Source: Treponema sp. (lineage in GTDB: Bacteria > Spirochaetota > Spirochaetia > Treponematales > Breznakiellaceae). From it: a DNA stretch of 34,198 bases. The notes beneath the pieces were generated by a model. It was not told the DNA's origin and did not search any database. It saw only the letters and a list, made by a program, of their open reading frames with translations. Positions 1-34,198 of this stretch are shown here, piece after piece. Position 1 is the first letter of the stretch; every line of letters begins with the position of its first letter. Position numbers and translations under genes: made by a program. The stretch is taken from positions 1-34,198 of the forward strand of contig WQXQ01000013.1 in the NCBI GenBank assembly GCA_009784775.1. The letters are read 5' to 3'.

Positions 1-3000
1 CATGTGATTTACAACAGATCTTCAAGAAATGATGCGATACTTATGAGCGGCGGAACAATGGAGTGTGCAAATCCGGAACGGGGCTTTACGATATATCACA
101 CCAACGCCAACGGCGGACTTGTTTTAAGCGGCAACCCAACTATAATAGGCAGGATAATGGGTGATCGGGGAAGGTTGAGCGTACTGCCCGGCTTTGAACC
201 GTCTGAAGATACAATCTATCGAATGCATTATACTTCTTTTACATCTGGAGTCGTTGTAGCAGGGAACGCTGGAAATTTCCCCGGAAATTTTACTATTAAT
301 AATAGTGATTTCATCCTTATGGCAAGCGGTGCCGATCTTATTATGAAGTCCGTATTGGATTATTCCTATACAAGAGCCGGATCAACGTATACCATATTTC
401 AGATTGCAGGAGGTGAGTATCTTACCATGCAATCGGTAATAGAAGCCATAAAAGAAGAAGCCGGCAGCGCTCCTTGTACCATCCGTTTTGGAAACGACAG
501 TGTTGTAAACATAGTCTCTGAAACTGTACGTTTAGATAATGCAAGCGGAACATGGGGTACTATTACACTGCAAGGGCAGATAAGCTCTATAAATGTGGCG
601 GCAAATCAAGGCACGGTTACTATTGCAGACGATGTTTCTGTCCATAGCCAGGCGGATATAGCAAATACTGGCACCGGTCGGGCGATTAGCCACACCGGCA
701 CCGGCACCGTAACCATCAGTGACGGAACGGTTTCGGCAGCAACAGGTCAGGCCATTTTTAACAACGGCACTGGAACGGTAAACGTGAGCGGCGGTACCGT
801 TTCGGCAGTAACCGGCCGGGCTATTGAAAATACCAACACTGGCAGAATTAACATATCGGGAACGGCAATAGTTACATCTGGAAATGCTTCTGAGTCTGTA
901 GCTGGTGTAAATACCGCAGGGACAATTTTGATCAGCGGTACTCAGGCAGCAGGAACGCGGCTTGAAATAAGCGGCAATGCGGTGGTACGCAATACCGGAA
1001 GTACCGATATGAGCAGAGCTATTTACAATTCGTCAACAAACGGGGTTATTAGCATCACTGGCGGAACGGTTTCGGCAGCAGCAGGTCGGGCTATTGAGAA
1101 CGCCAACACCGGTAGAATTACCATATCGGGAACTGCATTGGTTACATCTGAAAACGTAAGCTCTTCCTCAGGAACGGTTTTTATCAGTGGTACTCAGGCA
1201 GCAGGTACACGGCTTGAAATAAACGGCGGTACGGTGAGAAATACATCTACGGTAGCAAACGGTAATGTGGTTTACAATACTTCAACTAACGGCGCGGTAC
1301 ATATCAGCGGCGGAACGGTTTCGACAACAGCGACAAACGGCTTTGCGCTACAGCAAACAAACGCAAACGCCCAGCTCGTTTTGGGTGGTAACCCGCAAAT
1401 AAGCGGTACAGCAGGAATAAGGGTTCCTGTCGGAAGATTAACTGTATCTACATCCGCTAACCCGGTTGGCGATGTGCCTGCATTTGCGCCAAGTGTTGGC
1501 AGAACGTATCAGCTCAATTTTTCTTCTTATTCGCTTGACATGATTGCAGTGCAAAACGGCGGAGCATTCCGTAATAATTTCGTGTTGTTAAATTTGCGAC
1601 TGGACTGGGGAACAATTGTAGACAATGGCAATTTGGTAGTGGCTGCGTATAATGCGTTTGATTATGTCAGAAACGGAACAACCTATACGGTAACCCGCAG
1701 CTTAAGTTCGTCTTTTGCCAATATTCAGGAAGTAATCAACGCCATTAGAACCGCTGCAGGCGGCACAGCGTGTACCATTCAATTTGGAGATGAGAACTTC
1801 AATTTGTTAGGTATTGATGCGAACCCGGTATTGTTTGACGGCGCATGGGGAATAATCACATTGCGCGGCAAAATAACTTCGTCTTCTAGTCAAGGTACCA
1901 TTATGTTTGCAGATAATGTATCTGTAAACAGCGAGGCGGATATTGCGAACACCGGTTCCAATAGTAATGGGATTGTAAATAACGGTACCGGAACGATCAG
2001 TATCATCAGCGGAATAATAACATCCTCATCAGGTGCCATTCTTAACAACGTTGCTGGTACGATTAGTGTATTGGGCGGAACAATAACATCCATATCCCCC
2101 TCGAACAATTCAATAGTCATTAGTAACACCGGCGCGGGAACAATTAATGTATCGGGCGGAACAATAACATCCGCATCCGTAACTTTCTCATCTGCCATTT
2201 CTAACAGCGGCACGGGAACAATTAATGTATCAGGTGGAACTGTTTTGGGTATGTCATCGGCATCCTGGGCAATTAGAAACACCGGTACCGGTACAGTTTA
2301 TATATCGGGAACAGCGGACGTTGCATCATCGAATGCAAATGGTGCATGGGGAGGAACGATTTCCATCAGCATTGCTCAGGCAGCAGGAACGCGGCTGGTA
2401 ATAAGCGGCGGTACGGTGAGGAATACATCTACGACAGCCGACGGTGATGCGATTTACAATAATTCAACTAACGGCGCAGTGCATATCACAGGCGGAACAA
2501 TTTCGACAACAGCGGCAAATGGCTTTGCGATACAGCATACAGAACCGAATACCCAGCTTGTTTTGGGCGGCAATCCTGATATCAGCGGCGGATTGGGAAT
2601 AAGGGTTCTTGCGGGAAGGTTGAGCGTAGCTACACCTGCTAATCCTGTATCCGGTGTACCAGCGTTTACGCCCAGCGCCGGCAGAAATTATTCACTTAAT
2701 TACCCTTCTTATACACATAATATGGTCGTGGTAGCAAACGGCGGAATTTTCCGGAATTTCTTTACGATTTATAATCAACCGTATATAGAACTTGCATTTA
2801 GCGATAATAATCTTATAGCAAAGATGAATGATTATACTTTTACAAAAGACGGAACAACGTATATTATTACCGAAACTGATGAACCTGGTTATTCCAGTAT
2901 TCAAACACTAATCAATGCCATAAGAACCGATGCAGACGGACAAGATTGTACCATACAATTTGGAAGCGATGGCAATGTATTGAATATTCATTGGTCATCC

Positions 3001-3987
3001 ATCAGTTTTAACGGCTCGTGGGGTACTGTCACCTTATTGGGTAAAATAACCTCGTTAAACGCTGTTGGAACTGAGGGTACCATAGTTGCTGCGGGAGTAT
3101 CCATAAACAGCCAGGCGGATATTACAAATGCCAGTAATAATGGTAGAGCGATTAATAATACCGGGACCGGAACAGTAACGGTCAGCGGCGGAACGGTTTC
3201 ATGTGGAACGAATGCATCTGGGAATGGTATTGCGATTCTAAACGCAGCCGCCGGAGAGATAATCATCAGCGGCGGAACAGTTATGTCAAATACTGGTACC
3301 AATGGTGGAACGATTAGTAATAGCGGAGCTGGAACAGTAACTATTAGCGAAGGAACGGTTTCATCCGGGACCAGCATGACGATTGCAAACGAAAACGTTG
3401 GAGCGATAATCATCGACGGCGGAACCGTTTCATCAAATGCTGATCGGGGCCGGACTATTGTGAACACCAACGCTGGTACAGTCAGTATATCGGGAACAGC
3501 AGTAGTTACATCATTGAACACAAATGGTTTTGAAGGAACGATTAATGTCTCTGGTACACAGGCAGCAGGTATACGGCTTGAGATAAGCGGTAATGCAGTG
3601 GTGAGTAATATGGCGGGGGGGAATACAATTTACAATTCGTCAGGAAACGGTGCGGTACATATCAACGGCGGAACAGTTTCAACAGTATCGGCAAGTGGTT
3701 ATGCGATAAGGAACACCGCGACTAATACTATGCTTGTTTTGGATAATAGCCCTGCTATTTCCGGCATGATACTGGTTATGTCAACAGCTTCAGCGGGAAG
3801 GTTAAGTCTTGGCGATTCATTTGTGCCTAACGGTACCTACACGCTCGAATTTAGCGGCACTCTTACTAATATCATTGCGGTAGTGGACGGCGCGGATTTC
3901 GCGGATAGCTTTGAGCTTGCTGCTTCGCGGCAGGCAGCGTGGAAGCTGGAAGCGGAAGACGGGAACTTGCTGGTAAAGAGCCGGTAA
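1..3987 (+). CDS. Giant beta-helix repeat surface protein, 5' truncated by the window edge
   Basis: The reading frame is open from base 1, so the GTG at 4 is probably internal and the true start and signal peptide lie outside the window. About 1,327 residues are visible. They contain three long modules starting near residues 119, 553 and 945. Each opens with a Y-T/V-x-x-G-x-T-Y-T/I block, then an amphipathic helix with an INAIR-like core and a CTIQFG motif. Each continues with many short strands of the type GTGTVxISGGTVS and AGTRLEISG. Such Gly/Ser/Thr/Asn-rich 10-20 residue strands are typical of right-handed beta-helix adhesin or autotransporter-like passengers. The C-terminus (GNLLVKSR) shows no obvious barrel or anchor. 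The role, surface adhesion or display, is inferred; family assignment is by pattern only. Confidence 0.8.
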   Translation, partial: HVIYNRSSRNDAILMSGGTMECANPERGFTIYHTNANGGLVLSGNPTIIGRIMGDRGRLSVLPGFEPSEDTIYRMHYTSFTSGVVVAGNAGNFPGNFTINNSDFILMASGADLIMKSVLDYSYTRAGSTYTIFQIAGGEYLTMQSVIEAIKEEAGSAPCTIRFGNDSVVNIVSETVRLDNASGTWGTITLQGQISSINVAANQGTVTIADDVSVHSQADIANTGTGRAISHTGTGTVTISDGTVSAATGQAIFNNGTGTVNVSGGTVSAVTGRAIENTNTGRINISGTAIVTSGNASESVAGVNTAGTILISGTQAAGTRLEISGNAVVRNTGSTDMSRAIYNSSTNGVISITGGTVSAAAGRAIENANTGRITISGTALVTSENVSSSSGTVFISGTQAAGTRLEINGGTVRNTSTVANGNVVYNTSTNGAVHISGGTVSTTATNGFALQQTNANAQLVLGGNPQISGTAGIRVPVGRLTVSTSANPVGDVPAFAPSVGRTYQLNFSSYSLDMIAVQNGGAFRNNFVLLNLRLDWGTIVDNGNLVVAAYNAFDYVRNGTTYTVTRSLSSSFANIQEVINAIRTAAGGTACTIQFGDENFNLLGIDANPVLFDGAWGIITLRGKITSSSSQGTIMFADNVSVNSEADIANTGSNSNGIVNNGTGTISIISGIITSSSGAILNNVAGTISVLGGTITSISPSNNSIVISNTGAGTINVSGGTITSASVTFSSAISNSGTGTINVSGGTVLGMSSASWAIRNTGTGTVYISGTADVASSNANGAWGGTISISIAQAAGTRLVISGGTVRNTSTTADGDAIYNNSTNGAVHITGGTISTTAANGFAIQHTEPNTQLVLGGNPDISGGLGIRVLAGRLSVATPANPVSGVPAFTPSAGRNYSLNYPSYTHNMVVVANGGIFRNFFTIYNQPYIELAFSDNNLIAKMNDYTFTKDGTTYIITETDEPGYSSIQTLINAIRTDADGQDCTIQFGSDGNVLNIHWSSISFNGSWGTVTLLGKITSLNAVGTEGTIVAAGVSINSQADITNASNNGRAINNTGTGTVTVSGGTVSCGTNASGNGIAILNAAAGEIIISGGTVMSNTGTNGGTISNSGAGTVTISEGTVSSGTSMTIANENVGAIIIDGGTVSSNADRGRTIVNTNAGTVSISGTAVVTSLNTNGFEGTINVSGTQAAGIRLEISGNAVVSNMAGGNTIYNSSGNGAVHINGGTVSTVSASGYAIRNTATNTMLVLDNSPAISGMILVMSTASAGRLSLGDSFVPNGTYTLEFSGTLTNIIAVVDGADFADSFELAASRQAAWKLEAEDGNLLVKSR

Positions 3988-4001
3988 AGAACGAATAGAA
4001 G

Positions 4002-4042
4002 AGGGAAGAGGGCTCCATGCGGGGCTTTCTTCCCTTTGTTTT
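4002..4042. terminator. Strong intrinsic terminator, probably bidirectional
   Basis: A 15-bp stem (4002-4016 with 4021-4035, three G-U pairs in the plus-strand RNA) encloses an ATGC loop and is followed by TTGTTTT. It lies 15 bases after the stop of the beta-helix gene and 13 bases from the stop of the convergent M16 peptidase, so it can end both transcripts. Confidence 0.85.
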
Positions 4043-4054
4043 GGTGTAATTCGC

Positions 4055-7045
4055 CTAAACCGGCAGTACCTGTACTTCTACGCCTAACGCCTTGGCTGCC
4101 TGTTCCGCATCGTTCATTCCGGTGATGACCACTTTGCCAAAGGGGTTTTGCTGCGCAAGCCCTTCCAGGGTACTGGCAATATCCCCGATACTTACGGCGA
4201 TAAGCCGCTCCAGTTTTCGACGGCGGTAATCATCGTCAATGCGGGAAAGGAAGCGGAGGCAATCGGTGATGCTTTTTTGCGAAGGGGTTTGGGGTCTTGT
4301 CTCGCGGGCATAACAGCCAATAATTGTTTTTTCCAAATCATCTTCATCGGTAAAATCAGCGACATTGGTTTTGAAGACGGCGGCAAATGTATCCAGCGAA
4401 CGCAGCGGATTGGGATCGCGGTACGTGGAAAGGGAAAAACAGCGCTCAATGCTGTCACTGGAGGCATGTGCCCCATACGCGCCGCCTTTCATGCGTATGG
4501 TTTCCCATAACGCGCCGGTGGAAAGCTGATGCGCCAGTACCGTCTCGGCAAGCTGAGCCGGGGTATCAAAGGCCGCAGCCTGCAATGTCATGGCAGCAAA
4601 GCCTATCTGCAGCAAAGGCGAGGCGAATACTTCGGGGGCGCCTCCCTTTGTGTCTTTGTGCCTGTGTGTAAGGTCTTTTGCGAGCGGCGGTCCGAATTTG
4701 CCAAAGCGTTCGGCAAGCAGGCGGGTATTGGCCTTGAGCGCATCGGCGGAACCGGCAAGGTTGGCGATGAGGCCGCCGGAGGCAATGGCTTCCCGCAGCG
4801 ACTGCAGTTTGGCGGCTACTTCGGCAGTGTCCAGTTCGGCAAGGCGGTGAGTAAATGCAAGCTGGGTAATGCCGCTCCATGTTTCTTTTATCTGCGTGGA
4901 GCGTGATGCGAAACGGTTTGCCCTGCATGACGCATAACTGTGACCGTACGGAGCAAGGCTGGAACGCGTCTCATTTTTGAGCTCCAGAACCAGGTCCCTT
5001 ATTCGTCTGAGATCGGAAAAATCGGCTTCGCATATCAGGCGCAGGGCAATATCCAGCGATGGCGCGGCTTTTTCATCAAGGCATTTGAGGCGATAGAGAA
5101 GCCAGTCGCGGCCTGCGAGGTTCAACGCGCCCAAAGGAGTTTGTATGATAGGGTTGTCATCCATTGCCGGCGCGCAAATCGGCTCTGCGTTAAAGCCGCC
5201 CACAGTGCGGGCCAATAGGCTGGACACTTCACCGTAGTCCATGCCGGGCAGCCCAACCGCAATTGCCGCCCGCGCGAAAAAAGGCAGCCAGGAATAATCT
5301 TCCGGCGGCAAGATGTCCAGCGGAAAAGCAAGGTCAATGTAACTAATGCCGTTGGTATGCAGGTCGTGACAAAGCGCGGGGATACTGGATAGGTTTTCAA
5401 AATGGCGCGGGACCAATGCCGGTTCGGAAGAAAGATCACTGCGGGAAAGGTGAGGAATAGCGGCGAGCGTTTCGGGGCTGTCACTTTCATCCTGCATTTT
5501 TTCAAGCGCGGCCGATTTTCCAATGATGGCTTCCTTTTCCGCCGCGCTGAGCTGTTGTTCGGTTTTTGTCAGCGCTTCGGCAAACTGCGCTTCTTTGCGA
5601 GGCAGAAAATCTTCCTGCGGTTCAATAATGACCAAAGCGCGGTGAGGGTTATCCAGCAAATATTTTTGAATCAGCGATTCAAAATAACGGCTGTTTGCGG
5701 CAAGCTGTTGTTTGATTGTTTCCATTGCCGGCGTTAACAACAGGCTGTCCCAGGGCTTGCCCCCGTGCAGCCATGCCCGCAAGGCGCGCCGCATCCATAC
5801 CAGCGAAAACGGTCCGCCGGAACGCTTTATTTCCCGCTGGGAAAATTCCATGAACAGCAGCGCCGCTTCAATTTCACCTTTTGGAATTCCCTCGGTAACC
5901 AGCCGCTGCAGTTCGTTTAGAATAAGGGTTTCCAGTTTTTTCCCCGCTTCTTCCGCCGTGTCGTGCAGCCCGCGCAAGCCGGCCACAAACAATGACTCGC
6001 CCAGCTCGCTCTCAAAGCCGGAAGACGGCGTAATATCTTCGCCCAACCCCGATTCCAGCAAAGCCCGCAGAAGAGGCGAGCCGTCATGGCCCAATAGAAT
6101 TTCAGTTAACGCGGCAAGGGCGAGGTTTTCAACGGTATTGGCGGCATCGGAGCACAGCCATGACAAAAAAACCGTTGGCTTGGTATCGCCTCCCGCAGGG
6201 CAGGGGATACGATATTTTTGCGGCGCTGTCCACCGATTCTGTTTGGTAACCGCCGTCGCCGCCGTTCCGCCGTCCAGTGACGCAAAAAATTGTTCGTTCA
6301 GAAAGGCAAGTTGTTTTTCCGTGGGAATATTGCCCGCCAAAAAAATACGGCAGTTTGCCGGGGAATAACGGCGGCGATGAAAATCTTTTAAACCTTCCCA
6401 GCTTAACTGGGGAATATGTTCCGGATCGCCGCCGGATTCAAAATGATAGGGCGTATCGGGCAATATTGCCTTTACCGACCAATGGTTGGCGTATGTATCA
6501 AGCGATGAATATGCGCCTTTCATTTCATTGTACACCACACCGGTAATGGAAAGTTTGCCCTGGTGTACACCATCTTTTGCAAATTCATACCGATGGCCTT
6601 CCTGCATGAACGTCCATTCGGAAAGCAGCGGACGAAAAACGGCGTCGCCATATACGGACATAAGGTTAAAATAATCGTGCTCGTTTACCGAGCTGGCAGG
6701 GTACACGGTTTTATCGGGGAAAGTCCATGCGTTCAGAAATGTTTGCAGGCTCCCCTGGGCAAGCACCAAAAATGCATCTTTCAGCGGGTAGCGTTCAGAC
6801 CCGCACAACACCGAGTGTTCCAGAATATGCGTGACGCCGGTGTTATCTTCCGGTGTGGTCGCAAAGGCAAAGGCAAACAGGTTTTCACTGTCATCGTTCA
6901 AAATATGAAAAACCTCCACGCCGCATTGCGTGTGCTTTGCCCATATTCCTGTTGCCTGCGTCTCGTGAGATGACATTTCCGTAAGTTCGACAATGTCGAT
7001 AATCAAAAAACCGCTGTCTAATAATTGCCCTTTTTGTAATTTCAT
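4055..7045 (-). CDS. M16C zinc metallopeptidase (PreP/Cym1-like)
   Basis: This is a 996-residue peptidase of the presequence-protease branch of M16, a family that cuts short unfolded peptides inside a closed two-half chamber. The inverted zinc motif HxxEH is present as H73-I-L-E76-H77. It is followed by the CGSERYPLKDAF block and the distal ligand E174 in NEMKGAYSS. The C-terminal half has the usual GGAYGA region and SxxxYRDPN motif. No signal peptide is visible, so it is likely cytoplasmic. Its ATG overlaps the stop of the upstream fliG-like gene by four bases (ATGA), which suggests translational coupling. A linker near residue 800 carries a THRHKDTKGG insertion made of 8-nt repeats (4646-4669). 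Confidence 0.93.
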   Translation of the reverse strand: MKLQKGQLLDSGFLIIDIVELTEMSSHETQATGIWAKHTQCGVEVFHILNDDSENLFAFAFATTPEDNTGVTHILEHSVLCGSERYPLKDAFLVLAQGSLQTFLNAWTFPDKTVYPASSVNEHDYFNLMSVYGDAVFRPLLSEWTFMQEGHRYEFAKDGVHQGKLSITGVVYNEMKGAYSSLDTYANHWSVKAILPDTPYHFESGGDPEHIPQLSWEGLKDFHRRRYSPANCRIFLAGNIPTEKQLAFLNEQFFASLDGGTAATAVTKQNRWTAPQKYRIPCPAGGDTKPTVFLSWLCSDAANTVENLALAALTEILLGHDGSPLLRALLESGLGEDITPSSGFESELGESLFVAGLRGLHDTAEEAGKKLETLILNELQRLVTEGIPKGEIEAALLFMEFSQREIKRSGGPFSLVWMRRALRAWLHGGKPWDSLLLTPAMETIKQQLAANSRYFESLIQKYLLDNPHRALVIIEPQEDFLPRKEAQFAEALTKTEQQLSAAEKEAIIGKSAALEKMQDESDSPETLAAIPHLSRSDLSSEPALVPRHFENLSSIPALCHDLHTNGISYIDLAFPLDILPPEDYSWLPFFARAAIAVGLPGMDYGEVSSLLARTVGGFNAEPICAPAMDDNPIIQTPLGALNLAGRDWLLYRLKCLDEKAAPSLDIALRLICEADFSDLRRIRDLVLELKNETRSSLAPYGHSYASCRANRFASRSTQIKETWSGITQLAFTHRLAELDTAEVAAKLQSLREAIASGGLIANLAGSADALKANTRLLAERFGKFGPPLAKDLTHRHKDTKGGAPEVFASPLLQIGFAAMTLQAAAFDTPAQLAETVLAHQLSTGALWETIRMKGGAYGAHASSDSIERCFSLSTYRDPNPLRSLDTFAAVFKTNVADFTDEDDLEKTIIGCYARETRPQTPSQKSITDCLRFLSRIDDDYRRRKLERLIAVSIGDIASTLEGLAQQNPFGKVVITGMNDAEQAAKALGVEVQVLPV
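4646..4669. repeat. In-frame 8-nt tandem microrepeat inside the M16 peptidase gene
   Basis: Three 8-nt units (CTTTGTGT, CTTTGTGC, CTGTGTGT on the plus strand) total 24 bases, so the reading frame is kept. They encode the hydrophilic stretch HTHRHKDTK in a linker between the conserved core blocks of the C-terminal half. Confidence 0.6.
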
Positions 7046-8229
7046 TCTACCCAGTCCTCATCGCTTGAAAGTATAAGCTCGCCGCTTTCGCGGGCCTGCC
7101 TGAACCAGGCAATAAACTCATTTGCCGCTTCTTCACAGTCTCGTTTGGGGACAGGGCCCAGTATTTCCCCTTCCTCACGGATTAAATCTCTGCGTCCAGC
7201 AGAAACATTTGAAAGAATTTTTTCCCGGAATGCACTGTTTCTGCCCTTCAATAGAATAGCGATTTCCTTGTCTGCCATGGTTTTTAGTTTTTCCGCCAAA
7301 GGCCGGTCAAACATGGCAAGCACATCGTCCAGAGTGTATAGTCTGTCTTTCAAATCTTTGCCAATATCAGGGTCTTCGGTTTCCAGTTCGTTGATAATGC
7401 GGTCGCCAAAAGAATAGTCTCCCTGTTTGAGAATGGCGGCAAGGGCCTGCATTCCGTTAATCGTAATATCCTCTGATTTACTGCCCAGATAGCGAGCCCG
7501 TTCCCGAATAGCCCCGGCAACACGCTCCAGCACTTCAGGAGCAACTTTATTTTGATGGGCTATTCTCTTAAGAATTTCCGGTTTAAACCCGGGAGGAAAT
7601 TTCTGTATCGCCTCGGCGGAAATTTTGGGAGAAAGCCGGGCAAGCACCAGCGCCGCGGTTGCCGGGCCTTCATCCTTCAGCAGAAAAACTATTTGTTCCG
7701 GCGTGAAATCTTCCAAAAAGCCAAAAATGTTTTCTTTTGAGTCGGGTACGGTTTTATTGAGCAGGGCTTCGCCTTTTTCAGGGCCGTAAGCCGCATAGAG
7801 TATACGCCGGGCCGATTCTACCCCGCCGGCCGAAGCGCCCGAATATCCCCGCAGCATGGTAAACAGCGATTTGAATTCGGCAAGTATCGTTTCGGATTCC
7901 CGGGGATCGATGGTCTTAATCGTCGCGATTTCCCGCGATATTTCCTCAACCTGCTGTGCGTCCAGTTCAGCCAGAATTTTAGCCGCCTGCTCACTGCCAA
8001 CCAGAATAAGAAATTTGGCCACCCGCCTGGTTTTTGAGTCCCTGGCTGGTGGTTCGCGTTGGGGAGGCAGCGCCGTTTTGAGCAAACCTTTTGTGTTTTC
8101 AGCGGCGGGCGGCTGCGCGCCTTTCTTTTTGGGCGGCTCCGGCTCCGGTGTCTCCGGCCCGGCCGCCTGGTCAGACGGCTGCATTGTTTGTTTATAGGCC
8201 GCAATCCCCCGGCGCAGCATATTTCCCAT
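7042..8229 (-). CDS. fliG: FliG paralogue (FliG1-like flagellar motor switch protein)
   Basis: The 395-residue protein aligns by pattern with FliG, the rotor protein that transmits torque and sets flagellar direction. An unusual N-terminal extension (about residues 15-65) is rich in Pro, Lys and Glu. The N-terminal domain begins near residue 70 and the armadillo middle domain lies around 170-260. The usual EHPQT motif is replaced by DEGPAT (186-191). The C-terminal charged helix region (YTLDDVLAMFDRPLAEKL, then KEIAILLKG, REKIL) is recognisable at 298-340. Spirochaetes often have two FliG proteins; the degenerate EHPQ motif suggests this is the auxiliary one, which is inference. Start choice is between ATG 8229 and ATG 8220: the -10 box at 8238-8243 would make 8229 almost leaderless. 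A copy of its 5' end lies at 11362-11565. Confidence 0.88.
   Translation of the reverse strand: MGNMLRRGIAAYKQTMQPSDQAAGPETPEPEPPKKKGAQPPAAENTKGLLKTALPPQREPPARDSKTRRVAKFLILVGSEQAAKILAELDAQQVEEISREIATIKTIDPRESETILAEFKSLFTMLRGYSGASAGGVESARRILYAAYGPEKGEALLNKTVPDSKENIFGFLEDFTPEQIVFLLKDEGPATAALVLARLSPKISAEAIQKFPPGFKPEILKRIAHQNKVAPEVLERVAGAIRERARYLGSKSEDITINGMQALAAILKQGDYSFGDRIINELETEDPDIGKDLKDRLYTLDDVLAMFDRPLAEKLKTMADKEIAILLKGRNSAFREKILSNVSAGRRDLIREEGEILGPVPKRDCEEAANEFIAWFRQARESGELILSSDEDWVE
8011..8214 (-). repeat. Direct repeat copy A (5' coding part of the fliG-like gene)
   Basis: These 204 bases recur without gaps at 11362-11565 in the same orientation. I count 15 mismatches, 13 of them transitions. 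The repeat covers the Pro/Lys-rich extension of the fliG-like protein. Confidence 0.95.
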
Positions 8230-8237
8230 ATCGGGTA

Positions 8238-8243
8238 ATTATA
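8238..8243 (-). promoter_or_regulatory. Putative -10 box for the fliG-like/M16 operon
   Basis: The minus strand reads TGTATAAT, with the hexamer 9 bases from ATG 8229. No good -35 box is present at 16-18 bases. Transcription would begin within a few bases of the start codon. Confidence 0.4.
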
Positions 8244-8379
8244 CAGTAAGGGCGGTGGAATTGATAGTAAGGGCTCATGAACTACACGAAGGTTCTTGCT
8301 TTTCAAAGAAATCAATCATTTTTTAAAAAAATATCAATAATTTTAATTGAAAAATGTATAAAAAAAGGTTCTATTATGC

Positions 8380-8385
8380 TATAAT
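8380..8385 (+). promoter_or_regulatory. Putative -10 box for the 8404-10983 gene set
   Basis: TATAAT lies 18 bases before the ATG at 8404, inside a very AT-rich 173-base divergent gap. It is followed by the strong ribosome site GGGGAGGG. The -35 match is weak. Confidence 0.4.
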
Positions 8386-8403
8386 AATTATAGGGGAGGG
8401 ACT

Positions 8404-9039
8404 ATGTTTATTGATAGTAAAGTATGCGTTAGAGTGTGTATTTGGGCATTTTTAGTATTAAATACAATTTATTCTGCTTCTGCTCAGCAAATCAATAGTA
8501 GGTTTGTCGTTGTACCTGCAGGATACAGGATAATAGGAAGTACAAACCCTTCTGATGAAAGCCTTTTTAATAATACTCTGGAATCCATTCTTTCCAGCCC
8601 AGAGTTTGCAAGTTTTATGGAGCTTGCAGCTATTAGACCGATGGACCTGAGTCGTATCAGAACTGAAGTAGGAAGAAACGATTTGCAGTTGGTACAAAAA
8701 TTTGATTATACGGTATTTGGAGATATAACATTAAATTCAAATCGATATGAAATTAGAACTGTATTGATAGACAAAACATCAAGAAATATTCAATGGTATG
8801 CTAATGATGTGTCGGATTTTCGATCTGTAATTGAAGATCATGGTAAAAAAATCGCTGCTTTTTTAAAGGAAATGCAGTTGGATGTAACTATGGAATTGAT
8901 ACTGGACGCTGAGCGGGAAAGTCGTTTTGAAACAGCGCTTAGGAGACTTCGTATATATAAATTTAAATATGGCGATTCAATTATGCTTCAAGATATTGAA
9001 GAACGGTTGACGCAGCGATTGGGGAAATGGAAACATTAA
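8404..9039 (+). CDS. Secreted protein of unknown function, possible CsgG/LpoB-like fold
   Basis: The 211-residue product starts with a Sec signal peptide ending at ASA-QQ (about residue 27). ATG 8404 is preceded by a clear GGGGAGGG ribosome site. The middle (FDYTVFGDITLNSNRYEIRT, then a segment with a conserved Asp and Lys) resembles the strand pattern of CsgG/FlgO/LpoB-type periplasmic domains. That resemblance is weak and inferred. The C-terminal part is a charged helix. The stop overlaps the next gene by 13 bases in another frame. The next gene has no signal peptide but looks like a beta-barrel, so the two may be one broken or frameshifted protein. Confidence 0.75.
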   Translation: MFIDSKVCVRVCIWAFLVLNTIYSASAQQINSRFVVVPAGYRIIGSTNPSDESLFNNTLESILSSPEFASFMELAAIRPMDLSRIRTEVGRNDLQLVQKFDYTVFGDITLNSNRYEIRTVLIDKTSRNIQWYANDVSDFRSVIEDHGKKIAAFLKEMQLDVTMELILDAERESRFETALRRLRIYKFKYGDSIMLQDIEERLTQRLGKWKH

Positions 9040-9818
9040 ATACCAGGATTATGGATAACTTAAGCCGGGCAGATGCACTTATTGATTCGGCATTGACATC
9101 TTCTTCGGCTAGGGATAGAGAGAGATTTTACCGACAAAGTTCTAACTTACTTCGCAATGCACTGGAAATTATGGATCAGGACAAATTGGATAGCCTACGG
9201 CATAACATTGAAAATATTAAATCTAAAATAAAAAGATATGAAGATAGGCATATCCGTGAATTTAATACAGGGGGTATTGAAGTTGCTTATCTTGAACCGA
9301 TTATATTGTATAATCTTCTTGGTCCGCAAATAAAGGATTATTATCCTAATATATGCGGCTTATCGCTTACCTGGTTTATTTCTTCCAATTCTGGAAGAAA
9401 TAAGCCTGTGTTTAACCAACCTTATATAAAATTTGGTTATTTAGGTTTAAATAATACTGCCATTCAAAAAGCGTTATATATAGATGAAGCAGTACTCTAT
9501 GGGTTATTTCTTTCTGTAGGTTATCAATTTCATTTGTGGCCTACAAGAACCAGTTTTTTATTTCCGTTTCTTCATCTGGGTGCAGGGTATAATCATTTTA
9601 TTGAATATGCGAAAGATAGTACCGCAGAGGCTTATCTTAATTTTGGACAACTTCTTTATGAAGGAGGTCTTGGTTTGAAATTGCATATTCCAAAAGCTAA
9701 CCTGATATTGGCAGCTGTTGCAGGTGCAGACATGGGGATCGGTGAACCTATTTCTTTTTCTGTTAACTGTTCGTTTGGACTAACATATTTATTCTACGGA
9801 AAAACAAAAATATACTAA
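9027..9818 (+). CDS. Putative outer-membrane beta-barrel protein with N-terminal coiled coil
   Basis: The 263-residue ORF has a helical charged N-terminus (about 1-80) followed by alternating aromatic/hydrophobic strands (YIKFGYLGL, YGLFLSVGYQFHLW, FPFLHLGAGYNHF, GGLGLKLHI) and a terminal FGLTYLFYG strand, as in outer-membrane barrels. It lacks any signal peptide, which is odd for a barrel. ATG 9027 has GGGG only two bases upstream, a poor ribosome site; ATG 9051 is an alternative. The frame is open only back to 9000. The simplest reading is that it is the second half of the 8404 protein, reached by a -1 shift or separated by a mutation or sequencing error. Confidence 0.7.
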   Translation: METLNTRIMDNLSRADALIDSALTSSSARDRERFYRQSSNLLRNALEIMDQDKLDSLRHNIENIKSKIKRYEDRHIREFNTGGIEVAYLEPIILYNLLGPQIKDYYPNICGLSLTWFISSNSGRNKPVFNQPYIKFGYLGLNNTAIQKALYIDEAVLYGLFLSVGYQFHLWPTRTSFLFPFLHLGAGYNHFIEYAKDSTAEAYLNFGQLLYEGGLGLKLHIPKANLILAAVAGADMGIGEPISFSVNCSFGLTYLFYGKTKIY

Positions 9819-9830
9819 AAGGGAGTTTGT

Positions 9831-10370
9831 ATGAAAAGGAATATCTTATTTTTAATATTTATAGTTTGTATATTTTATGCATGTGATAATGAGTTTCTTG
9901 ATTTAACAACAGGAAAAATTACTATAAATGAGGTGAACGGAGCAAGGACGAATGGTCCTTATATTTCAGTGCACGGCGATTCAAAAGTTTATCATGTAGG
10001 ATATAATATATATGATGGGACAGATTATGGCGCTAATGGAAATAGCAATTACTGTCTTGATCCTGGCGAAACTATTCGTTATAGAGTAAAAGTAAGAAAT
10101 GTGGGGAAACAAGATGCGATAGCTATTAATGCGGTTATATCAACCAACGATACATGGGTAACTGATTTACAAAATACCAGACAATACATTGGATTTCTCA
10201 AACCAGAAAAATGGTTAGGAGATTATATTAGTGCATTCTTTACTGCTGATTGGCTTTTAATATCAATTGATAGCAAAACCCCGCGGGGACATAGGCTTCA
10301 ATTTAATATACATTTAAGCGATGCCGTTGGTAATTCATGGCATGATTATTTTATTATAATTGTTAATTAG
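9831..10370 (+). CDS. Putative lipoprotein with an Ig-like/CARDB-type domain
   Basis: The 179-residue product starts with a lipoprotein signal whose relaxed lipobox FYAC puts the lipidated Cys at 18. The middle segment LDPGETIRYRVKVRNVGKQDA is typical of CARDB/DUF11-like Ig-fold domains that occur in extracellular proteins. A good GGGAG ribosome site lies 8 bases before ATG 9831. It follows the barrel gene by 12 bases, so it is very likely cotranscribed and envelope-located. The function is unknown. Confidence 0.75.
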   Translation: MKRNILFLIFIVCIFYACDNEFLDLTTGKITINEVNGARTNGPYISVHGDSKVYHVGYNIYDGTDYGANGNSNYCLDPGETIRYRVKVRNVGKQDAIAINAVISTNDTWVTDLQNTRQYIGFLKPEKWLGDYISAFFTADWLLISIDSKTPRGHRLQFNIHLSDAVGNSWHDYFIIIVN

Positions 10371-10380
10371 GAATATTTAG

Positions 10381-10983
10381 ATGCCAAGCTCATTTTTTGG
10401 TAATTTGCAATTGATAATTGTTGGTATAATTGTCGCTTTAGTTCCAATATTGGTGATGTCTATAAAGAATAAAGAGAAAAATGTTATTATTGTGATAGCT
10501 ATCACTATCATCGTATTATTAATAATTTCTTTTTTTATTTCTATTATATCGGATTCCAGTAAACCAGACAGCAACAACATTGAAAATAACAATGAACAGC
10601 AGTCTGATGAAGATGAAGAAGACTCTTCAGATCCCGAGCCACCTTCTGTAATAATTCCGTTGTCTGAAACACCTGCTGTTGTAGCTAAGCCACCTACAAC
10701 GGAACGTTTTGTACATCTTGAAACTGTAATTGTAGAATTTGGAGAAGGTAAGGAGTGTGTTCCCGGCATTGTGTGGATACAAATTGACAATATCACGACT
10801 GTTAATGATGGAATTAGTTTTAATGGTGTAGTTCATGGTAATATCATTATAATAGGTGAAGAGAATAAAAGAATGAACGGTGTCGGAACTGAATTTGTAC
10901 ATAGAACTGCTAATTATGAAGTAACTATAACCAAGATTCATACCTATTCTGCTGAATTTGTAATAAAAACCAGAGTTTTTTAA
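10381..10983 (+). CDS. Membrane-anchored protein of unknown function
   Basis: The 200-residue product has two hydrophobic helices (about 8-30 and 34-57). A very acidic Ser/Asp/Glu linker (about 58-90) is followed by a Pro-rich stretch and then a C-terminal beta-rich domain with a VVHGNIIIIGEE segment. AGGA lies 8 bases before the ATG. It is 10 bases after the lipoprotein gene and ends the plus-strand set. No family was recognised. The architecture suggests an inner-membrane anchor presenting a small domain. Confidence 0.7.
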   Translation: MPSSFFGNLQLIIVGIIVALVPILVMSIKNKEKNVIIVIAITIIVLLIISFFISIISDSSKPDSNNIENNNEQQSDEDEEDSSDPEPPSVIIPLSETPAVVAKPPTTERFVHLETVIVEFGEGKECVPGIVWIQIDNITTVNDGISFNGVVHGNIIIIGEENKRMNGVGTEFVHRTANYEVTITKIHTYSAEFVIKTRVF

Positions 10984-11154
10984 GAGCTTGGAAAGTTATA
11001 TAATCATCTTACTATTGGGCAGATATAAGAATCAAGGAAAAATTCGAGCGAAGATCTTGATAATTTTCGAGCCATAACTAAAAATGTGTAAAAACTAGCT
11101 AATCTGCTTATTGAATCACACGCAAAAGCTACAGAAGAGTCTGTCTATAAACTC
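10984..11154 (+). pseudogene. Decayed coding remnant with two in-frame stops
   Basis: Read in the frame beginning at 10984, the sequence gives ELGKLYNHLTIGQI, a stop, ESRKNSSEDLDNFRAITKNV, a stop, and then KLANLLIESHAKATEESVYKL. The composition is protein-like and helical, with no start codon. The family is unknown. It may be a relic of an accessory gene, or chance. Confidence 0.3.
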
Positions 11155-11285
11155 ATGATTTGTATGAAACCAGCAGTCATAACTCTGAGGTTATATCCGG
11201 TTTTCCGTGCCCATGCCCTTACCTGTTCACTGCGGATTTCGGTAAACAGCTCTCCAAACCGCCAAAAAACATCTTTTTCGTTCAT
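11145..11285 (-). CDS. Possible small ORF, 46 residues, unknown
   Basis: ATG 11285 follows an AAGGGGG purine run on the minus strand. The product is polar and helical (FGELFTEIRSEQVRAWARKTGY). It sits in a decayed region and may itself be the N-terminal relic of a longer gene. No family was recognised. Confidence 0.3.
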   Translation of the reverse strand: MNEKDVFWRFGELFTEIRSEQVRAWARKTGYNLRVMTAGFIQIMSL

Positions 11286-11328
11286 GGCCCCCTTTTTTAT
11301 TATCGGAGTATTTTATCCTAGTTTTTCC

Positions 11329-11565
11329 TTAAGTTGATGATGTTGCGTCAGACACCGTCGCAAATTTGGCCATCCGCCTGGTTTTCGAGTCTCTGGTTGG
11401 TGGTTCGCGTTGGGGAGGCAGCGCGGTTTTGAGTAAACCCTTTGTTTTTTCAGTGGCGGGCGGCTGCGCACCTTTCTTTTTGGGCGGCTCTGGCTCCGGT
11501 GTTTCCGGCCCGACCGCCTGGTCAGACGGCTGCATTGTTTGTTTATAGGCCGTAATCTCCCGGCG
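11329..11565 (-). pseudogene. Truncated duplicate of the 5' end of the fliG-like gene
   Basis: Bases 11362-11565 match 8011-8214 without gaps at about 93% identity, in the same orientation. The copy lacks the original ATG and departs from FliG right after the MAKF residues, so all structured FliG domains are missing. An in-frame ATG (11535) leaves a 68-residue frame of the Pro/Lys-rich extension plus an unrelated tail. I count six amino-acid changes and no stop in the copied part. It is probably a relic of a duplication accompanying insertion of the 8230-11361 segment. Confidence 0.85.
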
Positions 11566-11647
11566 AGCGTGTCTTAAAAATGACGTAGTACAACTTTTTA
11601 TAGGGTAATGTCAATATTCTTTTGAGCCTATCCACTGTTTCTTGCTT

Positions 11648-11887
11648 TTATCTCATTTGAGTAACTCGATTACCATAAGTATCATAAATCTCGTTACCCC
11701 TCATCTGATAGACACGACTACCGTAAGTATCATAAATATCATTACCTCTGATCTGATATTTACGATTACCATAAGTATCATAAATTTCGTCACCCCTGAT
11801 TTGAAACATACGATTGCCAGAGGCATCATAAATTTCATTACCCCTCATTTGAAAACCGCGGTTTCCGTAGTTATCATAGCCATCCAT
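11648..11887 (-). CDS. Small YDxYGNR pentarepeat protein
   Basis: The 79-residue product is made almost wholly of five 16-residue units with consensus YDTYGNRxxQMRGNEI (48-nt units), the last one shortened. ATG 11887 has a perfect AGGAGG eight bases upstream, which strongly supports translation. There is no signal peptide or membrane segment. Regular polar repeats with YD-x-x-GN turns suggest a short beta-meander or solenoid, similar in style to repeats in some bacterial surface and cytoskeletal-type proteins. Function is unknown. It is last in the minus-strand repeat-protein group, 15 bases after an ankyrin gene, so cotranscription is likely. Confidence 0.8.
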   Translation of the reverse strand: MDGYDNYGNRGFQMRGNEIYDASGNRMFQIRGDEIYDTYGNRKYQIRGNDIYDTYGSRVYQMRGNEIYDTYGNRVTQMR

Positions 11888-11902
11888 AAACAGTTCCTCC
11901 TA

Positions 11903-12457
11903 TTAGTTTTTCTGTAGCCAAGCTACTGCTTCAGTTAAATCATATTCTGCCGCAATATCCATTGGTGTTTTGCCATTTTTTGCTTTTACATCTGTTTTTG
12001 CTCCCATGTTCTTCAAGCATTCCATTCTATCTACATAGCCTAATGAAGCTGCCGAAAATATAGGCGTCATTCCATTATTATCTTTTTTTTCTATGTCTGC
12101 TCCCATATCTTTCAAAAATTGTATTGCAGATGGACCTGCAAAAAACATAGGCGTCTGACCATCTTCGGTTTCTGCTTCAATATTTGCTCCCATTGCTTTT
12201 AAGCATATTATACTTTCTGCATTGTCAGAAGCAGCTGCTAAAAATATAGGAGTCATACCATTATTGTCTTTTGCTTCAATATCTGCATTTTTTGTTTTTA
12301 AGTATAGCATACATATTACTTGTCCTGTTGAAGCAGCCATATGCATAGGGGTATGCCCTTTTTCATTTTTTGCATTCACATTTGCACCTTGAGCTAATAA
12401 TAGCGGTATATTCCCTATTTGACCATTCATAACTGCTAAAAATAATTTTTCATTCAT
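11903..12457 (-). CDS. Ankyrin-repeat protein
   Basis: The 184-residue protein consists of about five ankyrin repeats (GHTPMHMAAS, GMTPIFLAAA, GQTPMFFAG, GMTPIFSAAS, GKTPMDIAAE). It is a protein-protein interaction scaffold without signal peptide or membrane segment. ATG 12457 is chosen because AAGGAG precedes it by 7-8 bases; a longer frame to 12514 would overlap the upstream gene and has no ribosome site. It lies 20 bases downstream of the TPR gene and 15 upstream of the YDxYGNR gene. A conserved Cys/Lys-rich pattern (CLKNMGA, CLKAMGA) repeats between units. Confidence 0.88.
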   Translation of the reverse strand: MNEKLFLAVMNGQIGNIPLLLAQGANVNAKNEKGHTPMHMAASTGQVICMLYLKTKNADIEAKDNNGMTPIFLAAASDNAESIICLKAMGANIEAETEDGQTPMFFAGPSAIQFLKDMGADIEKKDNNGMTPIFSAASLGYVDRMECLKNMGAKTDVKAKNGKTPMDIAAEYDLTEAVAWLQKN

Positions 12458-12477
12458 GAATTTACTCCTTATAAATC

Positions 12478-13761
12478 TTAATACCAAATTGGAAATTTCA
12501 TTGCTAAGCCGCAAGCAACTCCATTACAAATAATTGCTGTTACTGCAAAAGATATTTCTACACTATGACAAATTAAAAAACCTGGATTAGCCAAGAAATA
12601 TATGCAAAGACCAATAGCTCCAATAAGAAATACGACTCTTTTTACCGTACCAATTGCAAAGAATATAACTACAAAAGGAATTAAAAATATTGCAGTCATT
12701 AATATTAGATCGAAAGAAATCCCTGATGCATCATCAGGGCAAGCAAAATATCCAATAAAGAACATCACTGCATAAAGAACTATTGAAATTATAGCAATTG
12801 TTTTACCAATTTTTCGTCTGGATTCTTTTGCTTTTTCTTTTGCTACTTTTTCGGCAGCTTCTTTACGCTCTCGTTCTTCACGCTGTTCTTTAAGTTTGTT
12901 GTACCGATCATTGCATTCGATGGCTAACGCTTTTGCATTTTCATAATCACCAAATTCAAGAAAATTTTCATGAAGATTTTTAAACTCATCTTCGTGTGAA
13001 GCATTTTCTTTTTTGCAAAGAAGGTCTTGATATTTTTTATATTGTCTATCGATTTTTTCTTCTTGCAGCCGTTTTATAAGATATGAATTGGTACAGGCTT
13101 CTCGTGCATATTTAAGACATTCTCTGGCATTGTTATGAAAAATAGATTCAATTTCAATTGTTCCATCATCCCCCACATTTTCTACCTTAATTCGCAATGC
13201 GGCTTCAAAATCAGTGATAGCTTTGTCAAAATCACCATCCATTCCATATAAAAATCCACGGATGAGATATGCATCTAACTGGTTATACTCAAATATAAAA
13301 CTAAATTTGAGTGCTTTGTTACAATCTGCAAAAGCGCACTCAAAATTTCCTTTGCCAAGATATGCAAGACTACGGTAATAGTAACTATCCGCAGAATCAG
13401 ATTTTATCTGTAGCGCTTTATCTAAATCTGCTATTGCTTTATCAAAATCTCCTTTTTCCCCATACACTGCACCCCGGTCTGCATATAGATTAGCACTATT
13501 CGGCAAATCCATTATTGCAGCGTTCAAATCTGCTATTGCATTATTTAAATCGCCATTCCCTACATACGCCAAAGCACGTATTTTATACCCCGCAGCCCTT
13601 GCAAATTGTATCATTTGAGCACTATTCATAATTATTTGGTTATTACTTTGCCTACTACTCATTTTGTAAGCAATAAGATAGTGTCCATAGTGTACTTTTA
13701 ATCTTTCCATGTAATTTTTAAAAAAACTCTCTGCATTTTCTGGATTCACACTTTCTGTCAT
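12478..13761 (-). CDS. TPR protein with C-terminal transmembrane helices
   Basis: The 427-residue product has about four tetratricopeptide repeats (residues ~55-200; ADLDKALQIKSDSADSYYYRSLAYLGKGNF is typical). A long charged coiled coil follows (~225-315, ending in a KEAAEKVAKEKAKESRRK run). Four hydrophobic helices lie between about 318 and 425. AAGGAG precedes the ATG at 13761 by 7 bases. There is no signal peptide, so the TPR domain is predicted to be cytoplasmic and tethered to the inner membrane. It is cotranscribed with the ankyrin and YDxYGNR genes. It may recruit partners to the membrane, which is inference. Confidence 0.85.
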   Translation of the reverse strand: MTESVNPENAESFFKNYMERLKVHYGHYLIAYKMSSRQSNNQIIMNSAQMIQFARAAGYKIRALAYVGNGDLNNAIADLNAAIMDLPNSANLYADRGAVYGEKGDFDKAIADLDKALQIKSDSADSYYYRSLAYLGKGNFECAFADCNKALKFSFIFEYNQLDAYLIRGFLYGMDGDFDKAITDFEAALRIKVENVGDDGTIEIESIFHNNARECLKYAREACTNSYLIKRLQEEKIDRQYKKYQDLLCKKENASHEDEFKNLHENFLEFGDYENAKALAIECNDRYNKLKEQREERERKEAAEKVAKEKAKESRRKIGKTIAIISIVLYAVMFFIGYFACPDDASGISFDLILMTAIFLIPFVVIFFAIGTVKRVVFLIGAIGLCIYFLANPGFLICHSVEISFAVTAIICNGVACGLAMKFPIWY

Positions 13762-13845
13762 GTCATTCTCCTTTATCTTTACATAATACTACATAAGTTA
13801 TCATAACCTGTGCAAGATTGTTTTAATATTTTTCCTTAAAAATAT

Positions 13846-14718
13846 TTAATCGTTATACGGCGAATCATCATAACCGTCTATTTGCAATTTATACACAAAT
13901 TTATCTAGCTTTTTTCGGCAAAATTCTGATAGCCATTTTATTTTCACAAATGAATTTATAATTTTAGGACTTAAAAAATAATAAAATTTAATGAATAAAC
14001 GTCCAAATAAAGATTTAGCAAGCATATTATCCCGAAAACGTCTTAATGTCCAAACTTGTGAACAATCATATGAACCATAAATTGCGGTAGCAACATAACA
14101 CCCGCTTTCTTTTACTCCGATACTTTTTAGATATTGTACTAAAGTCGTATTCCCCCTTTGTTTTGCAAGACCAAGTGAAGTAGTGCCTTTAACGGTCATT
14201 ACTTTAATATCAATTCCTGCTGAAACAAGGATTTTTACTATTTCGATAGCATCACTATCATCTCTAATTCCTGATGCAACTGAATGAAGAGGGGTCCAGC
14301 TATTTGTATCCTTAATATTAACATCCGCTCCTTCAGAAACCAATAATTTAGTTAATTCAAGATTTCCCTTTGTTGCCGTAAAATGAAGAGGTACCATTCC
14401 CATCCTATCTTTTGAATTAATATCTGAGCCAGCAGATATTAACATTTTTGCTATTTCAATATGTCTATTTGTAATATTTTTAGCAAGAATAACCGTATGA
14501 AGTGGAATAAAACCCTCATTATTTTTTATATTTACATCTGCTCCTGCAGAAATTAGAATATTAGCTAGTTCGACATCCCCAATATGAGCCGCTAAATGAA
14601 GAAGTGTATTACCTTCATCTTTTTTTAAATTAACATCTGATCCTTTCTTCTCAATTAAATACTTTACATCTTCATTTGTTCCATCTTTAAGTGCATGCCA
14701 AATATCTGTAAATTCCAT
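13846..14718 (-). CDS. Ankyrin-repeat protein with C-terminal CFI-box domain
   Basis: The 290-residue protein has about five ankyrin repeats (residues ~33-205, for example GNTLLHLAAHIGDVELANILISAGADVNIK). A C-terminal segment beginning GCYVATAIYGSYDCSQVWTLRRFRDNMLAKS and including a YYFLSP block follows. This C(F/Y)-(I/V)ATAxYG...LRxFRD...SP pattern is the CFI-box C-terminal domain found attached to many unrelated bacterial N-terminal domains; its function is unknown. GAGGAGA precedes the ATG. The gene lies 84 bases upstream of the TPR gene on the same strand, so it may head the repeat-protein group. Confidence 0.88.
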   Translation of the reverse strand: MEFTDIWHALKDGTNEDVKYLIEKKGSDVNLKKDEGNTLLHLAAHIGDVELANILISAGADVNIKNNEGFIPLHTVILAKNITNRHIEIAKMLISAGSDINSKDRMGMVPLHFTATKGNLELTKLLVSEGADVNIKDTNSWTPLHSVASGIRDDSDAIEIVKILVSAGIDIKVMTVKGTTSLGLAKQRGNTTLVQYLKSIGVKESGCYVATAIYGSYDCSQVWTLRRFRDNMLAKSLFGRLFIKFYYFLSPKIINSFVKIKWLSEFCRKKLDKFVYKLQIDGYDDSPYND

Positions 14719-14821
14719 AAATAATCTCCTCTTTTTTAGTGTATTTTTTGAAAATATTTGATAAATCTATAAACACGCCTGCCACCGTTTCACCTAACAC
14801 AATACATCCGAAATTACCTCC

Positions 14822-15004
14822 TTAATTTTCTCTTTTACCCAGAATATATCCGTTACCTGCCATTCTTGGCACAGGAACCGCACCCCTCGCTTTCCCCTGT
14901 GCTTGCTTCAAACCCTCAGCCAAGCCCAATACATAGGACTGGTTTGTTTCGGTAAGTCTTGGGAAAGTACACCGTAAATGCTCAAGTTTTACATTGTCCC
15001 ACAT
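14822..15004 (-). CDS. Small conserved-looking protein, 60 residues, unknown
   Basis: The core VKLEHLRCTFPRLTETNQSYVLGLAEGLKQAQ is well formed, with two short helices, and is followed by a basic Gly/Pro tail. A GTG at 15022 would lengthen the frame. However, the near-consensus promoter at 15023-15051 places the transcript start near 15016, so ATG 15004 is preferred. It is divergent from the XRE regulator, which likely controls it. The ETNQ-x-YVLGLAEGL block could interact with the regulator; this is inference. Confidence 0.6.
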   Translation of the reverse strand: MWDNVKLEHLRCTFPRLTETNQSYVLGLAEGLKQAQGKARGAVPVPRMAGNGYILGKREN

Positions 15005-15022
15005 ATGCTTCAATACAAGCAC

Positions 15023-15051
15023 ATAATAGCATAAATATGAGCAATTGTCAA
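15023..15051 (-). promoter_or_regulatory. Near-consensus sigma-70 promoter for the 60-residue gene
   Basis: The minus strand reads TTGACA (15046-15051), a 17-base spacer and TATTAT (15023-15028). Confidence 0.8.
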
Positions 15052-15101
15052 TAATATTATCCTAAAAAAATATAAAATACTCAAAAAATGATGATTTTTG
15101 C

Positions 15102-15130
15102 TTGATAGGCGAGCAAACTAGCTATAGTAT
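15102..15130 (+). promoter_or_regulatory. Putative promoter of the XRE regulator gene
   Basis: TTGATA (15102-15107), a 17-base spacer and TAGTAT (15125-15130) predict a leader of about 14 bases before ATG 15151. An imperfect inverted repeat (ATAG...CTAT, 15105-15125) overlaps it and could be the regulator's operator. Confidence 0.5.
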
Positions 15131-15150
15131 AGAATATAAATCTGGATTAT

Positions 15151-15492
15151 ATGACGGTTAATGAAAGAATTATCGAACTGAGACATTCTCTAAAATTATC
15201 CCAACGAGCTTTTGCCAAAGCGGTATATGTCTCAAATGGCTATCTTGCGGGGATCGAACTGGGTCACAACGAGGTCAAAGACCGCCTCATCCACCTTATC
15301 TCCAATGCTTTCTCTGTCAATAAGCACTGGCTCCTTACTGGCGAGGGGCGTATGTTTAACAGCAGTTCAGAGGAAAAACTGGAGCGGATAACCAGCCTGT
15401 TCAATGAACTGTACCCGGAATATCAGGATTTTGTGCTGCGGCAAATAGATGAGCTTATTGCATTGCAGCATATCAAATATGAAAAACAGTAA
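15151..15492 (+). CDS. XRE-family helix-turn-helix regulator
   Basis: The 113-residue protein has an N-terminal lambda-repressor-type HTH (residues ~4-66: RIIELRHSLKLSQRAFAKAVYVSNGYLAGIELG, then NKHWLLTGEG). A short C-terminal helical segment (FNELYPEYQDFVLRQIDELI) may mediate dimerisation. It likely represses its own promoter and that of the divergent small gene. The ribosome site is weak and the leader is short. Its base composition is closer to the core genome than to the AT-rich block, so it may mark the block boundary. Confidence 0.87.
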   Translation: MTVNERIIELRHSLKLSQRAFAKAVYVSNGYLAGIELGHNEVKDRLIHLISNAFSVNKHWLLTGEGRMFNSSSEEKLERITSLFNELYPEYQDFVLRQIDELIALQHIKYEKQ

Positions 15493-15539
15493 GCTCCTTC
15501 CCTCAATGTTCACCCCATTTCTGCCGATAATAAATACTC

Positions 15540-16568
15540 ATGGCTGTACGTTCTCTGTTACTGTTGACTCTGGCTCTTTTTATCGGTTTTCCCGCTGGCT
15601 TAAGCGCACGGGAGACAACCCTTGTCTCGCCGGAAACCGGCAGTTATGAAACGGTCTGGAGAAACAGGGGCGGATACTTTCCGGGGATTTATTTTACCGA
15701 TGTGATACACGCCGCCCGAATAGCGGAAGAATCGTATCCGTACTGGGTGCGTACCAAGGCCGAACAGGAATCCTATAGCCGCCTTATCACTGATTATAGC
15801 TCCCTGCTGCTCAACAATGACATTCTGGCATTTTATGGACACCCTCGCTCGCGGAACATGGGCATACTGGGCCGCTACCCAATAGAAGAGCTTGACCAAA
15901 GGCTTACGGCGCTGGCCCAAGAATACGAATCGGAAGGCGGCCGTTCAATAATAAAGGCGTTTTATATCATTTTTGGCACCGCATGGCCTGAAGGTGAAAT
16001 TGGCATTATCAATCAGGATATTCTGAAACAATGGGTTGAATACGCGTTTGAAAATGATATGCTCGTTTTTATCGATCACCAAATTGGCCGTCATGACCCT
16101 ATTGCCTCGCTTAAAAGAATGTTCCCCTGGCTCCATTACCCCAATGTGCATCTTGCCCTTGACCCCGAATGGCGCACCACCAAGCCCATGCAGGAAATAG
16201 GACACCTTACCGCAGAGGAAATAAACCGCGCCCAGCAAGTGATGGAAGATTACCTTATTGAGCATGATCTTCCCGGTGAGCGTTTTTTTGTAATCCACCA
16301 GTTTAACTGGCGCATGATCAGAAACCGGGAAAAAGTACAAAGCGATTTTGGGCGGGTACGGCTGGTACATTGTATAAGCGGTATCGGCACCCCTACCGAG
16401 AAACGGGCAACCTACGAATATGGCGCCCGGGCAACCAATATGCCGGTTAAGGGGTTTAAACTGTGGTTTAATTTTAACCTTCCCGGCAACCATCACGACC
16501 GCCCGCTGATGACCCCCCAAGAGGTGTACGAACTCAGTCCAAGGCCGTATATTATCATGTACCAATAG
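15540..16568 (+). CDS. Secreted protein of unknown function upstream of pyrG
   Basis: The 342-residue product has a Sec signal peptide (cleavage around GLSA-RE, residue 24). An in-frame stop 9 bases before ATG 15540 fixes the start, although no good ribosome site is seen. The body contains regularly spaced His/Asp motifs: AFYGHPRSRNMGILG, VFIDHQIGRHDP, HLALDPEW, FFVIHQFNW and LPGNHHDRP. These sit at the ends of predicted strands, as in TIM-barrel-like folds with metal or sugar sites. I did not recognise a defined family; a periplasmic enzyme is inference. It is followed after 49 bases by pyrG with its own promoter. Confidence 0.75.
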   Translation: MAVRSLLLLTLALFIGFPAGLSARETTLVSPETGSYETVWRNRGGYFPGIYFTDVIHAARIAEESYPYWVRTKAEQESYSRLITDYSSLLLNNDILAFYGHPRSRNMGILGRYPIEELDQRLTALAQEYESEGGRSIIKAFYIIFGTAWPEGEIGIINQDILKQWVEYAFENDMLVFIDHQIGRHDPIASLKRMFPWLHYPNVHLALDPEWRTTKPMQEIGHLTAEEINRAQQVMEDYLIEHDLPGERFFVIHQFNWRMIRNREKVQSDFGRVRLVHCISGIGTPTEKRATYEYGARATNMPVKGFKLWFNFNLPGNHHDRPLMTPQEVYELSPRPYIIMYQ

Positions 16569-16580
16569 CGATAACAGTGC

Positions 16581-16609
16581 TTGCAAATTTACCCCAAAAC
16601 CACCATAAT
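16581..16609 (+). promoter_or_regulatory. Promoter of pyrG
   Basis: TTGCAA (16581-16586), a 17-base spacer and CATAAT (16604-16609). The predicted transcript start is at 16616-16618, on the start codon, and no ribosome site precedes the ATG, so the mRNA may be leaderless. Confidence 0.65.
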
Positions 16610-16617
16610 ATCACTAC

Positions 16618-18192
16618 ATGAACAAGTTTATTTTTGTCTCAGGCGGTGTTTGTTCCAGCTTGGGAAAAGGTGTTGCCGCTTCTTCTCTGGGAGCCTTGCT
16701 GGAAGGCCGGGGATTGAATGTCTGTATGATCAAATGTGACCCCTATATCAACGTAAACGCAGGGACGATGAGTCCTTTTGAACACGGCGAAGTATATGTT
16801 ACCGATGACGGGGCCGAGACGGACCTGGATTTGGGCAATTATGCCCGTTTTACCAAAGGCTATTTAAGCAAGGCTAACTCCCTGACCACCGGCCAGGTGT
16901 ATCAGGCCGTTCTTGAAAAGGAACGGGCGGGAGGATACAAGGGGCGCTGCGTACAGGTTATCCCGCACATAACCGATGAGATAAAAAACCGGATATTAAC
17001 GGTTGCCAATGAAGATACCGACGTAATTATTGTAGAAATTGGCGGCACGGTAGGCGATATTGAATCCGTCCCTTTTCTGGAAGCGGCGCGGCAAATAATT
17101 CATGAACATGGCAAGACAAACGCCCTTTCGGTACACCTTACCCTTATCCCGGAAATCGCAGACGAACTTAAAACCAAGCCCACCCAGCACTCGGTCAAAA
17201 CCATGCAGGAAATGGGCATTCAGCCCGATATTCTTATCTGCCGCGCCCCGCAAATGCTGGACGAGGATACCCGCCGGAAAATTGCCCTGTACACCAATGT
17301 TGATCCCGATGCGGTATTTACTTCCCGTACCATTGATACTACAATGTATTATGTACCACTGATGTTTTTTGAGCAAAAACTGGACCAGGTGGTGCTGAAG
17401 AAAATAGGGGTGCCAAGCCGTCATACGGACCTTGATTCATGGTATGCGATGATGCGGCGATACGATGCGCGAAACGGCAAAGTACGCATTGGCATTGTGG
17501 GTCAGTTTGTAGAGTTGCATGATGCGTACAAGTCCGTGTACGAGGCACTTTTTCACGCGGGAGTGGAATGTGGGGTTGAGGTTGCATTGGTTAAAATTGA
17601 CTCTCTCAGCCTGGAAAAAGCGGAAAACGCCGATTCTATGCTTACATCAGTTGATGGTGTGCTGGTACCCGGCGGCTTTGGCGTACAGGGAATAAACGGC
17701 ATGATACGAGCGGCAGCCTGGGCACGAACACACCACATTCCCTACTTTGGCATTTGTCTGGGAATGCAGGTCATGGCAATCGAATGGGCGCGAAACATAC
17801 TTGGCTGGGACGATGCGGATTCCGCTGAATGTAACCGGAACTCCGGGCATTTGGTAATCAGCCAGAATGCCATGCGGCTGGGCGCCGGTGAATCGGCGGC
17901 CGAACCGGGAACCCATATCTTTGCCGCGTATGGCGTGCCGCAGCTATGGGAGCGCCACCGGCACTGCTATGAACTTGCCAACGAGTACCGGGCCGATATG
18001 GTTAAATCCGGCCTGAAAATGGCAGCGCTTACCCCGGCAGCCGCAGACAATCTGGTAGACTGCATCGAATGGCCAAATCACCCCTGGGGAGTAGGCGTAC
18101 AGTTCCACCCTGAGTATAAATCAAAACCCACCGCCGCCGCCCCCCTCTTCAAACATTTCGTCACCGCAGCAAGAGGAAAAAGAAATGAATAA
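16618..18192 (+). CDS. pyrG: CTP synthase
   Basis: This 524-residue enzyme makes CTP from UTP, ATP and glutamine. The synthetase domain begins FIFVSGGVCSSLGKG (Cys in place of the usual Val in GVVSSLGKG) and includes CDPYINVNAGTMSPFEHGEVYV and the IGGTVGDIES block (141-150). The class I glutamine amidotransferase domain has the oxyanion strand PGGFG (351-355), the nucleophile C380 in GICLGMQ, and H497/E499 in FHPEY. The length is normal. It is a core gene, here at the head of an operon with lptC (8-base overlap), lptA and lptB. CTP feeds CMP-sugar and phospholipid precursors, which may explain the linkage to envelope genes. Confidence 0.98.
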   Translation: MNKFIFVSGGVCSSLGKGVAASSLGALLEGRGLNVCMIKCDPYINVNAGTMSPFEHGEVYVTDDGAETDLDLGNYARFTKGYLSKANSLTTGQVYQAVLEKERAGGYKGRCVQVIPHITDEIKNRILTVANEDTDVIIVEIGGTVGDIESVPFLEAARQIIHEHGKTNALSVHLTLIPEIADELKTKPTQHSVKTMQEMGIQPDILICRAPQMLDEDTRRKIALYTNVDPDAVFTSRTIDTTMYYVPLMFFEQKLDQVVLKKIGVPSRHTDLDSWYAMMRRYDARNGKVRIGIVGQFVELHDAYKSVYEALFHAGVECGVEVALVKIDSLSLEKAENADSMLTSVDGVLVPGGFGVQGINGMIRAAAWARTHHIPYFGICLGMQVMAIEWARNILGWDDADSAECNRNSGHLVISQNAMRLGAGESAAEPGTHIFAAYGVPQLWERHRHCYELANEYRADMVKSGLKMAALTPAAADNLVDCIEWPNHPWGVGVQFHPEYKSKPTAAAPLFKHFVTAARGKRNE

Positions 18193-18778
18193 AATTGTTC
18201 TCTGTTCTTTTTTCTTTGTTCTTTTGTCCTGTTCCTTTGACTACGGTAATCAGGAAGGCGGTGATAAAAGCCTGCCTGATATAGTGATGAACAATGTCGA
18301 GTATGTGCGGGTGCGATCCGCTGATCCGCAAGCGCGGTTTAATGCGGAGCGGGTGGAACGGTATGAAGAACGCCGCATCATGGAATTGCGGAATTTTTCT
18401 TTTGAACAGTTCGGCAATCGCGGCGATGAAGTCAATGCCCACGGAAGAGCCGGAAGCGCTTCTATGGAAATCGATTCCGGGGATATTCGCCTTGACGACG
18501 GAGTGCGAATCGAGGTTGAGTCCGAAGATATCGCCATCGAAACCAGATGGCTTGAATGGAAAGACAAGGCCAAATCTTTGAATGGCGGCCTGGGAGAAGA
18601 GGCAACTGTGTTCAGGGAAAATGGCACCAGTTTTACCGGCATTGGTTTTTATGCCAATGCGCGGCGGCGTGTCTGGGAATTTTCCGGCACCGTAATCGGT
18701 ACCTATATTCACAATGACAAGGAAGAGCACAAAGAAGACGAACAGGAAGACGAAGACGAAGGAGCATTAGACGAATGA
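18185..18778 (+). CDS. lptC: LptC-like lipoprotein of the lipopolysaccharide/lipid transport system
   Basis: The 197-residue protein has a lipoprotein signal (LLSC, Cys 16). An LptC/OstA-like beta-jellyroll follows: ELRNFSFEQFG, SGDIRLDDGVRIEVESEDIAIETRWLEW, ENGTSFTGIGFYANARRRVWEFSGTVIG. In the Lpt machinery LptC links the inner-membrane LptB2FG complex to LptA. Position between pyrG and an LptA/LptB pair supports the call. The last 25 residues are an unusual acidic tail built from GAAGAC-like codon repeats. LptF and LptG are not in the window. Confidence 0.8.
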   Translation: MNKIVLCSFFFVLLSCSFDYGNQEGGDKSLPDIVMNNVEYVRVRSADPQARFNAERVERYEERRIMELRNFSFEQFGNRGDEVNAHGRAGSASMEIDSGDIRLDDGVRIEVESEDIAIETRWLEWKDKAKSLNGGLGEEATVFRENGTSFTGIGFYANARRRVWEFSGTVIGTYIHNDKEEHKEDEQEDEDEGALDE

Positions 18779-19383
18779 AGCAAATAGCGTGTATCCTGTC
18801 TTGTTTGCTTTTCTCTGTGTATGCAACGGCGGATACATTCACTTTCAAGGCGGATAAAATGTCCGGCACCAAAGCGCTGGGCAGGGAAACCACCATTCTG
18901 TCAGGCAATGCGGAAGTCCGTTCGGATAATCTGATACTGCGGGCCAACCGAATAGAAATACAGGGCGATGACAATCAATTTATCGATTGTTCCGGCGGGG
19001 TCTGGGGCATGGAAGAAGAAAAAAACATCATTTTTGAAACCGACCGCCTGCGCTATGATCGAAAACTAAAAATCGCCCGGCTGGAAGGCAACTCGACCCT
19101 TGAAGACAAAAAAAATGAAATTGTGGCAAAAGGCCGTTTTATCGAATATGACGACCAGAACGAAATAACGGTATTTCAAATTGGTGTGCGATTGTTTAAG
19201 GATGATATGGTATGCCGCGCCGAATATGCGGTATACCGCCGCAACGAGAAGCTGCTGGACCTTTCCGGTTTTCCGGTAGTTTTCAAAAAGGACGATGAAT
19301 TCAGGGCTGATCGTATACGGGTTGATTTGGAAACCGACGATGTAACCATGGAAGGCGCCGTTTCCGGAACTATCAAAAATTAA
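18775..19383 (+). CDS. lptA: LptA/OstA-like periplasmic transport protein
   Basis: The 202-residue protein has a signal peptide ([21 protein letters not shown]). OstA-type repeating strands follow: [44 protein letters not shown], then [29 protein letters not shown] and [23 protein letters not shown]. LptA forms the periplasmic bridge that carries lipopolysaccharide or, in treponemes, related lipids to the outer membrane. Its ATG overlaps the lptC stop by four bases. The length is close to family norm. Confidence 0.88.
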
Positions 19384-19396
19384 GGGAGCTACATAT

Positions 19397-20128
19397 TTGG
19401 AACGGCATACCTTGGGCGTAACGGATATCCGTAAACGTTTTGGCAAAAAAGAAGTCGTGCGCGGCGTCAACTTTTCGATGTGCAATGGCGAGGTTGCGGG
19501 TCTGCTGGGACCAAACGGCGCCGGCAAGACAACGATCTTTTACATGATAGTCGGCTTTTATCAGCCCAGCGCTGGTTTTGTCAGCATGGACGATATTGAC
19601 ATTACATCCAAGCCCATGTTCCGCCGGGCGCGGATGGGCATTGCCTATCTGCCGCAGGAAGCCTCTATTTTCCGCAAACTGACCGTAGAACAAAACATTT
19701 GGGCTATTCTTGAAAGCCGCCGCGACATTGACAAAGACGCCAAAAAGGAACGGCTGGAAAAACTGCTCGATGACTTTGGCATTGCCCGGATACGAAAGCA
19801 GTTTGGATTTACCCTTTCCGGCGGCGAGCGGCGGCGCACCGAAATTGCCCGCGCCCTTGCCACCGAACCCAAATTCCTGTTATTGGATGAGCCTTTTGCC
19901 GGCATTGACCCCATTGCCGTATTTGAAATCAAACAGATTATCCGCCGTCTTGCCGAGCAGGGCATTGGCGTACTGATTACTGATCACAATGTCCGGGACA
20001 CCCTGGAAATAACTACTGAGGCATTTATTATTGCTGAAGGTTCTATTGTGGCGCGGGGTGACCGCGATGCGATCCTCGCCAACGAAATGGTCCGCGAGGT
20101 GTATCTGGGCTCTGAATTCAGGATGTAA
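19397..20128 (+). CDS. lptB: LptB, ATPase of the lipid export ABC transporter
   Basis: The 243-residue ABC ATPase has Walker A GPNGAGKT (38-45), a Q-loop near 87 (LPQEASIF), signature LSGGE (140-144), Walker B FLLLDEP (160-166) and switch His 197 (ITDHNVRDT). The [11 protein letters not shown] and DEPFAGIDP sequences are diagnostic of LptB. The start is TTG 19397, with AAGGGAG about eight bases upstream; it is 13 bases after lptA. It powers extraction of lipid from the inner membrane with LptF/LptG, encoded elsewhere. Confidence 0.95.
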
Positions 20129-20134
20129 TACGGG

Positions 20135-20157
20135 GCTATATAGCCTTACTATATAGC
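20135..20157. terminator. Convergent-gene hairpin overlapping a stop codon
   Basis: GCTATATAG and CTATATAGC form a perfect 9-bp stem with a five-base loop between lptB and the convergent DRTGG gene. It contains the stop codon of the latter. There is no T-run on either side, so termination is only likely, not certain. Confidence 0.55.
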
Positions 20158-20505
20158 GCGTGTACCACCGGTTCTAAGGCCAGCCTCGTACAGTTTGCCG
20201 CAGGAAATAAACATGGGATGTTTGGTACCACCAAGGACAATATCCGCCTCTTCCGCCATTTCAACCATGTCGCGGCTGGGTACCTTGCCCCGTACAAAGA
20301 TAATAGCATGAATATCAAGCAACGATGCGGTACGGATAACCTGAGGATTTACCAAGCCTGTCAAAAGGAGCACACGGTCTTTGACAAAGGCCATAACATC
20401 GCTCATCAAGTCCGACCCACAGGCGGAAGAGACCTCCCTGTCTGCCTGGTCTTCACCGAAAAAGAACTGTCCTTCAAGTAATGTAACTGCTTCTGATACG
20501 GTCAT
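20149..20505 (-). CDS. DRTGG-domain protein
   Basis: The 118-residue protein has the small DRTGG fold (TVSEAVTLLEGQ, then DREVSSACGSDLMSDVMAF, VLLLTGLVNPQVIRTASLLDIHAIIFVRGK). The domain occurs alone or next to CBS domains and often near redox enzymes; its ligand is not established. The frame is open to 20571, but a promoter at 20526-20555 and a GGGGG ribosome site favour ATG 20505. It lies downstream of the V-ATPase B gene on the same strand but with its own promoter. Confidence 0.8.
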   Translation of the reverse strand: MTVSEAVTLLEGQFFFGEDQADREVSSACGSDLMSDVMAFVKDRVLLLTGLVNPQVIRTASLLDIHAIIFVRGKVPSRDMVEMAEEADIVLGGTKHPMFISCGKLYEAGLRTGGTRAI

Positions 20506-20525
20506 TGTACCCCCACTCTTCCCCC

Positions 20526-20555
20526 AGCATAGCATAAAAGGGCTTTCTTGTTCAA
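20526..20555 (-). promoter_or_regulatory. Putative promoter of the DRTGG gene
   Basis: The minus strand reads TTGAAC (20550-20555), an 18-base spacer and TATGCT (20526-20531). It gives a leader of about 14 bases to ATG 20505. Confidence 0.5.
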
Positions 20556-20617
20556 GAGCGGAAACAGACATTTTTGGGGTTTTTGTGGGGGTGGGGCTGG
20601 GTGGTTTTGGGAAGCCT

Positions 20618-22051
20618 CTAGTGCCGGGGAGCGTATTTTTTGATAAATTCCTGTTTAACCCGCAGCAGATCTTCCCGGGGCAATTCCATTAAAACCTGCC
20701 AGCCCAGATCCAGGGTGCGGCCTATATCACGGTTTTCGGTTTCACCCTGGTTCAGGAAAACGTGCTCGAACCGTTCGCCGAATTTCAGATAACGCTTGTC
20801 GCTGGCGGAAAGTTCTTCCTCGCCGATAATTGACGACAGGTTACGGACCTGTTTTACCTTTGAATAAGCAGCAAAAAGCTGGCTGGAAACATCTTTGTGG
20901 TCTTCCCGTGTCATGCCGGGGCCGATGCCGTCCTTCATCAGACGGGAAAGGCTGGGCAGGCCAGCCACCGGCGGATAAATGCCCCGCTGGGAAAGCTCGC
21001 GGTCAAGGACAATCTGGCCTTCGGTAATGTAGCCGGAAAGGTCGGGAATGGGGTGGCTGATGTCATCGTTGGGCATGGACAGAATCGGCAATTGGGTGAT
21101 GGATCCGGAAGAACCTTTGATTTTTCCCGCCCGTTCGTACAGCGAAGCCAGGTCCGAGTACAGGTAACCGGGATACCCTTTCCGGCTGGGCACTTCCCCC
21201 CGAATCGAGGAAACTTCCCGCAGGGCTTCGCAGTAGTTGGTCATGTCGGTCATCACCACCAGAACGTGCATATTTTTTTCATAGGCCAGATATTCCGCAG
21301 CGGTAAGGGCGCACCGGGGGGTTACCAGCCGTTCAAGCGAGGGGGCATCGGCAAGCGAGAGAAACACGACCACATTGGACAGTACGCCGGAATGTTCGAA
21401 GTCATCAAGGAAAAAGCGGGCAACATCGTACTTTACCCCCATGGCGCAAAATACAATGACAAAGCGGTCGGAGACCGCCCGGTCGCCATCCGCACGGTCT
21501 GTGACCGCACGATCGGAGGCTGCCGACCCGGTATCCAGGATTTTTGCCTGCCGGATGATTTGAGCGGCAAGCCGGTTATGGGGAAGGCCGCTGCCGGAAA
21601 AAATCGGGAGTTTTTGCCCGCGGATAAGGGTGTTCATGCCGTCAATGGCAGAAATGCCTGTTTGGATAAAGTCGCGGGGATATATGCGGGCATAGGGATT
21701 AATCGGCAGGCCGTTCACATCAAGCATGGTTGAAGAGAAAATGTCGCCGTAACCGTCAATCGGCTCGCCCAGGCCGTTGAAAATGCGCCCCAACAGACCG
21801 GGGCCAACCCGCAATTCCATGGGTTTACCCAGAAATTCAACCCGTGAGTCATCCGCGGAAAGGCCGGTGCTGCTGCCAAAAACCTGAATCGCAGCCCAAT
21901 CCTCGCTTATGTCGATTACGCGGCCCAGCCGCCTGCCTTCATTGCGGTCGTAGACGGCCACTACCTCATTGTAAAAGACATCACGGCTGCGGGCAGTAAT
22001 AACCACCGGCCCTTCTATGCGGGTAAGCCCTTTGTACTCAATGCCCCTCAT
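20618..22051 (-). CDS. atpB: V-type ATPase/ATP synthase subunit B, with a repeat-derived insertion
   Basis: The 477-residue non-catalytic B subunit of a V/A-type rotary ATPase is clear throughout: [16 protein letters not shown], a degenerate P-loop region [58 protein letters not shown] and [18 protein letters not shown]. It would sit in the V1 hexamer with subunit A. No other V-ATPase gene is in the window, although these genes usually cluster (A, B, D, I, K). About 20 residues after RQAKILDTG are an insertion of DRAVS-like pentads encoded by 15-nt palindromic repeats (21465-21524). The start ATG 22051 lies about 8 bases from a good -10 box. Confidence 0.97.
21465..21524. repeat. Four tandem 15-nt palindromic units inside the V-ATPase B gene
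   Basis: The plus-strand consensus is CGGTCNNNGACCGCM, a 5-bp inverted repeat per unit, in units at 21465, 21480, 21495 and 21510; the fourth is most diverged. In protein they give D-R-A-V-S/T pentads between the P-loop region and the FCAMGVKYD block. Confidence 0.9.
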
Positions 22052-22059
22052 AAATAGGT

Positions 22060-22088
22060 ATAATACCTCATTTTTTGGCTCTATTCAA
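22060..22088 (-). promoter_or_regulatory. Promoter of the V-ATPase B gene
   Basis: The minus strand reads TTGAAT (22083-22088), a 17-base spacer and TATTAT (22060-22065). The -10 lies within a perfect inverted repeat AGGTAT-A-ATACCT (22056-22068), a possible operator. The transcript would start within 1-3 bases of ATG 22051. Confidence 0.65.
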
Positions 22089-22104
22089 TGATTTGTACTA
22101 TACT
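22075..22104 (+). promoter_or_regulatory. Putative promoter of the AAA ATPase gene
   Basis: TTGGCT (22075-22080), an 18-base spacer and TATACT (22099-22104). The predicted start is at ATG 22111 itself. It overlaps the divergent promoter of the V-ATPase B gene. Confidence 0.5.
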
Positions 22105-22110
22105 TATAGT

Positions 22111-23409
22111 ATGGTGCAGAGAATCGAATACCTGAAACGCCTGGAAAAATGGCAGGAAAAACAGCAGGTAAAAGTAATAAGCGGAGTGAGGGGCTGCGGT
22201 AAAACAACCCTGCTTGCCCTGTATATCGATCAGCTCAAACGTTCAGGCGTGGAAGATGGGCAGATTATGTATATCAGCATGGATGATCCGGAAAGTGAAT
22301 CCCTGCTGCATTATCAAGGTTTGTACAGTTATATAAAAAAGCGGCTGTGCAAAGAAAAATGCACATACATTTTTATTGATGAAATGCAAAAGTGCGCACA
22401 GTATGAAAAGGCAATTGACGGGCTTTTATTAAAGAATCAGGTTAATGTATTTGTTGCTGTTTCAGGCAGCTATTGTTTTACTGATATACCGCATATTGAA
22501 ATTAAGATTTTGCCATTGTCTTTTGCCGAACACTTGATTTTTGCGAAAGTACGGAATAGAAGTCCGCAAATTCCGGCAATTGCGCCGCAAAAACCTGAAC
22601 CGCTCCGTATGGAGCCGCTCCGAATGGAGCGCAGACTCCCCCGGCAAAAAGCGCAAGTGGAAAAATATTTGCAGCGGGAAGCATTTCACCATTACCTGAG
22701 TTTTGGCGGATTTCCGTTTGCGGCGACTCTGGGCGGCGATGCAGGTTTGGTACGCCAATGCGTTGAAGGAATCTATCACACGATTTTAATCAAGGATGTT
22801 GCGCGGCAGGCGGGAATACACGATATTCCCCTGCTGGAGCATATTGCACGCGTAATGAGTCATTCCATTGGTTTGGGTCTCAACGCAAAAAAAATCAGCG
22901 CAGAGATTAGCGTAAAAGGGAAAAAAATTACCGCTGACACGGTGGAAACGTATATGCAGGCCCTGGTCAATGCCTGTGTGTTTTATTTCATTGGGCGGTT
23001 TGATATTAAGATCGGAAAGCGCCTGAAAACCCTTGGCAAATATTACATTGCCGATACCGGCATACAGAATTTGCTGCTGGAAAAGGTACCAGACCTGAAT
23101 GGCCAGCTTGAAAACATTGTTTGCATGGAGCTATTACGCCGGGGTTTTCAGGTGTATATTGGCAAATACGGCAACGATGAGATTAGTTTTGTGGCTGTTG
23201 AATCATCAGATGATTCGGCGGATAATATTAGTTATTTTCAGGTTATGGCTGCCGTTCGGGATAATCCTGCGTATGCCGGAAAATTTTCCGCGCTGGAACA
23301 AATACCAGGCAATCACCCTAAATACATTATAAGTCTGGATCAGACCCCATTTCGTTCACATCACAACGGCATTACCCAGCGGAATTTAATTGAATGGCTG
23401 ATTCCATAA
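22111..23409 (+). CDS. AAA ATPase of the DUF4143 family
   Basis: The 432-residue protein has Walker A GVRGCGKT (25-32), Walker B YIFIDEMQ (86-93) and a sensor-like VAVSGSY. A helical middle (YLSFGGFPFA, then IYHTILIKDVARQAG) is followed by a DUF4143 C-terminal domain (LGKYYIADTGIQNLLL, LENIVCMELLRRGFQVYIGKYGNDEISFVAVE). In relatives the last motif is usually EIDFV with a nuclease-fold Asp; here it is EISFV, so the Asp is lost. ATG 22111 is chosen over a TTG at 22075 because the promoter overlaps the TTG. An EPLRM-EPLRM insertion lies at residues ~163-172. Function of the family is uncertain; mobile or accessory roles are common. Confidence 0.9.
   Translation: MVQRIEYLKRLEKWQEKQQVKVISGVRGCGKTTLLALYIDQLKRSGVEDGQIMYISMDDPESESLLHYQGLYSYIKKRLCKEKCTYIFIDEMQKCAQYEKAIDGLLLKNQVNVFVAVSGSYCFTDIPHIEIKILPLSFAEHLIFAKVRNRSPQIPAIAPQKPEPLRMEPLRMERRLPRQKAQVEKYLQREAFHHYLSFGGFPFAATLGGDAGLVRQCVEGIYHTILIKDVARQAGIHDIPLLEHIARVMSHSIGLGLNAKKISAEISVKGKKITADTVETYMQALVNACVFYFIGRFDIKIGKRLKTLGKYYIADTGIQNLLLEKVPDLNGQLENIVCMELLRRGFQVYIGKYGNDEISFVAVESSDDSADNISYFQVMAAVRDNPAYAGKFSALEQIPGNHPKYIISLDQTPFRSHHNGITQRNLIEWLIP
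22597..22626. repeat. Two tandem 15-nt palindromic units inside the AAA ATPase gene
   Basis: The units are GAACCGCTCCGTATG and GAGCCGCTCCGAATG. Each spans a 5-6 bp inverted repeat with a four-base centre (GCTCC-GTAT-GGAGC and CGCTCC-GAAT-GGAGCG). They encode EPLRM twice, in frame. Confidence 0.85.
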
Positions 23410-23455
23410 TTGACATCATTGTGTACAGCAGTACAATGTAATCAGGGGGTGTCAG

Positions 23456-23980
23456 ATGGCAATAGCGGAACAGGCAGGAGACCTGCGCCTTGAGCAAATT
23501 GACGGTATTGAATATGCAATGAATTCGCCGGGGTATAAGCATCAAATGGCGGCAGGACGAATTCTTGCCCAGTTGAATGCTCAATTATCCAATCCTCAAT
23601 ACGTAATAAAAGCGGCGCCCTTTGATGTGTTTCCCCTGTATGACCAAGGTGATAAAAAAACGCTGGTTCAGCCCGATATTTTCATTGTCTGTAATTGTTC
23701 AAAGCTGCACAATAATCGTTACAATGGCGCGCCGCAGTTTATCATTGAAATTTTGTCTTCAAACCGATCGCATGGCATGGTTACCAAATTGAATCTGTAT
23801 AAACAGGCTGGCGTTACTGAGTATTGGATTATTGATCCGGAAGATCACATAATAATTGCTTTGGAACTTATTGCCAGAGAGTATTTTCATCGTGCATACA
23901 GCGGAAAAAGCACCGTTTCGTTAGCATCTGTTCCCGGTTGTGCCGTGGACTTCAAGAAAGTTTTTGAACCGGCAATGTGA
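23456..23980 (+). CDS. Uma2-family (DUF820) PD-(D/E)XK-type protein
   Basis: The 174-residue protein shows the Uma2 pattern: KHQMAAGRILAQLNAQL, then QPDIFIV with D74, PQFIIEILS with E98, and K111 in the TKLNLYKQAGVTEYWIIDP block. These residues form the restriction-endonuclease-like core. Length and order fit the family. AGGGGG precedes ATG 23456 by about eight bases. The biological role of Uma2 proteins is not settled. It lies between the AAA/DUF4143 gene and a sensor kinase on the same strand, about 47 bases after the former, so cotranscription is plausible. Confidence 0.9.
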   Translation: MAIAEQAGDLRLEQIDGIEYAMNSPGYKHQMAAGRILAQLNAQLSNPQYVIKAAPFDVFPLYDQGDKKTLVQPDIFIVCNCSKLHNNRYNGAPQFIIEILSSNRSHGMVTKLNLYKQAGVTEYWIIDPEDHIIIALELIAREYFHRAYSGKSTVSLASVPGCAVDFKKVFEPAM

Positions 23981-23996
23981 CAAGGGTAGGGATGGT

Positions 23997-26900
23997 ATGA
24001 TCGCAAATAAAAAATGTATAGCGGCGTTAATATTCTGCGTGTGCATGGTTGCCGGTTTTGCAGGCTGTTTCCGGCAGCCGCAACAACAGTTTGATACTAT
24101 ACATACAATAACATCGTATCGTGAAATTCCTGGGGTAACGGATGCGGAGATTGAAGCGATAGAGGCGCTTAAAGATTCCGGGCGGATTTTTTCCTACGGG
24201 AGCATTCTTTCGCCTGAAGCGTTTATTATCCGGGACGGTAGTTACACCGGTTTTACCGCCTTGTTTTGTGAACTGCTGACAAAAATTATTGGCATTCCAT
24301 TTGTTATGCAGACGGATGACTGGGAGACCCTTAAATCCGGCATTGACAGCGGAATAATTGATTTTACCGGAGAATTGACCCCGACACTGGAGCGCAGGGA
24401 CATCTATTTTATGAGTCATTCCATTGCGGAACGCTCCCTTGCTATTTTCACTTATGGCCGACCCGATAGATTTATGGCAGAAAGTGATATAAATGGTCTT
24501 AAAATTGGGTTTTACACCGGAACAATAACCGCACAATCTATTTTGGGTGTGTACCCTGGGCTGAATTTTGAAGTGGTTAATCTGCTGAGCAATCAGGAAA
24601 TTGCCGAAAGTCTGATGTCCGGCAAGATAGATGCGTTCATCACCGATAACATGGCGATATTTGAATTTAAAGATTATCCTTCCATTCAGTCCAAAACTTT
24701 TTTCCCGTTGATATACACGCCGGTGTCCATGACCACTGCAAACCCGGAACTTGAGCCGATTATTTCAGTTGTTGATAAATACATAGAGGCCGGCGGCATC
24801 GACACATTGTATGAGCTTTACAAAACAGGCAAGCATGAATACGCAAAGTACGAGCTTGGCAGATCGTTCACCGAAGAGGAGGCTGCGTACATAGCCGGGC
24901 TGGCAGCCAGCGGTGCGAAGGTACCTATTGCATTGGAGCATGATCATTATCCAATCTGTTTTTATAATGAAAAAGATGATGAGTTTCAGGGCATCGTACC
25001 GGATATGTTACGTGAAATTAGTCTGTTAACCGGCATAGAGTTTCATAATGTAACGGATAAAAACACGCCCTTCTATAAGATACTTGAGATGCTTGACTCA
25101 GGCGAGGTTGCTTTTGTATCGGAATTAATCCTTACTCCGGAACGGAAAGACAGATATTTATGGTCTGAATGTTACTACACTTCGCATTATGCGCTGATAT
25201 CAAAAATTAGTTATCCTCGCCTGGAAATACCCCAGGTTGTGCGGGCCAGAGTAGGCGTTAGCCGCGGTACCGCCTACGAAGAAATGTATAAATCCTGGTT
25301 TCCGGATTATCACAACCTTGTGTACTATAACTCAATATTTGACGCAATGTTTGCGCTTGAGAGAAATGAAATTGATCTGGTCATGGCATCCGAAAATGCG
25401 CTGCTGACTATGGTAAATTATTATGAAAACCCCGGGTATATTCTGAATATCCGGTTCAATGTGCTGGAAGAGTCATACTTTGGATTTAATATCCACGAAG
25501 AAATGCTGTGTTCGATTATCAAAAAAACGCAAAAATATGTTGATAATGGAAAAATCGTTCATTATTGGACAAGCCGTGTATTTGATTATTTAAGAAAACA
25601 TATTGAAGAACGGTCGCTGATTATGGCTGTGTCCGCCGGCTTGCTGCTGTTGTTGTTGTTGCTGCTTGGCATCCTGTTTATAAAAAACAACAAAACACAG
25701 AAGGCGGTACACGAAGCAAATGAACGTTTCAGAATTATGTTGGATACTACGCCGCTTATTTGTAACCTGTGGAACAAGGAATACAAGGTATTTGACTGTA
25801 ATGATGCGGCGCCCAAACTCTTTCATTTAGACAAACAAACCTATATTAAAAGGTTTTTGGAACTTGCGCCCGAGCGTCAGCCTGACGGGCAGCTTACGGC
25901 TGACAAAGCCTGTAAGCTGCTGGATAGAGCTTTTGCAGAGGGTACCTGCGCTTTTGAATGGATGAATCAGGGGTTGGATGGCTCGCTTATTCCTATGGAG
26001 GTTACGCTTACCCGCGTTGTATACGAAGGCAATTACGTGGTTGTCGGTTATGGGCGGGATCTTCGCGAGCAAAAGCGCATGACGGCGGAGATCCGCGATA
26101 CTGCCGCACGGCTGGAAATTGCGGTTGATGAAGCGCGCAGCGCCAATAAAGCAAAAAGCAATTTTCTTGCGCAGATGAGCCACGAAATACGCACGCCATT
26201 AAATGCCATTATTGGTATGACTAATATAGGGAAATCAGCTGACACTACGGAACGTATGTTATATTGCCTTGACAAAGTTGAAAATGCATCCAGGCACCTT
26301 ATGGGCGTAATCAACGATATTCTGGATATGACTAAAATCGAAGCAAATAAACTGGAGCTTTCGTTCACCGATTTTATTTTTGAAAAAATGATTGAGCAGG
26401 TTGTAAACGTTATCGGTTTCCGTGTGAGCGAGAAACAACAGAATCTTGAGATTAATATTGATAAAGCAATTCCCTCAAGCCTGTTTGGGGATGATCAGCG
26501 GCTGGCGCAGGTCATTACCAATCTGTTGGGCAATGCGGTAAAATTCACGCCCGAACAGGGATTAATCAGTCTTGACGCGCAGCTTTTGGAGAAAATAGAC
26601 GGCGTCTGTACGATACAGTTCATCATAAAGGATACGGGAATTGGCATAAAAGCCGAACAGCAAGTGCATCTTTTTGAACCGTTTCATCAGGCCGAGTCCA
26701 GCACCACGCGTAAATATGGCGGCACGGGTTTGGGGCTTTCAATTTCAAAGAACATCATCGAATTAATGGGCGGCGCTATATGGATTGAATCCGAACCCGG
26801 TCATGGTTCCTCATTTACCTTTACGGTCAGGATGGCGCAGAGTGCAGCGGGAAGCAACGCCGCAAACCGGCCTGAAATGGACGAAGGACAACCGAATGTG

Positions 26901-27293
26901 GACGGCCTGTTTGCAGGATGCCGCATCCTGTTGGCTGAAGATGTAGAGATTAACCGGGAAATCGTAATGGCGCTGCTGGAACCAACCTGCGTGACAATCG
27001 ACTGCGCCGAGAATGGAGCGCGGGCTGTCCGTATGTTCCGCCAGTCGCCGGAACTGTACGATCTAATTTTGATGGACGTACAAATGCCCGAAATGGACGG
27101 CTACGAAGCAACCCGCACAATTCGTATGTTGGATGCCCCGAATGCTAAAACCGTGCCAATAGTCGCCATGACCGCAAATGTATTCCGTGAAGATGTGGAA
27201 AGGTGTCTGGAAGCCGGTATGAACGACCACATTGGAAAGCCAATCAACTATGATGAAGTAATGGAAAAGCTGCGTATGTATATACGAAGATAA
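23997..27293 (+). CDS. Hybrid sensor histidine kinase with two periplasmic solute-binding domains (BvgS/EvgS-like)
   Basis: The 1,098-residue protein begins with a signal that resembles a lipobox (FAGC, Cys 24). Two type-3 solute-binding (venus flytrap) domains follow (~50-285 and ~290-535), then a Leu-rich membrane helix (~541-563). A PAS domain (~575-695), a HisKA with H729 in MSHEIRTPLNAIIGM, a HATPase with the IKDTGIGI and GGTGLGLSISK boxes, and a receiver with D1027 in LILMDVQMPEMDG complete it. It should sense a small periplasmic ligand and phosphorylate its own receiver. There is no separate response regulator or HPt domain nearby, so the output partner is elsewhere. ATG 23997 has AGGGTAGGG upstream. 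It overlaps nothing and follows the Uma2 gene by 16 bases. Confidence 0.95.
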   Translation: MIANKKCIAALIFCVCMVAGFAGCFRQPQQQFDTIHTITSYREIPGVTDAEIEAIEALKDSGRIFSYGSILSPEAFIIRDGSYTGFTALFCELLTKIIGIPFVMQTDDWETLKSGIDSGIIDFTGELTPTLERRDIYFMSHSIAERSLAIFTYGRPDRFMAESDINGLKIGFYTGTITAQSILGVYPGLNFEVVNLLSNQEIAESLMSGKIDAFITDNMAIFEFKDYPSIQSKTFFPLIYTPVSMTTANPELEPIISVVDKYIEAGGIDTLYELYKTGKHEYAKYELGRSFTEEEAAYIAGLAASGAKVPIALEHDHYPICFYNEKDDEFQGIVPDMLREISLLTGIEFHNVTDKNTPFYKILEMLDSGEVAFVSELILTPERKDRYLWSECYYTSHYALISKISYPRLEIPQVVRARVGVSRGTAYEEMYKSWFPDYHNLVYYNSIFDAMFALERNEIDLVMASENALLTMVNYYENPGYILNIRFNVLEESYFGFNIHEEMLCSIIKKTQKYVDNGKIVHYWTSRVFDYLRKHIEERSLIMAVSAGLLLLLLLLLGILFIKNNKTQKAVHEANERFRIMLDTTPLICNLWNKEYKVFDCNDAAPKLFHLDKQTYIKRFLELAPERQPDGQLTADKACKLLDRAFAEGTCAFEWMNQGLDGSLIPMEVTLTRVVYEGNYVVVGYGRDLREQKRMTAEIRDTAARLEIAVDEARSANKAKSNFLAQMSHEIRTPLNAIIGMTNIGKSADTTERMLYCLDKVENASRHLMGVINDILDMTKIEANKLELSFTDFIFEKMIEQVVNVIGFRVSEKQQNLEINIDKAIPSSLFGDDQRLAQVITNLLGNAVKFTPEQGLISLDAQLLEKIDGVCTIQFIIKDTGIGIKAEQQVHLFEPFHQAESSTTRKYGGTGLGLSISKNIIELMGGAIWIESEPGHGSSFTFTVRMAQSAAGSNAANRPEMDEGQPNVDGLFAGCRILLAEDVEINREIVMALLEPTCVTIDCAENGARAVRMFRQSPELYDLILMDVQMPEMDGYEATRTIRMLDAPNAKTVPIVAMTANVFREDVERCLEAGMNDHIGKPINYDEVMEKLRMYIRR

Positions 27294-27302
27294 TTCTTAT
27301 AA

Positions 27303-28388
27303 TTACTTTAGCCACACATTGTCTCGTAGCAACTTTATATTTTTCTTTTCTATCATTGCCGCAAGTTGCTTTTCTGTAGGTAAAATTGTTTTATACTTTG
27401 ATGCAAAAATTTGCTTGCTCTCATTTAATACGGAATATTTAACCACTGTTTCATCTTTCTCTGTACATAAAATAATCCCGAGAGTCGGGTTATCATCTGC
27501 TCCGCGTTTTAAAGCATCAAACATACGGACATATAATTCCATTTGTCCAACATCTTGAGGACTAAGGCTAGTGGTTTTTAAATCTATAATGACAAAGCAT
27601 TTTAATAGATAGTTATAAAAAACAAGGTCAATGTAATAGTGAGAAGTTTCTGTACTAATTCGGAATTGACGAGCAATAAAAGAAAAACCCTTGCCTAATT
27701 CCAGCATAAAGCTTTGTAAATTATTTATTATGGCTGTTTCTAATTCGGTTTCTTTTCCCTGTATATCTTCAGGAATATCAAGAAATTCCAATATATACGG
27801 GTCTTTAATAAAATCTAATATTTTTTCCTTTTTGCTTGTTGTTTTTACAACAGCAGAAACTGCCTGAGACTTCTTTTTCTGCGTAGAAAGCAGTCTGCGG
27901 TAATAACCGCTTCTGATATTTCGCTCAAGTAATTTTACACCCCAATTTTGTTCGCTGGTTTCTGTGATATAATAATCTCTTTCGGCATCATCTTCGATCC
28001 GCATAATCGCACACCAATGCGACCATGACAGAATTTCAAGATTCGCTAGACGGCGTCTAGCGAATTCAATACCATTGGGAAAACGAAGGTAAAATTGTCT
28101 GATATTCTTAATATTCGCTTCAGAAAAACCTTTGCCTAAAGTATCTGTCAAGTAACGGGACAAATTGACAATAAGGTATTCGCCATAATCGGCACGAATT
28201 TTTCCTTTTTGCTCATGTTCTATTATACGTTTGCCAATCTGCCAATTTGCTTGAACCATCACTGTATTAACAGCTTTATAAGCCGTTTCTCTTGCTTTGT
28301 GTAAAATCGTGGCAATTTCTGCAAAGAATTGTTTATCTTGTTTTGTTATAACAATATTGTTTTTTATTAGAGTTTTATTTTTTGTCAT
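27303..28388 (-). CDS. DUF1016/YhcG-type PD-(D/E)XK nuclease-fold protein
   Basis: The 361-residue protein has the N-terminal DUF1016 helical domain (QANWQIGKRIIEHEQ, YGEYLIVNLSRYLTDTLGKGFSEANIKNIRQFYLRFP, LSWSHW). The C-terminal nuclease-like core has D254 (YYIDLVFYN), D269 and K271 (FVIIDLKT). These proteins are linked to restriction systems and mobile islands and are thought to act on DNA; the exact role is unproven. The stretch GIEFARRRLANLE just before LSWSHW is not usual for the family and coincides with a perfect 12-bp palindrome (28041-28065). The gene is AT-rich compared with its neighbours and starts 10 bases after the CofE-like stop. Confidence 0.92.
   Translation of the reverse strand: MTKNKTLIKNNIVITKQDKQFFAEIATILHKARETAYKAVNTVMVQANWQIGKRIIEHEQKGKIRADYGEYLIVNLSRYLTDTLGKGFSEANIKNIRQFYLRFPNGIEFARRRLANLEILSWSHWCAIMRIEDDAERDYYITETSEQNWGVKLLERNIRSGYYRRLLSTQKKKSQAVSAVVKTTSKKEKILDFIKDPYILEFLDIPEDIQGKETELETAIINNLQSFMLELGKGFSFIARQFRISTETSHYYIDLVFYNYLLKCFVIIDLKTTSLSPQDVGQMELYVRMFDALKRGADDNPTLGIILCTEKDETVVKYSVLNESKQIFASKYKTILPTEKQLAAMIEKKNIKLLRDNVWLK
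28041..28065. repeat. 25-base palindrome inside the DUF1016 gene
   Basis: ATTCGCTAGACG and CGTCTAGCGAAT flank a single central base, giving a perfect 12-bp inverted repeat. It encodes the FARRRLAN part of the coding strand, in frame. Confidence 0.95.
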
Positions 28389-28398
28389 GATTATGCCA

Positions 28399-29598
28399 TT
28401 ACTTTATCGCGTAATTGTCAAAGTATCCCTGAATGAGCACAATGGGCGTGCCTTTATCGCCGGAGCCGCTGACCAGGTCGCAGAGGCTGCCCAGCAGATC
28501 GGTCAATTGCCGCGGTGTGGTTCCTTCGGATGCCATTTTGCCCATTTGGTCGCGGCCGGCTTTTGCCTGTATGGCTTGCTCAATGGCTTTGCGCGCTGCG
28601 TCACCGGAAAGATTGGCAAAATCGTTATCGGCAAGAAATTTCAGTTTGAGTTCGTTAGGTGTTCCTGACAAACCTGATGTGTATGCGGGAGCTATCACCG
28701 GATCGGCCAGTTCCCAAATGCCGCCAACCGGGTCCTTAAAGCCGCCGTCACCGTAAACCAGAACTTCTACCGTTTTGCCGGTCAGCTCGCGGAGCGCTTG
28801 CTGCATCTTTTGCACAAATGTTTCACAGTCCCGCGGGAATAATTTTACCCGCTCTTCGGTTGCCTTGTTTGAACCAAGCAGTCCATACCGTTCGTTATAC
28901 CCGCTGTCGTTAAACCCGGAAAGATGAACCGGCTTTGTCAGCAGTTCATCAATACCAATAACTTTTTTTGCACCGGCGCCGGTCAGCGCTCTTTTCGTTC
29001 TTGTTCTGGTGTGAATATCGGCGGCAATTACCTGATCTGTGTATTCCAGTATGCGCTTTGGATCAGCGCAGAGTATAATGTCGATATTGTCGCTGAGTGA
29101 TTTATAGTAAGAAACATAATCAATGCCGGTGAACCGGTGTTTTATTTCATTGCCAAACAGACGGCGGTATTCAGTTTCGCTTAAACAGTCCGAGTAGGGG
29201 TTGATCTTTTTGTCATCCACATCTTCCCAACTGATAAGCTGATTGCCGACTTCATCCGCCGGATAGCTCAACTGAACGGTTACTTTTTCGGCGCCGCGGG
29301 CAATGCCCTTCAGGAGCATCGCAAAACGGTTCCGGCTGAGAATGGGAAACACCACACCGATATGGCCGCCGCCAAACGTAGCGCGTACGTCAGCGGCAAT
29401 GTGGTCAACCGAGGCGTAATTACCCTGTGAACGCGCCACCACCGCCTCGGTAATACCGAGAATATCACCATCATTAACATGGATATTTTCGTTTTCCACC
29501 GCGTCTTTTACCGTCTGACAGACAACGGCAACCAGATCATCGGATTCCCGAATGATCGGTGTTCGCAAACCTAAGGCCCTCGTTCCAATAACTCTCAT
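28399..29598 (-). CDS. Coenzyme F420:L-glutamate ligase-like (CofE-family) protein
   Basis: The 399-residue protein opens like CofE (MRVIGTRALGLRTPIIRESDDLVAVV, then NDGDILGITEAVVARSQGN). It is much longer than archaeal CofE (about 250 residues), with an added middle region (ISWEDVDDKKINPYSD, IDIILCADP) and a C-terminal part (VLVYGDGGFKDPVGGIWELADPVIAPAY). Such long homologues occur in bacteria not known to make F420, so the substrate is unknown; a gamma-glutamyl ligase activity on another cofactor is one possibility. It is divergent from uppP, with 54 bases between. Confidence 0.82.
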   Translation of the reverse strand: MRVIGTRALGLRTPIIRESDDLVAVVCQTVKDAVENENIHVNDGDILGITEAVVARSQGNYASVDHIAADVRATFGGGHIGVVFPILSRNRFAMLLKGIARGAEKVTVQLSYPADEVGNQLISWEDVDDKKINPYSDCLSETEYRRLFGNEIKHRFTGIDYVSYYKSLSDNIDIILCADPKRILEYTDQVIAADIHTRTRTKRALTGAGAKKVIGIDELLTKPVHLSGFNDSGYNERYGLLGSNKATEERVKLFPRDCETFVQKMQQALRELTGKTVEVLVYGDGGFKDPVGGIWELADPVIAPAYTSGLSGTPNELKLKFLADNDFANLSGDAARKAIEQAIQAKAGRDQMGKMASEGTTPRQLTDLLGSLCDLVSGSGDKGTPIVLIQGYFDNYAIK

Positions 29599-29652
29599 AG
29601 GCTTAGTCTAGCAATAAAAGGCAAAAAAATCTAGTATTAAACAGGAGTATAT

Positions 29653-30528
29653 ATGCATATTATTGAGGCGATTCTGCTGGGTGTAATTCAGGGTTTGACG
29701 GAGTTTTTACCGGTTTCCAGTTCGGGACATTTGGTTTTGTTTCAAAAAATTTTTGGTATTTCAGAACCGGCGTTGTTTTTTGACACTATGCTCCACGTGG
29801 GGACGCTGGTTGCAGTATTTGCGGTACTGTGGAAAGATATTTGGGCAATTCTGCGAAAACTCAATCAGCCGCTTACGCTGTATCTGATCATTGCGACCGT
29901 TCCAACGGTTATTTTTGCCCTGATGTTCAGAAAGCCGATTGAGCAAGCCTTTGAAACAGGACAATTTTTGGGCTTTGCGTTTCTGGCAACCTCGGCGCTG
30001 CTGGTAATGGCTGAGTTGCTGGCGAAACGGGCTGCCCAAAAAAGGCTGCCTACTGGTGGTGGGCTGCCCACCAATGGCGGGCTTGATAAAATGAATTGGC
30101 TGGACTCGTTGGTTATTGGTTTGATGCAAGCCATTGCGGTTATCCCCGGCATATCCCGTTCCGGGGCAACATTGTCCGGGGCGCTTTCCCGCGGACTGAA
30201 CCGGGACTTTGCCGCCCGCTTTTCATTTATGCTGTCAATCCCGGCAATACTGGGTGCGGCGGTGTTCCACATTAAAGATTTGGTGAAGGGCCGTGAGGCC
30301 GATATTGCGGCAACGGCTGAAACGACTAACGCGCTTGGTACAAGCGCAGGCATCGGCGCGGCGGCAATCATTGCAGGAACGATAACCGCCGCCATTGTGG
30401 GCTTTTTTGCCATACGGCTGATGTTAAAAATTGTCAGAGAAAAATCACTGTGGGGCTTTGCCATTTACACCGGGGCTTTGGGCCTGTTGGTGTTGGCAGA
30501 TCAATTTATTTTGGGGATTGTATTTTAG
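29653..30528 (+). CDS. uppP: Undecaprenyl-diphosphate phosphatase
   Basis: This 291-residue integral membrane enzyme recycles the undecaprenyl carrier for peptidoglycan and glycan synthesis. Both catalytic motifs are present: E17FLPVSSSGH26, and PGISRSGAT beginning at P165. Seven to eight hydrophobic helices are visible. AGGAG lies about eight bases before ATG 29653. A GLPTGG-GLPTNGG stretch at residues ~131-144, just before MNWLDSLVIG, is an insertion relative to familiar homologues. It is encoded by two 18-nt repeats with a perfect palindrome between them (30058-30072). Confidence 0.96.
   Translation: MHIIEAILLGVIQGLTEFLPVSSSGHLVLFQKIFGISEPALFFDTMLHVGTLVAVFAVLWKDIWAILRKLNQPLTLYLIIATVPTVIFALMFRKPIEQAFETGQFLGFAFLATSALLVMAELLAKRAAQKRLPTGGGLPTNGGLDKMNWLDSLVIGLMQAIAVIPGISRSGATLSGALSRGLNRDFAARFSFMLSIPAILGAAVFHIKDLVKGREADIAATAETTNALGTSAGIGAAAIIAGTITAAIVGFFAIRLMLKIVREKSLWGFAIYTGALGLLVLADQFILGIVF
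30043..30084. repeat. Tandem 18-nt units with palindromes inside uppP
   Basis: Two 18-base units (30043-30060, 30061-30078) and a partial third (30079-30084) read R/G-L-P-T-G/N-G. GGTGGGC-T-GCCCACC (30058-30072) is a perfect 7-bp inverted repeat. A second imperfect one, with arms GCCCACCA and TGGCGGGC, follows at 30066-30082. Confidence 0.85.
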
Positions 30529-30648
30529 GCGTGATGTATGCGTGATTAATTTTGTATTTTTTAAAAATCGTGCGTTTACACTGTTGTTTTTTTGGGATGT
30601 ACGTGTTATGTTATAGCGTATATGATTTATTATAAAGGAGTTTTTTGT

Positions 30649-31269
30649 ATGAAGAAAAGAATTTTTGTCTTGGTTCTTGCAGTTTTAATTGCAGGAAGTG
30701 TTTTTGCGGAACAACAGGCAAACTCAAAGGCGCACTGGTTGTCCGGTGAACTGAGCATTTTGGGTGTTGGCGCGAGATATGAATATATGCTGTCGCCCAA
30801 TCTTTCAATCAGTGTGAATGTGTATTTTAATAATCTATTCCTTTTTTTGAATGACTGGGGATTTGCTGCTGCCGGGCGTTTTTATCCATGGGGTAAAACA
30901 TTTTTTGCGGAACTTGGTTTAGGATATGGGTTCCATTCCACATTTAAGGACTTTACTTATAACGATACTTACAACGCTGGAAGTATCTGGGATGACGATC
31001 TTTTGGAGTGGGTTCCAAACATGGTTACAGAAAAAAGAACTGAAACAGATTTTGTTGGTATTACCGGCTTTGTTGTTGCACCCGGAGTTGGTTGGAAAAT
31101 TGACGTTGGAGCCCCCGGCGGTTTTTATGTGCAACCGGGAATAAAACTCCCCATAACCTTTGGTGATCAGGAGCCAATAATAACGTGGGGAACTGGCCAA
31201 AAATATGACACGCAGTTTGGTGTAGGTATGGGCTTTATCATATATTGCGGCTTGGGGTATGCTTTCTAA
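30649..31269 (+). CDS. Small outer-membrane beta-barrel-type protein
   Basis: The 206-residue product has a signal peptide (MKKRIFVLVLAVLIAGSVFA-EQ). Alternating strands follow (LSGELSILGVGARYEYMLSPNLSISVNVYFNN, FFAELGLGYGFHS, APGVGWKIDV, GFYVQPGIKLPITFG), ending in FGVGMGFIIYCGLGYAF with a terminal Phe, as in barrel proteins. AAAGGAG eight bases upstream fixes ATG 30649; an upstream in-frame ATG (30592) has no ribosome site. It is a single-gene unit. Porin or structural function is not determinable. Confidence 0.8.
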   Translation: MKKRIFVLVLAVLIAGSVFAEQQANSKAHWLSGELSILGVGARYEYMLSPNLSISVNVYFNNLFLFLNDWGFAAAGRFYPWGKTFFAELGLGYGFHSTFKDFTYNDTYNAGSIWDDDLLEWVPNMVTEKRTETDFVGITGFVVAPGVGWKIDVGAPGGFYVQPGIKLPITFGDQEPIITWGTGQKYDTQFGVGMGFIIYCGLGYAF

Positions 31270-31287
31270 TTAGACTGGTACTCAATG

Positions 31288-31319
31288 TCCGGGATGAGAC
31301 AGTGTGTTATCATCCCGGA
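31288..31319. terminator. Convergent-gene hairpin overlapping the HIT gene stop
   Basis: TCCGGGATGA and TCATCCCGGA form a perfect 10-bp stem with a 12-base loop, 18 bases after the barrel gene. The right arm contains the stop codon of the convergent HIT gene. There is no T-run, so its terminator role is inferred. Confidence 0.5.
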
Positions 31320-31657
31320 GGCCAACTGAGGGCACGCCCGCCCAGAATGTGTATGTGCAGATGATCCACGGTTTGACCGCCGTCGCGTCCTGTATTGATG
31401 ACAAAGCGGGCGCCGTTTTCGCCGCAGCCGAGTTCTTTTGCAAGTTCCTGCGCCTTGTTGAGCAGACGGCCGGCAAGGCCAATGTCTTTTGCTTCCAGGT
31501 CCATCAGACTTCTGATGTGCTTCTTGGGAATAACCAAACAGTGAATCGGCGCCATTGGGGTAATGTCATGGAAGGCAAGTATCTCATCGTCTTCGTAGGC
31601 CTTTTTGCTCGGAATTACTCCGTCGACAATCTTGCAAAAAATACAATCGTTCATCAT
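31310..31657 (-). CDS. HIT-family nucleotide-binding protein (Hint-like)
   Basis: The 115-residue protein has the histidine triad H99-L-H101-I-H103, preceded by an N-terminal CxxC pair (C5, C8) and PIHCLVIPKKHI. It belongs to the Hint branch, which hydrolyses adenosine phosphoramidate-type substrates. Its ATG overlaps the stop of the FMN-binding lipoprotein by four bases, so translation is probably coupled. A second ATG (31654) directly follows. The length is normal. Confidence 0.95.
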   Translation of the reverse strand: MMNDCIFCKIVDGVIPSKKAYEDDEILAFHDITPMAPIHCLVIPKKHIRSLMDLEAKDIGLAGRLLNKAQELAKELGCGENGARFVINTGRDGGQTVDHLHIHILGGRALSWPPG

Positions 31658-31980
31658 AAGTTGAATATAGCATTTTCTACCGCATTGAGAAACCCCCTGC
31701 TTGTTTCAGTGGCGCCGGAAATGGCGTCAATTTCCGTGGTGTTGTACAGCAACACCAGATCGGTCAGTTCTTCAATCGCCGCCCCGCCCATCGCCCGATC
31801 TTCGCTGGATTCGACAACAGTAATTTCTGTGATGGTTCCATTTATCATACCGACAGCCACATAGATCATGCCACGGTATCCCATAGCGGCGCCTTCATAG
31901 ACGGCCTCGCTCCCGGTTTTGAGGCTGGTACAGGCGCAAAGCCCAACCAGTAAAAACATCATACCAGTTATATATCTCAT
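31654..31980 (-). CDS. FMN-binding-domain lipoprotein
   Basis: The 108-residue protein has a lipoprotein signal (LCAC, Cys 17). A small FMN-bind domain (YRGMIYVAVGMINGTITEITVVESSE) ends in DAISGATETS, where T91 fits the flavinylation site of RnfG/NqrC-type proteins modified by ApbE. It is a stand-alone minimal version, suggesting a periplasmic flavin electron carrier. Redox partners and ApbE are not in the window. It is followed directly by the HIT gene and is divergent from the DUF362 ferredoxin gene. Confidence 0.88.
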   Translation of the reverse strand: MRYITGMMFLLVGLCACTSLKTGSEAVYEGAAMGYRGMIYVAVGMINGTITEITVVESSEDRAMGGAAIEELTDLVLLYNTTEIDAISGATETSRGFLNAVENAIFNL

Positions 31981-32021
31981 ACCCTATATATGGCGGAAAT
32001 TGGCGTTTTGCATTAGTGTTA

Positions 32022-32050
32022 TTGACAAATATTCGCAATCATTTTACCAT
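32022..32050 (+). promoter_or_regulatory. Promoter of the DUF362 gene
   Basis: TTGACA (32022-32027), a 17-base spacer and TACCAT (32045-32050), about 23 bases before ATG 32073. Confidence 0.65.
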
Positions 32051-32072
32051 TTTGAATAAGAGAGGTGTCCCC

Positions 32073-33194
32073 ATGTCAAAAGTATTTTTTACCAATATGC
32101 GCACAAAATTTGATGAGAGTCTGTTAGCAAAAATGGACAGGCTTATCCAACAAGCCGGTATTGGCGATATTGATTGTGCGCAAAAATTCGTTGCCATAAA
32201 AATTCATTTTGGCGAGCCGGGAAACCTGGCCTTTTTGCGGCCTAATTTCGCCAAGGTCGTGGTGGACAGAATTAAGGCGCAGGGCGGCCTCCCATTCCTC
32301 ACCGATAGCAACACACTGTATGTGGGGCGGCGCAACCAGGGTCTGGCGCATTTGGATGCCGCCGCCGAAAACGGCTATACGCCATTATCCACCGGCTGCC
32401 AAAATATCATCGCCGACGGCATTCGCGGCACCGATGATGTGGAAGTGCCGGTGAAGGGCGGAAAATATTGCGCCGTTGCCTACATTGGCAGGGCGATAAT
32501 GGATGCCGATATTGTTATTTCATTGAATCATTTCAAAGGGCACGAGTGTACGGGCTTTGGCGGCGCGATAAAAAATGTCGGCATGGGCTCGGGCAGCCGC
32601 GCGGGCAAAATGGCGATGCACAATGAGGGCAAGCCTGCGGTGAATGCAAACGCCTGTATTGGCTGTAAAATCTGCGCCCGCTTTTGCGCGCTTGGCGCAA
32701 TTGCATTTACCGGCGGAAAAGCAGTCATATACCACGATACATGCGCTGGCTGCGGACGCTGCATTGGCGCGTGCAGCAAAAACGCCATTGGCAATGGCTG
32801 GAACAGCAGCAATGACGCACTCAGTTACAAAATCGCCGAATACACCAAAGCCGTACTGGACGGGCGGCCTCATTTTCACATCAATGTCGTAAACCAGGTT
32901 TCACCGTATTGCGATTGCCACGCCGAAAGCGATGCCGCCGTAGTCCCGGACATCGGCATTTTTGCCAGCTTCGATCCGGTTGCTTTAGACAAAGCCTGCA
33001 TTGATGCCGTCAACGCCGCGCCCGCTATTCAAACCAGCATCCTTGGCAACTGCGACCGCACCCATCGGGATGTAGCCGGCAATGAAGACCATTTCACCAA
33101 TATTCACCCCACCACCGACTGGCGCTGTCAACTTGACTACGCCGCACGAATCGGTCTGGGCAGCGTACAGTATGAGTTGATCACGATGGAGTAG
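32073..33194 (+). CDS. DUF362 protein with two [4Fe-4S] ferredoxin motifs
   Basis: The 373-residue protein has a DUF362 domain (FVAIKIHFGEPGNLAFLRP, DADIVISLNHFKGHECTGFGGAIKNVGMG). A ferredoxin insert carries C195/C198/C201/C205 and C224/C227/C230/C234, enough for two [4Fe-4S] clusters. It is predicted to be cytoplasmic; the electron partner and substrate are unknown. GAGGTG precedes ATG 32073; an upstream in-frame start at 32016 lies within the promoter and is rejected. It is divergent from the FMN-binding lipoprotein, another redox gene. Confidence 0.92.
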   Translation: MSKVFFTNMRTKFDESLLAKMDRLIQQAGIGDIDCAQKFVAIKIHFGEPGNLAFLRPNFAKVVVDRIKAQGGLPFLTDSNTLYVGRRNQGLAHLDAAAENGYTPLSTGCQNIIADGIRGTDDVEVPVKGGKYCAVAYIGRAIMDADIVISLNHFKGHECTGFGGAIKNVGMGSGSRAGKMAMHNEGKPAVNANACIGCKICARFCALGAIAFTGGKAVIYHDTCAGCGRCIGACSKNAIGNGWNSSNDALSYKIAEYTKAVLDGRPHFHINVVNQVSPYCDCHAESDAAVVPDIGIFASFDPVALDKACIDAVNAAPAIQTSILGNCDRTHRDVAGNEDHFTNIHPTTDWRCQLDYAARIGLGSVQYELITME

Positions 33195-33221
33195 GGAGCG
33201 AGGAAATGAGGAAAGAAAAAT

Positions 33222-33241
33222 AATGAGGAATTAGGAATGAG
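33222..33241 (+). repeat. Left copy of a 20-base inverted repeat around the toxin-antitoxin-like pair
   Basis: AATGAGGAATTAGGAATGAG here matches the reverse complement of 34108-34127 with one mismatch. The surrounding gene-free stretch 33195-33348 is purine-rich and made of similar GAGGAAATGAGG words; nothing else is seen in it. Confidence 0.6.
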
Positions 33242-33348
33242 AAATTAGTAAGGAGAGGGTTGCGATAGTCCAACAGTTATTGCACCTAATAATAATACTT
33301 CCATTCCCATTTGCAAACCCGTCTATGACCAGTATATGGTAGTGTTAT

Positions 33349-33588
33349 TTAACCGTGAGCGTGAGCAACGGTTAACTCTTTACGAAGCAGTGCCATAACT
33401 ATTTCGGAAGGGGTTTGCCGAGAAGCGATAGCTTTTGCGTTGAGAATCTTTGCAGTATCTTCATCAAGCATAACTGCTTGAGAACCTTTGCGTGAAAAAA
33501 ATCCCGTCCTTGTATGACTGAGTGTTGGGACGGTTTTAGTGAGACGCTCGTCAAGGGCATCGTATTCTTCTTCGGTCATATCGCGCAT
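33349..33588 (-). CDS. Putative antitoxin of a BrnT/BrnA-like pair
   Basis: The 79-residue protein has an acidic N-terminus (MTEEEYDALDERL) and a C-terminal ribbon-helix-helix-like segment (SQAVMLDEDTAKILNAKAIASRQTPSEIVMALLRKEL). It lies eight bases downstream of the putative toxin gene, the toxin-first order seen in brnTA modules. It would bind the toxin and the shared promoter. The exact family is uncertain. Confidence 0.7.
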   Translation of the reverse strand: MRDMTEEEYDALDERLTKTVPTLSHTRTGFFSRKGSQAVMLDEDTAKILNAKAIASRQTPSEIVMALLRKELTVAHAHG

Positions 33589-33596
33589 AATTACTC

Positions 33597-33848
33597 CTAT
33601 TCGTACATTTGGGATTCTATTTTTTCTCGCAAAGCCATTGCGTGGAATACCTTAATCGTTTCATTATCTATCATATTATAAAACACCTCTATTGGATTGG
33701 CAACCGTGTCAAAACCAATAATGAGATATATTTCATCTTCTCCTTTGAGAATATCCTCATATATCCTTGTTTCAATTGCTCGTTCTATGTCATCTTGGGT
33801 ATATCCGTGTTTGAATGCTGATTGAGTGTATAAAATGTTGTCCGCCAT
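33597..33848 (-). CDS. Putative BrnT/RelE-like toxin
   Basis: The 83-residue protein starts with a helical KHGYTQDDIERAIETRIYED region. A beta-sheet follows (EIYLIIGFDTVANPIEVFYNMIDNETIKVFHAMALREK), matching the BrnT layout (KHGV...IGxxxxxxxxVxYxxxxxxIxIxxAxxAxxxE). The Arg of the usual RIISAR motif is replaced. It would act as a ribonuclease-type toxin if active; this is inference from fold and gene order. A ribosome site is not strong (GGGAACGAACA). Confidence 0.65.
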   Translation of the reverse strand: MADNILYTQSAFKHGYTQDDIERAIETRIYEDILKGEDEIYLIIGFDTVANPIEVFYNMIDNETIKVFHAMALREKIESQMYE

Positions 33849-34198
33849 TGTTCGTTCCCTTTATTAAATATACCCTTTACCCGCAAAAAAAGCAAGCAAA
33901 AAAGGAGAGCGAACACCCAAAACCACCCCTTTTTTGCCCCTTGACACTTTCACTTGAAACGGTGTAATATAATGAGGGATGAGGAAAGGGGCTACTGCGA
34001 TAATGCAACATATACTCAGTTATCAACTTAACACCCTGTGGGCATCACTCGCCGCCCTGTACTCGCTCCGCGCCATCCCCTACTCAAGGCCTTCGGCAAC
34101 TGCGTACCTCATTGCTAATTCCTCATTTCCCCGGGCCCCTTGCTCGCACTGGAGTCTATTCGCTATGTTATCCCCGTTCCCCTTCCGCCCCCCCGCCC
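33849..34198. other. Gene-free right end of the window
   Basis: No supported gene is seen. A promoter-like TTGACA (33942) with TATAAT (33967) has a 21-base spacer, too long for a good promoter. 34108-34127 is the right copy of the 20-base inverted repeat. The last bases are a C-rich run. A frame from 34003 stays open to the edge, but its composition is not convincing. Confidence 0.5.

Follow-up and report, generated by a model that had tools for sequence, protein, structure and literature searches.

In-gene DNA dyads of DUF1016/YhcG, RhuM, ORF6N and Bro-N genes as putative targets of their own proteins

Introduction

Are the short palindromic units found inside four unrelated genes of a Treponema sp. 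contig the outcome of one process? The contig (WQXQ01000013.1, assembly GCA_009784775.1) was analysed over positions 1 to 34,198, a stretch of 34,198 nt that we call the window, and the units lie in the pieces covering positions 20,618 to 30,528. A preliminary description held that the genes for V-ATPase B, an AAA ATPase, uppP and a DUF1016 protein each carry a frame-preserving palindromic insertion. We found that the four features are real, yet they are not a single phenomenon.

Results

Variable loops and in-frame microrepeats

In the V-ATPase B gene, a tandem array of 15-nt units (21465..21518, minus strand; 3.6 copies, 66% match) falls in a loop that measures 24–114 nt among 65 distinct loop sequences, our own genome included, and 81 nt here (the loop pattern missed some loci). 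These lengths show that the extra residues are real, yet variable throughout the clade. In the AAA_14/DUF4143 ATPase gene, a variable linker contains two 15-nt units (22600..22630, plus strand; period 15, 2.1 copies, 93% match); the linker is shorter or its residues are absent in 28 of the 29 other aligned rows, and it is of equal length and different sequence in the closest homologue (L162, 61% identity). The uppP (BacA) gene has a perfect 8+1+8 palindrome of 17 nt, TGGTGGGCTGCCCACCA (30057..30073, plus strand). It lies in a variable loop; 28 of the 29 other rows have a shorter one, and one row has a loop of equal length. The tandem-unit architecture originally described was recovered as in-frame 15-nt repeats in V-ATPase B and AAA, while uppP and DUF1016 carry single perfect palindromes. 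Placement in loops and length variation among homologues were likewise found for V-ATPase B, AAA and uppP but not for DUF1016, where the dyad codes for a predicted helix in a segment common to homologues.

The 5-bp stems of the V-ATPase B and AAA units were reached by ~8% of shuffled units, and the 8-bp stem of the uppP unit by 1%. Among V-ATPase B loops of at least 33 nt, stems of at least 8 bp were present in 2 of 32, where 0.24 were expected (a level attained by 2% of shuffles), while stems of at least 6 bp showed no significant excess (6 vs 3.69 expected). In the V-ATPase B loop of one relative, L060, the codons that open the loop recur in inverted form as one arm. Apart from the DUF1016 dyad, the features look like ordinary variable loops.

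In-frame microrepeats are common in the Treponema genome and only mildly palindromic. Tandem arrays scoring at least 50 numbered 25, versus 1.8 after shuffling; the period was divisible by 3 in 23 of them, and the consensus unit had an internal stem of at least 5 in 7 (2.3 with shuffled units). In 373 kb of the genome's own coding sequence, stems of at least 8 bp exceeded the codon-shuffled level only modestly (72 vs 49.3), and stems of at least 10 bp exceeded it clearly (12 vs 1.7).

A dyad at a fixed point of DUF1016 genes

The DUF1016/YhcG gene (27303..28388, minus strand; 361 aa) matched Pfam PF17761 (136.8 bits, cut-off 32.8) and PF06250 (192 bits, cut-off 32.5), as well as the PADLOC PDC-S02 candidate defence profile PDLC04807 (E 5.2e-132). 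It encodes a DUF1016_N domain (residues 24–165; codons 27894..28319, minus strand) and a YhcG_C PD-(D/E)XK nuclease domain with NucS/EndoMS-like fold matches (residues 192–342; codons 27363..27815, minus strand). The palindrome, ATTCGCTAGACGCCGTCTAGCGAAT in gene-strand reading (28041..28065), is perfect over 12+1+12 bp and encodes EFARRRLAN. DUF1016 homologues from other genera and phage contigs, and yhcG of E. coli K-12, carry a palindrome in other letters at the corresponding point of the gene. Since the protein segment is present in homologues, where it mostly comes with another palindrome, this one is not an insertion; of the four in-frame palindromic insertions claimed at the outset all the sequences are present, but here the term does not apply. 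The dyad occurs at a single place in the 2.4 Mb genome at up to 3 mismatches, and a second DUF1016 dyad, searched across 39 genomes, matched only in DUF1016 genes. One dispersed repeat was rejected because the genome holds no second copy of the palindrome, and the view that an architecture is shared while the letters differ agrees with what we see among homologues.

Long stems recur in this family. Among 85 DUF1016 genes of at least 300 aa (31 of 116 sequences were shorter and left out), the best in-gene stem was at least 11 bp in 48, against 0.2 expected after codon shuffling. In 22 of the 85, no perfect stem of at least 8 lay near the site, although in 12 of these 10 or more of the 13 pairs were still formed. 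We then chose windows by protein motif alone (present in 88 of 116 sequences, 87 of them distinct; the 28 without it were excluded): Watson–Crick pairing was 66% at the predicted centre and 20–34% at 17 other centres. For 83 distinct 25-nt windows the paired fraction was 0.646, compared with 0.348 +/- 0.013 when the 3' partners were shuffled (0 of 1000 shuffles reached it), and thinning to 65 windows gave 0.588 vs 0.320. Each of pairs 1–12 occurs as three or four pair types, and symmetry declines after pair 12–14. A blind column scan missed the site (best z 4.1, elsewhere), for which we blame alignment gaps, and the motif anchor was required. The dyad symmetry is almost certainly kept at the DNA level, by selection or conversion.

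Third-base conservation is raised within the dyad. In 72 DUF1016 gene pairs of 50–85% amino-acid identity (35 genes), third bases of same-residue codons agreed in 330 of 401 cases inside the dyad and in 6640 of 13743 outside; as symmetry and protein constraint yield part of this effect, it falls short of proof of sequence-specific reading. In L192, L195 and L223 the dyad letters are identical at 73–74% protein identity. At 3 of 42 DUF1016 loci, versus 7 of 374 control searches, the core recurred close to the gene, twice within the ORF and once immediately upstream; such copies are too few for a general promoter operator, which was rejected. E. coli K-12 yhcG has three dyad copies. In E. coli yhcG the copies have ATT...AAT ends and a CAGAC core in common; the intervening triplet varies by copy yet is symmetric or nearly so, which a plain dimer reading does not predict. 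Viral scans yielded 46 loci with the DUF1016 alignment as query and no matches with single proteins as query.

Dyads in other families

A single codon position is prominent in RhuM (0.872, z 9.9), with at least 10 of 11 pairs in 23 of 32 sequences, and one in ORF6N (0.922, z 9.0), with at least 10 of 11 pairs in 25 of 28. The initial pattern caught 22 of 30 RhuM and 15 of 30 ORF6N loci, and regathering by similarity gave 38 and 29 sequences. For V-ATPase B, uppP and AAA, z was at most 3.8 and no sequence had at least 10 of 11 pairs at the best positions. Stems of at least 11 were present in 12 of 29 Bro-N ORFs (0 shuffled), while the Fic control showed no enrichment (1 of 28 ORFs vs 0.15 shuffled); an ORF was obtained from 29 of the 30 Bro-N loci and from 28 of the 30 Fic loci. 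Altogether, the DUF1016 palindrome groups with in-gene dyads of RhuM, ORF6N and Bro-N/DinD genes, and its position is fixed in DUF1016, RhuM and ORF6N.

In a set of 59 ORFs some genes are represented more than once, by alleles or by overlapping copies, and the loci were partly fetched for these very families. Among the Bro-N ORFs, the long-stemmed L390 has a peptide that resembles a DUF1016 gene. A palindrome of 14 bp was seen in a ribonuclease III gene.

A ParB-like helix-turn-helix

DUF1016_N resembles a ParB-type HTH and may be one. HTH_ParB (PF17762) was matched by 9 of 29 DUF1016 homologues at E up to 10, one of the nine above the curated cut-off (L199, 22.9 bits; cut-off 22.6), and was not matched by the protein of the window. 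Foldseek returned Noc/ParB chains with probabilities of 0.94–0.99, yet the matches are weak (E 0.04–0.09). The N-terminal CTP-binding domain of ParB was absent from the 22 Pfam families listed for 29 DUF1016 members (E up to 10), and a search of solved-structure sequences gave nothing relevant. From the AlphaFold model, Foldseek and the homologues' HTH_ParB matches, we infer that predicted helices 90–102 and 106–113 of the window protein (codons 28050..28121, minus strand) would be part of a ParB-like HTH, with the second helix coded by the dyad. Core letters and recognition-helix residues showed no convincing covariation (3 of the top 20 columns, P 0.07). Their coevolution, suggestive in one scoring and not significant in the controlled scoring, was rejected.

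Discussion

Genes of the DUF1016/YhcG, RhuM, ORF6N and Bro-N/DinD families carry, within the codons of the N-terminal region, a symmetric site of ~25–27 bp with arms of 12–13 bp and usually one central base. Its letters vary by gene, both arms changing jointly. In the mechanism that we propose, each protein, probably as a dimer, would bind the dyad in its own gene, either as duplex or as an extruded hairpin. We give about even chances to this explanation as a whole, in which the DUF1016 palindrome belongs to a wider class of in-gene dyads, and the narrower proposal, that the gene's own product reads its dyad, could equally go either way. A self-carried site may provide promoter-independent negative autoregulation, a roadblock or a loading point that moves with the gene, and gene-borne autoregulation would suit nuclease and antirepressor genes, which pass from genome to genome; autoregulation as the purpose of the dyad is possible, if rather doubtful. 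A wider idea, to which we give slightly less than even credence, is that of self-addressed genes: these mobile DNA-binding and nuclease families would encode a private DNA target inside the codons of the DNA-binding domain, and copies of its own gene would be all that the protein recognises. In that case reader and target would be inherited together, paired changes would let each lineage drift to a new address, and the protein would be a built-in copy sensor, a self-repressor or a same-kind exclusion device.

The dyads may also have arisen with nothing reading them, by concerted evolution in which template switching during replication restores a near-palindrome in a tolerant segment. Such switching has been proposed for coding palindromes elsewhere, as described in PMC6649704. 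The triplets of E. coli yhcG, variable yet symmetric, are consistent with it, as are the clear local inverted copy in the L060 V-ATPase B loop and the palindrome of the ribonuclease III gene, and symmetry with protein constraint likewise lifts third-base conservation. However, it does not account well for confinement of the dyads to particular DNA-binding gene families and their absence from control families, for a fixed position and limited size in three families, or for identical letters in the three genes at 73–74% protein identity, and we consider it unlikely. Service to another factor, which might be a host protein, a cruciform-reading nuclease or transposase, or domain-swapping recombination of mobile genes, appears distinctly unlikely. 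It would fit the E. coli yhcG alleles that are broken at the palindrome edge, adjoining a transposase remnant, and the dyad copy number that varies between E. coli strains' yhcG. A host factor, however, would favour one sequence per genome, whereas DUF1016 paralogues in each of two genomes (G000 and G007) have unrelated dyads, and the dyad letters track gene lineage.

Stems of 8–17 bp could fold as RNA, and an mRNA hairpin might govern translation or decay of these genes. Among windows in which 8 or more of 12 pairs matched, however, sense-strand G-U mismatches did not outnumber A-C mismatches (14 vs 19 in DUF1016, 6 vs 6 in RhuM, 3 vs 7 in ORF6N), and one-base centres make poor RNA loops; the hairpin was rejected for want of this bias, and we regard it as improbable. 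About as improbable is the process first suggested for this locus, a single mechanism that inserts frame-preserving palindromic units in unrelated genes and would have produced all four loci. The excess of in-frame microrepeats, the internal palindromes in some of their units, the weak palindrome excess in V-ATPase B loops and, as a hint, the inverted copy in L060 speak in its favour, but it is already largely contradicted: the site in DUF1016 is an old one that keeps its place and is common to the family, no palindromic position exists in the V-ATPase B, uppP and AAA families, and their short stems, taken singly, are near chance.

Genes for YhcG, RhuM, ORF6N and Bro-N are found in many bacteria and phages, and the in-gene dyad offers each family a concrete, gene-specific candidate DNA target. 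Binding of the dyads by their proteins would give several orphan families a target, together with promoter-free regulation that travels with a mobile gene. If the proteins do not bind, the dyads would be a striking case of near-perfect palindromes kept within coding sequence. Among the matches listed in a search of open-licence PMC titles and abstracts, palindromes inside DUF1016, RhuM, ORF6N or Bro-N genes were not described.

Several known systems resemble these dyads in part. Rickettsia palindromic elements are described as selfish sequences of ~100–150 nt inserted at many places (PMC4316617); like the DUF1016 dyad they place palindromic DNA inside ORFs with the frame unbroken, but the dyad is ~25 bp long and occupies one place per gene family, without dispersed copies. 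In the mitochondria of Nematomorpha, perfect inverted repeats with both arms coding conserved protein are reported in many genes, with arms of 15–142 bp and about half of the positions species-specific (PMC6649704), whereas dyads of the DUF1016 type are fixed in position, limited in size and found in DNA-binding families. PARCEL is presented as protein-coding DNA with dyad symmetry, tied to mobile elements in some taxa (PMC2996958); by the same account it consists of 25-residue tandem repeats, many in membrane-targeted proteins, and so differs from a site in a DNA-binding domain. Short palindromes of 20–40 bp are described for REP elements (PMC3733652); these are high-copy repeats, mostly intergenic, while the DUF1016 dyad is single and in-gene. 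ParB binds palindromic parS, which is one conserved sequence at several places per genome. One such site, parS-359, sits within the parB (spo0J) gene of B. subtilis, according to PMC4442127. The likeness is that of an HTH protein whose palindromic site lies inside its own gene, DUF1016_N resembling the ParB HTH; unlike parS, the DUF1016 dyad has gene-specific letters, its two tested examples occur only in DUF1016 genes, and the C-terminus of the protein, unlike that of ParB, is a nuclease.

Results

A conserved dyad inside DUF1016 genes

The preliminary description held that short palindromic insertions recur in frame in four unrelated genes of the window: V-ATPase B, the AAA_14/DUF4143 ATPase, uppP and the DUF1016/YhcG gene (27303..28388, minus strand, 361 aa). 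The last of these carries a perfect 25-bp palindrome (28041..28065), but alignment with homologues revealed the same protein segment in them, so that it is not an insertion. A palindrome with a stem of at least 8 bp lies at the same place in 25/29 homologues, its letters mostly different (for example ATTCTCTACACACTGTGTAGAGAAT, AATTTGGCACACAGCGTGTGCCAAATT, AATTGCGTCCGCAGTGCGGACGCAATT and AATTGGGCAGCAGCCTGCTGCCCAATT). We then assembled a set of 116 distinct DUF1016 ORFs and fragments, drawn from relatives, 148 genomes of the class, 46 viral-collection loci and E. coli. Of these, 85 are 300 aa or longer; in 48 of the 85 the longest stem within the gene reached at least 11 bp (0.2 by codon shuffling), and 63 had a stem of at least 8 bp in the 45 codons that precede the LSWSH motif.

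For the pairing analysis, windows were set by the protein motif alone and not by eye; the motif was found in 88 of the 116 sequences, yielding 87 distinct windows. Watson-Crick pairs made up 66% at the predicted centre and 20–34% at 17 other centres. At each of pairs 1–12 three or four base-pair types occur. Pairing in the 83 distinct windows of 25 nt was 0.646, against 0.348 +/- 0.013 when the 3' partners were shuffled among sequences; with near-identical windows removed it was 0.588 against 0.320 (65 windows). Symmetry drops beyond pair 13 (48/87 at pair 13, 27/87 at pair 14, 17/87 at pair 15). In windows with at least 8/12 pairs, sense-strand G-T mismatches were no commoner than A-C (14 vs 19), indicating that the symmetry is that of DNA and not of a wobble-tolerant RNA stem. 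Two viral-contig genes (loci L276 and L282) have a second strong palindrome, TCGAGGCGGCGCGCAAGCGCGCCGCCTCGA, roughly 75–80 codons upstream of the usual one.

E. coli K-12 yhcG has three copies of the dyad, with 11, 11 and 10 of 12 pairs, one of them with a 15-bp perfect stem; two further alleles studied closely have one copy (O157, frameshifted) and two copies. The copies have common ATT...AAT ends and a CAGAC...GTCTG core, while the triplet between ends and core varies from copy to copy but keeps full or near symmetry every time. A megablast survey matched yhcG in 4417/5426 genomes. Of 60 spread rows, 10 break off at query base 406, which falls within the third palindrome (378-410); in the one examined (L253:4001-4500) the gene is cut at that palindrome's right edge, with a transposase remnant adjoining.

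Similar dyads in RhuM, ORF6N and Bro-N/DinD genes

RhuM and ORF6N were reached through genes neighbouring DUF1016. In RhuM (38 sequences) a single outlier stood out among 1552 scanned positions (0.872 paired, z 9.9), with at least 10/11 pairs in 23/32 sequences; in ORF6N (29 sequences) there was likewise one among 596 (0.922 paired, z 9.0), with at least 10/11 pairs in 25/28. In both families symmetry fades beyond pair 12–14, as in DUF1016. The same scan of V-ATPase B, uppP and AAA gave z of at most 3.8 and no sequence with at least 10/11 pairs at the best positions. The blind scan did not detect the DUF1016 site; the alignment used there has gaps that interrupt the segment.

Stems of at least 11 bp were present in 12/29 Bro-N ORFs and in none after shuffling; one of the 12 is apparently a DUF1016 ORF and two are DinD-like in appearance. 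E. coli K-12 dinD itself has an imperfect palindrome (10/12 pairs), and a Bro-N gene of the window's genome (L044:743-769) has its own, CAACTGGTTAGTAATACTAACCAGTTG. As a control, Fic genes from the same genome set had long stems in 1/28 (0.15 expected). Across 1898 ORFs in 2.1 Mb of fetched loci, 59 had a stem of at least 12 bp, vs 2 after one shuffle. Judged from peptides, these are 35 DUF1016, 8 RhuM, 7 ORF6N, 1 Bro-N and 8 others, shares that are not unbiased since these families were the reason for fetching many of the loci. Among the matches listed in open-licence literature (titles and abstracts), there was no description of in-gene palindromes of DUF1016, RhuM, ORF6N or Bro-N.

Variable loops and in-frame microrepeats

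The window, contig C13, belongs to a genome of 2.40 Mb in 153 contigs. From this genome 20 stretches of 20 kb were analysed, together with loci of relatives, of phage contigs and of E. coli. On V-ATPase B, its named neighbours are Breznakiella homolactica and, for the most part, MAGs carrying the label Treponema sp. or Spirochaetaceae; these are termite-gut lineages. The V-ATPase B loop, from an 11-residue block to F.IVF, varies in length between 24 and 114 nt across 65 distinct sequences; that of the window (81 nt) is composed largely of 15-nt units. In uppP a 17-nt palindrome lies within a loop, and 28/29 other alignment rows have a shorter one. The AAA linker has two 15-nt units, and its closest homologue also has a linker, of different sequence. 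This genome is rich in tandem microrepeats that keep the frame: 25 arrays score at least 50, vs 1.8 after codon shuffling, and 23/25 have a period divisible by three. Counts for clade neighbours were 34 vs 6.0; the smaller sample from rumen and other Treponema (157 kb) had 0 vs 1.8. An internal stem of at least 5 bp occurs in 7/25 consensus units (2.3 expected). Given the loop-length variation, the microrepeat excess and these stems, three of the four loci are variable loops with common microrepeats of somewhat palindromic character.

Other repeats were seen. In the relative L060 the V-ATPase B loop reads CGTATTCTGTCC-GCCGGT-GGACAGAATACG; a 12-bp arm of it repeats, in inverted orientation, the codons at the start of the same loop and is likely an inserted template-switch scar. 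A ribonuclease III gene (L041:3860-3890) has, within the stretch GFRFKSLGLLNLSFMHRS, a 14-bp perfect palindrome that could be a template-switch conversion. The window has a 12-bp perfect palindrome, TTATTTCTTCCAATTCTGGAAGAAATAA, at 9376-9403 within an ORF (9027-9818, 263 aa), and a 48-nt tandem repeat (11652-11856, 4.3 copies) mostly within a 91-codon open frame on the plus strand. Two tandem REP-like 25-nt palindromes, CAAAAAGGTGTCAGTCACCTTTTTG, lie in frame within a 475-codon ORF (L036:17997-18057). Groups of long palindromes (stems 11–20 bp) lie outside long ORFs of the window's genome at L033:10918-11066, L045:12316-12401 and L050:12927-13067.

Discussion

The recurrence sensed in the preliminary description is real only in part, and its seat is elsewhere, in a dyad conserved within genes of DNA-binding families, the window's DUF1016 gene among them. 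A mutational process striking unrelated genes does not account for the four loci: three are variable loops with microrepeats, and the fourth is this dyad.

What reads the dyad? For the two dyads searched the site is private to its gene: the window's had no other match in its own genome at 3 mismatches, and that of L203, searched in 39 genomes, occurred only in DUF1016 genes of G007 and G020. DUF1016 paralogues within genome G000 have unrelated dyads, as do those within G007. Between related DUF1016 genes the dyad is better conserved in its letters than the remainder of the gene. Third bases of codons for the same residue agree in 330/401 cases inside the dyad vs 6640/13743 outside (72 pairs, 50–85% identity), and the same 25-mer recurs unchanged in L192, L195 and L223, whose proteins are 73–74% identical. 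As a caution for this argument, symmetry combined with protein constraint is enough to slow third-base change inside a palindrome. The simplest reader inherited with the gene would be its own product, a putative role to which we give an even chance; on this reading, the best one, the dyad would be a target that the gene carries for the protein it encodes. A test for coevolution of core letters with recognition-helix residues gave P = 0.07. The most likely purpose of such a target would be autoregulation, though at less than even odds. A second caution comes from the E. coli yhcG triplets: symmetric yet variable, they point to a role for shape (an extruded hairpin) or for a copying process besides that of the letters.

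Domains in the window protein are DUF1016_N and the YhcG_C nuclease; PADLOC also gives a match, to its candidate-defence family PDC-S02. The nuclease assignment was already published, in a paper whose relevant passage describes the YhcG N-terminal domain as ~200 aa, mostly helical and without a confident match (PMC1189080). In an AlphaFold model (mean pLDDT 75.8, pTM 0.46) the palindrome-coded residues form a short helix (106-113) directly after helix 90-102. Foldseek matched NucS/EndoMS, Can2, MspJI and MunI, which we provisionally assign to the C-terminus (the match table is without aligned ranges), and, less strongly, ParB and Noc, among them Noc on its DNA site. Pfam HTH_ParB matched 9/29 homologues (best E 9.7e-5, one above the curated cut-off); in 7 of the 8 with coordinates the match starts within or shortly after the palindrome-coded residues, whereas the remaining match begins farther upstream but still spans them. 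On the Foldseek and HTH_ParB matches we tentatively read DUF1016_N as a ParB-type HTH. ParB binds the palindromic parS, as an excerpt of PMC12207404 states, and in B. subtilis parS-359 sits inside the parB gene according to a passage of PMC4442127, much as DUF1016 genes carry their dyad within themselves.
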